A DNA stretch of 64,000 bases from Anaeromyxobacter paludicola (GTDB taxonomy: Bacteria > Myxococcota > Myxococcia > Myxococcales > Anaeromyxobacteraceae): assembly GCF_023169965.1 (NCBI RefSeq), contig NZ_AP025592.1, positions 62,001 through 126,000 of the forward strand. The letters run 5' to 3'. Position numbers and translations under genes: made by a program. Each line of letters begins with the position of its first letter. Position 1 is the stretch's first letter. This document shows positions 1 through 64,000 of the stretch, piece after piece. The notes under the pieces are model-generated. The model made no database searches. It saw nothing but the letters and a program-made list of their open reading frames with translations, and was not told where the DNA came from.

Positions 1-1
1 G

Positions 2-562
2 CGGCCGCCGTTCTTCACCCTGGGGGCGCCCGCGGCCGTGAACTACGGCGCCATCGGCGTGGTGGTCGGGCACGAGCTCACCCACGGCTTCGACGACGAG
101 GGGCGCCGCTACGACGCCGAGGGCAACCTGCGCGACTGGTGGTCGCCCACGGTGGACAAGGAGTTCGACCGTCGCGCCGAGTGCGTGGCGAAGCAGTACG
201 AGGCCTACGAGCCGCTCCCGGGCGTGCACCTCAACGGCCACCTCACGCTCGGCGAGAACATCGCCGACCTCGGCGGCGCGAAGCTGTCGTACGCCGCGCA
301 CCGGCGGGCCCTCGGTCAGCGGGGCGACGCGCCCGACGCGAGCGGCTTCACCCCGGACCAGCAGTTCTTCCTCGGCTTCGCCCAGTCCTGGTGCCAGAAG
401 TCGCGCGACCCTTACGTGCGGATGCTCGTCACGGTGGACCCGCACTCGCCGCCGCGGTTCCGGGTGAACGGCCCGCTCTCCAACCTCCCCGAGTTCCAGA
501 AGGCCTGGAGCTGCCCGGCCGGCGCGAAGATGGTGCGGGCCGAGCGGTGCGAGGTCTGGTGA
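2..562 (+). CDS. M13 (neprilysin-like) zinc metallopeptidase, C-terminal part
   Basis: The frame is open from the window edge, so the 5' part of the gene lies outside the window. The visible 186 residues are the catalytic end of an M13 endopeptidase. They contain the zinc site HELTH (HExxH) followed by GFDDEGRRYDAEGNL, then ENIADLGG, which supplies the third zinc ligand (ExxxD), and the typical C-terminal Cys-x-x-Trp end (CEVW). Family members are secreted or membrane-anchored oligopeptidases of about 650-700 residues that cleave on the amino side of hydrophobic residues. Location and signal peptide cannot be judged here. The truncation is due to the window edge and is not a pseudogene sign. 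Confidence 0.93.
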   Translation, partial: RPPFFTLGAPAAVNYGAIGVVVGHELTHGFDDEGRRYDAEGNLRDWWSPTVDKEFDRRAECVAKQYEAYEPLPGVHLNGHLTLGENIADLGGAKLSYAAHRRALGQRGDAPDASGFTPDQQFFLGFAQSWCQKSRDPYVRMLVTVDPHSPPRFRVNGPLSNLPEFQKAWSCPAGAKMVRAERCEVW

Positions 563-866
563 CGCCGGCCGTCCGGCCGTCGCGAGCCGCCCCGTGGCCG
601 CGGTCCATCCCGTGATCGCGGGGCGGACCGCGCTCGTGACTTGATCCCGCGCAGGATGGCGGAGCGCGGCCGCTCGAGGCCTCGCCGCGAGAAACGCCCG
701 TGTTTCGGCGACGTTGTCTCGAAGTGAAGACGGACTGTGTGCAAAGTAGGCTTTGACGCCCTTCCGGAGGCGTTGTCACCACGAGAGTCCCTCATGTAGC
801 GTCCACGGCGCCGATGTGGTCGCGGCTCGATCCGCACCCTTCGTCAACGCGGGAACGGGGGATTCC
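563..866. other. Intergenic region, 304 bp
   Basis: No convincing gene is seen. A weak sigma70-like pair (TTGTCA at 773-778 and TGTAGC at 795-800, 16-bp spacing) could serve the large secreted protein that starts at 867. A small inverted repeat GAAAC/GTTTC lies at 691-705. A TTG at 753 extends the downstream frame, but the signal peptide begins at 867. Confidence 0.3.
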
Positions 867-3800
867 ATGGAGAGCACCGGTCGCATCGCTGCGCCTGCGG
901 GCGCGTGTCGCCTCGCCAGCCTTCGCCGCCCGATCGCGGCGGCCCTCGTCGCGATGGCGCTCCCGGCGGTCGCGGGCGCGGTCGTCTCCGGCGCCAGCGT
1001 CACCTACGCGGGCGCGAGCTTCGGGGCGGGGACGTCGTCGAACGTGAAGGTGGACGGGAGCGGCAACCTGGCGCTCTCGGTCCCGACCTCGACGCCGGGC
1101 TACGCCTGGATCGCTGGCAAGGGCAGCGGCGCGGTCCTGCGCGTGGACACCGCGACCGGGGCGAGCACGAGCTTCGACAGCGTGATCCCGGCCGACTGCC
1201 CGGCCTGCGGAGCGGACCGGACCAAGTGGATGCCCGCCGCCGTCGCCGTGGACATGGACGGACAGGCCTGGGTGGTGAACACCGGAGTGGGCGCGGTGAC
1301 GCGCTTCGGCGCGAGCCAGAAGACCATCCCGGTGTCCACGCCGGGGACGCTCGCCCCGGCGATCGCGGTGGACTCCGACGGCTCGGTCTGGGTCGCCGCT
1401 CCCGGGGCCGGCAAGAACGTCGCGTTCTACAAGGTCTCCGCGTCCGGGCAGGTGGTGCTCAACGGGACCGTCGGAAACCTCGCGCTCCCGGCCGCCCTGC
1501 TGGCCCGCGACGGCGAGCTCTTCATCGCCGAGGGGAGCAACGTCCGGCAGATCTCCGGAAGCGCGAAGACCGCCACGGCGAGCTGTCTGCAGCCCCTGAG
1601 CGGCCTCGCGCTCGACGGGGCGGGGCGCCTCTGGGCGAGCGGCCAGCAGGGCCTGCTGTCGATCGACCTCTCCGCGAAGACCTGCGTCGTGAAGTCGGCC
1701 GTCGCGCCGCTCACGGCGGTCGCGGTGGACGCCGCCGGAAGCCTCTGGGCGACCGGCGGCAGCTCCGCCTACCGCTTCTCCGCGACGGGAGCGCTGCAGC
1801 AGACCATCGGGACGGCCCCGGTCGCCGGCTACGGGATCGACCAGGCCGCCGACGGGAGCCTGTTCGTGGCGGGCCAGGGCGGCTACGCGAAGCTCGTGGC
1901 GGGCGCGGCGCAGGTGACCCCGCTCACCGGCTACTACGGCACCTCCTCCGACTTCACCGGCGCCCAGCTCCGCGCCTGGGTCGCGAAGGGCAGCTGGGAC
2001 GTCGTGCAGGACGCGGGGGCGGCCGGGGCGATCTGGGGCACCGTGAGCTGGGTCGGCCCGACGACCGGCGTGACCGCGCAGGTCCGGGCCGCCGACGCGG
2101 CCGCCGGGCTCGCCGGCGCTCCCTGGGTCACCGTGTCGAACGGGACGTCGTTCCAGGGCTCCGGCGTCGCCGGTCGCTACCTGGAGCTGAAGCTCACCTT
2201 GACGGGGAAGGTCGGCCAGGGCCCGGTCGTCTCGAGCGTCACCGTGGCCACCTACGGCAAGCCCGACGGCGCGGCCTGCGGCGCCGCCAGCGACTGCGCG
2301 AGCGGCTCCTGCGTGGACGGCGTCTGCTGCAACACCGCGTGCGCCGGCCAGTGCGAGGCCTGCAACGTCGCCGGGAGCGCCGGCACCTGCGTCGCGGTGA
2401 CGGGCGCGCCGCAGAACGGCCGCCCCGCCTGCGCCTCCGACGGCACCGCCTGCGGCGGCGCCTGCGACGGGACGAGCCGCGCCGCCTGCACCTACCCGAG
2501 CGCGTCCACCGCCTGCCGGGAGGCGAGCTGCGGCGCCGGCGTGCAGACGGCGGCCGCGACGTGTGACGGCAACGGCAGCTGCGGGACCGTGGTGACCGTG
2601 AGCTGCGACGCCTACGTCTGCGGCGCCACCGCCTGCCTCACCACCTGCGGCGGGGACGCGGACTGCTCGCCCAGGTACGAGTGCGATCTCGACCCGGCCG
2701 CGCAGAAGATGGCCTGCGTCGCCGACGTGACCCCGCCGGCGCTGACGCTCGACACCCTCCCGCCGTACACCAACCAGGCCGCGCGCACGGTGTCCGGCTC
2801 GGTGAAGGATCGGAGCAAGCTCGACTGGGTCAAGCTGACGTTGAACGGGGCGGAGATCCCGGTGGCGCTCCAGCCGGACGGCTCGTTCAGCGTGTCGCTC
2901 ACGTTCGCCGAGGGGACCAACGCCCTCGTCTTCGCCGCGGCCGACATCGCCGGGAACGCGAGCTCCCCGCTCACCGCCAGCACCGTCCTCGACACCGTTC
3001 CTCCGTCGCTGGTCGCCGTCGCTCCCGCGGCCGGGAAGGCGTTCGGCAGCTCCCTCGGGATCCCGTTCGAGCTCCAGGTCTCGGACGCGACCCCGGTGGT
3101 GGTGAGCGCCGGCGGGCAGCAGTTCACGCCGGACGCGACCGGGAAGGTCAGCGGCACCATCGACCTGCAGGGCAGCGAGGGCTGGAACACCCTCTCCTTC
3201 CTCGCCACCGACGCCGCCGGCAACACCGCCACCCAGAGCGTCGCGGTGCTCCTCGACTTCACCGCGCCCGTCGTGACCGTGGACGACCTGACGCCCATCC
3301 CCTGGGCGACCGCCCGCGACACCTTGCCGGTGATCCTCCACGTGGACGATCTCACCGCCACCACGGTGGTCTTCTCCGACGGGCAGAGGTTCACGAACGC
3401 GCGCTCCTCCGCGGGCGCGCTCTCCGCCGCCGCGCTCGCGCTGGCCGACGGGCCGAACGGTCTCTCGGTGACGGTGACGGACGAGGTGGGCCGCGCGACC
3501 ACCCTGAGCTGGACGGTCATCTACGACCACACGCCGCCGACCGGCTCGTTCGCGTCCCCCGCGCCCGGAGCGTTCGTGCGCGGGACGGTCGAGCTGGCGC
3601 TGAACGCCAGCGACGACTGGACCGGCGTCGCCTCCGTCGCCTGGCCGGACGGCACCCGCGTCGCGAAGCCGAGCTTCCCGGCCATCTCCTCGCTCGACAC
3701 CACCACGCTCCCGGACGGCGCGTACACCGCGAGCGCCCAGGTCGCGGACGGCGTCGGGAACACCCGCTCGATCTCGCTCCCGCTCGTGGTGGACAACACG

Positions 3801-4694
3801 CCTCCCGGCCTGGGCCTCGGCAGCCTCCCGGCCTACGTGCACGACGGCATCGCCATCACGGCCAGCGCCGACGACCCGACGAGCGGAGTCGCGAGCGTCA
3901 CGATCCAGGCGGGGAGCTCGACCCGCACCTGCGAGAGCGCGGAGTGCTCGCTCGACTTCGTCACCAACACGCTCGGGAACGACGGCCCGTTCACCATCAC
4001 CGCGACGGCGACCGATCGCGCCGGCAACCAGACCACGAAGCAGGTGACCATCATCGCCGTCAACAACGCGCCCAAGGGCTTCCTGGTCGCGCCCGTGGAC
4101 GGCGCCTACGTCGCCGGCCCGCTCGCGGTCAGCGTGGACGCCTCCCAGGTCTCCTACTTCCAGGACGTGACCTGCCAGCTCGGAGACGCGCCCCTGGTCC
4201 CGACCACCACGCAGGCGAAGCTCGACGTCACGGTGGACACGCTGAGGCTCCTCGACGGCGACCTGACCGTCTCCTGCACGGCCACCGACCTGGCCGGGCT
4301 GACGACCACCGAGAAGCGGACGGTGCACGTCAGGAACTGGACCGAGGTGCTCAACCCCACCACCCTCAACCTGCGCACCGGCGGGAGCAGCGTGGTGACG
4401 CTCTACGTCGAAGGGAAGAACGTGTCCCTGCTGGTCCCGCAGCGGGCATCGCTGAAGCTCGGCGGTCCGAGCGGCGTCTCGGCCATCGTCAACGCGGTCT
4501 CGGCCTCCGTCGGCGACTACAACTCGAACGGCGTGCCCGACCTGACCGTCAAGTTCGACCGGCAGTCGCTCATCAACCTGCTCACCGCGAAGGCGGCTGC
4601 CGCCGGGACGGCGGTCCCGGCCGGGCCGGTGAAGCTCGAGGTCTACGCGGGCGGGCAGCTCATCGGCAGCGCCGTCACCAACGTGAACCGCTAG
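867..4694 (+). CDS. Large secreted protein: beta-propeller, Cys-rich module and Ig-like repeats
   Basis: The ATG at 867 is chosen because it places a signal peptide at the N-terminus (basic RRPIAAAL, hydrophobic stretch, AVAGA cleavage region); the frame is open further upstream to a TTG at 753. The 1275-residue product has three zones. Residues about 80-420 hold repeats with W-VNTG/W-AAPG motifs typical of NHL/SMP-30-type propellers. Residues about 470-620 are Cys-rich (CASGSCVDGVCCN, then CxGQCEACN), a module frequent in myxobacterial surface proteins. From about 630 to the end there are five or six Ig-like domains, each closing with LDTVPP or VDNTPPG linkers. The role is probably extracellular or outer-surface adhesion or binding; no catalytic motif is seen. 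The downstream gene begins 1 bp after the stop. Confidence 0.85.
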   Translation: MESTGRIAAPAGACRLASLRRPIAAALVAMALPAVAGAVVSGASVTYAGASFGAGTSSNVKVDGSGNLALSVPTSTPGYAWIAGKGSGAVLRVDTATGASTSFDSVIPADCPACGADRTKWMPAAVAVDMDGQAWVVNTGVGAVTRFGASQKTIPVSTPGTLAPAIAVDSDGSVWVAAPGAGKNVAFYKVSASGQVVLNGTVGNLALPAALLARDGELFIAEGSNVRQISGSAKTATASCLQPLSGLALDGAGRLWASGQQGLLSIDLSAKTCVVKSAVAPLTAVAVDAAGSLWATGGSSAYRFSATGALQQTIGTAPVAGYGIDQAADGSLFVAGQGGYAKLVAGAAQVTPLTGYYGTSSDFTGAQLRAWVAKGSWDVVQDAGAAGAIWGTVSWVGPTTGVTAQVRAADAAAGLAGAPWVTVSNGTSFQGSGVAGRYLELKLTLTGKVGQGPVVSSVTVATYGKPDGAACGAASDCASGSCVDGVCCNTACAGQCEACNVAGSAGTCVAVTGAPQNGRPACASDGTACGGACDGTSRAACTYPSASTACREASCGAGVQTAAATCDGNGSCGTVVTVSCDAYVCGATACLTTCGGDADCSPRYECDLDPAAQKMACVADVTPPALTLDTLPPYTNQAARTVSGSVKDRSKLDWVKLTLNGAEIPVALQPDGSFSVSLTFAEGTNALVFAAADIAGNASSPLTASTVLDTVPPSLVAVAPAAGKAFGSSLGIPFELQVSDATPVVVSAGGQQFTPDATGKVSGTIDLQGSEGWNTLSFLATDAAGNTATQSVAVLLDFTAPVVTVDDLTPIPWATARDTLPVILHVDDLTATTVVFSDGQRFTNARSSAGALSAAALALADGPNGLSVTVTDEVGRATTLSWTVIYDHTPPTGSFASPAPGAFVRGTVELALNASDDWTGVASVAWPDGTRVAKPSFPAISSLDTTTLPDGAYTASAQVADGVGNTRSISLPLVVDNTPPGLGLGSLPAYVHDGIAITASADDPTSGVASVTIQAGSSTRTCESAECSLDFVTNTLGNDGPFTITATATDRAGNQTTKQVTIIAVNNAPKGFLVAPVDGAYVAGPLAVSVDASQVSYFQDVTCQLGDAPLVPTTTQAKLDVTVDTLRLLDGDLTVSCTATDLAGLTTTEKRTVHVRNWTEVLNPTTLNLRTGGSSVVTLYVEGKNVSLLVPQRASLKLGGPSGVSAIVNAVSASVGDYNSNGVPDLTVKFDRQSLINLLTAKAAAAGTAVPAGPVKLEVYAGGQLIGSAVTNVNR

Positions 4695-4695
4695 C

Positions 4696-5484
4696 ATGAC
4701 GCGCGCACGACGCCTCGCCGCAGGCTGCGCCGTCCTCCTGGGCGCCGCAGCCCTGATCCTCGCCACCCGATGGTGGCCGGGGCGCTCCGCCCCGGTGCCG
4801 CCGTCCGCGCTCCCGCCCGCGGCCGCCGCCGAGCGGCTGCGGACGGAGCAGGACTTCCCCACGCGCCGCGAGCTGGTGCGCGCCATCGCCAAGGCGCCCG
4901 ACGCGGTCCCGCGCCTCGAGGCCGTGTGGCGCGGGGCTGGCGACGGCGCCGCCCGGGAGGAGGCGCTCATCCAGGTCTCGAAGGTGGGCGGGGCCGACGG
5001 GGCGCGCTTCCTCGCCGAGGTGGCCTCCACCGACCCGCGCTACGGCGCACGGGCCGCCGCCGCGCTCGGCCAGATGAAGAGCGCGAAGGCCGCGGACGAG
5101 CTCGCGCGCATCGCCGAGTCGGACGCGCCCGCGATCACCCGGGCCAACGCCGCCCAGGCGCTCGGCCGGACGGGCGATCCCGGGAGGGCGGACGAGCTCG
5201 TGAAGCTCGCGGCCGATCCCGGGCAGCCGCTCCGGGTCCGCCAGGAGTCCGCGCTCGGGCTCGCCCGCGTCGGGGGCGAGGGCCAGGCGGCGGCCCTGTC
5301 GGCCGCGCTCGAGGCGGCGGCGTCCGACGGGAGCCTGGACGGCGAGCAGCTCCGGATCCCCATGATCCAGGCGCTCGGCCACATCGGCACGCCGCAGGCC
5401 CGGGCGGCCCTGGCGGCCCACGCCCAGCGGGAGCTCTCGCGCAACGAGCGGGCGTTCCTGCTGCTCGCCCTCGGCGCGCGCTGA
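4696..5484 (+). CDS. Membrane-anchored HEAT-repeat protein
   Basis: The ATG lies one base after the preceding stop, so the two genes are probably co-transcribed. The 262-residue product begins with a basic, hydrophobic segment (about residues 5-25) that would act as an uncleaved signal anchor. It then has alpha-helical repeats of about 30 residues rich in Ala, Leu and Arg (for example ALGQMKSAKAADELARIAE and ALGRTGDPGRADELVKLA), which match the HEAT/PBS-lyase repeat pattern. Such proteins are scaffolds for protein contacts. A partner cannot be named; the co-transcribed secreted protein upstream is the obvious candidate. Confidence 0.8.
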   Translation: MTRARRLAAGCAVLLGAAALILATRWWPGRSAPVPPSALPPAAAAERLRTEQDFPTRRELVRAIAKAPDAVPRLEAVWRGAGDGAAREEALIQVSKVGGADGARFLAEVASTDPRYGARAAAALGQMKSAKAADELARIAESDAPAITRANAAQALGRTGDPGRADELVKLAADPGQPLRVRQESALGLARVGGEGQAAALSAALEAAASDGSLDGEQLRIPMIQALGHIGTPQARAALAAHAQRELSRNERAFLLLALGAR

Positions 5485-5610
5485 CCGAGGCCTCGGCGTC
5501 CGCGTCCCTGTCCCGCCCGCTCGCCGCGGTCCGGGGCGGGGCCGCGCTTCTTCCCCGCCGGCCCCAGGCTCCCAAGTTCCCGAGCGATCGGGGCGTCAAC
5601 GCCCGCTCAC

Positions 5611-5635
5611 GCGCCGCCGCCCTTGCCGGCGGCGC
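5611..5635 (+). terminator. GC-rich hairpin after the HEAT-repeat gene
   Basis: GCGCCGCCG pairs perfectly with CGGCGGCGC across a 7-base loop. It lies about 130 bp past the stop and before the next promoter region. There is no T-run, so it is only a possible transcription end. Confidence 0.3.
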
Positions 5636-5691
5636 CGGCGTGACCAAGTCAGCCGCACCTCCGACAGCGGCGCGGAGGCGGAGGCGAGACC

Positions 5692-6138
5692 ATGGCGGCG
5701 AGCGACGTGGCGAAGATGCGGGAAGAGCTCACGCAGCTGTTCGGGCAGGTGCCGGGGTGGGTGGACGAGCTCCCGGAGTCGGCGGCGGCGGGCTTCTGGG
5801 CGACGATGCGCGACTTCCAGCTCGCCGAGACGCGCATCCCGAACAAGTACAAGGAGCTCATCGGGCTCGGGGTCTCCGGCGCGACGCGCTGCCGGTACTG
5901 CGCGCTCTTCCACACCGAGGCGGCGCGGCTGTTCGGCGCGACCGACGAGGAGATCGCCGAGGCGAGCATGATGGCGGCGCACACCATGGCCGCGAGCACC
6001 TTCTTGAACGCCCAGCAGGTGGACTACGACACCTTCCGGCGCGAGACGCTCGAGATGGTGGCCTACGCGAGGTTGCACGCCGGCGCGGCGAGCGCCACGC
6101 AGGCGACCCAGGCGACCCAGGTCGCGGGGCATGCCTGA
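5692..6138 (+). CDS. Carboxymuconolactone decarboxylase/AhpD-like protein
   Basis: This 148-residue protein has the AhpD-type active site CRYCALFH (Cys67, Cys70, His74) in an all-helical CMD fold, followed by the conserved stretch EEIAEASMMAAHTMAASTF. AhpD-like proteins act as thiol-disulfide reductants or peroxidases. The substrate is unknown, and the CxxC favours redox activity over decarboxylation. A purine-rich GGAGGCGAG precedes the ATG by a few bases. The next small gene overlaps its end by 8 bp. Confidence 0.85.
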   Translation: MAASDVAKMREELTQLFGQVPGWVDELPESAAAGFWATMRDFQLAETRIPNKYKELIGLGVSGATRCRYCALFHTEAARLFGATDEEIAEASMMAAHTMAASTFLNAQQVDYDTFRRETLEMVAYARLHAGAASATQATQATQVAGHA

Positions 6139-6424
6139 CGCGGCGGCCCTCGCGGCGCTCGAGGCGGAGGGGATCCTGGAGCGCCGCGAGGGGCGGCTGC
6201 GCACCACCCGGCGCTGGCAGGCGGCGATGGCCCGCGCCGCGCTCCGGCTGCAGCTGCAGGGCGCGCCCTGGAACGACCTCCGGCTCCCCATCGCCCTCGG
6301 GCTCGCCGAGCTCGAGGGCGACCTCCCGGACGCGGAGCTGGCCCGGCGGGCGGAGGCGCTCCTCCCGCTGGAGCGCGGGGAGCTCGGGGCGGCCTTCGGC
6401 GACCCCGGCGCCGCGCCGGGCTGA
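6131..6424 (+). CDS. Small hypothetical protein coupled to the AhpD-like gene
   Basis: The 97-residue frame starts inside the last codons of the AhpD-like gene (8-bp overlap), which suggests translational coupling. It is rich in Ala, Leu, Arg and Glu and predicted to be mostly helical, with the early segment AALEAEGILERREGRLR resembling a winged-helix wing. No family is recognised. It could be an accessory to the redox protein. It ends 3 bp before the stop of the convergent aldehyde dehydrogenase. Confidence 0.6.
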   Translation: MPDAAALAALEAEGILERREGRLRTTRRWQAAMARAALRLQLQGAPWNDLRLPIALGLAELEGDLPDAELARRAEALLPLERGELGAAFGDPGAAPG

Positions 6425-6427
6425 CCC

Positions 6428-8125
6428 TCAGCCGCGCACGCCCGCCGCGACCACGCCGGGCAGGGCCGCCCAGCCGCGGGCGGCCTCGAGCGCCGCGAGG
6501 CGCGGCCCGAGCCGGCCCAGGGTGCGGTGGCTCGGGAAGTAGGGCGGCTTCACGAGCCCGCGCAGCGGCGCGCGCACCACGCACTTCTCGACGCCTTCGA
6601 GCATGCGGCTGTCGTGCACGAACCCGCGGCCGCTCTGGATGTCGTCGAGCGGCGCGCCCGGGTAGGCCCCCCAGGGCGTCGAGCCGAGCGCGAAGGAGAA
6701 CCCCGGCCAGACGTTCACGGTCACGGTGCCGTAGCGGAGCCGGTCGATGGCCGCCTCGAGGGCCCGCGAGGCCTCGGGATCCGCCTCGACCGCGGGGTGG
6801 ACCACCAGCCCGGCGTTGAGCGTGCCCCAGAGCCGCTCGTTGCAGAAGCGGGTGGCGGCCTCGAGGAAGCGGATCGGGTCGTCCGAGCCGAGCGGCGTCT
6901 CCGAGAGGATGGCGCAGAAGGGCTCGGTGCGGAAGGCGCGCTCGCCGCGGTCCTCGGCGTCGAGCCCGGGGATCAGCGTCCACGGGAGCGCGCCCGGGGC
7001 TCCGGGGGTGCGGCGCGCCCGGGCGCGGCCGGCCGCGAGGTGCTCGTACCGCTGCTCCGCGCCCGGGTACCAGGCCGCCCGCGCCGGCGTGGCCTCGAGG
7101 AACCCGTACACGCGATCGAGGAGCTCGTCGCGCCGGCTCCAGCCGCGCGGGGTGACGAGCAGCTTGGCCGCGTTGCAGTTGAAGGAGGCGTTGTGCGTCA
7201 CCATCCCGGCGATGCTCTCGGCCTGCCACGCGAGCTCGCGATCGCTGTACGGCCCCGGCACCACGATCACCGGCGAGACGTTGCCGAGCTCGCTCGTGAT
7301 CTCCTTGCGGAGGAGCGGCTCCCCGCGCGCCAGCCGATCGATCCGGTCCGGCCCGGGCGGCCCCCAGACGAGCAGGTCGTGGGTGCGGTCGGAGCCGGTG
7401 ACGTGCAGCTCGTCCACCTCGGGGTGGTGCGCCAGGAACGAGCCCTCCGCCGCGCCGCCCTGCACCACCGCGAGGAAGCCGGCCCGGATCGCCTCGGCGA
7501 AGCCCTCCTGGATGAACGGCTCGAGGTAGGCGTTCACCGGGGAGAGCTTGAGGAGGCAGGCCTTGCCCTCGTTGAACATCTTCGTGACCACGTCGGTGGT
7601 CGGGATGGAGTTGATGTTCCCGGCGCCGAGGATGAGGCAGACCTTCCCCCCGTGATCCGGCGCCCGGTGGAAGCGCGCCCGCTGCTCCGGCGTGGCGCCC
7701 GGCAGCAGCCGGACCGCGGCGCGCAGGCCGGGGAAGAGCAGCCGGTCGCGCCAGGTCTCCGGGAAGACGTCCACCTCCCAGCGTCCGTCCTCGAGGCGGC
7801 GGCCCGGGCCGAGCGGGGTCGAGCCGCCGCGGGCGAGCGCCTCGAGCGACTCCTCCACCTGGCGCAGCAGCCGCAGGGTGACGAAGGGGCCGGAGATCCA
7901 CTCCTCCCCCTCGAGCGGCGAGCCGGGAGGGGTGCCCTTGGCGCGGCTCGCGGCGAGGGCGCTCGGGCCGGCCACGCGCGCCATCCCCTCGCGCAGCCGC
8001 CGGGCGAGCCTCGCCTTGTCGGCCAGCGGGAGTCGGGCGAGCGCGGGGGCGCCGGCGCGGACGCGCGCGAGCGCCGCCTCGAGGGCGGCGGTGGACGGGG
8101 CGGCGGGGTCGGGCGCGGCGGTCAT
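6428..8125 (-). CDS. Aldehyde dehydrogenase superfamily protein
   Basis: The 565-residue protein has the ALDH Rossmann and catalytic domains. Motifs seen are ITSELGNVSPVIVVPG, with the general-base Glu region near residue 280, and THNASFNCNAAK, with the catalytic Cys near residue 317. It also has AILSETPLG and TVTVNVWPG near the end. It is somewhat longer than the usual 480-500 residues, through a longer N-terminus and extra C-terminal residues. NAD(P)-dependent aldehyde oxidation is expected; the substrate is not evident. The gene is convergent with the AhpD pair, and its start lies about 90 bp from the end of the phosphoesterase gene. Confidence 0.85.
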   Translation of the reverse strand: MTAAPDPAAPSTAALEAALARVRAGAPALARLPLADKARLARRLREGMARVAGPSALAASRAKGTPPGSPLEGEEWISGPFVTLRLLRQVEESLEALARGGSTPLGPGRRLEDGRWEVDVFPETWRDRLLFPGLRAAVRLLPGATPEQRARFHRAPDHGGKVCLILGAGNINSIPTTDVVTKMFNEGKACLLKLSPVNAYLEPFIQEGFAEAIRAGFLAVVQGGAAEGSFLAHHPEVDELHVTGSDRTHDLLVWGPPGPDRIDRLARGEPLLRKEITSELGNVSPVIVVPGPYSDRELAWQAESIAGMVTHNASFNCNAAKLLVTPRGWSRRDELLDRVYGFLEATPARAAWYPGAEQRYEHLAAGRARARRTPGAPGALPWTLIPGLDAEDRGERAFRTEPFCAILSETPLGSDDPIRFLEAATRFCNERLWGTLNAGLVVHPAVEADPEASRALEAAIDRLRYGTVTVNVWPGFSFALGSTPWGAYPGAPLDDIQSGRGFVHDSRMLEGVEKCVVRAPLRGLVKPPYFPSHRTLGRLGPRLAALEAARGWAALPGVVAAGVRG

Positions 8126-8212
8126 CGTGCACCATGCGCTAACACGGCGGCCCCCCGGCCGCCACGCTGCCCGGAGTCAGTCTGGAGTCCCCCGCCCGCC
8201 CGCGCGGCGGAC

Positions 8213-9055
8213 CTACGCCGCCCGGAGGGTGGCGAGCGTCACCTCGGGGGCGGCGTTCACCCGCACCCGGACCGCGGCGTTGCCCACGCCGCGGTTCACG
8301 TAGAGCTGCACCGGGCCGACGTGGAACAGGCCGCGGTCGTAGGGCTCGTGCGCGAGCGCGCTCAGGAGCACCCGGGTCACGCCGGGGATGTTGATCTGCC
8401 CGCCGTGCGTGTGACCCGAGAGGCAGAGCAGCGGCTCCCCGGAGAGCTTGAGCAGGTCGGCCGTCTTCGGGCCGTGCGCCAGCACGATCCGCGAGCCGCC
8501 CCGGCGCGCTCCGCGCAGGGCGGCGAAGGGGCGGGCGTTCCCGGTGAAGAGGTCGCCGACGCCGACCACCGTGAACGGCTCGCCGCGGAGGGTGAGGGTG
8601 GTGTTCTCGTTCTCGAGGACGTCGTAGCCGAGCCGCACCAGCGAGCGCGCCACCGCGCGCGGATCGGTCCAGTAGTCGTGGTTCCCGAGCACGGCGACGG
8701 TGGGCGCCTCGAGCCCGGCGAGCGCCTCGCGCACCTCGCCGGCCTCGCGCCGCTGGTTGCAGACGTAGTCGCCGGTCAGGACCACGAGGTCGGGCCGGAA
8801 GGCGTTGGCGGCCTCGATGGCGGCGCGGATGCGCTCGGGCGGCGTGCGCGGGCCGACGTGGAGGTCGGAGAGCTGCGCCACCCGCAGCCCGTCGTGCGCC
8901 GGGTGGAGGCCGGCCACGGTGAAGGTGCGCCGCTCGCCCTGGAGCGGCGGGTCCTCGCCGGCGCGGGTGGCGGCCTCCGCCAGCCCGGGCAGGGCGGCGC
9001 CCGCCGCGACGGTGGCGGCGAGCCCCTTCAGGAATGCGCGGCGATCGAGAGCCAT
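8213..9055 (-). CDS. TAT-exported metallophosphoesterase
   Basis: The N-terminus MALDRRAFLKGL is a twin-arginine signal (R-R-x-F-L-K), followed by a hydrophobic stretch ending near AEAA. The calcineurin-like metal-binding motifs are all present: SDLHVG (63-68), GDYV (95-98), GNHD (124-127) and GHTHGG (214-219). The 280-residue length and the QINIPGVTR region fit the YkuE/LpxG-like group of phosphoesterases, which act on nucleotides or lipid A precursors. The protein probably works in the periplasm or on the membrane face. The substrate is unknown. Confidence 0.85.
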   Translation of the reverse strand: MALDRRAFLKGLAATVAAGAALPGLAEAATRAGEDPPLQGERRTFTVAGLHPAHDGLRVAQLSDLHVGPRTPPERIRAAIEAANAFRPDLVVLTGDYVCNQRREAGEVREALAGLEAPTVAVLGNHDYWTDPRAVARSLVRLGYDVLENENTTLTLRGEPFTVVGVGDLFTGNARPFAALRGARRGGSRIVLAHGPKTADLLKLSGEPLLCLSGHTHGGQINIPGVTRVLLSALAHEPYDRGLFHVGPVQLYVNRGVGNAAVRVRVNAAPEVTLATLRAA

Positions 9056-9211
9056 CTGGACGAGTGAGAACCTGCGGCGCGCGGGAAGGATTCCGGCCCT
9101 CGCCCGCCCGGCATCCGGGGTGGTGCGGAGGGGGGACCGCCAGTGTCGCAGAGGAGCCGGGTCCTGCCAAGGAGGGCTCCGGCGCGCCGGGGCCGCCGGC
9201 GGGCGCCTTCG

Positions 9212-9421
9212 CTAGCGGCCGCCGAGCAGCGAGGCCGCCGTGACGCCGAGCGCCTTGGCCATCTTCTCGATGGTCTCGAGCGGCGGCGAGCGCTGGCCGC
9301 GCTCCAGCATCGAGACGTACGAGACCGAGATCCCGATCTTGTCGGCGAGGGCCTTCTGCGAAAACTTCTTCTTGGCGCGCAGGCGGCGAACGTTACCGGC
9401 GAAACGCGTGAGCAGGTCCAT
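9212..9421 (-). CDS. Small XRE-family transcriptional regulator
   Basis: The 69-residue protein is almost entirely one HTH_3 (Cro/C1-type) domain: KKFSQKALADKIGISVSYVS is the helix-turn-helix, and MLERGQRSPPLETIEKMAKA follows. There is no ligand or oligomerisation domain. It is divergent from the selenoprotein operon that begins at 9545, with about 120 bp between them. It may therefore control that operon, but this rests on position only. Confidence 0.85.
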   Translation of the reverse strand: MDLLTRFAGNVRRLRAKKKFSQKALADKIGISVSYVSMLERGQRSPPLETIEKMAKALGVTAASLLGGR

Positions 9422-9544
9422 GCAGTCGAGCCATCTAGCCGCCGCCCCGCCGCGCGCCGCGTCCTTTTAGGGGCTGGCGGTGGGTGAACGGTGACCCTAA
9501 GTGACGGAGCACACCCCGGACTCCCCGGTGTCGAAAGGAGCAAC

Positions 9545-10051
9545 ATGGCCAACAAGCCCGTCTACAAGCTGGAGGTCGGCGACGAGGCGCCCGACTTCGA
9601 GCTCCCAGCCACCGGCGACACCGCCGGTAAAGGAGGGGCCAAGAAGCCGGTCCGGCTCTCGGACTACCGCGGCAAGAAGAACGTGGTCCTGGCGTTCATC
9701 CCGGCCGCGTTCACGCCCGTCTGAAGCGTGCAGATGCCCTCGTACGAGGAGGATCTCTCCGAGTTCGAGCGGCGTGACGCCCAGGTCCTGGGCATCAGCA
9801 CGGATCAGGTCCACAGCAGCGAGGCGTGGGCGAAATCGCTCGGCAGCTTCTCCTATCCCATGCTCTCGGATCACTGGCCGCACGGCGCGGTCAGCATGAA
9901 GTACGGCGTGCTCCGGGGGGACAGCGGGCTCTGCGAGCGGGCCATCTTCGTCGTCGATAAGAAGGGGAAGATCGCCTACATCGACATCCACGACATCTCC
10001 GAGCAGCCGCCCACCGACAAGATCATGGCGGCGCTCGACAAGCTGAAGTAG
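9545..10051 (+). CDS. Selenocysteine-containing peroxiredoxin (AhpC/TSA family)
   Basis: The ATG follows a good ribosome site (AAAGGAG). The reading frame is broken once, by TGA at 9722-9724 (codon 60), within PAAFTPV[12 protein letters not shown]. In ordinary peroxiredoxins this exact position is the peroxidatic Cys of the PxxxTxxC motif, so TGA most likely encodes selenocysteine. Reading through gives a complete 168-residue thioredoxin-fold peroxiredoxin with [15 protein letters not shown], the active-site loop, YGVLRGDSG and the FVVDKKGKI strand. Cys in GLCERA is a candidate resolving residue. It would reduce hydroperoxides in the cytoplasm. The GrdB-like selenoprotein gene begins 24 bp downstream. 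An automatic annotation would split the gene or call it a pseudogene. Confidence 0.85.
9732..9756 (+). promoter_or_regulatory. Candidate bacterial SECIS element of the peroxiredoxin gene
   Basis: Directly after the TGA, AGAT (9732-9735) can pair with ATCT (9753-9756), and CCTC (9738-9741) with GAGG (9746-9749), leaving a GTAC loop. The loop G is at +21 counting the T of TGA as +1, within the usual 16-37-nt window for bSECIS apical loops. The hairpin overlaps codons for MPSYEED. Confidence 0.6.
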
Positions 10052-10075
10052 CGCCGCACCGGCGCCGGAGGGGAC

Positions 10076-10774
10076 ATGCCGAACGAGGACAAGCCGCTGG
10101 AGCTGTCGCGCTACTGCGTCCCCTATACGCCGCTCCGCACCCGGCTCGAGGAGGCGAGCGTCTGCATCGTCTCCACGGCCGGCGTGCGGATGCGGTCCGA
10201 CCCGCCGTTCGACGTCGAGGGCGACGCGACCTACCGGGTGATCGACGGGCAGGCCAGCGCCGCCGACCTCGCCTACGACGACGCGCACTACGACCACGCC
10301 TGCGCCGACCAGGACCTCAACTGCATCTTCCCCATCGACCGGCTGCGGGCGCTCTGCGCCGAGAAGCGGATCGGCGGGCTCACCGACCGCCACTTCTCGC
10401 TCGGCTTCTCCACCGCCCTGCGCGAGCTGCGCGAGACCACCATCCCCCGGCTCGTCCGCGAGGTGGACCGGGCCCGGCCCGACGCCGTGCTCCTCACCGG
10501 CGGCTGACGCCTCTGCCACCGCACGGTGGTCACCGTGCAGCGCGTGATCGAGATGATCGGCATCCCGACGGTGCTCATCACCGTCGAGCCGGAGGAGAGC
10601 CGGCAGGCGCGCCCGCCGCGGGCGCTCTACCCGAAGGGCTTCGTGCCCGGCCACTCGCTCGGCAAGCCGAACGACCCGGCCCTGCAGCAGTGGATCCTCT
10701 CCGACGCGCTGGCGCTCCTCACCGCCGAGCCCAGGCCGGGAGAGGTCATCGAGAAGGACTACGGGGCGCCGTGA
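10076..10774 (+). CDS. Selenocysteine-containing GrdB-family reductase (glycine/sarcosine/betaine reductase B-like)
   Basis: The frame runs from ATG 10076 to TGA 10774 with one internal TGA at 10505-10507 (codon 144). The context VLLTGG-x-RLCHRTVVTVQ matches the GrdB/PrdB selenocysteine site (I/V-L-T-x-x-U followed by Cys and basic residues). The Sec would form a UxxC redox pair with Cys147. Upstream, FSLGFSTALRELRETTIP and ARPDAVLL, and downstream, MIGIPTVLITVEPEESRQ, fit the GRDB family. At 232 residues it is shorter than clostridial GrdB (about 430), and no grdA, grdC or grdE gene is near, so it is unlikely to be a true glycine reductase. A selenol-based reductase working with the upstream peroxiredoxin is plausible but inferred. 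Confidence 0.82.
10521..10538 (+). promoter_or_regulatory. Candidate bacterial SECIS element of the GrdB-like gene
   Basis: GCACGGT (10521-10527) pairs perfectly with ACCGTGC (10532-10538) around a GGTC loop. The loop lies at +24 to +27 from the T of TGA. The E. coli fdhF SECIS also has a GGUC-containing apical loop at nearly the same distance, so this is a strong match in both shape and spacing. Confidence 0.7.
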
Positions 10775-10780
10775 AGCGTT

Positions 10781-10815
10781 CCCTCCCCGCGCGCGGGGGA
10801 GGGCGAGGGAGGGGG
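10781..10815 (+). repeat. Dispersed GC-palindrome repeat
   Basis: CCCTCCCCGCGCGCGGGGGAG followed by a GGG-rich tail ending in GAGGGAGGGGG. It belongs to the family also seen near 20.4, 20.5, 23.8, 25.0, 34.4, 40.9 and 45.8 kb. It lies just after the selenoprotein operon, where its hairpin could end transcription. Confidence 0.7.
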
Positions 10816-10833
10816 AGCCCCGCGGCGCGCCGC

Positions 10834-12480
10834 TCACGGCCCGCCGTAGCTCGTGAGCCCGCCCGGCGTGACCTTGCCGGTCTTGTCCTTCGTCGCGAGG
10901 TGGCTGAACCAGACCACGCGCGGCTTCGACCAGCGGTCGATCTGCACGCTGCGCACCGGCTGCGCCAGGATGGGCGAGAGCCCCGCCGGCGTGCCGGTCC
11001 AGGCGCCGTTCTTCAGGCGGCCGATGCCGCCCCAGGCGAACCCCACCCAGAGCGAGCCGTCGGAGTCGTCGCAGCCGAGCCCGCCCACGCTGTTCCCGAG
11101 CCCGCCCGGCAGGTCGAGGTAGGTCGCCGTCCCGTCCGGCGCCCGCCGCACGAGGCCGTGGATCGAGGAGCCCTGCCAGAGGGTGCCGTCGGCGAAGAAG
11201 CACATCGCGCTCGTCGCGTCCATGGCGGCCGGGTCGATGGCGTCGAGGGTCCCGTCCGGCCAGACGTCCCAGTACGAGAGCTGCTGGTTGGTCCCGTTGT
11301 AGGCGGGCCACATCGGCTGCCACCAGCCGCCGTTCGGCATGGCGCCGTACCCGGCCTTGGAGGCGGTGCGGTAGCCGTTCGAGGCCCAGGGATCGCCGGT
11401 GGTCGGGTCGATGGCGATGGCCCACGCCTCGCCGGTGAGGAAGAGCCCGGAGTTGGAGGCGATGGCCGGGTGGTCGTGCTCCCAGACGCCCATCGAGTCG
11501 GGCCACTGGTTCGCCGGATCGCGCCAGCCGCGCAAGGCCGCGTTGGCGAGGAGCACGGAGAAGGTGGCGTGGGTCCCGCCCATCCAGACGTCGCCGTACT
11601 GCGGCGTGCCCTTGAGGTGGTTCACCACCACCCGGTAGACCTGCCGCAGCTTCCGCCGCCCCTCGGTCCAGGTGAAGTCCCAGGTCGGGCAGGGGTTGGG
11701 CGTGCCCGGGCCGTAGCCGCGCGTCTCGCAGACCGTGCCCGGCGGCGAGGCGATGAGCACGTGGCGCGTGCGCGTGACGCTCGCGCCGTCGAAGGCGACG
11801 AGGTCCACGCCGCCGGAGTCGAGGCACCAGGTGAGGTCGGCGTCCCCGTCGGTGCCGCGCCCCTGGTAGCCGACCGCCGCCTGTCCCGCCGCCGCGCCGG
11901 CCACCGAGATCACCGGGCAGAGCGCGTCGGGCTGCGAGGTCGGGATCGCGTTCGGGCAGTCGAGCGGGTTCGTCGGGTCGAGGGTGGTCGAGCAGCTCTT
12001 GGTGAGCCCGGCGGCGTCGGGATCGACGCGGTGGAAGTAGGGCTCGCCGGGCCGCTTCACGTAGAGCGCGTCGTAGCCCGCCACGTAGACGTTCCCCCCC
12101 TCGTCGGCGGACGCGTCGTGGACGTCGCTCGAGAGCCCCTGCGCCGCGCCGTAGACCGTCCAGCCGCCCTGGCTGGGGGCGGGCGTGAGCGTGACGCCGC
12201 CGTCGGTCCCGCCGTCGGTCCCGCCGTCCGCGCCGCCGCCGTCCGCGCCGCCGCCGTCCGCCGGGCCGGCGTCGGGGGCGCCGCCGTCGGGCGCGCCGGC
12301 ATCCGCGCCGCCGTCTCCGCCACCGTCCCCGGTCGCGCCGCCGTCCGCCGCGGGCGAGGTGCCGCCGTCGTCCTGGTTCTCCTGAACGCCGCCGCCCGCC
12401 GGCGTCCCGGACGCGCTCTTGCCGCAGGCGAGGGAGAGCGCCGCCAGCACCGCCACGAGAGCTCCCCGCCGTCCCGCCAT
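10834..12480 (-). CDS. Lipoprotein with Asp-Gly-Gly linker and propeller-like domain
   Basis: The 548-residue product has a lipoprotein signal (basic start, LAALSLAC lipobox). Residues about 35-100 are a low-complexity linker of DGG, DAG and PDGG units, a hallmark of Myxococcota surface lipoproteins. The rest contains repeated strands ending in GxLWxG or GSLWVGF (for example ADGTLWQGSSIHGLV and DDSDGSLWVGFAWGG), as in two-component-regulator or NHL-type propellers. It is probably exposed at the outer membrane. The function is unknown. The linker is encoded by a GC-rich minisatellite at about 12190-12370. Confidence 0.8.
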   Translation of the reverse strand: MAGRRGALVAVLAALSLACGKSASGTPAGGGVQENQDDGGTSPAADGGATGDGGGDGGADAGAPDGGAPDAGPADGGGADGGGADGGTDGGTDGGVTLTPAPSQGGWTVYGAAQGLSSDVHDASADEGGNVYVAGYDALYVKRPGEPYFHRVDPDAAGLTKSCSTTLDPTNPLDCPNAIPTSQPDALCPVISVAGAAAGQAAVGYQGRGTDGDADLTWCLDSGGVDLVAFDGASVTRTRHVLIASPPGTVCETRGYGPGTPNPCPTWDFTWTEGRRKLRQVYRVVVNHLKGTPQYGDVWMGGTHATFSVLLANAALRGWRDPANQWPDSMGVWEHDHPAIASNSGLFLTGEAWAIAIDPTTGDPWASNGYRTASKAGYGAMPNGGWWQPMWPAYNGTNQQLSYWDVWPDGTLDAIDPAAMDATSAMCFFADGTLWQGSSIHGLVRRAPDGTATYLDLPGGLGNSVGGLGCDDSDGSLWVGFAWGGIGRLKNGAWTGTPAGLSPILAQPVRSVQIDRWSKPRVVWFSHLATKDKTGKVTPGGLTSYGGP

Positions 12481-12588
12481 CGTCGCCTCCGCCGCGGCGG
12501 GGCGACCCTCGCTGGGGACGGGCGCCCGGCCGGCGAGTGGAAAGCTGCGGGCACGGACAGCGGGCGGAAAGCCCGGGCTTGGGTCGAG

Positions 12589-14121
12589 CTAGCGGCGGGT
12601 CACGGCCACCATGGGCTCGAAGAGCGGCGTGGGATCGCCCGCTCGCCAGGCGGCCAGGACGGCGCCCGCCGGCAGGTAGCCCGGGAGGTGTCGCCAGCGC
12701 AGGAGCTCGCGCGCCTCGCCGCGGAACGGGATCTCGCGGAGGTGCGGCTCCGTCGCGATCACCACCCCGCCCGCCGAGAGGACGTCGGCCGCGGCCTGCG
12801 CGCCCCACGCCTTGTGCACCGGCCGGCCGAGCGCGAGGGTAAAGACGCCCGGCGGCGGCGGGCCGTAGAACCAGACCTCCCGTCCGTCGAGGGCGTCGCG
12901 CGCGCCCGGGGGAAGCGCGGGCGGGTTCACCGCCGGCACCACCAGCCCGGCCACCGCGGCGAGCCCGAGCCCGCCGAGCGCGGCGCCGAGGGAGACGCTC
13001 CCGCGGAGCGCCGCGGCCGCGCCGGCGAGGAGCCCCGCCGCCGCGAGCACCGCGCCGAGGCGGCCCGCCGCCGGGAGCGGGAAGCGGAGCGCGAGGAGCA
13101 GCACCACGCCCATTCCGGCGAGGACGATCCCGGTGGCGACCCGCGCCCAGCGCGGCGGCGGCGCGCGGCAGGCGAGCAGGATCGCGGCGGGGGAGCAGGC
13201 GAGCCCGTAGTGCGGCCACTTGAGCGACGGCACCGTGAAGAGGAGCAGCACGGCCGCCACCCAGAGCGCCGGGAGCAGCACCGCCGGCTCCCGCAGCCGC
13301 CGCGGGGCCGGCAGCGCGCCGAGGAAGAGGAAGGTCCAGGGCAGGAGGTAGACGAGGAAGCCGACGAGGAGGGTCGCCTCGCCGCTCCAGGTCCAGGCGT
13401 GGCGGAACCGATCGACGTTCTGCTCGACCACGAAGAACTGCCAGAAGCGGTGGCCGTGGCGCAGGAGGGAGAGGACGTACCAGGGCAGCGCCACCGCCGC
13501 GCCGAGCAGAAAGGCGAGCAGCGTGTGGCGCGAGGCGAGGAGGCGCGGGCGCCGCAGGGCGAGGAACCCGCCGGCCACGAGCAGCACCAGGACCGCGCCC
13601 ACCGGCCCCTTGAGCAGGGTCGCCATCGCCGCCCCGAGCCCGCAGAGGAGGAGCTGGCGCGGCCGCTCCTCCTCCGAGGCCCGCCAGGCGCCGAGGGCCG
13701 CGACGGCGAGCGCCAGCGCCATGGGCGCGTCCATCATGGCCATGCGGCCGAACTTGAGGAAGCCGAAGGTGGTCGCGGTGAGGAGCGTGGCGGGGAGCGC
13801 CGCCCGCTCGCCGTAGAGCCGCCGCGCCAGCGCCCCGGTCGCCAGGGCGAGCGCCACCGCGCAGAGCGCCGCCGGCAGCCGCGCCGCGAAGAAGTCGCGG
13901 CCGAAGGCGCCGTAGGTGAGCCGCTCCGCCCAGTAGAGGAGCGGCGGCTTGTACCAGAACGGCGCGCCGTCCATGGTGGGCGTGAGCCACGCGCCCTCGC
14001 GGTCCATCTCGGCGCTGATCGCGAGGTAGTAGGACTCGTCGGGGTGGGTGCCGGACTCGGACGCGCCGAGCGCGGGGAGGTACAGGAGCCCGAGGAAGAT
14101 GAGGATGGCGAGGCGGCGCAA
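12589..14121 (-). CDS. ArnT/PMT-like membrane glycosyltransferase (GT-C)
   Basis: The 510-residue integral membrane protein starts at TTG 14121, the only start that keeps the first hydrophobic helix. It has about 10-12 hydrophobic segments. The first periplasmic loop contains HPDESYYLAISAEM, matching the D-E catalytic loop of ArnT/PMT enzymes, then GAPFWYKPPLLYWAERL, typical of the ArnT family. Such enzymes move sugars from polyprenyl phosphate to lipid A or other acceptors on the periplasmic side. No arn or lipid A modification genes are adjacent, so the donor and acceptor are open. Confidence 0.85.
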   Translation of the reverse strand: MRRLAILIFLGLLYLPALGASESGTHPDESYYLAISAEMDREGAWLTPTMDGAPFWYKPPLLYWAERLTYGAFGRDFFAARLPAALCAVALALATGALARRLYGERAALPATLLTATTFGFLKFGRMAMMDAPMALALAVAALGAWRASEEERPRQLLLCGLGAAMATLLKGPVGAVLVLLVAGGFLALRRPRLLASRHTLLAFLLGAAVALPWYVLSLLRHGHRFWQFFVVEQNVDRFRHAWTWSGEATLLVGFLVYLLPWTFLFLGALPAPRRLREPAVLLPALWVAAVLLLFTVPSLKWPHYGLACSPAAILLACRAPPPRWARVATGIVLAGMGVVLLLALRFPLPAAGRLGAVLAAAGLLAGAAAALRGSVSLGAALGGLGLAAVAGLVVPAVNPPALPPGARDALDGREVWFYGPPPPGVFTLALGRPVHKAWGAQAAADVLSAGGVVIATEPHLREIPFRGEARELLRWRHLPGYLPAGAVLAAWRAGDPTPLFEPMVAVTRR

Positions 14122-14277
14122 GGGGCCCGGAGTCTAGTGCATCGCCGCGCCCTTGGGGCGGCTGGGACGCGGACCCCGGGGCCGCGCCGCGGCCGGAGCG
14201 CCGGGCCGTGCGCGCGCCACGGGTGCTGCGCCGCACGTCTTCCCGGCCCGGCACGCCGGCTGCACTCCCGGCCCCGC

Positions 14278-15054
14278 ATGACGGAGAGGGAAGGGGTCGC
14301 CGGCGCGACGCAGCGCGGAGCTCGTCTGGCAACGGCCCGTGAGGTCCCGGCGCGCCCCTTCTCTCTCTGGCTGTCGCGGGCGGCGAAGGGCGCGGCCGTG
14401 GGCGGGCGCGCTGGCGTCGGGCCGGGGCCCGCCCGCGGCGCGGCGCGGCTCGCGACCGAGCGGCGGGAGGGGGCCGAGCGCGGCGCGGACGTGCTGCGCG
14501 ACCGGCGGAGCGCCATGGACCTCGGGGCCGAGGCGGAGCGGGGGCGCGGGGAGCCCGGCCGCGTGGCCGAGCCGTCGCCGGCGCCGCCCGGCGAGGACCC
14601 CGGTCGGCTCGCCGGCGCGCCCGCGCCGTCGGCCGGAGCCGGACCCGGAGGCGCGATGGTGTCGGCGGCGGCGCCTTCCTCGTCGCCGCCGGCGGCGCGC
14701 TCCGCGGGCTCCACGCTCGCGGCCGAGCGGCTCGTCCTGGCGCTGCACCGGCGCGAGCGGGAGTCGCCCGAGCTGAGCCTGTCGCTCGGAGGCGCGCTCG
14801 AGGTGAGGCTCGCGCACTCGCCGGCCGGCGTGGAGGTGGCGGTCCGCGCCGCGCCGTCGCGCGCGACCGCCGCGCGCGCCGAGCTCCCCTCGATGCTGCG
14901 CGCCCTGACGGAGCGGGGCGTGCGGGTGGCGCGGGCGGAGGTCCAGCCGGGCTGTCCCGGAGCGCCGCTCCCGTCCGGGCCGGCCGCTCCCGCAGGCTCG
15001 GCCTCCAGCACGCGCGCGCCGGCCACCGGGCCCGGGGGCGCGCTCGCGCGTTGA
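14278..15054 (+). CDS. Hypothetical protein with FliK/HrpP-like C-terminal pattern
   Basis: The 258-residue frame has strong third-position GC and starts at ATG 14278. The first 150 residues are disordered, rich in Arg, Ala, Gly and Pro. Residues about 160-220 ([20 protein letters not shown], then [15 protein letters not shown]) have the strand-helix-strand pattern of the FliK/HrpP substrate-specificity-switch domain of flagellar or type III export. No export genes are near, so this is tentative. It could equally be an unrelated Ala/Arg-rich protein. Frames on the opposite strand over the same bases show no recognisable domain. Confidence 0.5.
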
Positions 15055-15099
15055 CAGCCCCCGGCCACTGCCGATAGAACCCTCCTCCGTCAGGAATGG

Positions 15100-15174
15100 G
15101 GCACCGTCGCCAAGTGGTAAGGCCCGGGTCTGCAAAATCCGTATTCGGCGGTTCGAATCCGCCCGGTGCCTCCA
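15100..15174 (+). tRNA. tRNA-Cys (GCA)
   Basis: A full cloverleaf is visible. The acceptor GGCACCG pairs with CGGTGCC. The anticodon stem CGGGT/ATCCG encloses the loop CTGCAAA with anticodon GCA. The T-arm GCGGTTCGAATCCGC is present, and the discriminator T is followed by an encoded CCA. Confidence 0.95.
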
Positions 15175-15415
15175 ACTTTCCTCCCCGCGGTCGCCCTGTG
15201 CGACCGCCCGGGTGAGTCCGAAAGCCCGACCCCGCCATCCCGAGCCAGCTGACGGAACCGTTCACGTAACGTGTGGCGGCGCGCGCGTCGTCGAGCGGCT
15301 CGGGGCAGCCTCCAGCGAGCAACGGCCGTGGGCCCGTCCACGGGGGACGGGGTCGCGGCGTGCGCCTGTGGTGACCGGCGCGCCTCCAGGGCGCCCGCCG
15401 GGGAGGGGGAAGACC

Positions 15416-16765
15416 ATGAAGCGGATGGCATGCGGCGCGGCGCTGCTGCTCGTCGCGGCGTGCAGCAAGTCGAGTCCGGCGCAGGGCGTGGTGGCGCAGG
15501 AGGTGGTGGGGACGACGGTCCTCGCGCCGGGGGATCCGCACTGCCCGTCGGGCGGCACCGAGATCACGCTCACCACGGGCCTCGTGTACGCCTGCAACGG
15601 CGCGCCGGGGCAGGCCGGCGCGGCCGGGCCGGCGGGCGCCGCAGGGCCGGCGGGCGCCGCCGGAACGCCGGGGGTCCCGGGCGATCCCGGGCCGAAGGGC
15701 GACACGGGCGCCCCAGGCCCGGCCGGCCCGCAGGGACTGCCGGGGCCACAGGGACCGCAGGGGCTCGCGGGCCCCGTCGGTCCCCAGGGAGCGACGGGCG
15801 CGACCGGCGCGCAGGGGCCGAAGGGCGATCCGGGGCCGCAGGGGCCGCCGGGCACCGGCCTCGACCCGGCGCGCGTGGCCGCGCTGCGCTGGTACGCGGT
15901 GAACGAGACCGCCGCGAACACCTTCTCCACCGGCACCCGGCCGGCCGGCATCGCGTTCGACGGCGCCAACCTCTGGGTCACGAGCAACGCCACCGACTCC
16001 GTCTCCAAGTACCGCGCGAGCGACGGCGCGCTCCTCGGCACCTTCGCGGTGGTCCCCCAGCCGCGCGGGATCACCTTCGACGGCCTGAACGTCTGGATCG
16101 CGGGCCAGCAGGGCGCCGTCTCGAAGGTGCGCGCGGCCGACGGCCTGGAGCTGGGCCGGTTCGGCTGCGGCATCGACCCGTACGACGTCCTGTTCGACGG
16201 CGCGTACATCTGGGTCTCCTGCAACGGCTGCGCGCGCGTCTGGCAGCTCAAGGTGGACGGGACGGTGCTCGGCCAGGTGGACGTGCCGGCCAACCCGCAC
16301 GGCCTCGCCTTCGACGGCACGTACGTCTGGGTGGCGAGCTACGGCGCCGGCAGCGTCAGCAAGATCGCGCGCGACCGGACGCTGGTCGCGACCTACCCGG
16401 TGGGCCAGCGTCCGGAGCGGCTCGCCTTCGACGGGACGAACATGTGGGTCACGAACCAGGGGAGCGACACGGCCATCGGCGGGACGCCTGACGGCACCGG
16501 TACCATCAGCATCCTGAAGGCGGCCGACGGTTCGCTCGTGAAGAGCTTCACGATGGGGATCTCTCCGTTCGGGATCGCTTTCGACGGCACGGCCATGTGG
16601 GCGAGCTGCCGCCCCTGCGCCAAGGCCTTCCGCCTGACGCTCGACGGCGCCATCGCGGGGAAGTACGCGGTCGGCCCGGCGGGCTGCCAGCCGGAGGCGG
16701 TCGCCTTCGACGGAGCCAGCATGTGGGTCGTCAACTCCGGGGCGAGCACCCTGACCAAGTTCTGA
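15416..16765 (+). CDS. Collagen-like lipoprotein with NHL-type beta-propeller
   Basis: ATG 15416 gives a lipoprotein signal ([19 protein letters not shown]; lipobox LVAAC) and follows GGGGAGGGGGA. The 449-residue product has a stretch of about 28 Gly-X-Y triplets at about residues 60-145 ([26 protein letters not shown]), as in bacterial collagen-like triple helices. This is followed by six or seven propeller blades, each with the signature I/LAFDGxxxWV(T/A)S. The expected form is a surface trimer with a collagen stalk carrying a propeller head. Ligand binding is likely; no catalytic motif is seen. A strong hairpin follows the stop. Confidence 0.88.
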
Positions 16766-16777
16766 GGCGGCGCCGCC

Positions 16778-16809
16778 GGTGGGACGGCCCCCTGGAGGGC
16801 CGTCCCACC
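16778..16809 (+). terminator. Hairpin terminator after the collagen-like lipoprotein
   Basis: GGTGGGACGGCCC pairs perfectly (13 bp) with GGGCCGTCCCACC across a 6-base loop, 12 bp after the stop codon. No T-run follows, as is common in very GC-rich genomes. Confidence 0.65.
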
Positions 16810-16868
16810 CGGTTCCGGGCTCCCACGCCGCTCCCCGAAGGAGTAGCCTTCTCGAGGCGGCTCCAGAG

Positions 16869-17222
16869 ATGGGCGGCCGGGAGGTCGGGATGGGATCGTC
16901 GAGTCGCGGTGGGGAGGACAGGCCGGCCAGGGAGGCCCGTCCCATGTCCCCCGCGGCGGCGATGGCCTGCGTGGAGCAGCTGCTCGGCGCGTCCCTGCGG
17001 CAGGCCCTCCCCGAGCTGGAGCAGGTCGCGGCCGCGGCCGAGGACGAGGTGGAGCGGGCCAACGCCCAGCTCATCCTCCAGATGGCGCGCGAGCTCATCC
17101 GGACCCTCGAGGCGGACGCGGCGGCGTTCCGGGCCGGCGGCGGTCAGGAGCCCGCTGACGGCGCGCCCCGCTGCGGCTTCTGCTGGCGGGGCGCTGGATC
17201 GCGGGTGAGCCGCGTGGCCTGA
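16869..17222 (+). CDS. Small hypothetical helical protein
   Basis: The 117-residue product is predicted as helical from about residue 28 on (MACVEQLLGASLRQALPELE and ANAQLILQMARELIRTLEAD), with Cys in the tail PRCGFCW. ATG 16869 has a GAGGCGG upstream; the ATG at 16944 is an alternative start. No family is recognised. Third-position GC supports coding. Confidence 0.5.
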   Translation: MGGREVGMGSSSRGGEDRPAREARPMSPAAAMACVEQLLGASLRQALPELEQVAAAAEDEVERANAQLILQMARELIRTLEADAAAFRAGGGQEPADGAPRCGFCWRGAGSRVSRVA

Positions 17223-17374
17223 ACGCGTTCGCCCGAGCGGGTGAGCCCGGTCGCCCGAAGGCGGTGGGCCGTGAGGGTGACCGGATGAATGTGCACCCAA
17301 GCGTGGGTACTTGAAGGGGTTTCCCGTCTTCAAGGGCTGCCGGCCGACCGCGCCTTCGGATACCTTCCCGTACC

Positions 17375-18073
17375 GTGGCGTACACGGGGGGCATCGTGGT
17401 GGCCGGATCGCGGCCGTTCGTGCGTGCGGTGGCCACGGCGTTCCGGCAGCGGCACCGGGTGGTGGTCGGGATCGCGGGGGAGACCGAGCGCGCCTTCATC
17501 CTCGCCAACGCGAGCGGCGGCCTCTTCGTGTTCGAGCACGGTGGCGAGCCGTGGCGCGCCCTCCTCGAGGAGCTCCAGGAGGCCCGCGCGGCCGGGCTGC
17601 GGATCGTGGCAGCGATCCCGGACCCGCTCCGCGACGAGGCGCCGGCGGTCGAGGCCGCCGGGGCCGACCTCCTCGTCACCTGGGACGGCGACGACGCCAC
17701 GCCGGTGGTGGACGCGGGCGAGTCGCTCCTGGCCGAGCGGGAGGCGCGGCGCGAGCCGCCGCCGCGGCCGAGCGCTCCGCCCGTCCTGCAGCGCGTCGCG
17801 CCGGCCCTCGTGCAGCGCCTCGCGCCGCCGCTCCCAGAGGCGCCGGATGCGCCTTCCGACGCGCGCGACCCGGCCGCGCCCACCGCGTCCGCCGAGGGCG
17901 CGGGGGCGGAGGAGGGCTCGGGGTCGGCCCCTTGGGATCCACGGGCGCGAATGGCGCCGTGCGCGCGGATCGTAACCCGCGAGCCGTCGCGCTGGTCGCG
18001 CCTCGGCCGGATCGTCGGGAGCCTCTTCGCCGCGGCCGCGGCAGGTCTCGCGCTCCTGTCGACGAGTGGATGA
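17375..18073 (+). CDS. Degenerate receiver-like protein with C-terminal membrane segment
   Basis: The 232-residue product starts at GTG 17375. Residues 5-120 alternate strands and helices as in a response-regulator receiver (IVVAGSRPFVRAVATAF, GGLFVFEHGG, GLRIVAAIPD, GADLLVTWDG). The phosphorylatable Asp at the end of strand 3 is missing (sequence LFVFE). Residues 120-200 are a Pro/Ala-rich linker, and residues 213-229 form a short hydrophobic segment near the C-terminus. It may be a pseudo-receiver anchored by its tail. The receiver assignment is by pattern and is uncertain. Confidence 0.6.
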   Translation: MAYTGGIVVAGSRPFVRAVATAFRQRHRVVVGIAGETERAFILANASGGLFVFEHGGEPWRALLEELQEARAAGLRIVAAIPDPLRDEAPAVEAAGADLLVTWDGDDATPVVDAGESLLAEREARREPPPRPSAPPVLQRVAPALVQRLAPPLPEAPDAPSDARDPAAPTASAEGAGAEEGSGSAPWDPRARMAPCARIVTREPSRWSRLGRIVGSLFAAAAAGLALLSTSG

Positions 18074-18240
18074 GCCCTGGGCGGCGCGAAAAACCCGCCG
18101 CCGACGTTCACCTCACGTTACCAGGCCCGTGACTTTTTCCCCCAAGCTCGCAGCGCCTCGTGGCATCTTGTCGGTCGGGGTGGGCAAAGGCGCACAGTGG
18201 CGCCGCATGTCAGCCCCGCTTTCACCTGACAGAGGGGCCC

Positions 18241-18870
18241 ATGTCGAGCTTCCGCACGAACTCCAAGTTCCGTTTCTCGCAGCTCACCCTGGCCGCGCTG
18301 ATCGTCATGATCCCGGTCCTCGCCCATGCCTGGGGCTCTTCGGGCTCGACCAGCAGCTGGGGCTCCTCGGGCTCGACCAGCACCTGGGGTGGCTCCTCCG
18401 GCGGCAGCTGGGGCGGGACCGGCGGCACCACCCAGACCGGAGTCGTCCCCCTCACCCTGGCCGACTGCCTGCAGTGCCACACGAGCATGGCGACGGCGAC
18501 CGGCGCGGCGGCCGTGCACCATGCGATCGCGGGCTTCTCGTGCTCCTCCTGCCACAAGTCCGGGGGCCGCTTCCTGATCTCGGACTGCACCGTGTGCCAC
18601 TCGGCCACCGGAGCCGCGGCGGCCTCGGCGCACCAGACGGACACCCACAAGATCACGTACGACAGCTGCGGCCAGTGCCACCACGACCCGGTCGCCGCGA
18701 TCCACTGGAAGGTGGTCGCCGGCTGGAACGGGGGCTCCACCATGAACTCGGCCGTCTGCTTCTTCTGCCACCTGAGCAGCGATCCCGGCGTGAAGAGCGT
18801 GGTGGATCGCGGCGTCGCCGGCACGCAGACCGCCTGCTCCAGCTGCCACGGGCAGAACTGGGGCCACTAG
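18241..18870 (+). CDS. Hexahaem c-type cytochrome with Gly/Ser/Trp-rich N-terminus
   Basis: The 209-residue protein begins with a Sec signal peptide (hydrophobic LTLAALIVMIPVLAHA). After it comes a low-complexity segment of WGSSGST-type repeats (residues about 31-65) with no Cys. Six CxxCH sites then follow: CLQCH, CSSCH, CTVCH, CGQCH, CFFCH and CSSCH. Extra His residues (VHHAI, TDTHK, CHHD, AIHW) can serve as distal ligands. It is a periplasmic electron carrier, probably for extracellular or metal respiration. ATG 18241 follows AGAGGGG. Tandem hairpins follow the stop. Confidence 0.92.
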   Translation: MSSFRTNSKFRFSQLTLAALIVMIPVLAHAWGSSGSTSSWGSSGSTSTWGGSSGGSWGGTGGTTQTGVVPLTLADCLQCHTSMATATGAAAVHHAIAGFSCSSCHKSGGRFLISDCTVCHSATGAAAASAHQTDTHKITYDSCGQCHHDPVAAIHWKVVAGWNGGSTMNSAVCFFCHLSSDPGVKSVVDRGVAGTQTACSSCHGQNWGH

Positions 18871-18888
18871 CCCGCGCAGCTCCCTCGC

Positions 18889-18948
18889 GGCCAGCGCCCT
18901 CGGGGCGCTGGCCCGAGGTCGGGCCCGGAGCCGCGGCCGGCTCCGGGC
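18889..18948 (+). terminator. Tandem hairpin terminators after the hexahaem cytochrome
   Basis: The first hairpin is GGCCAGCGCCC/GGGCGCTGGCC (11 bp, 3-base loop, 18889-18913). The second is GCCCGGAGCC/GGCTCCGGGC (10 bp, 6-base loop, 18923-18948). Confidence 0.6.
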
Positions 18949-19045
18949 TCGCTCGTTCTGGGCAGCAGGGGCTCCTGCCCGCGGCCGCGTTCGCCGCGCG
19001 CCCGCCGGTCGGGCGCGGCCTCCGCCGACGCGCTAGGAGTGGCGA

Positions 19046-19360
19046 GTGGCCACCGAGCTCTGCCAGTACTGCGGCGCCGATCTCGACGCGGTCCCCCCGC
19101 GCGAGGAGACCGGCTACCTCTACGGCGTGGAGTGCCGGCGCTGCCCGCCGGAGCGCCGCCGCTCGCAGGTGCTGCGCCGGGCGGAGCGGGTGGCCGCACT
19201 CTCCTGCCCGGACTGCGGGGCGGAGCTGGCGCCCGCCGAGAAGCATCCGGACGTGCTGGTGGTGAAGGAGATGACCTACGAGATCTGCGCCGCCTGCGGG
19301 GCGCAGTGCGGGGTGGCGCGGGTGCGCAAGCTCAGGGACGTGGCGGGCGGGGTGATGTAG
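19046..19360 (+). CDS. Small zinc-ribbon protein
   Basis: The 104-residue product starts at GTG 19046 with AGGAG 6 bases upstream. It has four CxxC knuckles (CQYC, CRRC, CPDC, CAAC), enough for two zinc ribbons. The middle is Arg-rich (PERRRSQVLRRAERV). It is a cytoplasmic nucleic-acid or protein-binding candidate; no named family is recognised. Its 3' end overlaps the convergent epimerase gene by 29 bp. Confidence 0.7.
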   Translation: MATELCQYCGADLDAVPPREETGYLYGVECRRCPPERRRSQVLRRAERVAALSCPDCGAELAPAEKHPDVLVVKEMTYEICAACGAQCGVARVRKLRDVAGGVM

Positions 19361-20360
19361 CCGCCCAGGACGGCCCGGCGGGACGCCCGAAGCGCGCCTC
19401 GAGGAAGCGGACCGTGTCGAAGAGCGTCTCCTGGAGGTCGCGGGGGGCGAAGCCGAGCTCGCGCGCGGCCTTCGCCGAGTCCACGTAGAAGAAGCGCTCG
19501 CCCATCTCGACGGAGGGCGCGTCGAGCGCGGACTCGCTGCCGCGCCAGGCGTGGAACCGCTCCGCGAGGCGGGCGCCGGCCACGTTCACGCCGGGCGGGA
19601 GCCGCAGCCGCGGCGAGGAGACGCCGGAGAGCCGCTCGAGCCGGCCGAAGAGGTCGGCGAAGGTGAGGTTGTGCCCGCCGAGCAGGTAACGCTCGCCGGG
19701 GCGGCCGCGCTCGAGCGCGGCGGCGAAGGCCCGGGCCGCGTCGCGGACGTCCACGAGGGAGAGGCCGCCGCCGGGGATGGCCGGCACGCGCCGCTGGAGG
19801 AACTTCCAGACCACGACCGTCGAGCCGAGCCGCTCGTCGCCGGGGCCGAGCAGGAGCGAGGGGTTCAGCACCACGAGCGGCAGCCCGGTGTCGCGGTGGA
19901 TCCGGAGCGCCGCCTTCTCCTGGAAGATCTTGGAGAGGTAGTAGGGCCAGGGCGCTGCGACGGCGAGCGGGTAGTCGTCGTCCTCGGTCGCCACCCGCGC
20001 CTCGCGCGAGAGGCCGATGGTCCCCGAGGACGAGGCGAGGATCACCCGGCCCACGCCGGCCGCGGCGGCCTCCTCGAGCAGGACCCGCGTGCCCTGGACG
20101 TGCAGGTCGTAGAGCGCGGCGGGGTCGTCGGGGTCGAACTCCACCTGGCCGGCGAGGTGGTACACCGCGTCCACGCCCTCGAGCGCGCGCCGGAGCGCGT
20201 CGCGATCCGTGAGCCCCGCGGTCGCCACCTCCGCGCCGAGCGCGGCCGGCCCCGGCGCCGGGCCGCGAGCGAGGATCCGGAGCGCGTGCCCCGCCTCGGC
20301 GAGCAAGGGCAGCAGGTGCGAGCCCAGGAAACCGGTGGCGCCGGTCACGAGCAGCTTCAC
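19332..20360 (-). CDS. NAD-dependent epimerase/dehydratase (last gene of the lipid operon)
   Basis: The 342-residue extended SDR protein has the nucleotide motif TGATGFLGSH near the N-terminus, the active-site YYLSK (YxxxK) and a typical dihydroflavonol-reductase-like body. It starts with GTG 20360, which overlaps the TGA of the megaenzyme gene (GTGA), so translation is coupled. In this context it may reduce a keto or aldehyde intermediate made by the megaenzyme. That role is inferred from position only. Confidence 0.85.
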   Translation of the reverse strand: MKLLVTGATGFLGSHLLPLLAEAGHALRILARGPAPGPAALGAEVATAGLTDRDALRRALEGVDAVYHLAGQVEFDPDDPAALYDLHVQGTRVLLEEAAAAGVGRVILASSSGTIGLSREARVATEDDDYPLAVAAPWPYYLSKIFQEKAALRIHRDTGLPLVVLNPSLLLGPGDERLGSTVVVWKFLQRRVPAIPGGGLSLVDVRDAARAFAAALERGRPGERYLLGGHNLTFADLFGRLERLSGVSSPRLRLPPGVNVAGARLAERFHAWRGSESALDAPSVEMGERFFYVDSAKAARELGFAPRDLQETLFDTVRFLEARFGRPAGPSWAATSPRPPRP

Positions 20361-23300
20361 GGCAGGTCCTCCGGGGCGGCGGAGAGCGGCGCGGCGGGGC
20401 GGGCCCCCTCTCCCTGGCCCTCTCCCCCGCGGGGGGAGAGGGGAGACAGCTGGGGCTCGGCCTTGGCTGCGGAGAGGGGAGACCGCTTGGAGCTGGCCTG
20501 GTCTGAGAAGAGGGGACCCGAGGCTTCTCCCTCCCCCGCGGGCGGGGGAGGGGCGGGGAGGGGGCGGACCTCGGAGGCCTCAGCGGGCGGGAGCCCTCCC
20601 AGCCGCCGCACCGCCTCCTCCAGCACCTGCGTCGCCGCCTTGTAGGCGTCGCCCTTCGGCAGCGCGGCGGTCCGCCGGCGCAGCTCCGCCACCGGGATCG
20701 GCTGCCCGATGCGCACCTCGAGCTGGGCGCGCCGCGGCAGGACGCTCCCGGGCGGGAGCGCCTCGTGCGTGCCGTGGATGTAGAGCGGCAGCACGTCCAC
20801 CCCGCAGGTGAGCGCGAGCCATCCCGCCGTGGCCTTGAACGGCGCCATCCGGCCGTCGCGGGAGCGCGTCCCCTCGGGGAAGACGAGCAGGTGGAGCCCG
20901 CGGCGCAGCGCCTCCTCGGCGGCGCGCAGGCTGCGGCGCACCGAGCCGGCCCGCTCCATCGGGATGAGGTGGGTGAAGTTCTCGAAGTAGGCCCGCTTCC
21001 AGCGGGTGTCGAAGAAGTAGTCCTTCGCCGCCAGGGCGGCGAGCTTGGCGCCCGCGTCGCCCAGGGCCACCTTCACGAGCCCCATGTCGAGGTGGCTCGC
21101 GTGGTTCGCCACCACGATGAAGTTCCGGTCGCAGGGCACGTAGGCCGCGCCGGTGACCTTCAGACGGTAGGCGTCGCGGTAGAGCGCCTGCTGCCCCACG
21201 GCGAGGAGCTTGCGCCCGAGCGCCGCGACGAGCGGGGGCACCGGGAGCTCCGCCGGCGCGCCCTCCCGCTCCGGCGCGGGCTCGTCGCCCCGCGCCTCCC
21301 GCCGGCCGGCCGCCGCGCCGGCGACGAGCCGCGAGAGGTCGCCGACGGTCTCGGCCTGCGCGGCCTGCTCGGCGATCCCGGCCGGCACCCCGGCCTCCTC
21401 GAGCGCGGCCGCGAGCTCGGTGTGCATGAGCGAGTCGAAGCCCAGGTCGCCGGCGAGCCGCGCCGCCGGCGTGACCTCGCCGCGGGGCCGCCGCGACACC
21501 TCGGCCAAGAGCTCGAGGAGCCAGCCGTCGCCGCGCCCCGGCTGCTCGCGGACCCGCCGGCCCTTCTGCGCCGCCGCCTCGAGCCGCCGCAGGATGGCCT
21601 GCACCTCGCGGCGCTTCACCTTGCGGGTGGAGGTGCGCGGGAGCGGCTCGTCCACGAGGTGCCACACCTTCACCCGCTTCGGGAAGGGCAGCCGGGCCGA
21701 GACCTGCCGCAGGTGCGCCTCCACCCGCCGGCGGACCTCGTCGCGGTCGCGCCCCTCGTACTCGGGCACGGCGAGCAGGGCCACCTTCTCGCCCCCGCCG
21801 TCGGGCAGCCCCACCACCGAGAGCTCCTTGAGCAGCCCGTCGGCGCGGTACAGCTCCTCCACCTCGTCCGGGTGGACGTTCTTCCCGTCGGCGTCGATGA
21901 TGACGTCCTTCTTGCGGCCGACCAGCGTGAGCCGACCGTCCGGCTCGAGCCGGCCCAGGTCGCCGGTCCGCAGCCAGCCGTCCTCGAGCACCTCGGCGGT
22001 GAGCGCCCGGTCCACCTCGGGCTCGTCGGCGCCGCGCCGGAAGTAGCCGAGCATCACGTTCGGCCCGCGCGCCAGCACCTCGCCCACGCCGTCCGCGTCG
22101 GGCGCGTCGATGCGGAGCTCCACTCCGGGGAGCGGGCGGCCCACGCTGCCGGCCCGGGCGCCGTCCTCCGGCCGCGAGACCGCCAGCACCGGCGCCGCCT
22201 CGGTCAGCCCGTAGCCCTCGTAGAGGTCGAACCCGAGCTCGTGGAAGGCCCGCTGCACCTCGGGCTGCAGCGCCGAGCCGCCGGAGACCAGGATCCGCAG
22301 CCGCCCGCCCAGCCGGTGGTGCACCGGCCAGAAGAGGAGCTTGCCGAGGTTCACGCCGAGCTCGTCGCGGAGCGCCGCGTTGGCCTTCATGAGCCCGCGC
22401 GCCGCCTCCGCCGCCAGCCCGGGCCGGGCCGTGAGCTCCTGGGTGATGCGCCGGTGCAGCATCGACCAGAGCGCCGGGACGCCGATCATCGCCGTCACGC
22501 GGCCGCTCGCGAGCGCGTCGCCGAGCGTGTCGGCGGTGAGCTCGTCGAGGTACTCCACCTCGGCGCCGCGCGAGAGCGGGGTGAGGAGCCCGCAGGCGAA
22601 CTCGAAGGTGTGGTGGAGCGGCAGCACCGAGAGCAGGCCGTCGCCGGGGCCCACGTCGAAGATCCCGGCGAGCCGGGTCACGAGGGCGGTGAAGTTCCGG
22701 TGGCTGAGGAGGACGCCCTTGGGCGCGCCGGTGGTGCCGCTCGTGAAGATGAGCGAGGCGGCGTCGTCGGGGGAGACGGCGCGGGGCGGGAGCGGGTGGT
22801 CGGCGCCGCCGAGCGCGGCGGCGAGCGGGACGGCGCGGGCCGGGCCCAGGGCCGCCGGGGCGTCGAGCCGGGCCGAGACCTCCTCCGAGAGGAGCGCCAG
22901 CCGGGCCGAGGCGGCCTGGGCCAGGGTCTCGAGCTCGGCCCGGGTGAGCGCCGCGTCCACCGGCACCGCCACCGCGCCGGCGCGGACGATCCCGAACCAG
23001 GCGGCGGCCCACTCCGGCCGGTTCTCGCAGGCGAGGAGCACCCGGTCGCCCTTCGCCACCCCCTGCGCGGCGAGGTGGCGGGCGGTTTGCTCGGCGAAGG
23101 CGCGCAGCTCCCCGAAGGTGAAGCGCTCCTTCTCGGCGCCGGACATGCGCAGCGCCACGCGCCGGGGCCAGGCGTCGCAGGCGGCGTCGAGCAGCTCGAG
23201 CAGGTCGCGCGGCTGCTTCACCGCGTGGACCTTCTTCCGCGACTCCTCCTCGAGCCCGGGGAAGACCCACTCCTCGAGCCCCTTCATGTGGACGTCGAGC

Positions 23301-25105
23301 CAGTAGGTCCGCCAGTCGAGCTGCTCCGGGTCCCACGGGAGGCGCGCCCGGTCGGCCTCCGGGAGCCGGGCCCGGAGCGCGCGGATGCCGGCGCAGCGGA
23401 AGACGTACCGGTTCTCCCAGACGAAGGGCAGGTAGAGCTCCCAGAGCGCCTCGGTCCGCGCCAGCTGCGCCTCGACCTCGTCGAGGCCGTCGGCGACCCG
23501 GCCCGCGAGCGCCGAGAGCCGCGGGGCGCCCCAGCGCGGCGCGCCCTCGCGGACGAGCGCGCTCGCCTTCCGCGCGAGCCGCCGCAGCGCCGGCGCGCTG
23601 AAGGCCTCGTAGTGGCCGCGGCTCGCCGGGTAGGGCTCGAAGCGGGAGAGGAGCTCGTTCCAGGCCCGGTGGCCCTCCTCGCGCTCCTTGTAGAAGCGGC
23701 GCCGGTAGAGGCCGGTCAGGTCCACGCACCGGCGCATCCAGAGCGGGTTCACGTCGCCGGTGGCGAGGTGGAAGACCTGGAGCGGGGGTGAGCCCCCTCC
23801 CTGAACCTCCCCCGCCGGCGCGGGAGAGGGGAGGAGGCACGCGGGGGAGCTGGCGTGAGGCGCCGCGGCGAGGAGGTCCGCGGCGACGGCGATGATCCCG
23901 GCGGCGACCAGGTCCACCGGCACCACGTCGAGGATGAGCTTCTCCGCCGCCGGGAAGGTGCGGTGCCCCTCGAGCCCCACGAAGGCGAGCGGCGCGCTGG
24001 TGGTGAACCCCTCGTTCCAGCCGGGGAACGGGTAGCGGAGCGCGCTCTCCACGATCGACGGGCGGACGATGGCGGCGCGGACGCCGGCCGCCGCGACCTC
24101 TTGCTCGCCGAGCGACTTCGTGAAGGTGTAGGTGTTCGGCCAGCCCCAGTGGCGCGCCCGGTCCATGCCGAGGTCCACGAGCCGCTGCGAGATCCAGAGC
24201 CGCTTCTCGCGCCCCACCGCGAGCCGGAGCGCCTTCTCGTCGGCCGGGTCGCGCCCCTCCGCCCGGAGCCGCTCGGCGGCGGCGGCGCGGAAGGCCGAGA
24301 GGTTCACCCGATCCTCCGCCTCGTCGCGCACGCGGGCGATGCGCCGCTCGCAGTCGGCGAGCTCCGCCTGGAGCTCGAAGTCGGCCGCCGCGAGCGGCGG
24401 CGCCTTGGGCCGGGCGGCCACGCCCTCGCGGCGCGGGAAGTAGCCCTGCACCGGCTCGTCCTCGAACACCACGCCGTCGCGGTTCCCGGCGACGTAGCAG
24501 GTCGAGACGTGCAGGAGCGCCGCGCCGGTCCGGCGGCAGAGCTCGGCCGCGTGGCCCGCCCCGCGGACGTTCACCTTGAGCGCGAGGTCGAGCGAGGGGT
24601 TGAAGTCCACCAGCCCGGCGCAGTGGATCACGGCGCCGAGCCCCTCGAGCCGGGCGAGGTCGGCCTCGGAGAGGCCGAGGAGCGGCGCGGTCACGTCGCC
24701 GGCGAGCGGCACGCACTTGTCGCGCAGGAGCCGCTCGAACCCGGCGCCGTGCGCCTCGCGCAGCGGGTCGAAGGGGCGGCTCGGCGCCACCTTGCCGAAG
24801 AAGCGCGTCTCGGCGCTGCCGCCGGTGCCGGGGCGCACCAGCACGAAGATCCGCCCCACCTCCGGGTAGCGGTGCAGGAGCATCGACAGCGTCACCTTGC
24901 CGACGAAGCCGGTGGCGCCGGTGAGGAGCAGCGAGCGGCCGCGCAGGGCCGCGCCGACGTCGAGGGGAGCAGCCCCCGCTTCCCGTCCGTCTCCCCCGCG
25001 GGGGGAGAGGGGATGGCGGGCCGTCCCACCCTCTCCCTCGGAGCGGGGGAGGGCCGGGGAGGGGGGGCGGAGGCCCTGCCCGTGAAGGTGGCGGTGGTCG
25101 CTCAT
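20357..25105 (-). CDS. Multidomain lipid enzyme: fatty acyl-CoA reductase, AMP-dependent ligase, acyl carrier domain, PlsC acyltransferase
   Basis: This 1582-residue protein starts at ATG 25105, overlapping the upstream stop (ATGA). Domains in order: fatty acyl-CoA/thioester reductase (TGATGFVGK near 62-70, YTFTK near 325, then a sterile-C-like region); adenylate-forming acyl ligase ([10 protein letters not shown] near 787, [25 protein letters not shown]); acyl carrier domain (LGFDSLMH, phosphopantetheine Ser near 1223); and a PlsC/LPLAT acyltransferase (NHASHLD near 1333, [10 protein letters not shown] near 1409). It could activate a fatty acid, reduce it to a fatty aldehyde or alcohol and transfer an acyl chain. 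Myxobacterial ElbD, a multifunctional ether-lipid enzyme, is a possible relative from memory, unverified. Repeat-derived low-complexity segments interrupt residues about 14-38 and 424-438 and form the C-terminal tail. Confidence 0.9.
20404..20443 (-). repeat. Dispersed GC-palindrome repeat inside the megaenzyme C-terminus
   Basis: Contains CCCTCTCCCCCGCGGGGGGA plus GAGGGG. It is translated on the minus strand as [15 protein letters not shown] in the tail of the multidomain enzyme. Confidence 0.75.
20527..20564 (-). repeat. Dispersed GC-palindrome repeat inside the megaenzyme C-terminus
   Basis: CTCCCTCCCCCGCGGGCGGG followed by GGAGGGGCGGGGAGGGGG. It is translated as [15 protein letters not shown], just after the PlsC domain. 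Confidence 0.75.
23793..23834 (-). repeat. Dispersed GC-palindrome repeat between reductase subdomains
   Basis: The copy CCCCCTCCCTGAACCTCCCC plus CGCCGGCGCGGGAGAGGGGA is translated as [18 protein letters not shown]. It sits within the acyl-CoA reductase at about residues 424-438 and keeps the frame. Confidence 0.7.
24991..25067 (-). repeat. Two dispersed GC-palindrome repeats at the megaenzyme N-terminus
   Basis: One copy lies at 24991-25012 (CTCCCCCGCGGGGGGAGAGG) and another at 25029-25067 (CCCTCTCCCTCGGAGCGGGG and a GGGGAGGGGG tail). They are translated as residues about 14-38 ([22 protein letters not shown]). Confidence 0.75.
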
Positions 25106-26715
25106 CCCAGGTTCTGGGTCATCACGATGGGCGGGTGGTGGAGCATCGCGATCTGCGCGCCGCGCCCGTGCTCCGAGCGGGCCATGTCGATCGCCTCCGA
25201 GAGCGTGGCGGCGCTGTCCCAGCCGAGCAGCCGCGGCACGTGCTCGTTGTCGGCGCCGACGGCGATGATCCGGCCGAGGTGCTGCCGCCCGTTCTCGCCC
25301 CAGTACCACATGAAGAACGGGTGGGCGCCGTGGTAGGCGTGGCCGGTCCGGTACATGTGGACGTAGCTCGGGTTCCGCGCGAACTCCTCCTCGTACTTCG
25401 CCTGGAGCACGTCCGAGTCGCGCGTCTCCGGCAGGAGCCGGTGGAAGAACTCGATGTACGACGGGTGGTGCTCGGGGTCGAACTCGTCGGAGCAGGGGTG
25501 GGTGACGATGAGCGTCCCGCCCTTCTTCACGAGCGGCCGCCCCCGGTAGAAGTTGAAGAAGTACCCGCAGGCCATCACCTGCACGAGCAGCGGGTTCAGG
25601 ATCGAGTTCACGTTGTACGGCGAGATGAACGGGATCCCCATCACCGCGATGTCGGCCTGGAAGTCCACGTCCACGAGGTACTGCTCGAAGCTCTTCTCGA
25701 GGATCTTCGCGTGGGTGGGCTCGGTCTTCCCGGCGTGCACGGCGATGACGTCGTAGGCCGCCGGGATGGCCTGGAAGAGCTTGCGCTTCGCCACGCGCGG
25801 CAGCCGCTTCAGGGTGGCGCGGAGCCCGGCGAGCTTGAGCCGGTCGAGGTCGGTGAAGTCGTCCTCGCGCTTCTGGAGGAACTCCATCGGACCGTCGAAC
25901 ATCCGGTTGTTGATGGTGGTCTCGACGTGGAACACGTCGAGGTGCTCGTCGATCACGCGGCCGATCCGGTCCACGCTGCGGTGCATCTCGGAGCGGGCCG
26001 GGTCCATGTACGAGTGGCACTTCTTGATGGTGCCGGGATCGTGGTGCGCCTTCACGCCCTCGTAGCTCGTGAGCCCGGTGCCGACCGACTTGTGGCCGCC
26101 GTCCATGGGGACGAGGTTCAGGTTCACGTAGATGAGGAGGTCGGACTCGGCGGCGCGCCGGTTGATCACCACCTTCTCGCCGTGGCGCGTCTCGCCGAGG
26201 GTGACGAGCCCGTCCGGATCCTCGGCGTCGTGGTGGTAGTAGCGGTCCGGGTAGAACTCCTCGAAGATCGCGTCGCCCACCATGCGCCGCATCTCGGCCT
26301 CGGTCATCCGCCGGTGCAGGCAGATGGCGATGACGAGGTGCACGTCGTCCACGCCCGAGTCGGCGAGGAGCGGCAGGATCACCTCGAGCACCTGCTGGCG
26401 CACGTCGGGGGTGCGCATGGGCGGGAGCGGCAGCGAGATGTCGTCGAGCGCGATCGTCACCTTCATGCCCGGCCGCAGCTTCGCGTGGAGCGGGTCGGTG
26501 CCCTCCGGGTGGTTGAGCGCCCAGCGGATGGCGGCCTTCACGTTGGTGAGCCCCTCGATGGGCGGCCGCGGGTAGATGACCTTGGTCCCCACCGGCAGGT
26601 CCTCGAGGAGCAGGTCCTCGCCGGAGAAGAGGAGGCGCGGCGCCGAGTCCTTCTCGATGGTGACGATCGACTCGGTCGCCTCGTAGAGCCGGGCGAGCTT
26701 GCTCGGGGTTCGCAT
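25102..26715 (-). CDS. LarA-like (DUF2088, lactate racemase domain) protein
   Basis: The 537-residue protein carries the LarA-type N-terminal region: [16 protein letters not shown], then [18 protein letters not shown], corresponding to the LarA (T/L)xRxMT motif. His-rich segments follow ([26 protein letters not shown]). In LarA these parts bind the nickel-pincer cofactor and the substrate 2-hydroxy acid. Here the protein is longer than LarA (about 425). It sits between a HAD phosphatase (3-bp gap) and the megaenzyme (4-bp overlap), so a role on a hydroxy-acyl or polyol intermediate is more likely than lactate racemisation. Whether larBCE cofactor genes exist elsewhere is unknown. Confidence 0.8.
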
Positions 26716-26718
26716 GGG

Positions 26719-27396
26719 TCAGGCCTCGACGGTCTCGAGGATGGGCCACTCGTAGGCGCGGGCGACGTTGCGCAGGCGGAGGTCCGGGTTCACCGCCGCC
26801 GGGTGGCCGACCACCGCCAGCATGGGGTAGTCGGAGAAGCTGTCGGAGTAGGCGTGGCTCCGGTCGAGGGCGATCCCCTGCCGGACGCAGTAGTCGCGGA
26901 TGACCACCGCCTTGTGGGCGCCCTCGACGATCGGCGGGACCACCCGCCCCGTCGCGACCCCCTCGACGAAGTGCATCCGGTTGGCGATGAGATCGTCGGC
27001 GCCGAGGTGGCGCGCCAGCTCCTCCACCGTGAAGTCGAGCGCGCCGGTGACGAGCACGATGCGGCAGCCGGCGCGGCGCGCCTCGTCGAGCAGGTGCGGC
27101 GTGCCCTTGTGGATGGCGGGCCGGAGCACCTCGCGGAAGAGCTCGCGGGAGAGCTCGCGCAGCCGGTCCTCGGTCTGCCCCTCGTAGAACCGGTAGAAGA
27201 CCTCGTTGAAGACCTTCCGGTTGGCCTTGTCGAGGAGCCAGAGCGCCGGGACCGACAGCGCCGTCCTGGCGGTCCGCCAGGCGGTGCCGAAGATCGTGCC
27301 CTGGTTCATGGCGTAGAAGGCGAAGGCGTGGACGATGTTGGTCGCGACCAGCGTCCCGTCCACGTCGAAGAAGGCAGCCTTGCGCGAATCCGCCAT
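26719..27396 (-). CDS. HAD-superfamily phosphatase (SerB-like, subclass IB)
   Basis: The 225-residue protein has HAD motif I DVDGTLVATN, motif II VLVTGALD, and motif III/IV AVVIRDYC with YSDSFSDYPML. The helical cap between residues 30 and 90 is typical of subclass IB. It would remove phosphate from a small metabolite such as a glycerol-phosphate or phosphatidyl intermediate. It lies 3 bp upstream of the LarA-like gene in the same operon. Confidence 0.88.
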   Translation of the reverse strand: MADSRKAAFFDVDGTLVATNIVHAFAFYAMNQGTIFGTAWRTARTALSVPALWLLDKANRKVFNEVFYRFYEGQTEDRLRELSRELFREVLRPAIHKGTPHLLDEARRAGCRIVLVTGALDFTVEELARHLGADDLIANRMHFVEGVATGRVVPPIVEGAHKAVVIRDYCVRQGIALDRSHAYSDSFSDYPMLAVVGHPAAVNPDLRLRNVARAYEWPILETVEA

Positions 27397-27501
27397 GTTC
27401 CCGGTCTGTTACCGAGCAGGCGGGCCCTTGTAAAGGCGTAAGGAGGGCGGGGGTGACGCGGACCGGCGTGCGGCGCGCCCGGCCCGCGCGCGCGGCGACG
27501 C

Positions 27502-28473
27502 TCACACCCAGCCGGCGGCGCGGTAGGCCTCGCAGGAGTCCCGGACCGAGTCGGCGAGCGGGATGCGCGCCTCGAACCCGAGCAGGTCGCGGGCGCGCGA
27601 GACCTCGCAGGTCCACCCGGGCGCCAGGAGCTGACGCGCCAGCTTCCGGTTGAGCGGGAGCCGCCGGCCGGTGGCGCGCGTGAGGAGGTCGGCGACGAGG
27701 GCGGCGGCGCGGAGGGCGCCGGCCGGGAGCCGCACCCGGCGGGGCCGGATCCCGAGCGCCTCCGCGACCGCCTGCTGCAGCCCGGAGAGGTCGGTCCGCT
27801 CCGCCGAGGCGAGGAAGAACGCCCGGCCCGGGGCCTCGGGCCGCTCCGCCAGCGCCAGGAACCCGCGCGCGCAGTCGCGCACGTCGATCCAGGAGAGGGG
27901 GCGGGGCGGGCCGGAGAGCTCGAGGAGGAGCCCCCGCGCCACGATCCGGAAGAAGAGGAGGTTCTCGCGGTCCCCCGGGCCGATGATCCGCGGCGGGCGC
28001 GCCACCGCCACCGGCAGCCGCCCGGCGTAGGAGAGGGCGATCCGCTCCGCCTCCGCCTTCGACTCGCCGTACCACTCCGCCGGCTGGAGCGGGTCCTCCT
28101 CGCGCTTCCCCTCGCGCGACGGCCCCGCCGCGGCGAGCGAGCCCGCGAGCACGAACCGCTGCGCCGCCGCCCCCTCGGCGAGGCAGGCCTCGAGCGCGAG
28201 CCGGGTTCCCTCGGCGTTCACCCGGAGGAACTCCTCCCGGACCGCCGCGCGCCGCACTCCCGCGAGGTGGAAGACGAGCGGGCAGCCGCGCACCGCGCGG
28301 GCGAGGTCGTCGGGCCGGGTGGCGTCTCCCGCCACCACCTCCACGCCGCCGCCCAGCTCGCCCCGGCTCCCGCCGGGCCGCACCATGGCCCGGACCTCGT
28401 GCCCGCTCGCGACCAGCGCTCGCGCGAGGTGCTGGCCGAGGAAGCCCCCGGCGCCGGTGACGAGGGCGCGCAT
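27502..28473 (-). CDS. NAD-dependent epimerase/dehydratase (first gene of the lipid operon)
   Basis: The 323-residue extended SDR protein has TGAGGFLGQH near the start, YGESK as the YxxxK site and RPPRIIGPGD, typical of 3-beta-HSD or dihydroflavonol-reductase relatives. It is followed after about 105 bp by the HAD gene, on the same strand. It probably opens the five-gene operon 28473-19332. Together with the terminal epimerase it brackets the megaenzyme, which suggests two distinct redox steps. Confidence 0.85.
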   Translation of the reverse strand: MRALVTGAGGFLGQHLARALVASGHEVRAMVRPGGSRGELGGGVEVVAGDATRPDDLARAVRGCPLVFHLAGVRRAAVREEFLRVNAEGTRLALEACLAEGAAAQRFVLAGSLAAAGPSREGKREEDPLQPAEWYGESKAEAERIALSYAGRLPVAVARPPRIIGPGDRENLLFFRIVARGLLLELSGPPRPLSWIDVRDCARGFLALAERPEAPGRAFFLASAERTDLSGLQQAVAEALGIRPRRVRLPAGALRAAALVADLLTRATGRRLPLNRKLARQLLAPGWTCEVSRARDLLGFEARIPLADSVRDSCEAYRAAGWV

Positions 28474-28701
28474 GCGAGAGGAGAAGCACGGCCACCCGGC
28501 GGGGTCAACGGTGAGCGCGGGGCTCCCCCGCGCCGCTTGGAGGGGAGCGCGCTCGTCGAGCTGAAGGTGGACGGCGAGGGGCGGCCGCGCCGGTGCGGCT
28601 GCGCGCCGACGCCGTCAGCGTGGACCCGTGAGCGGCTCGCCACGCTCCGTCCGGCCGGGCGGCGCGGGCCATCCGGCGCCGGCGCTGCTACAGTTCCCGT
28701 C

Positions 28702-28932
28702 GTGACCGGACTCGGCTCCCTCGGGCGGCTCCTCCTCGGCGCGGGCGCGCTGCTGGTGGCGCTCGGCCTGCTGCTCCTCGCGGCGGAGCGCTTCCCGGGC
28801 CTCCGGATCGGCCGGCTCCCCGGCGACCTCTCCGTGGAGCGGGGCAACTTCCGCTTCTACTTCCCGCTCGCCACCTCGCTGCTCCTGAGCCTGGCGCTCT
28901 CCGCGCTCCTCTGGCTCTGCGGGCGTCGCTGA
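28702..28932 (+). CDS. DUF2905 small membrane protein
   Basis: The 76-residue product starts at GTG 28702. It has two transmembrane helices flanking the signature GRLPGDLSVERGNFRFYFPL, which identifies the DUF2905 family of small inner-membrane proteins. The function is unknown. It is followed after 8 bp by the LysE gene and probably co-transcribed. Confidence 0.85.
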   Translation: MTGLGSLGRLLLGAGALLVALGLLLLAAERFPGLRIGRLPGDLSVERGNFRFYFPLATSLLLSLALSALLWLCGRR

Positions 28933-28940
28933 CCCTCCCC

Positions 28941-29600
28941 ATGCTCTCCTCCTCCGCCTTCCTCCTCTTCACGCTCGCCGCCGGCGCCCTCATCGTGGTG
29001 CCCGGCCCGGCCGTCACCTTCATCGTCGCGCGCAGCCTGCAGCAGGGGCGGCGGGCGGGGCTCATCTCCGCCATGGGGATCGCGAGCGGGGGGCTGGTCC
29101 ACGTGGCCGCGGCGGTGCTCGGGCTGTCGGCGCTGCTCGCCTCCTCGGCGGTCGCGTTCGGGCTCGTGCGCTGGGGCGGGGCGGCGTACCTCGTCTACCT
29201 CGGGCTGCGGGTCTGGCTCTCGCGGCCGGCCGCGGCGGAGGGGGAGCCCGTTCCCGCGCCGGCGCGCCGCCTCTTCGCGCAAGGCTTCCTCGTGAACCTC
29301 CTCAACCCCAAGACCGCCATCTTCTTCCTGGCCTTCCTGCCGCAGTTCGCCGACCCGTCGCGCGGCCGCGTGCCGCTGCAGCTCCTCCTGCTCGGCGCGT
29401 GGTTCGTGGCCCTCGCCGTCGCGAGCGACTGCACCTACGCGCTCCTCGCCGGCGCGGTCGGCGATCGGATCGGCCGCAGCCCCGCGGCCCGGCGCGGCGC
29501 CCGCCTGCTCTCGGGCGGCGTCTACGTCGCGCTCGGCCTGGGGACGCTCCTCGCCGGAGCGCGCGCCGAGGGGGTTCGCCCCACCGCCCGCCTCCGCTAG
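28941..29600 (+). CDS. LysE/RhtB-family exporter
   Basis: The 219-residue inner-membrane protein has six hydrophobic helices and the family signatures VPGPAVTFIVARSLQQGRRA near the N-terminus and GFLVNLLNPKTAIFFLAFLP in the middle. LysE/RhtB proteins export amino acids or related small compounds. The substrate cannot be told. Confidence 0.88.
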   Translation: MLSSSAFLLFTLAAGALIVVPGPAVTFIVARSLQQGRRAGLISAMGIASGGLVHVAAAVLGLSALLASSAVAFGLVRWGGAAYLVYLGLRVWLSRPAAAEGEPVPAPARRLFAQGFLVNLLNPKTAIFFLAFLPQFADPSRGRVPLQLLLLGAWFVALAVASDCTYALLAGAVGDRIGRSPAARRGARLLSGGVYVALGLGTLLAGARAEGVRPTARLR

Positions 29601-29612
29601 GATGCGTCCCCC

Positions 29613-31634
29613 ATGACCCTCGCCCGCTCCGCCTGCCCCTACGACTGCCCCGACTGCTGCGGCCTGCTGGTGGAGGTCGAGGCCGGCCGCGCCGTCGCGG
29701 TGAAGGGCGATCCGGAGCACCCGTACTCCAGGGGCACCCTCTGCCCCAAGATGAACGACTACCAGCGGCAGGTGCACTCGCCGCAGCGCCTGACCACCCC
29801 GCTCGAGCGGGTGGGCGCGAAGGGGGAGGGCGCCTTCCGGCCCATCTCCTGGGAGGCGGCCGTCGCCCGCATCGCCGAGCGGCTCCGCGAGGTGGCCGCG
29901 CGACACGGGGCGGAGGCCATCCTGCCCTACTCGTACGCCGGCACCATGGGGCTCGTGCAGCGCAACGCCGGGCACGCCTTCTTCCACAGGCTCGGCGCCT
30001 CCCGCCTCGACCGGACCATCTGCGCCTCCGGCAAGGAGGCCGGCTGGAAGTCGGTGATGGGCGCCACCCTCGGGCTCGATCCCGACGAGGCGGCGAAGAG
30101 CGACCTCATCGTCATGTGGGGGCTCAACGCCGTCGCCACCAACCTCCACTTCGTGCAGCGCGTGAAGCAGGCGCGCGCCCGCGGCGCCCGGGTCTGGGCC
30201 ATCGACACCTACGAGACGCCGACCGCGGCGCTCGCCGACGAGCAGGTGTTGGTCCGGCCCGGCTCGGACGGCGCCCTGGCGCTCGGGCTCATGCACGTCC
30301 TCGATCGCGACGGGCTCACCGACCGGGCCTTCGTGGAGGCGCACGTCCAGGGCCACGAGGCGCTGCGCGCGGAGGTCCTGCCGCGCTTCCCGCCGGCCCG
30401 CGTGGCCGAGGTGACCGGGCTCGCGCCGGAGCGGATCGAGGCGCTCGCGCGCGCCTTCGCCGCCGCGAGGGCCCCCTTCATCCGGCTCGGCAACGGCCTC
30501 TCGCGCTACGGAAACGGCGCGATGAACGTCCGCTGCATCCTCGGCCTCTCCGCGCTCGCCGGCTCGTTCGGGCGCGACGGCGGGGGCTGCTACGCCGGCT
30601 CGTCGGGGAGCGAGGCGTTCGACGTGTCCGTGGTGACGCGCCCCGACCTCATGCCCTCGCCGGCCCCGCGCATCGTCAACATGAACCGGCTCGGCGAGGC
30701 GCTCGCGCCCTCCTTCCCGAACCCGGTCAAGGCGCTCTTCGTCTACCACTCCAACCCGGCGGCGGTGGCGCCCGACCAGAACGCCGTGCTCGCCGGCCTC
30801 GCGCGCGAGGACCTCTTCACCGTGGTCCACGAGCGGTTCCTCACCGACACCGCGCGCTACGCCGACCTGGTGCTCCCGGCGACCAGCTCCCTCGAGCACC
30901 CGGACCTCTACCGCTCCTACGGCCACTACGCCGTCCAGCGGGCGCGCCCCGCCATCCCGCCGGTCGGGGAGTCGAAGCCGAACTGGGAGCTGTTCCAGCT
31001 GCTCGCGCGGGCCATGGGGTTCGAGGACGAGGTGTTCCGGCGGAGCGCCGACGACCTCATCGACGCGCTCCTGGCGCGCCCGTCGCCGATGCGCGAGGGG
31101 CTCGACCGCGCCGCGCTCGAGGCGGGGCGGGCGGTGCCGCTGCGGCTCCCGGCCGACGCCCGCCGCTTCCGCACGCCGTCCGGGAAGATGGAGCTCCTCA
31201 ACCCGCGGGAGGCGCGGCCGCTCCTCGATCACCTCCCGACGCACGAGGACGGCGGCGCCCTGCCGCTCCGGCTGCAGACCGGCGTCAACCCGTACACGCT
31301 CAACTCGACCTTCATGGATCGCGAGGACCTGCGGGCCAAGGCCGGCGGCATGCGGCTGCAGCTCTCTCCCGCCGAGGCCCGGGCGCGCGGGCTCTCGGAG
31401 GGCGACGCCGTGGTGGCCTGGAACGGGCTCGGCGAGGTCCGGTTCACGCTGCACGTCAGCGCGAAGATCCCGGATGGGTTGGCGGTCGCCGAGGGGGTCT
31501 GGTGGATCGCCCACGCGCCGGGCGACCGGACGGTCAACGCCCTGACCTCCCAGCGGCTCTCGGACCAGGGCGGCGGCTCCACGTTCTACGACAACCGCGT
31601 GGACGTGCGGCGGGCCGAGGCCGCGCCGAGCTAG
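29613..31634 (+). CDS. Molybdopterin oxidoreductase (formate-dehydrogenase/DMSO-reductase family)
   Basis: The 673-residue protein starts with a 4Fe-4S motif (CPYDCPDCC, then TLCPKMNDY), followed by the molybdopterin domain (SWEAAVARIAERL, YSYAGTMGLVQ, ICASGKEAG) and a C-terminal MopB-type dinucleotide domain (QTGVNPYTLNSTF, SDQGGGSTFYDNRVDV). No TAT signal is seen, so it is probably cytoplasmic. There is no in-frame TGA, so it is not a selenoprotein, in contrast to many formate dehydrogenases. It lacks visible partner subunits; the substrate is unknown. Confidence 0.88.
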   Translation: MTLARSACPYDCPDCCGLLVEVEAGRAVAVKGDPEHPYSRGTLCPKMNDYQRQVHSPQRLTTPLERVGAKGEGAFRPISWEAAVARIAERLREVAARHGAEAILPYSYAGTMGLVQRNAGHAFFHRLGASRLDRTICASGKEAGWKSVMGATLGLDPDEAAKSDLIVMWGLNAVATNLHFVQRVKQARARGARVWAIDTYETPTAALADEQVLVRPGSDGALALGLMHVLDRDGLTDRAFVEAHVQGHEALRAEVLPRFPPARVAEVTGLAPERIEALARAFAAARAPFIRLGNGLSRYGNGAMNVRCILGLSALAGSFGRDGGGCYAGSSGSEAFDVSVVTRPDLMPSPAPRIVNMNRLGEALAPSFPNPVKALFVYHSNPAAVAPDQNAVLAGLAREDLFTVVHERFLTDTARYADLVLPATSSLEHPDLYRSYGHYAVQRARPAIPPVGESKPNWELFQLLARAMGFEDEVFRRSADDLIDALLARPSPMREGLDRAALEAGRAVPLRLPADARRFRTPSGKMELLNPREARPLLDHLPTHEDGGALPLRLQTGVNPYTLNSTFMDREDLRAKAGGMRLQLSPAEARARGLSEGDAVVAWNGLGEVRFTLHVSAKIPDGLAVAEGVWWIAHAPGDRTVNALTSQRLSDQGGGSTFYDNRVDVRRAEAAPS

Positions 31635-31670
31635 CCCCGATTGCCCGCACGCGCAGTGGGAAAGCCCCCC

Positions 31671-31699
31671 TGACAGGGCGGCCGCACTCGTTGTATAAG
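31671..31699 (+). promoter_or_regulatory. Sigma70-type promoter of acnB
   Basis: CTGACA (31671-31676) and TATAAG (31694-31699) are separated by 17 bp. They end 29 bp before the acnB start codon and lie in an unusually AT-rich spot for this genome. Confidence 0.55.
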
Positions 31700-31728
31700 A
31701 CCGCGGCCCACCCCCAAGGAGGACTCCT

Positions 31729-34278
31729 TTGATCGACGCGTACCGGAAGCACGAAGCGGAGCGCAGCGCCCAGGGCATCCCCGCGAAGCCCCTCGACCCC
31801 GAGCAGACCCGGGAGCTCTGCCGCCTGCTGGAGAGCCCGCCGAAGGGCGAGGAGGCCTTCCTGCTCGGCCTGCTCCGCGACCGCGTCTCCCCCGGCGTCG
31901 ATCCCGCGGCCGAGGTGAAGGCGGCGTTCCTCGCCGAGGTGGCCGCCGGCCGGAAGTCCTCGCCGGTGATCTCCCGCGTGGACGCGGTCCGGCTCCTCGG
32001 GACCATGCTCGGCGGCTACAACGTCCAGCCGCTCGTCTCCGCGCTGCAGGATCCCGCGCTCGCCGACGAGGCGGCCAGGGCCCTCGCCGGCACCACGCAG
32101 GTCTACGACGCCTTCGACGACGTGGCGAAGCTCGCGAAGACCGTCGCCGCCGCGAAGAAGGTGCTCGAGAGCTGGGCCGCCGCCGAGTGGTTCACCCGCC
32201 GCGAGGGCGTGCCCGCGACGGTGAAGGTGAAGGTCTTCAAGGTGGACGGCGAGATCAACACCGACGACTTCTCGCCCGCCGGCGACGCCTCCACCCGCCC
32301 CGACATCCCGCTCCACGCCCTCGCCATGGGCAAGAGCAAGTTCCCGGCCGGCCTCGCCACCATCGCCCAGTTCCGCAAGGAGGGCTTCCAGGTCGCCTTC
32401 GTGGGCGACGTGGTCGGCACCGGCTCCTCGCGCAAGAGCGCCTGCAACAGCGTGCTCTGGCACATCGGCGACGACATCCCCTTCGTGCCGAACAAGCGGC
32501 GCGGCGGCGTCATCATCGGCGGCGTCATCGCCCCCATCTTCTTCAACACCGCCCAGGACTCGGGCGCGCTCCCCATCCGCACCGACGTCACGAAGCTCAA
32601 GACCGGCGACGTGGTGGTGATCGACACCGCGAAGGGCGAGGTCCGCACCGAGGCCGGCGAGGTGCTCTCGAAGTTCGAGCTCGCCCCCAACACCCTGCGC
32701 GACGAGTTCAAGGCCGGCGGCCGCATCCCGCTCTTCATCGGCCGCTCGCTCACCGAGAGGGCCCGCGCCGCGCTCGGCCTGCCCGCGACCGACCTCTTCG
32801 TGAAGCCGGTGAACCCGGCGGCGAAGCCGGGCCAGGGCTACTCGCTGGCGCAGAAGATGGTCGGCCGCGCCTGCGGCGTGGCGGGCATCCTCCCCGGCAC
32901 CGCCTGCGAGCCGAAGATGACCACGGTCGGGAGCCAGGACACCACCGGCCCCATGACCGCCGACGAGCTGAAGGAGCTCGCCTGCCTCAAGTTCCAGGCG
33001 CCGCTCTTCATGCAGAGCTTCTGCCACACCGCCGCCTACCCCAAGGCGGCCGACGTGAAGATGCACAAGACGCTGCCCGACTTCGTGGTGGCCCGCGGCG
33101 GCGTGTCGCTCAAGCCGGGCGACGGCGTCATCCACAGCTGGCTCAACCGGCTCCTGCTCCCCGACACCGTCGGCACCGGCGGCGACAGCCACACCCGCTT
33201 CCCCATCGGCATCAGCTTCCCGGCCGGCTCCGGCCTCGTCGCCTTCGCCGGCGCCGCGGGCTTCATGCCGCTCGACATGCCGGAGAGCGTGCTGGTCCGC
33301 TTCAAGGGCGAGCTCCGCCCCGGCATCACCCTGCGCGACGTGGTGAACGCCATCCCGCTCGAGGCGATCAAGCAGGGGCTCCTCACCGTCCCGAAGAAGA
33401 ACAAGAAGAACGTCTTCAACGGCCGGATCCTCGAGATGGAGGGGCTCCCGAACCTCTCCGTCGAGCAGGCCTTCGAGCTCACCGACGCCGCCGCGGAGCG
33501 CAGCGCCGCCGCCGCCTGCATCGACCTCTCGGTGGACAGCGTGGCGACCTACCTGCGCTCGAACGTGGCGCTCATGCGGAAGATGATCGCCGACGGCTAC
33601 CAGGACGCGAAGACGCTGGCGGCCCGCATCGAGGCGGTGGAGGCGTGGCTCGCGAAGCCCGAGCTGCTCCGCGCCGACGAGAACGCGGAGTACGCGGCGG
33701 TGATCGAGATCGACCTCGCCCAGGTCGCGGAGCCCATCCTCGCCTGCCCGAACGACCCGGACGACGTGAAGGTCCTGTCGGAGGTGCAGAACACCCCGAT
33801 CCACGACGTGTTCCTCGGCTCCTGCATGACCAACATCGGCCACTTCCGCGCGGCCGGCGAGATCTGGAAGGGCAAGGGGTTCAACGGCGCGGTTCGCACC
33901 TGGATCTGCCCGCCCACCCGCATGGACCAGCAGCAGCTCAAGGACGAGAGCTTCTTCTCGATCTTCAGCGCCATCGGGGCCCGCATCGAGACCGCCGGCT
34001 GCTCGCTCTGCATGGGCAACCAGGCCCGCGTGCCGGACGGCGCCACGGTCTTCTCGACCAGCACCCGCAACTTCGACGACCGCATGGGCAAGGGCGCGAA
34101 GGTGTTCCTCGGCTCCGCCGAGCTGGGCGCGCTCGCCGCCAACCTGGGCCGCCTGCCGACCGTCGCCGAGTACCTCGCGGCGTACCAGGAGAAGATCGAG
34201 CCCAAGAAGGCGTCGGTCTACCGGTACCTGCAGTTCGACGAGCTGCCCGAGTACAAGGGGCTGCGGATCGTCGCGTAG
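31729..34278 (+). CDS. acnB: Aconitate hydratase B
   Basis: The 849-residue protein is colinear with AcnB (about 865 residues). It has an N-terminal HEAT-like domain (about 1-160), the swivel domain ([35 protein letters not shown]) and the catalytic domain. It contains [47 protein letters not shown] and [11 protein letters not shown], which supply the three 4Fe-4S cysteines. It interconverts citrate and isocitrate in the TCA cycle, and in AcnB also 2-methyl-cis-aconitate. Start is TTG 31729, preceded by AAGGAGG at 5-base spacing. The rare start and the clear promoter suggest regulated expression. Confidence 0.97.
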
Positions 34279-34291
34279 TCCTCCTGGCCAT

Positions 34292-34315
34292 CCCTCCCCG
34301 CCCCGGCGGGGAGGG
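34292..34315 (+). terminator. Hairpin after acnB
   Basis: CCCTCCCCGCC pairs perfectly (11 bp) with GGCGGGGAGGG across a 2-base loop, 13 bp after the acnB stop. The sequence also resembles the dispersed GC-palindrome family, so one of those elements may be reused as the terminator. Confidence 0.6.
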
Positions 34316-34326
34316 AGCTTCCCCCT

Positions 34327-34431
34327 GGCGCCCTCGAGGATCCCTTCGCCTCGGCCGGAGCGGAGGGAGCTCCTCGGGGCGCCCTCGAGGATCCCCTCTC
34401 CCGCGTGAGCGGGGGAGGACGAGGGAGGGGG
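34327..34431. repeat. Direct repeat pair and dispersed GC-palindrome repeat
   Basis: GGCGCCCTCGAGGATCCC occurs at 34327-34344 and again at 34378-34395. A copy of the dispersed repeat (CCCTCTCCCGCGTGAGCGGG and a GAGGGAGGGGG tail) follows at 34394-34431. No gene lies in this stretch between acnB and the convergent ferritin-like gene. Confidence 0.65.
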
Positions 34432-34447
34432 CTGCGGCGCCGCGCGG

Positions 34448-34912
34448 CTACGTCCGCGCCTCCCCGCCCTCCCAGACCCGGCCGTCGAGCGCGCTCTCGA
34501 TGTAGGCGAGGTGCCGCTGCTCGTCGGCGTAGGCCCGGCGCACGATGGCGAGGATCTCGGCGGGCAGCGGCTTCGCGAGCACCGTCGCGTAGACGGCGTT
34601 GGTGAGCTGCTCGTTCCCGCGCATCGCCTTCAGCGCCCCCTCCGGGCCGGTGAGGCCGCGCAGGGCGGTGACCCCCTCGAGGACGAACCCCTTCATGTCG
34701 GAGGAGAAGGCCGGCGGGTTCTCGCCCATGCGGAGGAGCGCCTGCGAGAGCTCCAGGACGTGGCGCTGGTGGTCGAGCCGGAACTCCGCCAGAGTCCCCT
34801 GGACGGCGGGCGTGGGCTCGAGCGCCCGGAGCGCCTGGTCGTAGGCGTGGACCGCGTCCACGTCGAGCTGGATGAGCTCCCGGAGCTGCTCGGTGATCTC
34901 GCGTGCCTGCAT
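34448..34912 (-). CDS. Ferritin-like four-helix protein (DUF2383-like)
   Basis: The 154-residue product begins at ATG 34912; an open frame upstream to 35170 lacks features. It has long helices with spaced Glu/His (IQLDVDAVHAYDQAL, FRLDHQRHVLELSQAL, AYADEQRHLAYIESAL), the E/D-x-x-H pattern of ferritin-like diiron proteins such as the DUF2383/bacterioferritin-associated group. A metal-binding or stress role is likely but not shown. It is convergent with acnB. Confidence 0.75.
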   Translation of the reverse strand: MQAREITEQLRELIQLDVDAVHAYDQALRALEPTPAVQGTLAEFRLDHQRHVLELSQALLRMGENPPAFSSDMKGFVLEGVTALRGLTGPEGALKAMRGNEQLTNAVYATVLAKPLPAEILAIVRRAYADEQRHLAYIESALDGRVWEGGEART

Positions 34913-35024
34913 CGCCGTTCCCCCCTCGAGACGAAGTCCGCTCAAAGCTGGGTCCCGCCGCAGCGCGGCACCACCCCCGCGCTCCGGGCTTGCGCGCCGG
35001 GCCCGGGCGGGCCTACTTGGCTGC

Positions 35025-35705
35025 ATGCCGACCGTGACCGACATCGAGATCGTGGAGGACCGCACGGCGCGGAGCCGGTGCGACGAGGGCTTCCTCCGGC
35101 TGAAGCGGTACCGGGCCCGCAACCGGCGCGCCGACGGCAGCGCCTCGCCCGAGTACCCGATCGACGTCATCGACCGGCCCAGCTTCGACGCGGTGGCGGT
35201 CTGCCTCTACGCCCGCGGCCCCGCCGGCTGGGAGGTCCTGACCCGCGCCGGGCTGCGGCCGGCGGCGCTCTTCCGGCGGGGGCGCGCCACCTGCCTGCCG
35301 GAGGGCGAGTACCTCCTGCTCGAGGAGCTCATCGCCGGCGTGATCGAGCCGGGGGAGGTCGGGCTCGACGCCCTCCGGCGGCGCGCCGCCGACGAGGTCC
35401 GGGAGGAGGCGGGGCTCTCGCTCCCGCCGGCGGCCTTCGAGCCGCTCGGGGCCGGCTTCTTCATGCTCCCGGGCATCGCCTCCGAGAAGATCCACCTGCT
35501 CTGCGCCGAGGTGCCGCGCGGGGAGGCGGCGGCGGAGCAGGACGCGCCCGGCGACGGCGACGGCTCGCCGCTCGAGGAGGGGGCCCGGCTCCGCTGGCGC
35601 CCGCTCGAGGCGGCCGTCGCCGCCTGCGAGGCGGGCGAGATCGAGGACGCCAAGACCGAGCTCGCGCTGCGGCGGCTGCGCGATCGGCTCGCGGCGCGGC
35701 GTTGA
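35025..35705 (+). CDS. Nudix hydrolase
   Basis: The 226-residue protein has a Nudix box in the segment GVIEPGEVG, ALRRRAADEVREEAGL. The consensus Arg before the REUxEE stretch is Asp here (DEVREEAGL). The N-terminal strand-rich part resembles ADP-ribose or GDP-mannose pyrophosphatases of the NudF/NudK type. It would hydrolyse a nucleoside diphosphate derivative. ATG 35025 lies about 110 bp from the divergent ferritin-like gene, and pdhA begins 31 bp after the stop. Confidence 0.82.
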   Translation: MPTVTDIEIVEDRTARSRCDEGFLRLKRYRARNRRADGSASPEYPIDVIDRPSFDAVAVCLYARGPAGWEVLTRAGLRPAALFRRGRATCLPEGEYLLLEELIAGVIEPGEVGLDALRRRAADEVREEAGLSLPPAAFEPLGAGFFMLPGIASEKIHLLCAEVPRGEAAAEQDAPGDGDGSPLEEGARLRWRPLEAAVAACEAGEIEDAKTELALRRLRDRLAARR

Positions 35706-35736
35706 CATCGGGCCCGGAGCCCGTAAGAAGCAGCCC

Positions 35737-36753
35737 ATGCCAGAGAACAAGCCGGGGCTCGACCGGTCCGAGGTGCTCGCCCTCTACCGCCAGATGCTGC
35801 TCCTCCGCCGCTTCGAGGAGGCCGCCGGGCGCGTCTACACCGAGGGGAAGATCGGCGGGTTCTGCCACCTGTACATCGGCCAGGAGGCGGTGGCGGTGGG
35901 CGTCCACGCCGCGCTCGACCCGGCCCGCGACTACCTCATCAACGGTTACCGCGACCACGGCCACGCCCTCGCCTGGGGCTCGCCCCCCGAGCGCGTCATG
36001 GCGGAGCTGTACGGCAAGGCGGAGGGGATCACCAAGGGCAAGGGCGGCTCGATGCACATGTTCGACGCCCCGCGCCACAACTTCGGCGGCTACGGGATCG
36101 TGGGCGGCCAGATCCCGCTCGCGCTGGGGCTCGCCTTCGCCGAGCGCTACCGGCAGTCGGACGGCGTGGTGGTCTGCCTGTTCGGCGAGGCGGCGGTGAA
36201 CAACGGCGCCTTCCACGAGTCGCTCAACATGGCGGCGCTCTGGAAGCTGCCCTGCATCTTCGTCTGCGAGAACAACCGCTACGGGATGGGCACCTCCATC
36301 GAGCGGAGCTCGGCGGTGACCGAGGTCTGGCAGCGCGGCTCGGCCAACGCGGTCCGGGGCGAGCTGGTGGACGGCATGGACGTGCTCGCCGTGCGCGACG
36401 CCATCTCCCGCGCCGCCGCCGAGTGCCGGCCGCGCGAGGGGCGCCCGGTGCTCATCGAGGCCCGCACCTACCGCTTCCGCGGCCACTCCATGGCCGACCC
36501 GGCCACCTACCGGACCCGCGACGAGGTGGAGCAGCAGAAGAAGCGCGACCCGCTCAACGTCCTCGCCGAGCACGCGCGCGCCGCCGGGCTGGAGGTGCCG
36601 CCGGCGGAGCTCGAGGCGCTCGACGCCGAGGTGGGCAAGGTGGTCCAGGCGGCGCTGCAGGCGGCGGAGCAGGGCAAGAGCCCGGACCCGGGCGTCATCT
36701 GGACCGACATCTACGCCTCCCCGTCCGACCCGGCGATCCACCGCGAGATCTGA
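35737..36753 (+). CDS. pdhA: Pyruvate dehydrogenase E1 component, alpha subunit
   Basis: The 338-residue protein is a full-length E1-alpha (LYRQMLLLRRFEEAAGRVYT, IGGFCHLYIGQEAVAVG, NGYRDHGHALAWG, KGKGGSMHMF and ENNRYGMGTS). It forms the thiamine-diphosphate enzyme with PdhB and decarboxylates pyruvate in the cytoplasm. The ThDP motif normally reads GDGxxNNG; here it is GEAAVNNG, so Asp is replaced by Glu. Its partner genes pdhB and pdhC lie 2.7 kb downstream, past an oppositely oriented cytochrome gene and a strong hairpin. It may therefore be transcribed separately from them, possibly with the Nudix gene. Confidence 0.93.
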   Translation: MPENKPGLDRSEVLALYRQMLLLRRFEEAAGRVYTEGKIGGFCHLYIGQEAVAVGVHAALDPARDYLINGYRDHGHALAWGSPPERVMAELYGKAEGITKGKGGSMHMFDAPRHNFGGYGIVGGQIPLALGLAFAERYRQSDGVVVCLFGEAAVNNGAFHESLNMAALWKLPCIFVCENNRYGMGTSIERSSAVTEVWQRGSANAVRGELVDGMDVLAVRDAISRAAAECRPREGRPVLIEARTYRFRGHSMADPATYRTRDEVEQQKKRDPLNVLAEHARAAGLEVPPAELEALDAEVGKVVQAALQAAEQGKSPDPGVIWTDIYASPSDPAIHREI

Positions 36754-36792
36754 GGCGCGGGGCGGCCGGCCGGCGGCCCTCCGGAGAAGGCT

Positions 36793-36825
36793 CGGCCCGG
36801 CCCGGGAGGCTCCCGGACCGGGCCG
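36793..36825. terminator. Bidirectional hairpin between pdhA and the decahaem cytochrome
   Basis: CGGCCCGGCCCGGGA (36793-36807) pairs with TCCCGGACCGGGCCG (36811-36825) with one mismatch and a 3-base loop. It lies between two convergent stops (36753 and 36850) and can serve both. Confidence 0.7.
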
Positions 36826-36849
36826 ACGTGCGTCAGGCGGGCGGCGCCG

Positions 36850-39279
36850 CTACTCGCGGAAGCCGTTCGCGAACGGCGCGTGGAGCGACGTCACCGAGAA
36901 CTGCGAGCTCTCCTGGTGGCAGACGGTGCAGCTCTCGACCGGGCTCGCGGTGTTCCAGCCGTTGGTCATCGCCTGCACGTGGGCCACCGAGTCGGAGTGG
37001 TCGTGGCAGCCGAGGCAGGCGGAGCCCATGGGGCCCACGATCCCGAGCGCGCTGGCGTCCCCTCCGGACACGCCGGCCGCGGGCGCCGCGATCTGCTGGT
37101 ACAGGGTGGGGCTGGCGTTCGACGGCATGGCGTCGAGCGTGAAGGTGTTCGCCTGGTGGCAGATGGCGCAGTTGGCGCGGGTGCCCGGGAAGGCCTTGTC
37201 GCCGAAGTACGTGCCCGAGACGAAGTACGGCTGGGACAGATCCAGGTTCTCGCCGGTGTGGATCTTGTGGAGCATCGGCTTGAGGTCGATGGTCCGGTAC
37301 GGCAGGTTGTCCACCGCGGTCGTGCTGTGCGCCGGCTTGTCGCTCGCGTCCGGCGCGTGGCACATCACGCACTCCTCCACGTTGCGGCGCTGACCGCCGT
37401 GGAAGGCGAAGCGGAAGTGGCACGCGTTGCACTGCTGGATGGGGGCCACGGTCCGGCGCGGCGTCACGGTGCTCCCGTCCACGCTGAAGTAGGCGACCGG
37501 GTTCACGAACCCCTCGGTGAAGTTCTCGACCCCGTGCGAGGTCGGGTGGGTCACGGTCCGGCCCCGGCGCCCCTCGATGGCGATCGCCCAGGTGCCGGTC
37601 GCGTTGGCCGGGATCACCTGGGTGCCGGGGAACGTGTAGGTGTACGCGCCGGTCGCGGCGTTGTACTTGCCGGTCCAGGTGCTGAGCGCCTCGGTGCTGC
37701 GGAAGGGCGAGGTGACCGGGGTCGCGGCGTTGGTCCCGTTGAAGCTGTAGTCGGGCGAGGTCGGCCCGTTCATGACCACGTTGAGGCCGGTGAGCCCGTT
37801 GGGGAAGGAGCTCGCGTTGTACTGCAGGCCCAGCGTCGGATCGGGCGGGATCGGGTTGCCGCTCTTGTCGAGGATCTTGAAGGTGACGGTCGCCGGGGCG
37901 CCCGGGGTCCCGCTGGCGCTCACGATGCTGACGGTGAACGGGTTCGCGACGCCGATCGCCACCTCGGGGTGCTGGTGCGCGTCGGCCACCGCGAGGCTGT
38001 AGCTGCCGGAGCCCTGCGTGCGCGGGTGGCAGGTGGCGCACCCGGCGTCGTTGGCCTGCGGGAGCCCCTGGGTCGGGTCGGTCGAGCTGCCGTGCATCTT
38101 GTGGAACTTCGGGAGCTGCGAGGGGTCGCCGAACCAGACGTCGTCGTGGCAGCTGCCGCAGGTCCGGCGGCTGACCGTGGTCTGCCACTGGTCGGCCTGG
38201 GCGGCGGCGATCACCTTGCCGCTCTGGTCCTTCACCTGGGCGTGGCAGGCGGCGCAGTTCCGCAGGTCGTTGAAGCGCGGGTACTGCACGCCGGTCGCGA
38301 CGAACTTGGTCGTGGAGGCGGTGTTGGGGTTCGCGATCACGCTGCCGTAGACGTTGTCGCCGTTGCGGAACCCGATGACGTGGTACTCCCAAGCCTGCCC
38401 GGTGGCGTCGCCGGCGTTGGCGGCCGCCAGCGCGCGGGTGAGCGTGGGCAGGGCCTTGCCGCGGTGGATGCGGTGCACCAGCGTGCCGAGGTCGAGCGGG
38501 TTCAGGTTGGCCGGGTTGCCGGTGTCGTTCGTGTCCGGATCGGCGAGCTGCGTGGTGTGGCAGGTCATGCAGAGCCGGTAGTCGCGCCGGAACCCGCCGT
38601 GCACCTGCAGGATGCCGTGGCAGGCGTTGCAGTTGGTCGAGGCCGTGAGGTCGCGCGTCTGGGGCGTGCCGCCGGCCGGGACGAAGTCGAGCACCGCGTT
38701 GGCGATGTCGTTCTGCGTGGGGTTGCTCGCGCCGGTGCCGGTCCCGGGGAGCGGCCGGCTGGCCCACATGCCGATGCGGTGGGTCGCCGTGGCGCTGTAG
38801 GTCGCCGGCAGGGTCAGCTTGAAGGTGTACTGGAACTGCCCGCCGCCCAGGTCGGTGAGCGTGCCGGCGGTCCCCGACTCCGAGGTGGGCTGCTGGGTGG
38901 TGCCGGCGGCGCCGCCCGGCGCGTTCCCGGTGACGGTCTGCAGGATGTAGCTCTGGTAGGCGCCGATGCCGCTCGTCGCGTCGGTGCCGAGGTAGGCGAT
39001 GGTCCAGTTGAAGGAGATGCCGGCCGCGGCCTGGGGATTCTTGTTGTTGTCGAGGATCGTGAAGATCGCGTACGGGTGGCGGTCGGCGGTGATCGCCGCG
39101 TTCGTGATGTTGATGTTGAGGCCGGTGGAGACGCCGGTGGTCCCGCCCGCCGGACCGGCGGGGCCGGGCGTTCCGGCGGGGCCCTGCGGCCCGGCCGAGC
39201 CGCGGCTCCCTGAACAACCAGTGAAAACGATCGCGGCGACCAGCAGGGCCGTGCTTCCCAGACGAGCGGATGGCTTCAC
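36850..39279 (-). CDS. Decahaem c-type cytochrome lipoprotein (OmcA/MtrC-like)
   Basis: GTG 39279 is preceded by GGAGG at about 6 bases and gives a lipoprotein signal (LVAAIVFTGCSGS). The mature 809-residue protein starts with a collagen-like GPQGPAGTPGPAGPAGG stretch, then an Ig-like domain. A first haem group follows (CNACH, CMTCH, CAACH, CGSCH, CATCH), then a second Ig-like domain and a second group (CNACH, CVMCH, CAICH, CLGCH, CTVCH). This two-pentahaem, two-beta-domain layout is that of OmcA/MtrC outer-surface cytochromes. These pass electrons to metals or to extracellular acceptors. It probably sits on the outer face of the outer membrane. No MtrA/MtrB-type conduit genes are in the window. 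Confidence 0.93.
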   Translation of the reverse strand: MKPSARLGSTALLVAAIVFTGCSGSRGSAGPQGPAGTPGPAGPAGGTTGVSTGLNINITNAAITADRHPYAIFTILDNNKNPQAAAGISFNWTIAYLGTDATSGIGAYQSYILQTVTGNAPGGAAGTTQQPTSESGTAGTLTDLGGGQFQYTFKLTLPATYSATATHRIGMWASRPLPGTGTGASNPTQNDIANAVLDFVPAGGTPQTRDLTASTNCNACHGILQVHGGFRRDYRLCMTCHTTQLADPDTNDTGNPANLNPLDLGTLVHRIHRGKALPTLTRALAAANAGDATGQAWEYHVIGFRNGDNVYGSVIANPNTASTTKFVATGVQYPRFNDLRNCAACHAQVKDQSGKVIAAAQADQWQTTVSRRTCGSCHDDVWFGDPSQLPKFHKMHGSSTDPTQGLPQANDAGCATCHPRTQGSGSYSLAVADAHQHPEVAIGVANPFTVSIVSASGTPGAPATVTFKILDKSGNPIPPDPTLGLQYNASSFPNGLTGLNVVMNGPTSPDYSFNGTNAATPVTSPFRSTEALSTWTGKYNAATGAYTYTFPGTQVIPANATGTWAIAIEGRRGRTVTHPTSHGVENFTEGFVNPVAYFSVDGSTVTPRRTVAPIQQCNACHFRFAFHGGQRRNVEECVMCHAPDASDKPAHSTTAVDNLPYRTIDLKPMLHKIHTGENLDLSQPYFVSGTYFGDKAFPGTRANCAICHQANTFTLDAMPSNASPTLYQQIAAPAAGVSGGDASALGIVGPMGSACLGCHDHSDSVAHVQAMTNGWNTASPVESCTVCHQESSQFSVTSLHAPFANGFRE

Positions 39280-39468
39280 GTGGTTCCTCCGGCGTGGTGT
39301 CGTGACGCGCGGTCCTAGATGCCGGAAATCCGGCCCTCTGACCATGCCCCACGTGAGGATCCGCTGGCACTTGATGGGGGGGGCGGGCGGGCGGGCGGCG
39401 GGACGAGGACCGGGCCCGGTTCCGGTTTTGCTTGCGCCCGGCACGAGCCTCGGCCAAAAGGCTCCCCC

Positions 39469-40452
39469 ATGCCGACCCTCTCCTACCGCGAGGCGCTCAA
39501 CCAGGCGATGCGCGAGGAGATGGCGCGCGACGAGCGGGTCTTCCTCCTCGGCGAGGAGGTGGGCCAGTACAACGGCGCCTACAAGATCTCCCAGGGGCTG
39601 CTGAAGGAATTCGGGCCTTGGCGGGTGGTGGACAGCCCCATCGCCGAGCTCGGGTTCTGCGGCCTCGGCGTCGGCGCCGCCATGGGGGGGCTTCGACCGA
39701 TCGTCGAGGTCATGACCTGGAACTTCGCCCTCCTCGCCTACGATCAGATCGTGAACAACGCGGCCAAGCTCCGGTCGATGTCGGGGGGCCAGCTGCACTG
39801 CCCCGTCGTCTTCCGCGGCCCGCAAGGGGCGGCCCACCAGCTCGCCTCGCAGCACTCGCAGGTGTTCGAGAACACCTACGCCTACGTCCCCGGCCTCAAG
39901 GTCTGCGTCCCCGCCACCCCGCGCGACGCCAAGGGGCTCCTCAAGACCGCCATCCGCGACGACGACCCGGTCATCTTCATGGAGTCGGAGGTGCTGTACG
40001 GCACCAAGGGCGAGGTGGAGGAGGGCGAGCTCCTCATCCCCTTCGGCAAGGCCGACCTCGTGCGCGACGGCGGCGACGTGACGATCGTGGCCTGGCAGAA
40101 GATGCGGTTCGTGGCCCAGAAGGCGGCGGAGCTCCTCGCCCAGGACGGGATCGAGGCCTGCGTCCTCGATCCGCGCACCCTGCGTCCCTTCGACCTCGAC
40201 GCGGTGCTCGCCTCGGTCGCCCGCACGCACCGCTGCGTCATCGTCGAGGAGGGCTGGCCGTGGATGGGCTCCGGCGCCCAGATCGCCGACTCGATCCAGC
40301 GCCACGCCTTCGACGAGCTCGACGCGCCGGTGCTGCGGGTGACCGGCCTCGACGTCCCCATGCCGTACGCCAAGCCGCTCGAGCACGAGGTGCTCCCCAC
40401 GCCGGAGCGGGTGGTCGAGGCGTGCCGCCGCGTGCTGTACCGGAGCCCCTGA
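39469..40452 (+). CDS. pdhB: Pyruvate dehydrogenase E1 component, beta subunit
   Basis: The 327-residue protein shows E1-beta motifs throughout: SYREALNQAMREEMARDERV, GEEVGQYNGAYKISQGLL, SPIAELGFCGLGVGAAMGG, FRGPQGAAHQLASQHSQ and PRTLRPFDLDAVLAS. It pairs with PdhA to form the E1 heterotetramer. The stop overlaps the start of the E2 gene (TGATG), so the two are translationally coupled. It is separated from pdhA by the decahaem cytochrome gene on the other strand. Confidence 0.95.
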   Translation: MPTLSYREALNQAMREEMARDERVFLLGEEVGQYNGAYKISQGLLKEFGPWRVVDSPIAELGFCGLGVGAAMGGLRPIVEVMTWNFALLAYDQIVNNAAKLRSMSGGQLHCPVVFRGPQGAAHQLASQHSQVFENTYAYVPGLKVCVPATPRDAKGLLKTAIRDDDPVIFMESEVLYGTKGEVEEGELLIPFGKADLVRDGGDVTIVAWQKMRFVAQKAAELLAQDGIEACVLDPRTLRPFDLDAVLASVARTHRCVIVEEGWPWMGSGAQIADSIQRHAFDELDAPVLRVTGLDVPMPYAKPLEHEVLPTPERVVEACRRVLYRSP

Positions 40453-41849
40453 TGCCGAAGCCGATCAACATGCCGAAGCTCTCGGACGAGATGACCGAGG
40501 GCAAGATCGCCGAGTGGCTCAAGAAGCAGGGCGACGAGGTGAAGGCGGGCGAGGTGGTGGCCCAGGTCGAGACCGAGAAGGCCACCCTCGACGTGGAGGC
40601 CTTCGAGGGCGGCGTCCTGCTCGCGGTGGTGGTGCAGGCCGGCGAGACCGCGCCGGTGGGTCGGCCCATCGCCTGGATCGGCAAGGCCGGCGAGCAGGTG
40701 CCGGACCAGCCCGCCGCGCCTGCGCCGCAGCCCGACGCGGCCAAGGAGGCCAAGGCCGGGGGCGAGATCTCGAAGGAGAGCACCCAGCCCGTGGCGCCGG
40801 CGCAGGCCACGCCGCCGGCCGCGACCGTCCCCGCGCCCCCGCGTCCGCCGCCGAGCGCTCCCGCTCCCGCCGGCGCCGGCCGCGCCACGGGCGCTCCCTC
40901 CCCGCAGGGTGCGGAGGGGCGGGGAGGGGCCGCCGCCGAGAAGCCCGCTCCCGGCACCTTCACCGGCCGCGTCCCCGCCTCGCCCGCCGCCCGCAAGGCG
41001 GCCCGCGAGCGCGGCCTCGACCTCTCGCGGCTCAAGGGCTCCGGCCCGGGCGGCCGCGTGGTCCTCGCCGACCTCGAGCAGGTCCCCCGCGCCGCCCCCG
41101 CGGCCGCGGCCGGCGCCCCCGCGAAGAAGCGCCGCGAGCTCCCGCCCCGGCGCGCCCTCCACGACGAGTCCCTGCCGCTCTCCCCGATGCGCAAGGCGAT
41201 CGCGCGCAACCTGGGCGTCGCCAAGCCGGGGGCCCCGCACTTTTACCTCGAGATCTCGGCCGACCTGCGCCGCCTGGTCTCGCTCCGGGAGCAGCTCGAG
41301 GAGCTGGGCGAGGGGCCGGTGTCGCTCAACGACCTCGTGCTCAAGGCGGCCGCGGAGACCCTCACCCGCCACCCCGAGGTGAACGCCGCCTGGGGCGGCG
41401 ACGCCATCCTCCGCCGCGGCGCGGTGCACGTCGGCATGGCGGTGGCGGTGGAGGAGGGGCTCATCACGCCGGTGCTGCGCGACGCCGACAGGAAGTCGGT
41501 GCTCGAGATCGCCCGGCTCTCGCGCGACCTCGCGAAGCGGGCCCGCGACCGGCGGCTCAAGCCCGAGGAGTACCAGGGGGCGTCCTTCACCGTGTCCAAC
41601 CTGGGCATGTTCGGGATCGACGCCTTCTACGCCATCATCAACCCGCCCGAGGCCGCCATCCTCTCGGTCGGCGCCGCCCAGAAGGTCCCCTGGGTGGACG
41701 AGGCCACCGGCGAGATCGTGGCGATGGAGCGCTGCCGCTTCGGCCTCTCCGGCGACCACCGCGTGATCGACGGCGCGGTCGGCGCGCGCTTCCTGCAGAC
41801 CTTCAAGGCGGTGGTCGAGTCGCCCTTGCGGCTCGTCGCCGCACCGTGA
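40452..41849 (+). CDS. pdhC: Dihydrolipoamide acetyltransferase (E2)
   Basis: The 465-residue protein has one lipoyl domain (residues 1-80, lipoyl Lys in VETEKATLDVEAFEG), a long Pro/Ala linker, and a peripheral-subunit-binding domain (RVPASPAARKAARERGLDL). The catalytic acetyltransferase domain ends in GDHRVIDGAVGARFL with the HxxxDG active site. It transfers acetyl groups from lipoyl to CoA. The linker contains a copy of the dispersed GC-palindrome repeat, translated as SPQGAEGRGGAAAEKP. No E3 (lipoamide dehydrogenase) gene is in the window. Confidence 0.95.
   Translation: MPKPINMPKLSDEMTEGKIAEWLKKQGDEVKAGEVVAQVETEKATLDVEAFEGGVLLAVVVQAGETAPVGRPIAWIGKAGEQVPDQPAAPAPQPDAAKEAKAGGEISKESTQPVAPAQATPPAATVPAPPRPPPSAPAPAGAGRATGAPSPQGAEGRGGAAAEKPAPGTFTGRVPASPAARKAARERGLDLSRLKGSGPGGRVVLADLEQVPRAAPAAAAGAPAKKRRELPPRRALHDESLPLSPMRKAIARNLGVAKPGAPHFYLEISADLRRLVSLREQLEELGEGPVSLNDLVLKAAAETLTRHPEVNAAWGGDAILRRGAVHVGMAVAVEEGLITPVLRDADRKSVLEIARLSRDLAKRARDRRLKPEEYQGASFTVSNLGMFGIDAFYAIINPPEAAILSVGAAQKVPWVDEATGEIVAMERCRFGLSGDHRVIDGAVGARFLQTFKAVVESPLRLVAAP
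40896..40929 (+). repeat. Dispersed GC-palindrome repeat within the E2 linker
   Basis: CCCTCCCCGCAGGGTGCGGAG followed by GGGCGGGGAGGGG. It adds a Gly/Ser-rich stretch to the flexible linker between the lipoyl and subunit-binding domains, without disturbing either domain. Confidence 0.75.
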
Positions 41850-41884
41850 CGCCTGGGGTAGGGTAGGCGCCCGGAGGGCAGACC

Positions 41885-43303
41885 ATGGCACGCACCCCGA
41901 GGCCCCGCCGCGGCGGGACCCGCATCGAGCAGGACACCATGGGGACGATGGAGGTCCCCGCCGCCGCGCTCTACGGCGCCCAGACCGCCCGGGCGGTGGA
42001 GAACTTTCCCATCTCCGGCCTGCGGCCCCACCCCGCCTTCGTGGACGCGACCGTCCGGGTGAAGCTCGCCGCGGCGCGCGTCAACGCGAAGCTCGGGCTC
42101 CTGCCGCGCGACAAGGCGCGGGCGATCGAGGCGGCCGCGCGCGAGGTGCTCGCCGGGCAGTGGCGCGACCAGTTCGTGGTGGACGTGTACCAGGCCGGCG
42201 CCGGCACCTCGCACCACATGAACGTGAACGAGGTGCTCGCGAACCGCGCCTGCGAGCTCCTCGGCGGGCGCCGGGGCGACCGGGCCCTCGTGGATCCGAA
42301 CGACCACGTCAACATGGCCCAGTCCACGAACGACGTGATCCCGACCGCCATCCGGCTCGCGGCGCTGGAGCTCGCGCCGGGGGTGCTGGAGGCGGTGTCG
42401 GATCTCGCCGCGACCTTCGAGCGCAAGGCGGGGGAGTGGGACGGGCTCGTGAAGTCGGGCCGCACCCACCTCATGGACGCCACGCCGGTGCGGCTCGGCC
42501 AGGAGGTCTCGGGCTGGGCGGCGGCGCTGCGGCACGCCGGCCGGCGCGTGGCCGACGCGCTCCCGGAGCTGGCCGCGCTCGGGATCGGCGGCACGGCGGT
42601 GGGCACCGGCCTCAACGCCGACCGGCGCTACCGCGCCCTCATCTGCAAGGAGCTCGACCGGCTCACCGGCGTCCCCTTCGTCCCCGCCGGGAACACCTTC
42701 TACGCCATGCAGTCGCTGGCGCCGTTCGCGGCCCTCTCCGGCGCGCTGCGCGTGCTGGCGCTCGAGCTGCTGCGGATCGGCGGCGACGTGCGGCTGCTCG
42801 GGAGCGGCCCCAACACCGGCCTCGGCGAGCTGCGGCTGCCGCCGGTGCAGCCGGGCTCGTCCATCATGCCGGGCAAGGTGAACCCCTCGATGGCGGAGAT
42901 GCTGGCCATGGTCTCCTACCAGGCCATCGGCCTCGACGCGGCCATCGCCGCCGCCACCTCCGGCGGCCAGCTCGAGCTCAACGTGATGATGCCGCTCGTG
43001 GCCTTCGATCTCTGCCACCTGCTCACCATCCTCGCGAACGCCGTGGCCGCCTTCGACCGGCGCTGCGCCCGCGGGCTCGAGGCCGACCCCGAGCGGCTGC
43101 GCCACTACGCCGACCGGACGGTGAGCCTCGCCACCGCCCTCGCCCCGCGGCTCGGCTACGCCGCCGCGGCCGAGATCGTGAAGGAGTCGGTCCGGAGCGG
43201 CCGGTCGATCGTCGACGTCGCGGTGGAGAAGGGCGGCCTCGCGCCGTCCGAGGCGCGCCGGCTGCTCGACCCGGCCCGCCTCACCGTCCCGGGTCGGGCC
43301 TGA
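41885..43303 (+). CDS. Class II fumarase/aspartase family lyase
   Basis: The 472-residue protein has the superfamily signature GSSIMPGKVNPSM, the substrate loop GTSHHMNVNEVLANRA, SGRTHLMDATPVRLGQE and MAQSTNDVIPTAIR. These belong to the fumarate hydratase class II and aspartate ammonia-lyase group, which are hard to separate by sequence. GTSHHMN and the PSMAEMLAMV region after the signature lean to an aspartase-like or mixed clade, whereas the context (acnB and pdh genes) would suit a fumarase. It acts in the cytoplasm as a tetramer. Confidence 0.88.
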   Translation: MARTPRPRRGGTRIEQDTMGTMEVPAAALYGAQTARAVENFPISGLRPHPAFVDATVRVKLAAARVNAKLGLLPRDKARAIEAAAREVLAGQWRDQFVVDVYQAGAGTSHHMNVNEVLANRACELLGGRRGDRALVDPNDHVNMAQSTNDVIPTAIRLAALELAPGVLEAVSDLAATFERKAGEWDGLVKSGRTHLMDATPVRLGQEVSGWAAALRHAGRRVADALPELAALGIGGTAVGTGLNADRRYRALICKELDRLTGVPFVPAGNTFYAMQSLAPFAALSGALRVLALELLRIGGDVRLLGSGPNTGLGELRLPPVQPGSSIMPGKVNPSMAEMLAMVSYQAIGLDAAIAAATSGGQLELNVMMPLVAFDLCHLLTILANAVAAFDRRCARGLEADPERLRHYADRTVSLATALAPRLGYAAAAEIVKESVRSGRSIVDVAVEKGGLAPSEARRLLDPARLTVPGRA

Positions 43304-43359
43304 CCTCGGCCCGTGCGGCTCGCGCCGCGCGGGGCGGCGCCGCGAGGGCCCCTTCGGCT

Positions 43360-45126
43360 ATGATGCGCGCCGTGCTGCGCCCCGCCGTCCTCCTCCTCGC
43401 CGCCGCGCTCGGCCTGGCTGCGCCCGTCCGGGCGCCGGCCGCCGCGCCCGCGCGGCCCGTGCCCGGCCGCCCCGGCCCGCGCACGCCCGGGACGGTCACC
43501 GGCACGCTGCGCCACAAGGGCTGCCAGTCGGTCGCCGCCGGGGCCACCGTGGCGGTGATCGGCCGCGACGCCACCGCCACCACCGACTCGCTGGGGCGCT
43601 TCTCGATCTCGGTCGCGCCGGGCCGGTACTCGCTCCTCTTCAGCGGCCCGAACCTCGTCTCCGACCAGCGGGTGGACGACGTGGACGTGGCGCCCGGCCA
43701 GACCCGCGAGCTCGGCGTGGTGGGCGTCTGGCCGGAGGAGCGGCCCCAGACCTGCGGCTCGCCGGAAGGGCAGGCGCCGGCCGAGGAGCCGGTGGTGGCG
43801 GTCGCGCCGGAGGTGCCGTCGCTCGACCTGCCCGGCGGCGCCGTCGGGCGCGCGCCGCCCGCCTCCGAGCACCTCTGGGTGCGGGGCGGCCCCGGCGGCG
43901 GCCCCGGCCAGTTCGGGATGCAGGGCAACCCGGCGCGCCAGGACGAGGACGCCCTCGGCCCGGCCAGCTTCGCCGTCGGGCCGGCCGGCTTCCTCTACGT
44001 GCTCGACGCGCTCAACGGCCGGATCGCCCGCTACGACCCGCGCGGCCACCCCGCCGGCGGGTTCCCGCTGCGCAGCCAGGGCACCGAGCACGCGGTGGAG
44101 GCGGACCTGTCGGTCTCCGACGACGGGCACGTCTTCGTGTTCCACGAGGGCGAGCCGCCCGCCCTCGCCCAGTACGACGCCGGGGGCCGGGTGCTGGTCT
44201 CCGGCGCGCTGCACGCCTCCTTCCGCGGCGTGGATCAGCTCCTGTGCGGGCGGCAGCGGCCGCTCTTCCTCATGCAGAACGGGCAGGCGGTGCGGGTCGA
44301 GCTGGGCTGGGGCGGGATGCGGGCCGAGGGGCCGCTCCCGGGGCTCCCGCTCGGTAACGAGCTCTACGCCCGGGCCGACCGGGTGAGCCGCTGGCTCGCC
44401 GCGGTGAAGCTCACGAGCCAGGACGGCCGGGTGCGCCGCAGCATCCAGCTCCACTCCCGCGTCCCGCTCACCGGCATCCGGCTGGTCGGGGTGGACCGCC
44501 GGGGCCTCCTGGTGGTCGCGGTGGACCGGGCCGAGGGGACCGACGAGAACGCCCCCGCCGCGGAGGTGCTGCTCCTCGCGCTCACCGCGCAGGGGCAGCT
44601 CGCGGGCGTGGGCGCGGTGCCCCCCGGCGACCGGCGCTTCGAGTTCCGCGAGTTCGGCCTGGCTCCGGACGGCACGGTGGTGCAGATGCAGTCCGACGCC
44701 AGCGAGGTGCGTTTCGTGCGCTGGGTCCTGGCGGCGCCGCCGCGGCAGGCCGTGGCCGGCGAGGGGCTGGTGCGCGGGCGCGTCACCGACGGCGGCCACC
44801 CGTCGCCGGGCGCCCTCGTGAGCGTGAGCCGGCCCCGGCGCGCCGTCCCGGTCCAGCCGGACGGGAGCTTCGAGGTCCGGCTGCCGCCGGGCCACTACCT
44901 GCTCTCGGTGCGCCGCCCCGGCGCCACCCCCTCCGGCTTCATCGAGCCGCAGCCGGTCGAGCGGCGGGTCTCGGTCTCCGCGGGCGCGACGGTGGACCTG
45001 GGGGCCTTGCCGCTCCCGGTGCCGCGGCGGCTCCCCGAGCCGCTCGCGCCGCGCCCGCTGCCCGAGCCGCTCGAGCCCGTGCCCCCGTCCGGCGCGGCCG
45101 CTCCCATCGAGCCCGGCGGGCTCTAG
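43360..45126 (+). CDS. Secreted protein with carboxypeptidase-regulatory-like domains and a propeller
   Basis: The 588-residue product starts at one of two adjacent ATGs (43360/43363) and has a signal peptide (RPAVLLLAAALGLAAPVRA). Residues 45-130 and 480-550 are carboxypeptidase-regulatory-like beta-sandwiches (TDSLGRFSISVAPGRYSLLF; VQPDGSFEVRLPPGHYLLSV). Between them lies a propeller-like region starting near FAVGPAGFLYVLDALNGRIA. The tail is Pro-rich (LPEPLAPRPLPEPLEPVPP). It may be a periplasmic or surface carbohydrate- or protein-binding protein. No catalytic site is seen. Confidence 0.78.
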   Translation: MMRAVLRPAVLLLAAALGLAAPVRAPAAAPARPVPGRPGPRTPGTVTGTLRHKGCQSVAAGATVAVIGRDATATTDSLGRFSISVAPGRYSLLFSGPNLVSDQRVDDVDVAPGQTRELGVVGVWPEERPQTCGSPEGQAPAEEPVVAVAPEVPSLDLPGGAVGRAPPASEHLWVRGGPGGGPGQFGMQGNPARQDEDALGPASFAVGPAGFLYVLDALNGRIARYDPRGHPAGGFPLRSQGTEHAVEADLSVSDDGHVFVFHEGEPPALAQYDAGGRVLVSGALHASFRGVDQLLCGRQRPLFLMQNGQAVRVELGWGGMRAEGPLPGLPLGNELYARADRVSRWLAAVKLTSQDGRVRRSIQLHSRVPLTGIRLVGVDRRGLLVVAVDRAEGTDENAPAAEVLLLALTAQGQLAGVGAVPPGDRRFEFREFGLAPDGTVVQMQSDASEVRFVRWVLAAPPRQAVAGEGLVRGRVTDGGHPSPGALVSVSRPRRAVPVQPDGSFEVRLPPGHYLLSVRRPGATPSGFIEPQPVERRVSVSAGATVDLGALPLPVPRRLPEPLAPRPLPEPLEPVPPSGAAAPIEPGGL

Positions 45127-45195
45127 CCGCCTCCCCGCCGGCGCCGCCGGCCCCTTCCCCCCGCGCCGCCCCGGCGCCCACCCTCCGAGGAACAG

Positions 45196-45741
45196 ATGGC
45201 CGCCAAGCTCGACTTCTTCATGCTCCCGGAGGACGAGCGCGCGCTCTTCCGCCTGCTCGCGCGCCACGACCTCACCCTCTACCCGGAGCTGGTGCCGCCC
45301 GGCTACCAGCCGCCGAAGGTGGACGAGAAGGTCATCGAGGCCTTCGAGGGCGACGCCTGCTACCTCGCCGCCGAGCGGTTCGGCGACGTCATCGCCCACC
45401 CGCTGAAGCGCGGCCCGGACAAGGGGATGCTCGAGATCGAGGAGGTGCCCTCGCCGGTGTTCCACTACGAGCGGTGCGTCCGGAACGAGGCGGGTGAGCT
45501 CGTGGGCGGCCGGCTCTGGGCGGAGCTCGACATGACCCGCGACCCGAAGGAGAACCGCTCCAAGCCGCTCGGGCTGCGGCGCATCCACGACGAGGTGCAC
45601 GCCTGGCTCCGGAAGACCTGCCGGCGGAGCGACCCCAAGGGCTTCTGGGTGGGACCGAAGGCGGCGGCGGCCTGGAAGAGCGAGGGGCTCGTGCTCCGGG
45701 AGCCGGGGCACCGGGGCGAGACCTACGGCGTCTGGCGCTGA
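45196..45741 (+). CDS. Hypothetical protein, 181 aa
   Basis: ATG 45196 follows GAGGA. The product is soluble, with charged and aromatic content (KLDFFMLPEDERALFRLLAR, HYERCVRNEAGELVGGRLWA, GLRRIHDEVHAWLRKTCRRS). I recognise no family. Strong third-position GC and a good ribosome site support a real gene. It is the last chromosomal gene before the integrated element. Confidence 0.65.
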   Translation: MAAKLDFFMLPEDERALFRLLARHDLTLYPELVPPGYQPPKVDEKVIEAFEGDACYLAAERFGDVIAHPLKRGPDKGMLEIEEVPSPVFHYERCVRNEAGELVGGRLWAELDMTRDPKENRSKPLGLRRIHDEVHAWLRKTCRRSDPKGFWVGPKAAAAWKSEGLVLREPGHRGETYGVWR

Positions 45742-45802
45742 GGCGACCTCGAGCGCTGTCCCCCCGCCCGGCGGGACTTCGACGCGCCTGCCTCGAGGCT
45801 CC

Positions 45803-45840
45803 TCCCTCTCCCGCGCAGCGGGGGAGGGCCGGGGAGGGGG
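45803..45840 (+). repeat. Dispersed GC-palindrome repeat
   Basis: CCCTCTCCCGCGCAGCGGGGG plus a GGGCCGGGGAGGGGG tail. It is preceded by CTCGAGGCTCCT, which resembles the CTCGAGGATCCC seen near 34.3 kb. Confidence 0.7.
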
Positions 45841-45855
45841 CGCCGGAAAGAAAAA

Positions 45856-45885
45856 GCCCCGCCGCTCTCTCACAAGCGGCGGGGC
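45856..45885 (-). terminator. Displaced host terminator of tRNA-Glu at the left element end
   Basis: GCCCCGCCGCT and AGCGGCGGGGC pair over 11 bp. On the minus strand a T-run follows. It stands next to the left attachment core, where only the last 20 bases of a tRNA-Glu remain. It matches the terminator at the right end except for a compensated 3-bp change in the stem, so it should be the original chromosomal terminator moved away by integration. Confidence 0.7.
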
Positions 45886-45890
45886 ACTGA

Positions 45891-45912
45891 AGTGACCCCT
45901 ACGGGATTTGAA
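45891..45912. repeat. Left attachment core (attL)
   Basis: Begins AGTGACCCCTACGGGATT and is identical over 22 bp to 61514-61535. It is the 3' end of tRNA-Glu on the minus strand. Similarity to the right side continues leftward over the terminator to about 45845. Confidence 0.9.
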
Positions 45913-46182
45913 TCCGCCTTCGGATCGCCCCGCAGAGGTGCTCAAGAGGACAGCGACAGCGCTTCACGCGGCTCATCGCAGCCGCCGGATGCGTCCGGTG
46001 ACGTCGCGAGGCGGCTCGACGCTGCGGGTCTCCCTCGGCCCACCGCGGACCTCTTCATAACCGCGGGCGCCATCGTCGCCGAGCGCGCCGCCCGCCAGCG
46101 GGCCGGCCGCGGCGAGGTGGAGAGCATCCTCCGGCGCGCCGCCGAGCAGGCCGGGCGCCTTCTCGTGGGCGGGGTGGCGTGA
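45892..46182 (+). CDS. Left-end reading frame; probable integrase C-terminal extension in the excised circle
   Basis: The only possible start in this frame is the GTG inside the attachment core at 45892. There is no ATG, GTG or TTG between the core and residue 75, and no ribosome site precedes the GTG. From about residue 36 on the sequence looks like real coding (RRLDAAGLPRPTADLFITAG; ESILRRAAEQAGRLL). The same frame at the right core belongs to the integrase. In the circular form the integrase would therefore read through the core into this segment and gain 89 residues. The stop overlaps the start of the replication gene (TGATG). As an independent gene in the integrated state it is doubtful. 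Confidence 0.6.
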   Translation: MTPTGFESAFGSPRRGAQEDSDSASRGSSQPPDASGDVARRLDAAGLPRPTADLFITAGAIVAERAARQRAGRGEVESILRRAAEQAGRLLVGGVA

Positions 46183-47285
46183 TGGCCGGCCTCCCCTGGG
46201 TGAAGGTCGCAACCGACTTCACGGACGATCCGAAGGCCTTGGCGCTCGCACATCGGCTCGACGACCCGAGGGCGCCGCTGCACCTGCCTGCGGTCTGGGG
46301 GCACTTCGCTCGGCACTACGCGGACGGTTCGATGCCCGACTCCGAGGACGCGATCCGCGCGCTCGAGCGGGCGGCGCTCTGGGGCGGCGCGGGTGGTGCC
46401 CTGGTCGACGCCCTCCTGGCAGTGGGGCTCCTCGAGAGGAAGCGGAAGCGGATCGTCGTGCACGCATGGGGCGACTGGCAGGAAGGACACACGCGGAAGC
46501 TGGAGCGCGACCGTGAACGGATGCGCGCGAAGCGTGCGGAAACACGGGGGACGAGTCGCGCGACGGTCGAACGAGGGTCGCGCGACGGTCGCGGGACAGA
46601 GGAGATAGAGAGGAGAGGAGAAGAAGATCCCTCGCTTCGCTCGGTGGGCGCCGCGGCTGCGCCGGTCGCGCCAGCGCTGAAGCTGGCGCGGAGCGAGCTC
46701 GAGAAGCAGCCCAGCTCGGCCGATGGCTTTCAGGAAGTCGTGCGGCACTGGTTCGCAGCGTGGGAGCGCGCCGGCCGGGGGAAGCACAGCCCACTGCGCC
46801 AGGAGGACGGGGCGAACCTGAAGCGGCTGGTGCGCCAGCTCGGTGCCGACGAGCTCATGGCGCGGATGGACCGGGCCCTCGCGGACCAGTGGTTCCTCGA
46901 ACGAGGTGACCTCGCGCTCTTCGTGCGGCAGCGAGACCGGTACGCGCAGCCGGGGCGCCCGGCCGCCGGCGCGCCTGCAGGTCCGACGCTGTCCGAGCGC
47001 GTCGCGGCCGCGCAGGGCCCTGAGTGGCGGCGGGTGCTCGAGGCGTTGCTGCGGCTCGCGCTCGAGCATCCCGAGCGGATCGGCGCCTTCGAGCGCTGGC
47101 TCTTGCCGCTGCAGGGTTCGCTCGTCAGCGACGTCCTGGTGGTGCTCGCGCCAGACGCGCACCACGCGAGCTTCGTCGCCGACAACTACCGGGCCGGGAT
47201 CGCGGCCGTGGCGTCCGAGGCGCTGGGCCGAGCGGTCCGGGTGGACGTGACGGCGCCGCCGCTGGCGGCAGCGGGTCTCTCCTGA
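46182..47285 (+). CDS. Phage replication protein with DnaA N-terminal-like domain
   Basis: ATG 46182 overlaps the previous stop. The 367-residue protein has an N-terminal replisome-organiser-like region (WVKVATDFTDDPKALALAHR, then VGLLERKRKRIVVHAWGDW). A charged linker (RDRERMRAKRAETRG) follows. The C-terminus (WRRVLEALLRLALEHPERIG, FERWLLPLQG, DVLVVLAPDAHHASFVADNY) follows the DnaA domain I pattern used to recruit helicase. It probably starts replication of the element or recruits host DnaB. Recognition is by pattern, without a search. Confidence 0.72.
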   Translation: MAGLPWVKVATDFTDDPKALALAHRLDDPRAPLHLPAVWGHFARHYADGSMPDSEDAIRALERAALWGGAGGALVDALLAVGLLERKRKRIVVHAWGDWQEGHTRKLERDRERMRAKRAETRGTSRATVERGSRDGRGTEEIERRGEEDPSLRSVGAAAAPVAPALKLARSELEKQPSSADGFQEVVRHWFAAWERAGRGKHSPLRQEDGANLKRLVRQLGADELMARMDRALADQWFLERGDLALFVRQRDRYAQPGRPAAGAPAGPTLSERVAAAQGPEWRRVLEALLRLALEHPERIGAFERWLLPLQGSLVSDVLVVLAPDAHHASFVADNYRAGIAAVASEALGRAVRVDVTAPPLAAAGLS

Positions 47286-47296
47286 GCGAGAGCGGT

Positions 47297-47617
47297 GTGC
47301 TCTTCAAGCGGCTCATGGCCGTGGCGTGTCGTTGGGCCGAGGCCGAGAGCGACGAGGAGTACGAGGCGGCTTTGCAGGAAGGCGAGCAGGTGATCGGTGA
47401 CTGGGCGCTGGCGATGGGATGGAAGCCGCTGTCGCAGGTAGCGGAACCAGAAGCTCGTCCACGGCTAGCGCTCGGGGAACCTGTGGAAACCTTTGGTTTT
47501 GCCCGCATGCGTTCGGGGGGCGCCAGCACGGTTGTCCACGTTTGGCCGGTGAATGGCCAGAAGGAGGAAGCTGAATGCCGAAGCTTGCTGGAGAGCAGCC
47601 GCCCGAAGATGTCCTGA
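47297..47617 (+). CDS. Hypothetical phage protein, about 106 aa
   Basis: GTG 47297 (or ATG 47315) starts shortly after the replication gene. The product has an acidic helical part (AVACRWAEAESDEEYEAALQ) and a beta-rich end (STVVHVWPVNGQK). It overlaps the following HTH gene by 43 bp. No family is recognised. Confidence 0.5.
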   Translation: MLFKRLMAVACRWAEAESDEEYEAALQEGEQVIGDWALAMGWKPLSQVAEPEARPRLALGEPVETFGFARMRSGGASTVVHVWPVNGQKEEAECRSLLESSRPKMS

Positions 47618-48048
47618 AGCCGCGGTATCACGCTGCGCTCCTGGCCGAGCTCGTTGGCGGAGCCACGCAGGAGGAGGCGGCAGCACGGGTGAAGGTGAGC
47701 CCGCGAAGCGTTCGGCGCTGGATGGCGAAGTACGGGGTGGAACTCGAGCGGGCGCGCGGGGAGATCGTCGATCGGGCGGTCGGCGAGCTGCGCCGCGGCC
47801 TGCTCACGGCAGCGGTCACCCTGGTGCACCTGGCCGGGAACGCGTCCGGCAAGTCCGCTGACGCCGTCAGAGTTCAAGCCGCCTCGGCGATCTTCTCGGC
47901 TTTCTCGCGACTCCCTGGAAGTTCGGACCTCGAGCAGCGCCTGGCCCGCCTCGAGAGCTTGATGGCCACTCCCCCGCCGGTGCCGAGCGCGCGGGGTCGT
48001 ACGCAGGTGAGCCTCCTCGGCAGCGAGCGGCCGCCCGGGGCGGCCTGA
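47575..48048 (+). CDS. HTH protein, terminase small subunit-like
   Basis: ATG 47575 has AAGGAGG upstream. The 157-residue product has a helix-turn-helix (ELVGGATQEEAAARVKVSPR, then SVRRWMAKYG) like that of small terminases or transposase-like DNA-binding proteins. A helical region (ELRRGLLTAAVTLVHLAGNA) and a disordered tail follow. In the phage gene order this is where a terS would be, but no terL follows. Confidence 0.6.
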   Translation: MPKLAGEQPPEDVLKPRYHAALLAELVGGATQEEAAARVKVSPRSVRRWMAKYGVELERARGEIVDRAVGELRRGLLTAAVTLVHLAGNASGKSADAVRVQAASAIFSAFSRLPGSSDLEQRLARLESLMATPPPVPSARGRTQVSLLGSERPPGAA

Positions 48049-48061
48049 ACCGGAGACGACA

Positions 48062-48772
48062 ATGGGGATGGCGGAAGCGGAGAAGGACCTGGATGCGGCG
48101 CGTGAGCGCGTCGCGCTGCGCCTGCGCGAGGCGGAATCGCTGGAGGGGGAGGCAGTCACGGCCCGGGATGAGCTCTCGAAGCTCGATTCCCTGGAGGAGG
48201 TGACGGCAAAGGACCAGCTGCTGGACGCGAACCTGCGGCGGCGACTGCGGAAGCTGGAGCAGCAGCTCGGTGAAGCCCGCGCCTCCCTCTCGACGGCCCA
48301 GGAGGATGTGCGGCTCTCCTCCGAGGCGCTGAGGCGCGCGCGGGTTGCGGACCTCCAGGAGCGGATCAGCGCCGACGTCACGGACCTCCTGCAGATCCTC
48401 GAGGAGGCGGTAGCGCCCCGACTCATCGCGCGCCTGAAGGCTCACACGGAGATGATCGCCGAGGCGAACAGGCTGGACCCCGCGGAGAGCAACGGTGCCC
48501 GCCGGCGCGGGAGCCCCTTCGCCCGCGTCGACCTGGACGATCTCTGGAGCCAGCTCGGCGCAATCCTGAAGAACCGGAACCGGAGGACCTTCGAGCGGCT
48601 ACCGCAGGCACCGCCGGCGGTGGCGTGGCCCCCGGCTCTTCCCGAGTTGCGGCCCAGCGATGGCGAGCTGGTGCCCCTCCCAGGCCACGCCGGGTTCGTG
48701 GTTGGGGTCGGCCGGTTGCCGGTCGAAGCGTTGGGGCCGCGAGAGGGCGGGCACGCCCAGACGGAGGAGTGA
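48062..48772 (+). CDS. Coiled-coil phage protein
   Basis: The 236-residue product is a long coiled coil over residues 5-140 (EKDLDAARERVALRLREAES; LRRRLRKLEQQLGEARASLS), followed by a Pro-rich end. No enzyme motif is seen. It is probably a structural or assembly protein, because it lies in the structural block. It ends 1 bp before the next ATG. Confidence 0.6.
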   Translation: MGMAEAEKDLDAARERVALRLREAESLEGEAVTARDELSKLDSLEEVTAKDQLLDANLRRRLRKLEQQLGEARASLSTAQEDVRLSSEALRRARVADLQERISADVTDLLQILEEAVAPRLIARLKAHTEMIAEANRLDPAESNGARRRGSPFARVDLDDLWSQLGAILKNRNRRTFERLPQAPPAVAWPPALPELRPSDGELVPLPGHAGFVVGVGRLPVEALGPREGGHAQTEE

Positions 48773-48773
48773 C

Positions 48774-49049
48774 ATGGACACGAACGAGGCGAAGGTACAG
48801 GAGCACACCGCTGCCGCCGAGGAGCTCGAGGCGGCGATCTCGGCGGCCGGCGCGGCCGTCTCCAGGCTGCGCGGAGTTCGCGCCGAGCTGATGAGAGACG
48901 GAGACCGCAGGTGGGACGGCGCGTTCCCGACCGAGAAGGACATCGAGGTCGCGCTCTGGAAGGCCGGGTTGATTTCCGGCTCTCACAGCGTCAGCAGCGC
49001 CGTGTCCCTCGGGGAGCGCGCCCGAGAGTGGGCCGGTCGAGTGGGATAG
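48774..49049 (+). CDS. Small hypothetical phage protein, 91 aa
   Basis: ATG 48774 follows GGAGGAG directly after the previous stop. The N-terminal half is helical and Ala/Glu-rich (AAAEELEAAISAAGAAVSRL); the rest has no recognisable motif. Confidence 0.55.
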   Translation: MDTNEAKVQEHTAAAEELEAAISAAGAAVSRLRGVRAELMRDGDRRWDGAFPTEKDIEVALWKAGLISGSHSVSSAVSLGERAREWAGRVG

Positions 49050-49110
49050 CGCGTCCCCGTCTCAACGATCTGAACGAAGCCGTCTAGTCGACGGAGAAAG
49101 GCAGCCCAAC

Positions 49111-49386
49111 ATGAAGTTCCGCACCCCCGTACCCACGAATTCCGGCGCGCTCAATCGGCCTGGCGCGAATGCTGACAGCACCATCGAAACGCCGGTTGCG
49201 GGCGCCGGAGGCCTCATGGCCCAGGGGCACGTCCCGCTGCTCGATGAGGTCCTCGCCGTCCCGACCGCGAACCGGCCGACGAAGGAGCTCTCGCCCGGCA
49301 TGATGATCTTCGACACAACGCTCGGGAAGCCGATCTGGCGCAGCCTCGCGGGCGGCTGGGTCGACGCGACCGGCTCCGTGGTCTGA
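49111..49386 (+). CDS. Small phage protein with DTTLGKPIW motif
   Basis: The 91-residue product ends in SPGMMIFDTTLGKPIWRSLA and GGWVDATGSVV. This motif often ends phage tail-fibre or head-decoration proteins (FDTTLGKPIW, then WVDATG). It may be a small virion protein. The coupling to the scaffold-like gene is tight (10-bp gap). Confidence 0.6.
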   Translation: MKFRTPVPTNSGALNRPGANADSTIETPVAGAGGLMAQGHVPLLDEVLAVPTANRPTKELSPGMMIFDTTLGKPIWRSLAGGWVDATGSVV

Positions 49387-49396
49387 GGCGGCCGCC

Positions 49397-50005
49397 ATGG
49401 ACGACCGTGCATTCATCGCCGAGATGTTCAACCGCACCCCGGGCATGATGGCGGAACCGGCGCCTGGGGCGCCGGCCGGAGCCGCTTCCGCGCCGGCGGC
49501 GACGGACCAGGTCCTCGTAGCGGAAATGTTCCCGAACACGCCGGGGATGGCCAAGCCTGCCGACGCCGAGCCGACCAGCGCGGCCGCGGCGGGAGGAGGT
49601 GAGCAGGCGGAGACGGCGGCCGCCGCGGACCCCCTCGAGCTCGACGCCCCCAAGGGCATCAGCGCGGACGATCCGGTGTTCACGGACTTCCGCCAGGTCG
49701 CCGGCGAGCTGGGTCTCGACAAGGACAAGGCGGGGCGGCTGGTGGAGCTCCACCAGCGTGCGCTCGCGGCTAACCAGCAAGCCTGGGATGACCAGGTCGG
49801 ACGCTGGACGCAGCAGATCCAGGCGGACAAGGAGATCGGCGGCGAGCGGATGAAGGAGTCGATCGCAGCCGCGCTCGAGGTGACCAAGCGATTCGGAACG
49901 CCTGAGCTGCAGAAGGTGCTCGACCAGCCGATGTACGGGAGCAACCCCGAAATCGTTCGACTTCTCGCGCGCGTCGGCCGCGCCCTGCGCGACGGCAAGG
50001 GGTAG
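49397..50005 (+). CDS. Scaffold-like phage protein
   Basis: The 202-residue product has a disordered acidic/Ala-rich N-terminal half. It is followed by a helical C-terminus (ADDPVFTDFRQVAGELGLDK; MKESIAAALEVTKRFGTPEL; NPEIVRLLARVGRALRD). This layout is that of phage capsid scaffolding proteins. A short motif, AEMFxxTPGM, occurs twice near the N-terminus (residues 9-18 and about 43-52). In a complete phage a capsid gene would follow; here an ejection protein gene does. Confidence 0.62.
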   Translation: MDDRAFIAEMFNRTPGMMAEPAPGAPAGAASAPAATDQVLVAEMFPNTPGMAKPADAEPTSAAAAGGGEQAETAAAADPLELDAPKGISADDPVFTDFRQVAGELGLDKDKAGRLVELHQRALAANQQAWDDQVGRWTQQIQADKEIGGERMKESIAAALEVTKRFGTPELQKVLDQPMYGSNPEIVRLLARVGRALRDGKG

Positions 50006-50010
50006 CGGAG

Positions 50011-50078
50011 AACCTTACAAAACCTGACTTTGAGCGGCCCCCACCACGCGAGCAGGGGAACCTCACAAAACCTCACCA
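50011..50078 (+). repeat. AACCTNAC repeats between scaffold-like and ejection protein genes
   Basis: AACCTTACAAAACCTGAC (50011-50028) and AACCTCACAAAACCTCAC (50059-50076) are two near-identical pairs. The motif AACCTNAC thus occurs four times within 68 bp of low-GC sequence. It may be an operator or transcription signal, or the scar of a deletion that removed head genes. Confidence 0.5.
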
Positions 50079-50126
50079 AACGGAGGTCAGGACGACTCCA
50101 CGAAGCTCCAGGAAAGGACGGGTATC

Positions 50127-52013
50127 ATGCCCATCCCGAGCCAGACCCTGCCCGAGGTCGGCACCCGACCGATGGGCGCCCCGCAGATCAACGTGGACTC
50201 CCGCGGCGCCTTCGGTGAGGCCGTCGGCACAGGCCTGCAGCAGGTGGCGGGCGGAGTTCAGCAACTCGCCGAGGCCGCGCACGAGGCGAAGGCGAAAGCC
50301 GACATCTCGAACACGATGGCAAGGCTCGGAGAGGCGCGGGCGGGGGTCTCCAAGGTCCTCTACTCGACCGCCCCCGATGCATCTGGCCAGCCCGTGGGGT
50401 TCGTCTGGAAGGAAGGACATCGGGCGCTGGAGGGCCACGAAGACGCGTACAGGGGCATCCAGTCGGCGATTGCCGACGCAGCGGCTGGGCTCGTGAACGA
50501 CGAGCAGCGGCGGCTGTTCCAACAGCACGCGGATGGCCTGGTCCGGGAGGCGCAGCAGCAGATCGAGCTCCACTCCGGGAAGCAGATCCAGGTGGCGCAG
50601 GCTAACGACTTCAAGTCGCTCGAGAGCGCGACGGTCGCGGGGGCCGCAGCGCGAGCCATCGCGGATCCGACCGGGGCCGTGGCCTCGGCGCTGAAGGACA
50701 TCGATAGCCTCGATCTCCCCACGCGCCTCGATGCGCAGCACCGCGGGCTCGGCACCCAGGCGGAGGACGAGCAGGTGCGAGCGGGGAAGGCCGCGGTGGC
50801 CTCGGCCACGCTCAACGCACTCATCGCGAGCAAAACCCCCGCGGCCCTTCGCTCAGCTCAGGCGCTGCTCGCCGTGACGCGTCCGTGGCTGGGCCCGGAG
50901 GCGGCGCAGTACGACCACAACCTCCGCACGATCCAGGACGACCAGGCCAGCGCGATCGCGGCCTTCCGGTACGCTAACGACGCCGTCACCGCCCGGGACG
51001 TCAACGGCGCTCCCCTCCAGATCGACGACGCGAAGGCCTTCGCCGCTCTCGATGCAGACTTCGAGGCGGGGAACATCCCACCGGAGCGCTGGAAGCTCAC
51101 GCGCGCGCAGCTGCAGGAGCGGATCAAAGACCTGAACGAGTCAGCGAAGCAGGTCGTAGGCAACTATGCCGCGAAGGCCATGCAGCAGTTCATGGCACCC
51201 GGCCCGGGCGGCAAGCCCCGGCTCTCGCTCGCGGCGGTGGACAGCGACACCAGAGCGTGGCTCACCGACCCCGCCCACGGGGAAGAGGCCGCGAAGGTCT
51301 GGGAGCAGCTCGTGAAGTGGGACAACGAGAACTCGGAGCGGAGTCGTCGGATGGCGCAGATGCCGACGCCCGATCAGGACGCGAGAGCGCTGGCACTTCG
51401 CCGCGCCCTGGCCCGTCCCGAGGACGCGGCGAAGATTCGGTCGATGAGCACCGCGGACCTCATCGGCCTGACGATGGGGACGGTGGCGATCCCGGGCGAG
51501 GAAGGGGCCCCGGCGGTGGCGATCTCGTCGCGCGACTTCCCCGAGATCCGGAACGAGCTCGGCAGCAACGCCAAGCCCCCGCCCCCCGAGCAGATCATCG
51601 ACCCGAAGACCGTCGCGCAGCAGGAGTTCGAGGACGCCTTCGGACTAAAGAGGATACCGTCAAAGCGCTGGACCGCGCCCCAGAGCGAGGCGCTGCGGCA
51701 GACCACCGACGAGGTGAGCCGGTGGGTGAACAGCGAGATCGCGAAAGGCCGGAAGCCCACGGACGCGGACATCCGGGAGCACCTGTCGGGCAAGGGCGGC
51801 ATCCTCCAGAGGCTCGATCGCAAGCGCATCCTCGGCATCGAGTACGGGCCGGGGTCACCTCTTGAGGCCGGCACGGCGCAGCGCACGCCGGCCCCGGCCC
51901 GTGGCGGCACGCCCTCTCCGCCTGTTCCTGGGGCGAAACGCGTCACGGACGGGAAGCAGCACGCCTGGCTGCCGCCGGGCACAGCGATGCCAACTGGGTG
52001 GAGAGAGGAATAG
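50127..52013 (+). CDS. Podovirus-type internal virion/ejection protein
   Basis: The 628-residue protein is almost wholly helical, rich in Ala, Gln and Asp. It begins IPSQTLPEVGTRPMGAPQIN and EAVGTGLQQVAGGVQQLAEA, typical of the N-terminus of phage internal core proteins (T7 gp15-like). It has repeated helices (FKSLESATVAGAAARAIADP; GKAAVASATLNALIASKTPA) and a C-terminal Pro-rich tail. Such proteins sit in the capsid core and are ejected into the host to form a DNA channel. The assignment is by style and position, beside a giant ejection protein. Confidence 0.68.
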   Translation: MPIPSQTLPEVGTRPMGAPQINVDSRGAFGEAVGTGLQQVAGGVQQLAEAAHEAKAKADISNTMARLGEARAGVSKVLYSTAPDASGQPVGFVWKEGHRALEGHEDAYRGIQSAIADAAAGLVNDEQRRLFQQHADGLVREAQQQIELHSGKQIQVAQANDFKSLESATVAGAAARAIADPTGAVASALKDIDSLDLPTRLDAQHRGLGTQAEDEQVRAGKAAVASATLNALIASKTPAALRSAQALLAVTRPWLGPEAAQYDHNLRTIQDDQASAIAAFRYANDAVTARDVNGAPLQIDDAKAFAALDADFEAGNIPPERWKLTRAQLQERIKDLNESAKQVVGNYAAKAMQQFMAPGPGGKPRLSLAAVDSDTRAWLTDPAHGEEAAKVWEQLVKWDNENSERSRRMAQMPTPDQDARALALRRALARPEDAAKIRSMSTADLIGLTMGTVAIPGEEGAPAVAISSRDFPEIRNELGSNAKPPPPEQIIDPKTVAQQEFEDAFGLKRIPSKRWTAPQSEALRQTTDEVSRWVNSEIAKGRKPTDADIREHLSGKGGILQRLDRKRILGIEYGPGSPLEAGTAQRTPAPARGGTPSPPVPGAKRVTDGKQHAWLPPGTAMPTGWREE

Positions 52014-52016
52014 CCG

Positions 52017-55000
52017 ATGGCACTTCCAGCTGGCCTTATCCCCGCCGACGCCCCGCGCCCGGACCCGAGCTCGGGCGACCTTCCCGCTGGCCTCATCCCC
52101 GACGACGGAGCCAGCGCCCCCGACGGCGCGCCGGGCGGCCAGCCGCCCCTCCAGATGCTCCCGTCGCACACTCCGCGCGATCAGCGCGAAGACCAGGGGC
52201 GCGCGGCCTCCTTCCTGCGATGGCAGGCGCAGCACACCAACCTAAGCCCGGAACAAGGGGCGGAAGCGCTCCGGCTCGCCGCGGCCACAGGGCATCCCAT
52301 CAGCTACGTGGCGGCGAACCTCGAGTTGCTCAAGAGCAGCTCCCAGGAGGGCGCCGCGGACTGGCCGTCCCTCGTGCAGGCGCACCCGCCGCTCGCGCAG
52401 TTCCTGCTCGCCGACCCGGCCCGGTTCTCGGTGGCCAAGGACGATCTCCAGCACCTGACCGGTCTCTCCTGGGCCCTCAAGGCGGGCTCCCGGGCGCTGT
52501 CGCAGGTGGCGGAACAGCAGGAGTACACGGAGCGCGCCAACGCCGCGCTCCTGGGCCTGGGAGGGGAGGCGAACGCCGCCCGTCTACGCCAGCTCGAGGC
52601 GAAGCCGGAGGCGAAGTACGGGGACGACTCGGTCCTCAGCAAGATCTACCTGAAGACCGTCGAGATGCTCCCGGCGCTCGCGAAGTACGGCGCGGCGGCC
52701 TGGGGCGGCGCGGAGATGGGGGCGGCGGCGGGCGCCCTGGCGGGCGGCGTGGGGGCGGCGCCTGGCGCGGTCATCGGTGGCGCCGGCGCGATGTTCATGC
52801 TCGCCTACTACGACGCGATCGGGCCGATGTTCCGCAGGCTGGTGAACCAGGGCGTGGACCCTCAGACAGCGCAGCACCTGGCCGTTACCGAGGCAACCGT
52901 CGTGGGCGGCATCAACGCCGGTCTCGGCCCGAGCGTGGTGAGCGCGATTCCCGGCGTGAAGCAGGCCCTGCAGCGTCAGGTCGCGCAGACGCTGGAGCGG
53001 CAGCTCGCCGGCAGCACCGTCCCGGGCGCGATCCGGGCGCTGGCGACCCGCTACGGCGAGCACGTCGCGGCGGGAGCGGCGCTCATGGCCGGCCAGTCCG
53101 CTGTCGCGGAGACGACGGCGCAGGCGGGCGCCAGCCTCGCTGGCGGTGAGGCGCAGTGGGACAAGGTGCCGGCGGCCGCTTGGAAGGGGCTGGTGGACGG
53201 CATGGAGAGCATGGCCGTCCTCGGCGCCTGGGCGCCCGGCCGCGAGTTCCTCGGCGATCTCGGGCGCGCCCGCGCCTCGAGCTTGAGCGCCGCCCGGGTG
53301 GAGGCGGCGATCACGAGCACCCGCGCCTCGACGCTGGCCGACCACGCGCCGGAGGAGTTCGCGAAGCTCGCCGGCCGGCTCAACGCCGACGGCGACTCCG
53401 CGACGGCCTACATCGATCGCTCGGCCTGGGATGACTACTGGAAGCGCCAGAGCGTGGACCCGGCGGCCATGGCGCGCCTCGTCGCCGGCGACGAAGGGCA
53501 GGCCTATGGGGAGGCGACCGCGACCGGCGGGGACCTGGCTGTTCCGCTCGACAAGTTCCTATCGAAGCTCTCGAAGGCGGGCCACGCGGAGCAGCTGCGA
53601 CATGACCTCCGCCTCTCGGTCGACGAGCTGACGCCGCGCCAGGTCGCGGCGGAGCGCGAACGGCTCGCCTCCAGGGTGTCCGAGCTCGCGACCATGCCGC
53701 GCGAGGAGCAGCAGACTGGGCAGGAGGAGCGGGCGGCGGCCGCCGTGCGCGCGGCCATCCCGCCGGCCGTGCAGGACCTCATCGACGACTTCGCCAGGTC
53801 TGATCACGAGAGGGCGACGGCCGAGACGCTCTCGGCCACCCAGGAGGAGCTCGTGCGGCGCATCGCCGAGCACCAGGGGCGGGAGAACCAGGATTGGTAC
53901 CGGGCTGAGCGCGCCAGGCTGGAGACGCAGGTGAGGGGCGAGCTCGACGAGGACCCCGTGCACCGGGCGATCCTCTTCCTGCAGCGCGGAGAGGTCGCAG
54001 GCGGCCCGGATGCCCAGGCAGCTGCGGCACTCCTTCGGGACGAGCAGGGGCGGCCGCTGAAACTCGACCGCAACGAAATCGTGGAGCGGTTCGGCTCGGA
54101 AGTGGCAAAGGAGCTCTCCGACCAGCATCGCGGCGTCTTCGGGGGTAAGCGCGGCGAGGGCGCGCCGGTCGACGACGTGGCGGGGATGCTCGGCTTCCGC
54201 TCGGCGGACGACTTGGTCAACGGGATGAGGCAGGCGGCGCCGCGGGAGGAGCACGTTCGAGAAGAGGTCGCGCGGCGGCTCGGCGAGCTCTACGGCCCGG
54301 ACCTCCTCGAGCAGCCGCACCGCCTGACGGAGGCGGCCCTCGACGCGGCTCACAACGAGGCGGCGGCCCGGCGCGTCCTGGTGGAGCTGCGTTCCCTGGC
54401 GCGACAGGTGAACCCGGCGGCCGAGGCGCGGGCGCAGCTTGTGGACCCCGAGGTCCTCCGACGCACGAGCGAGCGGCTCCTCGCCGACAAGCCCGTCGCC
54501 CAGATCTCGCCGACCTACTACCTGCAGGCGGAGCTGGGGGCCGCGCGCCGCGCCTACGAGCTCGCGCGGGACGGCAAGATCGAGCAGGCCCTGGCGGAGA
54601 AGGAGGCCCAGACGCTGGACCACTTCCTGTACCGGGAGGCCCGAGACCTGCGGAAGCAGCTCGACGTCGGCCTCAAGAAGCTGAAGGGGTCTGCCCGGGA
54701 CCCGTGGCGCTCCGAGCTCGGGAAGGCCGACCCGTCGTACCGCGACGTGCACGACCAGGTGCTCGAGGCGCTCGGGCTCGCGACGGCGACGCCGCCCGAG
54801 GGCTCGCGCCGCGGCCTCGACGACCTCCTGGCCCTCGCTGCGGCGGACGGGAACACGCTGCCGTTCGACGTCGCCGCCATCCGGGACCTGCTCGCAAACC
54901 CCCGGCCATGGAAGGCCCTCACCGCGACCGAGGCGCAGAACGTCCTCGACACCGTGCAGAGCCTTCGGCATTTCGCGAACCACCAGAACGAGCTCGAGCT

Positions 55001-57308
55001 CATGGGTCGCCGGATGTCGCGGCAGGAGTTCGTCGCGGAGGCCATCGCCACCGCGGAGAAGAACCTCCCGAAGCTCCCTTCCCCGAAGCGCGATCCGCTC
55101 ACCGAGGGCAAGGGCTACAGCTTGCGCCTCCTGGGCCAGGCGCTTGACGCGGCGACGCTCAATGTGGAGACAGCCGCCCACATCCTGGATGGAGGTGATC
55201 GGAACGGTCCCTTCCACCGCCTGCTCGTCGATGAGCGGCTGAAGGCCAGGGACAAGGCGAACGATCTCGCCGCGCGCTTCCTGGGCGACTTGGAGCGGCT
55301 CTTCAAGAACACCGGTATCTCTCGGGAAGAGCTGTACGAGCTGTTCAACGCCTCCCAGGAGCTGCCGCTGCCGCCGGACTTGGCGCGCGACCTCCAGGAG
55401 CACCCGGTCACCCGGGCGAACCTGCTCATGATGCTGGCGAACCTCGGCAACGACTCCAACGCCGAGCGGTTCCTGGGCGGCTACGAGTGGACCAGGGACC
55501 AGGTCCAGGGCTTTCTCGAGAAGCACCTCAAGGGCGCGCACGCCCGCTGGGTTCAGGGGCTCTGGGATCTCCTCGATGGGCTCTACCCCGAGATGGCGCG
55601 CATCCACGCCGAGGAGGACGGCATCGAGCCGAAGAAGATCCGAGCGCGCCCCTTCACCTTCCGGGGCAGCGATGGGGAGGTGGTCGAGATGCGGGGAGGG
55701 TACTTCCCCGCGAAGTACGACCCGCGTGTCCCGACGGCCAAGCGAACGGCTGAGCGTGCGCTCTTGGACGCCATCTCCGACTACCTTGCCCCAGACCAGT
55801 TCGGGAAGGGCCTCTCCACGCCAGCATCGCACGCGAAGGGTCGAGCGGAGCACTACGAGGACGTGGTCAACCTCAACTTCGGGATCGTGCCGTCACACGT
55901 CCTCCAGGTGATCCAGGACACCGCGTACCGGCCCTACGTGAAGAAGACTGCGGCGGTGCTGCTTGATCCAGAGTTCTCGAGGATGCTGACCGAGCGGCTC
56001 GGACCGGGCCGCGCAAGCATGTTCCGGCCGTGGCTGCGCGCCGTCGCGCACCAGGCGGCCGAGACGGTTCCCGAGCACCTGCAGGGACTCGAGGGGCTCT
56101 GGCTGGACCTGAAGGGTCGGGCCGCCTTCGCTGCTCTGGCGTACAGCCTCCCGCGCACCCTCGCCAACGTGGCGTCAGACCCCCTCATCGCCGGGACCAG
56201 CCGAGTGGACCCGCGCCGGATCGCGCTCGTAGCTGCGAAACTACCCGGCTCCTGGGCAGAGACGCGGCAGTTCGTGCTCGAGAACTCGCCGGAGGTTCGG
56301 GACCACGACCAGCACCTGATGCACCGACTCCGCCAGGAAATGAGCCTCCTCGGCGGGAAGGCCGGCACGGCGCATCCACTCCTGCGCGCCGCCCGGGACT
56401 CGGGCTTCGTGCTCATGGAGATGGGCGATCGGCTGGTCTCCACCATCATCTGGAAGGCGCGCTACGACCAGACCGTGGCGGCCGAGCTCGCTGCGGCGAC
56501 CGGCGGCGGCACGCGCGAGCTCCCGCCGGAGGCGGAGCGGGCTGCCCACCGCGCCGCGGTTCGGGACGCAGACGACGCGGTGCGTGAGGTGCTACCCCCG
56601 AGCAACATCGCCGACAAGCCCGCGCTCCTTCGCGACCGGAACCTCCTCGGAGGCCTGACGCTCTTCATGGGCCACGCGAACAAGATGTGGCAGCTCTACT
56701 ACCGGCGGCCGCTGGCCGACATCGCGCGCACCTTCCGCAGCTCCGAGGCAAGTATCGGTGACAAGGCCTCGGTGCTGGCGACCTTCGCTGGCCGCGTTCT
56801 CGCGACCTCCGTGGTCAACGGCATCATCGCCGAGTACCTAGCCGGCTCCGGGCAGCAGGACGACGAGACCAGGGGCGAGTGGTACGCCCGCAAGGCGGTC
56901 GCCGGCGCCACCTACCCCATGCCGCCGATCCTCGGCGGCGTGCTTGCGGCGCTGGGCGACCGCATGATCTCCGGCCAGTTCCGAAAGCCCAGCGTGCGCA
57001 CCGCGCCGGGCGCGGAGTGGGCGATCCGGGTCGGTGAGGACGCGTGGAAGGCTCTGGACGGAGACGAGGACGCGAGCAAGCGGGCCCTCATGGCCGCCGA
57101 GCTCGCCGGCGGGCTGGTCGTGTACGCACCGCCGCGGCAGGTCGAGCACACCCTCGGCTACGTCCACGACCTGGCAACGCACCGGACGCAGGCGCGCGGG
57201 CCCTTCGACCTCGCAGGTGGACTCATCTACGGCGAGAACCCCGAACGGTGGGAGGCTAACCCGCTAACCGACCTGCAGGACGCTGTCTCGGGTGCCCCCG
57301 GCCACTGA
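52017..57308 (+). CDS. Giant phage ejection (internal virion) protein, 1763 aa
   Basis: The ATG at 52017 follows GAGAGAGGAA. It starts with two LPAGLIP repeats (residues 3-9 and 23-29). A helical region follows, then a Gly/Ala-rich hydrophobic stretch (residues about 222-262) and long helices with many Arg, Glu and Leu. Near the C-terminus there are hydrophobic helices (ASVLATFAGRVLATSVVNGI; ATYPMPPILGGVLAALGDRM), fit for membrane insertion. The size, order and membrane segments match T7 gp16-like or similar ejection proteins of podoviruses, which form the transperiplasmic channel. No lytic transglycosylase motif was found by eye. Confidence 0.7.
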   Translation: MALPAGLIPADAPRPDPSSGDLPAGLIPDDGASAPDGAPGGQPPLQMLPSHTPRDQREDQGRAASFLRWQAQHTNLSPEQGAEALRLAAATGHPISYVAANLELLKSSSQEGAADWPSLVQAHPPLAQFLLADPARFSVAKDDLQHLTGLSWALKAGSRALSQVAEQQEYTERANAALLGLGGEANAARLRQLEAKPEAKYGDDSVLSKIYLKTVEMLPALAKYGAAAWGGAEMGAAAGALAGGVGAAPGAVIGGAGAMFMLAYYDAIGPMFRRLVNQGVDPQTAQHLAVTEATVVGGINAGLGPSVVSAIPGVKQALQRQVAQTLERQLAGSTVPGAIRALATRYGEHVAAGAALMAGQSAVAETTAQAGASLAGGEAQWDKVPAAAWKGLVDGMESMAVLGAWAPGREFLGDLGRARASSLSAARVEAAITSTRASTLADHAPEEFAKLAGRLNADGDSATAYIDRSAWDDYWKRQSVDPAAMARLVAGDEGQAYGEATATGGDLAVPLDKFLSKLSKAGHAEQLRHDLRLSVDELTPRQVAAERERLASRVSELATMPREEQQTGQEERAAAAVRAAIPPAVQDLIDDFARSDHERATAETLSATQEELVRRIAEHQGRENQDWYRAERARLETQVRGELDEDPVHRAILFLQRGEVAGGPDAQAAAALLRDEQGRPLKLDRNEIVERFGSEVAKELSDQHRGVFGGKRGEGAPVDDVAGMLGFRSADDLVNGMRQAAPREEHVREEVARRLGELYGPDLLEQPHRLTEAALDAAHNEAAARRVLVELRSLARQVNPAAEARAQLVDPEVLRRTSERLLADKPVAQISPTYYLQAELGAARRAYELARDGKIEQALAEKEAQTLDHFLYREARDLRKQLDVGLKKLKGSARDPWRSELGKADPSYRDVHDQVLEALGLATATPPEGSRRGLDDLLALAAADGNTLPFDVAAIRDLLANPRPWKALTATEAQNVLDTVQSLRHFANHQNELELMGRRMSRQEFVAEAIATAEKNLPKLPSPKRDPLTEGKGYSLRLLGQALDAATLNVETAAHILDGGDRNGPFHRLLVDERLKARDKANDLAARFLGDLERLFKNTGISREELYELFNASQELPLPPDLARDLQEHPVTRANLLMMLANLGNDSNAERFLGGYEWTRDQVQGFLEKHLKGAHARWVQGLWDLLDGLYPEMARIHAEEDGIEPKKIRARPFTFRGSDGEVVEMRGGYFPAKYDPRVPTAKRTAERALLDAISDYLAPDQFGKGLSTPASHAKGRAEHYEDVVNLNFGIVPSHVLQVIQDTAYRPYVKKTAAVLLDPEFSRMLTERLGPGRASMFRPWLRAVAHQAAETVPEHLQGLEGLWLDLKGRAAFAALAYSLPRTLANVASDPLIAGTSRVDPRRIALVAAKLPGSWAETRQFVLENSPEVRDHDQHLMHRLRQEMSLLGGKAGTAHPLLRAARDSGFVLMEMGDRLVSTIIWKARYDQTVAAELAAATGGGTRELPPEAERAAHRAAVRDADDAVREVLPPSNIADKPALLRDRNLLGGLTLFMGHANKMWQLYYRRPLADIARTFRSSEASIGDKASVLATFAGRVLATSVVNGIIAEYLAGSGQQDDETRGEWYARKAVAGATYPMPPILGGVLAALGDRMISGQFRKPSVRTAPGAEWAIRVGEDAWKALDGDEDASKRALMAAELAGGLVVYAPPRQVEHTLGYVHDLATHRTQARGPFDLAGGLIYGENPERWEANPLTDLQDAVSGAPGH

Positions 57309-57326
57309 AATACCAATTAGGGCATA

Positions 57327-57356
57327 TTGACAAATAGGAAGTGCGGTGACTAGGCT
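57327..57356 (+). promoter_or_regulatory. Sigma70-type promoter in the element
   Basis: TTGACA (57327-57332) and TAGGCT (57351-57356), with 18 bp between, lie in an AT-rich spot (ATACCAATTAGGGCATATTG). They sit 25 bp before ATG 57381 and could drive the downstream regulatory-integrase block. Confidence 0.6.
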
Positions 57357-57380
57357 GCTCCACACCCGAAGGAGGCCAGT

Positions 57381-57836
57381 ATGGCGAACGCGAAGAGGAA
57401 GCCCGTCGCTGAAGCTTTCCAGGTCGAGTCCTCAGCGCCCACCGCCAGGTGGGCGGACGAAGCCCGCGCGCTCGCGCAGCTGAGGCGCTGCTACCAGCGT
57501 GACGTGGAGGAGGTGGCCAAGAGGCACAAGGCCCAGCTCCTGGCGGGAGACTTCAACGGTATCTGTGACTCTGCGGAGTTCGGGACCGACCTCAACATGC
57601 ACAAGCTCGAAGCGATCTGCCTCGAGCATCATCGCATGAGGGACCCCAGCCTTCATGTGGTCACGATTATGCTTAGCTCCGCCTTCATCCGGAACCGTGA
57701 GGCGGGGAACCTCGACTGGGAGGACGACCGTTTCGTCGCGCAGTACGCCGGCATGTGCTTCACGATGGAGGTTCAGGCGTACGCGGTTCGGGCCTGGGGC
57801 GCCCCCCGGGACGACGTCTGGGAGGTTCCCGCGTAA
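57381..57836 (+). CDS. Hypothetical phage protein, 151 aa
   Basis: The first gene after the promoter, with GAAGGAGG upstream of the ATG. The product has basic N-terminal residues and helices (LAQLRRCYQRDVEEVAKRHK; LNMHKLEAICLEHHRMRDPS) and an acidic, aromatic end. No family is recognised. Confidence 0.6.
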   Translation: MANAKRKPVAEAFQVESSAPTARWADEARALAQLRRCYQRDVEEVAKRHKAQLLAGDFNGICDSAEFGTDLNMHKLEAICLEHHRMRDPSLHVVTIMLSSAFIRNREAGNLDWEDDRFVAQYAGMCFTMEVQAYAVRAWGAPRDDVWEVPA

Positions 57837-57890
57837 TCGCTGCATAAGAGCCTATTCCGCGGGCTCGCCGGGCCGGGTAGGCTGGCCCGC

Positions 57891-58121
57891 ATGGCTAAGC
57901 CGCCGCGGAAGACCAAGAAGGCGAGGGGGAAGGTGGGAAGACCCAAGGGCAGCGGCGTGAAGGGGCACGTGCAGACGCTCCTGCAGCTGCGCCCCGACCA
58001 GCGAGCGGCGCTGCTCGAGCTCGCGGAGGCCCGCAGGGTTCCGGGTCGGCCACCGCCGCTCTCCGAGGTCGCACGCGACCTCCTGGACAAGGCCCTCGCC
58101 AGGAAGAAGGACAGAACCTGA
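57891..58121 (+). CDS. Small basic DNA-binding protein
   Basis: The 76-residue product has a Lys/Arg-rich N-terminus with a GRPKGSG AT-hook-like core. It is followed by a ribbon-helix-helix-like part (HVQTLLQLRPDQRAALLELA, LSEVARDLLDKALARKK). It is a candidate repressor or architectural protein of the element. Confidence 0.6.
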   Translation: MAKPPRKTKKARGKVGRPKGSGVKGHVQTLLQLRPDQRAALLELAEARRVPGRPPPLSEVARDLLDKALARKKDRT

Positions 58122-58127
58122 TCGACC

Positions 58128-58439
58128 GTGAGCGTCCCCGTCTACAACTTCTCGACCTGCACGCGCTGCCGTCAGCTCGTCGGTTCGTGCGCAGGATGCA
58201 CCGAGGGTGCTTTCTTCGACGCGGACGGGTCGGTCCTGCTCCCGCTGGTGTACGGCCACGAGTCCATCGCGGGCAACATGCCGATGAGCTCGCTGCCGTC
58301 GGTTGGGTGCCGTGAGTGCAACGCGGCCTTCGGCTACCTGCATCACGTCGGGTGCAGGGCGGAGGTTTGCCCGAAGTGCGGTGGCCTGATCGTGGAGTGC
58401 GGGTGCTCGCTCAAGTGGAGGCCGCAGATCAAGGCGTGA
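58128..58439 (+). CDS. Small zinc-finger-like protein
   Basis: The 103-residue frame begins at GTG 58128. It has several Cys pairs (CTRC, CAGC, CREC, CPKC, CGC) that fit two zinc-binding sites. No family is recognised. The 58440-58530 gap holds no other gene. Confidence 0.6.
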   Translation: MSVPVYNFSTCTRCRQLVGSCAGCTEGAFFDADGSVLLPLVYGHESIAGNMPMSSLPSVGCRECNAAFGYLHHVGCRAEVCPKCGGLIVECGCSLKWRPQIKA

Positions 58440-58530
58440 GTCGCGGCAACGGGCTAGGCCGGCCAGCCGAAGAGGGGTACCCCGCCCCCTGCCCGCTGCC
58501 ACCTCTGGGGAAGCGCCCGGGGAGGCGCCA

Positions 58531-59055
58531 GTGCGCAGCAAGCGTCTCGAAGAGGAGTGGAAGGCCTCGCTCGCGCGCGGCATCGAGTGTCTCGAGCGCG
58601 TGAAGGCGACGCGCCAGGACCTCGTCAGCCAGGGGGCGGAACAGAACCTACTCGAGCGGTTCGATCGGCTCATGGGTGCATGGGGCAGGGCGTACATTGC
58701 GCACCTCGACGATGAGCGCGCGAAGCTGGCCCGGAGCGCGACGCTCGCGCGCGGGAAGGAGAAGGCGAGCGCGCGGCGCCGTTCGCGGTTCGAGGCAGAA
58801 GTTCTGGCTGCGGCGCGTAGCGGCCGGAAGGTGGAGAGCATCGCCGCGGAACATTCCGAGCGTCGCGAGCTCGCCCGGAAGGCGGCCCTCACTCGCGGAG
58901 GGGACGAGCGAGCCGCCCGAGTTGCTGCAGCTGAGGCGGGCTGGTCGCGGGCGCAAGTCCATCGGGTTGTCCAGGCCGCTCGCGAAGATGGGCGGCTCCC
59001 CCGGAAGCTCGGCGCTCGCTCCCCAAAGCTCAAGTCTCGCCACGTGCGACGGTAG
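58531..59055 (+). CDS. Hypothetical basic HTH-like protein, 174 aa
   Basis: The frame starts at GTG 58531. It is highly charged, with two helix-turn-helix-like segments (LAAARSGRKVESIAAEHSER; AAEAGWSRAQVHRVVQAARE) and a basic tail. A nucleic-acid-binding role is likely. No family is recognised. Confidence 0.55.
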   Translation: MRSKRLEEEWKASLARGIECLERVKATRQDLVSQGAEQNLLERFDRLMGAWGRAYIAHLDDERAKLARSATLARGKEKASARRRSRFEAEVLAAARSGRKVESIAAEHSERRELARKAALTRGGDERAARVAAAEAGWSRAQVHRVVQAAREDGRLPRKLGARSPKLKSRHVRR

Positions 59056-59103
59056 ACCTCCCGGTGTGGTGCGGCCTCACATTCGGGTTGCACACTCTCA
59101 CGC

Positions 59104-59313
59104 ATGAACATGCACCCACAGACAAGCGCCGTGGACAGCCAGGTCAGGGCTGCGCGCGAGCGGCTCGGCATGACGCGTGAGCAGCTGGCCGTGAAGGCGG
59201 GAGTCTCCTCGTCGACGGTGTACCTCGTTGAGCGCGCCGGCCTGATGAGCAAGACGACAGCCGCGAAGCTGGCGGTGGTCCTCGGGGTCTCGGCAGAGGA
59301 GCTGCGCCCGTGA
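59104..59313 (+). CDS. XRE-family regulator of the element
   Basis: The 69-residue protein is a single HTH_3 domain (VRAARERLGMTREQLAVKAG, SSSTVYLVERAGLMSKTTAA, VVLGVSAEELRP). It is a candidate repressor or excision regulator. It overlaps the next gene by 4 bp. Confidence 0.8.
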   Translation: MNMHPQTSAVDSQVRAARERLGMTREQLAVKAGVSSSTVYLVERAGLMSKTTAAKLAVVLGVSAEELRP

Positions 59314-59612
59314 CCGCCCGGCGGCCGCAAGATGCTCAGGGCTTCACCCAGCTCGAGACCACTGCCCGGGCCGTGGTCCATCGACAGGGGAAGAGGGGCG
59401 CTCTCCGGCAGCTGCTCGGCGATGGCGCTTGGCACCCAGCGCGCGAGCTGATCAGGGTCGGTGGCACGAGATACGGAGGCCGTCTACACGAGCTCCGCCG
59501 AGGGGCGGACGGCCTGCCGGCGATGGACATCGAGGGCCGGCCGATGTCCCGCTCGAGCTGCGACGGAGAATGGGAGTACCGACTTGTCCTGGAGGAGGTC
59601 CGCCGTGCCTGA
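59310..59612 (+). CDS. Winged-helix-like hypothetical protein
   Basis: The 100-residue product starts with GTG 59310, overlapping the XRE gene. The segment LRQLLGDGAWHPARELIRVG, then GGRLHELRRGADGLPAM resembles the wHTH domain of phage regulatory proteins. The following gene overlaps by 8 bp. The function is unknown. Confidence 0.6.
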   Translation: MTARRPQDAQGFTQLETTARAVVHRQGKRGALRQLLGDGAWHPARELIRVGGTRYGGRLHELRRGADGLPAMDIEGRPMSRSSCDGEWEYRLVLEEVRRA

Positions 59613-59802
59613 GACCGTGATCGACGCCCGGGCTAGGCACGCCTGGCCGTGGCTCCCCGGATCTGCGCCCGCCGGCGCCTTCATCATCGGTCCCCTCGGT
59701 GAGCGCGTGCGGGTCGCTCCCGACGGGACCGCCGAAGAGGTTCTCGAGGTCCCCCGCAGATGGAGCGCTTCCGCAGATCCCTGCGCGGGGGCACGGCTGT
59801 GA
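59605..59802 (+). CDS. Small hypothetical protein
   Basis: The 65-residue frame begins at GTG 59605 with GGAGGAGG just upstream. It contains AGAFIIGPLGERVRVAPDGT and ends overlapping the next start (GTGA). No family is recognised. Confidence 0.5.
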   Translation: MPETVIDARARHAWPWLPGSAPAGAFIIGPLGERVRVAPDGTAEEVLEVPRRWSASADPCAGARL

Positions 59803-60197
59803 GCGATGCTCAGGCCCTCAGCGCCGTCATCGAGGCGATGGTCGACCGGATCGTTGCGGTGAAGATCGAGGCGGTGCTCGCCGCGCGCGGCGCGGCCTCT
59901 CAGCTGGTAGCTGCACAGGCGGGGCGGTGGATGACCCCGCCTCGAGCAGCGAAGGCCACCGGGGTGCCGGTGAAGACGATCCGCGAGCTCATCGCGTCCG
60001 GGCGGCTGCAGCCGCGCCTCAAGAACCGAGCCGCCGCCCCAAAGCAGCCGAAGTACCTCGTCAACGTGGACGAGGTCGCCGCGGCCGCGGCGCTGCCGCG
60101 TCTCCCTCGGTCTTCGGAGCCGAGGGCAGTGGAGGCGCCGGCGATCGATCTGGCGGAGCGCGCGCGCCGCATCCGCGCGAAGGTGTCCGGGAGGTAG
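59799..60197 (+). CDS. Excisionase/helix-turn-helix-17-like DNA-binding protein
   Basis: GTG 59799 is chosen because it overlaps the preceding stop (GTGA); ATG 59760 in the same frame is an alternative start. The 132-residue product has a MerR/HTH_17-type core (TPPRAAKATGVPVKTIRELI, ASGRLQPRLKNRA), ending with YLVNVDEVAAAAALPR. It lies 3 bp before the integrase, the usual place of an excisionase. Confidence 0.72.
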   Translation: MSDAQALSAVIEAMVDRIVAVKIEAVLAARGAASQLVAAQAGRWMTPPRAAKATGVPVKTIRELIASGRLQPRLKNRAAAPKQPKYLVNVDEVAAAAALPRLPRSSEPRAVEAPAIDLAERARRIRAKVSGR

Positions 60198-60200
60198 GCG

Positions 60201-61553
60201 ATGGGGAACCTCTACTCGCGAGCGGGAAGCCGGTTCCTGTGGATGAAGTGGGTGGACGCGCACGGGATCGAGCGGCGCGCTTCCACCGAGACGGGGGACC
60301 GGGCCGAGGCCCAGGCGCTGCTGGACGAGACGGAGCGCCAGGAGGGCGAGCGCGCTCCGCTGGGTCGGCAGGTCGGGATGACCGTGCGGCGGTTCTTCGA
60401 GGAGATCTGGCTGCCTCAGCGGAAGGTGCTTCGGCCCTTCGCGTGGCAGGTCGATAAGGGACGCCTCGAGCAGCACTTTCTCCCAGACTTTGGGGATCGG
60501 GTGCTGTCGCAGCTCGCGAGCGACCGGGCCGAGGTGGAGCTCCTCGATTGGCTTCTCGGCCTTCGCTCCAAGCTGAGCAAGCGGGACGGCAAGCCGCTCG
60601 CGAGCCGGACCGTCTGGAACATCGCCAGCATCGTGCGGGTGTTCTTCTCGGACGCCCTCGAGCGGAAGAAGATCGCCCGCGACCCCACCGAGCACTGGAA
60701 CGCGGAGCGCCACCTGCCTGCCAAGGCCGACAAGGAGCAGGGCTGGCGGCAGCGGGCCGGGTTCACGCTCGACCAGGTGGTCACCCTGACCACGGACCGC
60801 CGCATCCCAGAGGACCGGCGCGTGCTCTACGCGCTTCGCTTCCTGGGGGGCGGCCTGCGGCCCGGCGAGGCGGCGAACGCGCGCTGGCGCGACCTGGACA
60901 GCGCCAGGGGGCCGCTCTGGCGCCTGACCATCGCGAGCGCCTTCAACACACTCACCCGGAGCGAGAAGAGCACCAAGACGGGCGCGGAGCTGAACGTGCC
61001 CGTGCACCCCGTCCTGCGAGCCGCTCTCGAGGCGTGGCAGGCGGCCGGCTGGCAGCGGTTCATGGGGCGGGAGCCCAAGCCGGATGACCTCCTCGTGCCG
61101 CGGCAGGAGGGGGGACAGCGCCGGGTCACGACGAGCCTGCTCCAGTTCCACGCCGACCTCGAGGCGGTCGGGTACGGGCTGCAGCGGCAGTACGAGAGCC
61201 GCTCAACCTTCCGCAACCTGGCCCTGCTCGCCGGCGCGAGCGAGTTCCACATCAACGCGATCACCCACCCGCGGCCGCAGAAGGCGTCGGACTTCTACAC
61301 GCGCCTGGAGATGCAGTGGGGGGCGATGTGCCGCGCCGTCGAGTGCATCGACGCGAGCGCCTGGGGCGGCCGCACGGTGGTCGAGAAGTCCGGCGGGGAG
61401 GGCGAGGCGAAGGAGCCTGCGAGCCCTCTCCGGGTGGTTACAGCTCCCGGTTACAGTCTTGGGACCGGAAGAAAAAAAGCCCCGCCATCTCTCACAGATG
61501 GCGGGGCACTTCGAGTGACCCCTACGGGATTTGAACCCATGTTTTCGACGTGA
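60201..61553 (+). CDS. Tyrosine recombinase (phage integrase)
   Basis: The 450-residue protein has an N-terminal SAM-like arm and core-binding region and a C-terminal catalytic domain. GGGLRPGEAANARW carries the first catalytic Arg and KSTKTGAELNVPVHP the Lys turn. RSTFRNLALLAG, ITHPRPQ and SDFYTRL carry the second Arg, His and nucleophile Tyr. The first residue of the HxxR box is Tyr, not His. It inserts the element in tRNA-Glu(CTC). The gene crosses the attachment core at 61514-61535, so its last six residues (PMFSTstop region) are encoded by chromosomal tRNA. Confidence 0.92.
   Translation: MGNLYSRAGSRFLWMKWVDAHGIERRASTETGDRAEAQALLDETERQEGERAPLGRQVGMTVRRFFEEIWLPQRKVLRPFAWQVDKGRLEQHFLPDFGDRVLSQLASDRAEVELLDWLLGLRSKLSKRDGKPLASRTVWNIASIVRVFFSDALERKKIARDPTEHWNAERHLPAKADKEQGWRQRAGFTLDQVVTLTTDRRIPEDRRVLYALRFLGGGLRPGEAANARWRDLDSARGPLWRLTIASAFNTLTRSEKSTKTGAELNVPVHPVLRAALEAWQAAGWQRFMGREPKPDDLLVPRQEGGQRRVTTSLLQFHADLEAVGYGLQRQYESRSTFRNLALLAGASEFHINAITHPRPQKASDFYTRLEMQWGAMCRAVECIDASAWGGRTVVEKSGGEGEAKEPASPLRVVTAPGYSLGTGRKKAPPSLTDGGALRVTPTGFEPMFST
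61479..61507 (-). terminator. Terminator of tRNA-Glu carried by the element
   Basis: GCCCCGCCATCT pairs perfectly with AGATGGCGGGGC (12 bp, 5-base loop). On the minus strand it ends with a run of seven T. It lies within the 3' part of the integrase gene. Because integration replaces the 3' end of the tRNA by the element copy, this is the element-encoded terminator. Confidence 0.8.
61514..61535. repeat. Right attachment core (attR), inside tRNA-Glu
   Basis: A perfect 22-bp copy of the left core. It covers the last 20 bases of tRNA-Glu plus 2 flanking bases, and the integrase frame runs through it. Confidence 0.9.
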
Positions 61554-61587
61554 GAGGCCGACGTCCTAACCGTTAGACGAAGGGGCC
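61516..61587 (-). tRNA. tRNA-Glu (CTC), element integration site
   Basis: On the minus strand it begins GGCCCCTTCGTCTAACGGTT, with anticodon loop containing CTC, T-arm GGTTCAAATCC and acceptor AGGGGTC with discriminator A. CCA is not encoded. The gene is intact because the element supplies the same 3' end. Confidence 0.95.
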
Positions 61588-61655
61588 TTGCTGCGTTTTT
61601 CTGCGGTGCTTCTATCTGCCGTCCCGCGGCCTGTCAACGACTGCGGGGTGAAACT

Positions 61656-61729
61656 TGGTTGGGGGACAAGGATTCGAACCTTGATAGCCAGATCCAGAGA
61701 CTGGCGTCCTGCCGTTAGACGATCCCCCA
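61656..61729 (-). tRNA. tRNA-Gln (CTG)
   Basis: On the minus strand it begins TGGGGGATCGTCTAACGGCA, with anticodon CTG in the loop CTCTGGA, T-arm AGGTTCGAATCCT and 3' acceptor TCCCCCA, followed by A and an encoded CCA. It lies 68 bp upstream of tRNA-Glu on the same strand, so the two probably form one transcript. Confidence 0.95.
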
Positions 61730-61806
61730 ACAACCTGGATCGTGCGAACGCGGCCTTATAGCGAGGACCGGGCCCCGAGGTCAACGGTCTTCGTTCGCGG
61801 CGCCTC

Positions 61807-63978
61807 CTACAGCTTCGGGAGCGTGCCGGAGTAGGTGACGAGGAGCACGGCCGGCTTCACGGCCTGGCTGCTCGTCACGGTGATGGTGGCGCCGCCGGTC
61901 GCGGCGACCCCGGTGCCGAAGGCGTTCCAGCCATCCACGCGCAGCGTGGCGGAGGCGGGCGTGCCGGGGTTGAGGCTCTTGTACTCGAGGTGGCGGAGCT
62001 TGGTGTGGAACGGGGTCCAGTCGGCGCCGGTGTAGTCGAACCGGGCGTCGGGGGAGAAGCTCTCGTTCGAGAAGGCGGCCGCGGTGGTGAAATCGGCCAT
62101 GGCCGACTCGAAAGTCGCGCCGAGCGCGTTGGCGAGGTTGGACTTGCCGGAGAGGAGGTTCCCCGCCGCGGGATCGCCGGAGAGGGCCGTGAGGAGCGAG
62201 GTGGACTTCCGGTCGGTCAGGTAGCGAAGGAAGGAGTGGACGCCCTCGTAGTTGCCGATGGGATCGCTCTGCCAGGTGGTCATGCTGGCGGTCGCGTAGC
62301 CCATGAACCCGCTCGAGGGGGCGAGCGCCAGGTACTGCCTCGGCGAGGTCACGCTCCCGTGCCAGCCGAACCCAGCCTCGTCCTCCGCCACCTTCGACAG
62401 GGCCTCGTTGAGCCAGGTCTCCTCGTATCCGCAGGTGTTCGCGGGAAGCAGGCAGTGCAGGTTGAAGCTGATGAGGTGCTGGAACTCGTGCGCCAGCGTG
62501 GACGGGATCACCTGGGTCATCGAGTAGGTCGTGGTGAAGTTGGCCGTGGCGAGGTTCGTCGGCGTGTTCATGACGAACATGTCGGCGCCGTTCGAGCCCC
62601 GGTACGGGAAGGCGAGGGCGTTCCCGGAGGTGCAGGCCGGCGCGCCCGTGGTGCCGCAGTTGCAGCCGGGGCTCGTGTCCGGGCCGAAGAGGTTGCCGGC
62701 CCAGTAGTAGCCTGCCGTGATGGCGCCGTTCGAGAGCCCGCCCACCTTCCCGGTGAAGAGGATGATGAGCTTGCCGTTCCCGTCCACGTCGCTCGGCGGG
62801 CCGAAGATCTGCGTGTCGGCCGGGTAGATCTGGCTCTCCCAGGCGTTCGCCAGGTTCTGCCAGTCGGTGGTCTGGAACTGCGCCTGGTCCGCGGCGTCCA
62901 CGTAGAAGAGGGCGTGCGCGGTCTGCCACGCGAGCGGGGCGGAGATGCGGTTGAAGGTGGCGCCCGCGCCGGGCGTGCCGTTCTGCGCGACGCAGAAGGA
63001 CCCGGGGTTGGCGGGGGCGGTGAGGGCCTGCGACGCCGCGCCGAGCCCGCCCGTCCGCTTGGCCGCGCGGATCGCCGGCGCGAGCGCCGCCTCGCCGTCG
63101 CGGAGCGCCGCCTCGCCCGTGCTGGTCGCCGGCCCGAGGTCGGCGCCGGCGAGCGAGAGCGCCGAGGCGGCCGGCGCGAGCGTGGAGGCGATCGCCGCGG
63201 TGTTGGCCACCGTCACCGTGGCCGGGGCGTTGTCGGCGGCGTTGGCGCCGGTGTTGAGGAGGATGACCATGGCCGACTGACCGGCGGGGACGGAGAGGGC
63301 GAGCGAGCCCGACGTCCAGTCGGACGGCGCCTTGTAGGTCCAGTTCGGGAGCGAGACCGGGCCGCTCGGGATCACGGTCACGGTCGCCGAGTCGCTGAGC
63401 GAGCCCGCGGTGGCGGTGACCACCGCCGAGGCGGCCTGGAGGACCGAGCTCGGCGGGGTCCAGGTGACGCTGGCGCCGGTGGTCGCCGAGAGCGACCCGA
63501 GGCCGGGCGGGTTGAGGGCCCAGGTCACCGGGCCGGCCGCCCCGCCGGCGAGGACCGCCGTGAACGCGACCGGGGAGCCGCCGCCCACGGCGCTGGCGCT
63601 GTGCGGGCTCACGGTCAGGCTCGGCCCGGCGGACGGCTTGGGGCTCACGGTAATCGCGACCGTGGCGGTCTTCCCGGCCGCCGAGGCGGTCAGCACCTCG
63701 GACCGGGTCGCCGAGACGGCGGAGGGCGGCGTGTAGAACACGGTGCTGCCGGTGCTGGGGCTGATGCTGCCCGCCGCGCCCGACGAGAGGCTCCAGGTCA
63801 CCGTGCCGGAGGCGCCGACCAGGTTCGCGGTCACGCCGACGGCGGCGGCGCCGGCCTGGACCGAGATGGTCGCCGGGTCCACGCTGAGAGTGGGGTCGCT
63901 GGAGCCGCTCCCGCCCCCGCCGCACCCCAGCGCGGCGAAGAGGAGGGCGAGGGGGAGGACGAGGCGGGTCTTGTTCAT
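61807..63978 (-). CDS. M30-like zinc metalloprotease lipoprotein with Ig-like domains
   Basis: The 723-residue protein has a lipoprotein signal (LLFAALGCGGGG). Two Big_2-like or immunoglobulin-like repeats cover residues about 30-200 (VDPATISVQAG, VSPHSASAVGG). The catalytic part has HEFQH at about 497-501 and WLNEAL, with a likely third ligand Glu near residue 522, as in M30 (hyicolysin-type) proteases. Neighbouring SDVDGNGKLIILFTGKVGG is typical of this group. It is probably a cell-surface protease. The ATG is 20 bp from the window end. Confidence 0.85.
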   Translation of the reverse strand: MNKTRLVLPLALLFAALGCGGGGSGSSDPTLSVDPATISVQAGAAAVGVTANLVGASGTVTWSLSSGAAGSISPSTGSTVFYTPPSAVSATRSEVLTASAAGKTATVAITVSPKPSAGPSLTVSPHSASAVGGGSPVAFTAVLAGGAAGPVTWALNPPGLGSLSATTGASVTWTPPSSVLQAASAVVTATAGSLSDSATVTVIPSGPVSLPNWTYKAPSDWTSGSLALSVPAGQSAMVILLNTGANAADNAPATVTVANTAAIASTLAPAASALSLAGADLGPATSTGEAALRDGEAALAPAIRAAKRTGGLGAASQALTAPANPGSFCVAQNGTPGAGATFNRISAPLAWQTAHALFYVDAADQAQFQTTDWQNLANAWESQIYPADTQIFGPPSDVDGNGKLIILFTGKVGGLSNGAITAGYYWAGNLFGPDTSPGCNCGTTGAPACTSGNALAFPYRGSNGADMFVMNTPTNLATANFTTTYSMTQVIPSTLAHEFQHLISFNLHCLLPANTCGYEETWLNEALSKVAEDEAGFGWHGSVTSPRQYLALAPSSGFMGYATASMTTWQSDPIGNYEGVHSFLRYLTDRKSTSLLTALSGDPAAGNLLSGKSNLANALGATFESAMADFTTAAAFSNESFSPDARFDYTGADWTPFHTKLRHLEYKSLNPGTPASATLRVDGWNAFGTGVAATGGATITVTSSQAVKPAVLLVTYSGTLPKL

Positions 63979-64000
63979 GATCGGTCGCGATCTCAGCCGA

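Follow-up and report, generated by a model that had tools for sequence, protein, structure and literature searches.

D-proline reductase possesses a 26-kDa selenoprotein subunit, PrdB, which attacks pyruvoyl-bound proline. In PrdB, selenocysteine (Sec) attacks the electrophile and the neighbouring cysteine resolves; the selenenylsulfide is then reduced by a dithiol. To our knowledge, the PrdB family has been described only as a subunit of amino-acid reductases, and we know of no function assigned to PrdB relatives outside proline fermentation. For 1-Cys peroxiredoxins, on the other side of the locus described here, the reductant is often not known. AhpE is a 1-Cys enzyme that requires mycoredoxin and mycothiol, according to the citation of Hugo 2014 in PMC10950700.

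Both families are already catalogued for Anaeromyxobacter, as the portion of Zhang and co-workers (2006) consulted here names peroxiredoxin (3) and also proline reductase in the selenoproteome of A. dehalogenans (PMC1794560). Excerpts from the Global Ocean Sampling selenoproteome describe the neighbouring pairs Prx/SelW and Prx/Prx-like 2 (PMC2398784). These resemble the present locus in that a Sec peroxiredoxin lies next to a second redox selenoprotein, but here the partner belongs to the PrdB family instead of being SelW or Prx-like, and the arrangement is conserved in 23 genomes. The pairing of a peroxiredoxin with a PrdB-like protein is not reported in the consulted parts of PMC1794560 and PMC2398784 or in the operon section of a 2026 review (PMC13188914); Haft and Tolstoy 2025 may note it. 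PrpU of Eubacterium acidaminophilum was weighed as a possible PrdB-like counterpart for PrxU but dismissed, since it is an 11-kDa CxxU protein of a glycine decarboxylase operon (PMC4056300).

The window analysed here is the whole 64-kb stretch of Anaeromyxobacter paludicola DNA. The features on which the analysis rests are the following.

9212-9421, minus strand: small XRE-type helix-turn-helix regulator gene (Pfam HTH_3, 9.4e-20), divergent from the pair below, with synteny within the family only.
9545-10051, plus strand: Sec peroxiredoxin gene of the AhpE-like 1-Cys type, with ATG at 9545 (GTG at 9491 also possible) and an AhpC-TSA match (1.1e-36) across the TGA.
9722-9724, plus strand: TGA codon of Sec60 at the peroxidatic position (PAAFTPV-U-SVQM), placed by alignment; TGC in L022 and L023.
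9734-9775, plus strand: candidate SECIS of the peroxiredoxin gene, a predicted hairpin of unproven register, with synonymous constraint and a fold z of -1.6.
10076-10774, plus strand: PrdB-like selenoprotein gene encoding 232 residues with Sec144-x-x-Cys147 (TIGR04483, 9.1e-42).
10505-10507, plus strand: TGA codon of Sec144; TGA in 21/23 and TGC in 2/23 orthologues.
10514-10516, plus strand: codon of Cys147, the presumed resolving cysteine of the UxxC site, conserved without exception in the orthologues and in clostridial PrdB.
10521-10538, plus strand: SECIS of the PrdB-like gene, a hairpin of 7 bp whose GGUC loop occupies 10528-10531, with compensatory changes, and loss of the loop in the Cys forms.

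Codon 144 of the frame 10076-10774 is TGA in the context VLLTGG-U-RLCHRT, and the frame ends at a second TGA. The sequence-only reading had taken codon 144 for Sec in a Sec144-x-x-Cys147 site and proposed a comparison of this position in homologues. The assignment was borne out: Cys147 lies three residues after the TGA, third-position GC is 0.99 both 5' and 3' of it, and each of the 23 orthologues keeps either Sec (21, as TGA) or Cys (two) at residue 144. If the inner TGA were instead an ordinary stop, the homology downstream would belong to a decayed gene. That the hairpin behind it folds alone no better than shuffles (single-sequence z = 0.03) would fit such a stop, but the coding composition runs on past the TGA, the orthologues conserve TGA or replace it with a Cys codon, and the genome carries the full Sec machinery, which together make an ordinary stop hardly credible. 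The machinery comprised SelA (514 bits), SelB (295 bits), tRNA-Sec (75 bits) and SelD (391 bits), thus its absence, which the sequence-only reading had named as damaging to a Sec assignment, was not observed. The SelD gene itself has an in-frame TGA and would encode a Sec-containing SelD.

The loop of the E. coli fdhF SECIS is GGUC. In the hairpin at 10521-10538 the GGUC loop lies at +24 to +27 from the TGA, a likeness to fdhF already noted from the letters. The hairpin was supported by comparison of 20 sequences. Both-sided changes were found in 7 cells, and pairing held in 92.9% of cells (shuffled mean 87.3%), a level that 0/500 shuffles reached; the shuffles ignore the relatedness of the sequences. 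The GGUC loop was lost in both Cys forms of the gene, and two Sec forms (L018 and L020) had a GGUC-loop hairpin in a shifted register. At the peroxiredoxin gene, codons 61-78 showed synonymous differences in 0.05-0.11 of pairs, compared with 0.30 for the whole gene. An Rfam search of 9300-10900 gave no SECIS match. As for bacterial selenoproteins in general, the TGA of both genes aligned with TGA or Cys codons, a SECIS hairpin (a candidate one in the peroxiredoxin gene) lay downstream, and selA, selB, selC and selD were present.

A scan of the window gave four TGAs whose coding composition is good both 5' and 3': 10505, 9722, 26721 (minus strand) and 58119. The one at 26721 (ILETVEA-TGA-PMRTPSK) had a match to the Lar_N (lactate racemase) domain on one side and probably marks adjacent genes sharing one frame. 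The plus-strand TGA at 58119 (LARKKDRT-TGA-STVSVPVYN), with coding-like composition on each side, is probably a gene junction.

Reading the TGA at 9722-9724 as Sec fuses two open reading frames into one peroxiredoxin, whose stop is separated from the start of the PrdB-like gene by 24 bases. This gene had been overlooked in the sequence-only reading, which saw nothing relevant nearby. The peroxiredoxin motif PxxxTxxC/U is present as PAAFTPVU, with P53, T57 and Sec/Cys60 invariant. Among 16 aligned sequences, column 60 was the only one with Cys or Sec in 16/16 (column 130 had it in 5/16), and no conserved resolving cysteine was found. The closest solved relative was M. tuberculosis AhpE (Rv2238c; E 1.7e-31), which likewise has no conserved resolving cysteine; the protein described here differs from it in the Sec at the peroxidatic position, in its myxobacterial host, and in having a PrdB-like gene as partner instead of mycoredoxin. 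Structures predicted for the two proteins from few-sequence input had pLDDT values of 41-42 (41 for the peroxiredoxin), too low for the models to be of use; the likeness to AhpE is one of sequence.

The best NCBIfam model for the downstream protein was TIGR04483 (PrdB), with 143.1 bits, below the 300-bit equivalog cut-off, while all glycine/betaine/sarcosine reductase models stayed at or below 46.8 bits. TIGR01917 and TIGR01918, with 39.6 bits (cut-off 602) and 45.6 bits (cut-off 65.45), both fell short. Identity was 38.6% to Acetoanaerobium PrdB and 37% to Ligilactobacillus PrdB, compared with 26% to Acetoanaerobium GrdB. On these scores and identities we assign the protein to the PrdB family. 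The earlier label of GrdB family holds insofar as the Pfam GRDB profile (PF07355) passed its gathering score (24.4 bits against 22), but the match is partial (profile positions 215-345 of 347) and the PrdB model fits far better. The protein is homologous to the C-terminal half of GrdB, the glycine reductase selenoprotein B, with Sec aligned, but has no N-terminal half. Its short length had been read as a sign of a function other than that of GrdB; this argument is void because PrdB is normally of such length (TIGR04483 has 238 positions). The likeness to PrdB comprises this length (about 240 residues), the UxxCHR site, and an identity of about 37-39% throughout.

Partners of amino-acid reductases, which had been proposed as a search, were not found: GrdA (GRDA) was absent from the 10 genomes searched, with a positive control, and a protein with PF09338, which covers PrdA and GrdE, was absent from 22 genomes including the source genome, with both control records positive. 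The suggestion that the protein is not a glycine reductase was thereby supported, and the same holds for proline reductase. The orthologues also have invariant Cys14, Cys30, Cys76 and Cys83 beside the UxxC site. Cys83 is common to some clostridial and lactobacillar PrdBs, whereas Cys14, Cys30 and Cys76 are missing from those aligned. These cysteines may relay electrons or bind metal. Going by these searches, this PrdB homologue has neither a proline reductase nor a glycine reductase to go with it. That it serves nonetheless as a D-proline reductase subunit would agree with its best NCBIfam model, its identity to PrdB, and the 'proline reductase' entry for A. dehalogenans in the consulted portion of PMC1794560, but the score of less than half the cut-off, the three additional cysteines and the position behind a peroxiredoxin all set it apart from PrdB, and the absence of PrdA already largely refutes this identity. 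We regard it as very improbable, and myxobacterial genes annotated 'proline reductase' are probably misnamed.

Searches for solved structures with the PrdB profile gave no credible relative, and a scan of viral contigs gave no relatives. Two PrdB-like genes outside Myxococcota were noticed. On a plasmid of Paraclostridium bifermentans (L034, 5001-5666), an unannotated PrdB-like gene follows a gene with a CBO2463/CBO2479 domain and is likely a true prdB overlooked by annotation. On a megaplasmid of Peptoclostridium acidaminophilum (L036, 5941-6654), a gene annotated prdB has no prdA among its listed neighbours, and is possibly an orphan PrdB.

Close orthologues, defined by more than 250 bits, were sought in 60 relatives and 195 Myxococcota genomes. 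The PrdB-like gene was found in 23 genomes, all Myxococcota, and in 23/23 the peroxiredoxin gene directly preceded it in the same orientation, the aligned coding regions being 8 to 66 nt apart. A scan of genome contigs gave three close relatives only, with Anaeromyxobacter among the relatives. Among the 60 relatives, 21 had the peroxiredoxin subtype (>250 bits) and 20 of these had the PrdB-like gene, which was found in none of the others. G025 is the one that departs from this: its Sec peroxiredoxin gene is not followed by a PrdB-like gene, indicating that the partner is dispensable at least in that genome. In the wider context of nine genomes, the pair was the sole conserved neighbourhood beyond the closest family; within that family, an XRE regulator, a metallophosphoesterase and an aldehyde-dehydrogenase-like gene were conserved as well. 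It is possible that the XRE-type gene at 9212-9421 regulates the pair. Retention of the pair in all 23 genomes suggests one joint peroxide-defence system.

The codons at the two Sec sites varied together: both were TGA in 21 genomes, both were TGC in two (G007 and G012), and no genome was mixed. The trees of the two genes each put G007 and G012 together, with strong support, adjacent to their sister G002, whose two genes both encode Sec. The tRNA-Sec and selA were retained in G007 and G012, and selB and a Sec-containing SelD were also present in G007, so that loss of Sec decoding does not explain the switch to Cys, at least in G007. A reaction common to both proteins accounts more readily than a shared regulon for a joint switch in a lineage that decodes Sec. 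However, the switch is a single event in a single lineage, and is therefore suggestive rather than proof.

We tentatively favour the explanation that the two genes form a two-gene, two-selenoprotein operon in which the UxxC site of the PrdB-like protein serves, by analogy with PrdB, to reduce the 1-Sec peroxiredoxin; the direct contact, the direction of electron flow and the donor are inferred. The AhpE-like peroxiredoxin would reduce peroxides and be left as a selenenic acid, and the PrdB-family protein, having lost its PrdA partner, would act as its dedicated reductase. Sec144 would attack the oxidised Sec60, giving a mixed diselenide that Cys147 would resolve into a selenenylsulfide inside the UxxC site; this site would then be restored by a cellular dithiol such as thioredoxin, perhaps via Cys14, Cys30, Cys76 and Cys83. 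The relay draws support from the strict pairing, from the pair being all that is conserved of the neighbourhood beyond the closest family, from the joint change from Sec to Cys, from a peroxiredoxin with no second conserved Cys whose nearest solved relative, AhpE, requires an outside reductant, and from the selenenylsulfide stage of PrdB itself; no PrdA, GrdE or GrdA was found in the searches. Against it we count G025, which has no partner, and the fact that co-operonic genes can share regulation without contact. With somewhat more reserve, we propose that a branch of the PrdB family may have become a selenol-based peroxiredoxin reductase, providing a Sec-to-Sec relay in myxobacterial peroxide defence, and that the joint Cys switch may mark matched Sec chemistry.

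The PrdB-like protein might instead reduce some small electrophile itself, the peroxiredoxin only protecting it or clearing nearby peroxide. It does have the UxxCHR site in common with catalytic PrdB, along with many residues of the core, and the four invariant cysteines could bind a metal or form a substrate site; the pyruvoyl subunit of the PrdA/GrdE type, however, was not found in any of the 22 genomes, and no conserved metabolic gene adjoins the pair outside the family. We consider this role unlikely. The two genes might also be held together by a shared stress regulon and Sec supply, without their products passing electrons directly to one another, while thioredoxin or an AhpD-like protein recycles the peroxiredoxin. 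Retention of the peroxiredoxin alone in G025 speaks for such an arrangement, as does a gene at 5692-6138, about 3.4 kb upstream of the peroxiredoxin gene, for a CxxC-containing (RCRYCALFH) AhpD-like protein of the CMD family. This AhpD-like gene, however, did not turn up next to the other pairs examined, and a regulon would not readily account for two sites changing jointly to Cys in a lineage that still decodes Sec; we consider it less probable again than the small-electrophile role.

The strict two-selenoprotein arrangement joins the question of the peroxiredoxin reductant with that of the PrdB relatives and opens both to tests, which the Cys/Cys pair occurring naturally in two genomes permits without Sec expression.

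A second, distant group of the GRDB family was also noticed in Myxococcota (L025, L026, L027, L028 and L064-L068), with about 30-39% identity. Most of its members have a TGA, in a motif such as VPA-U-PFC, and their short flanks yielded no relative of the AhpE-like peroxiredoxin.
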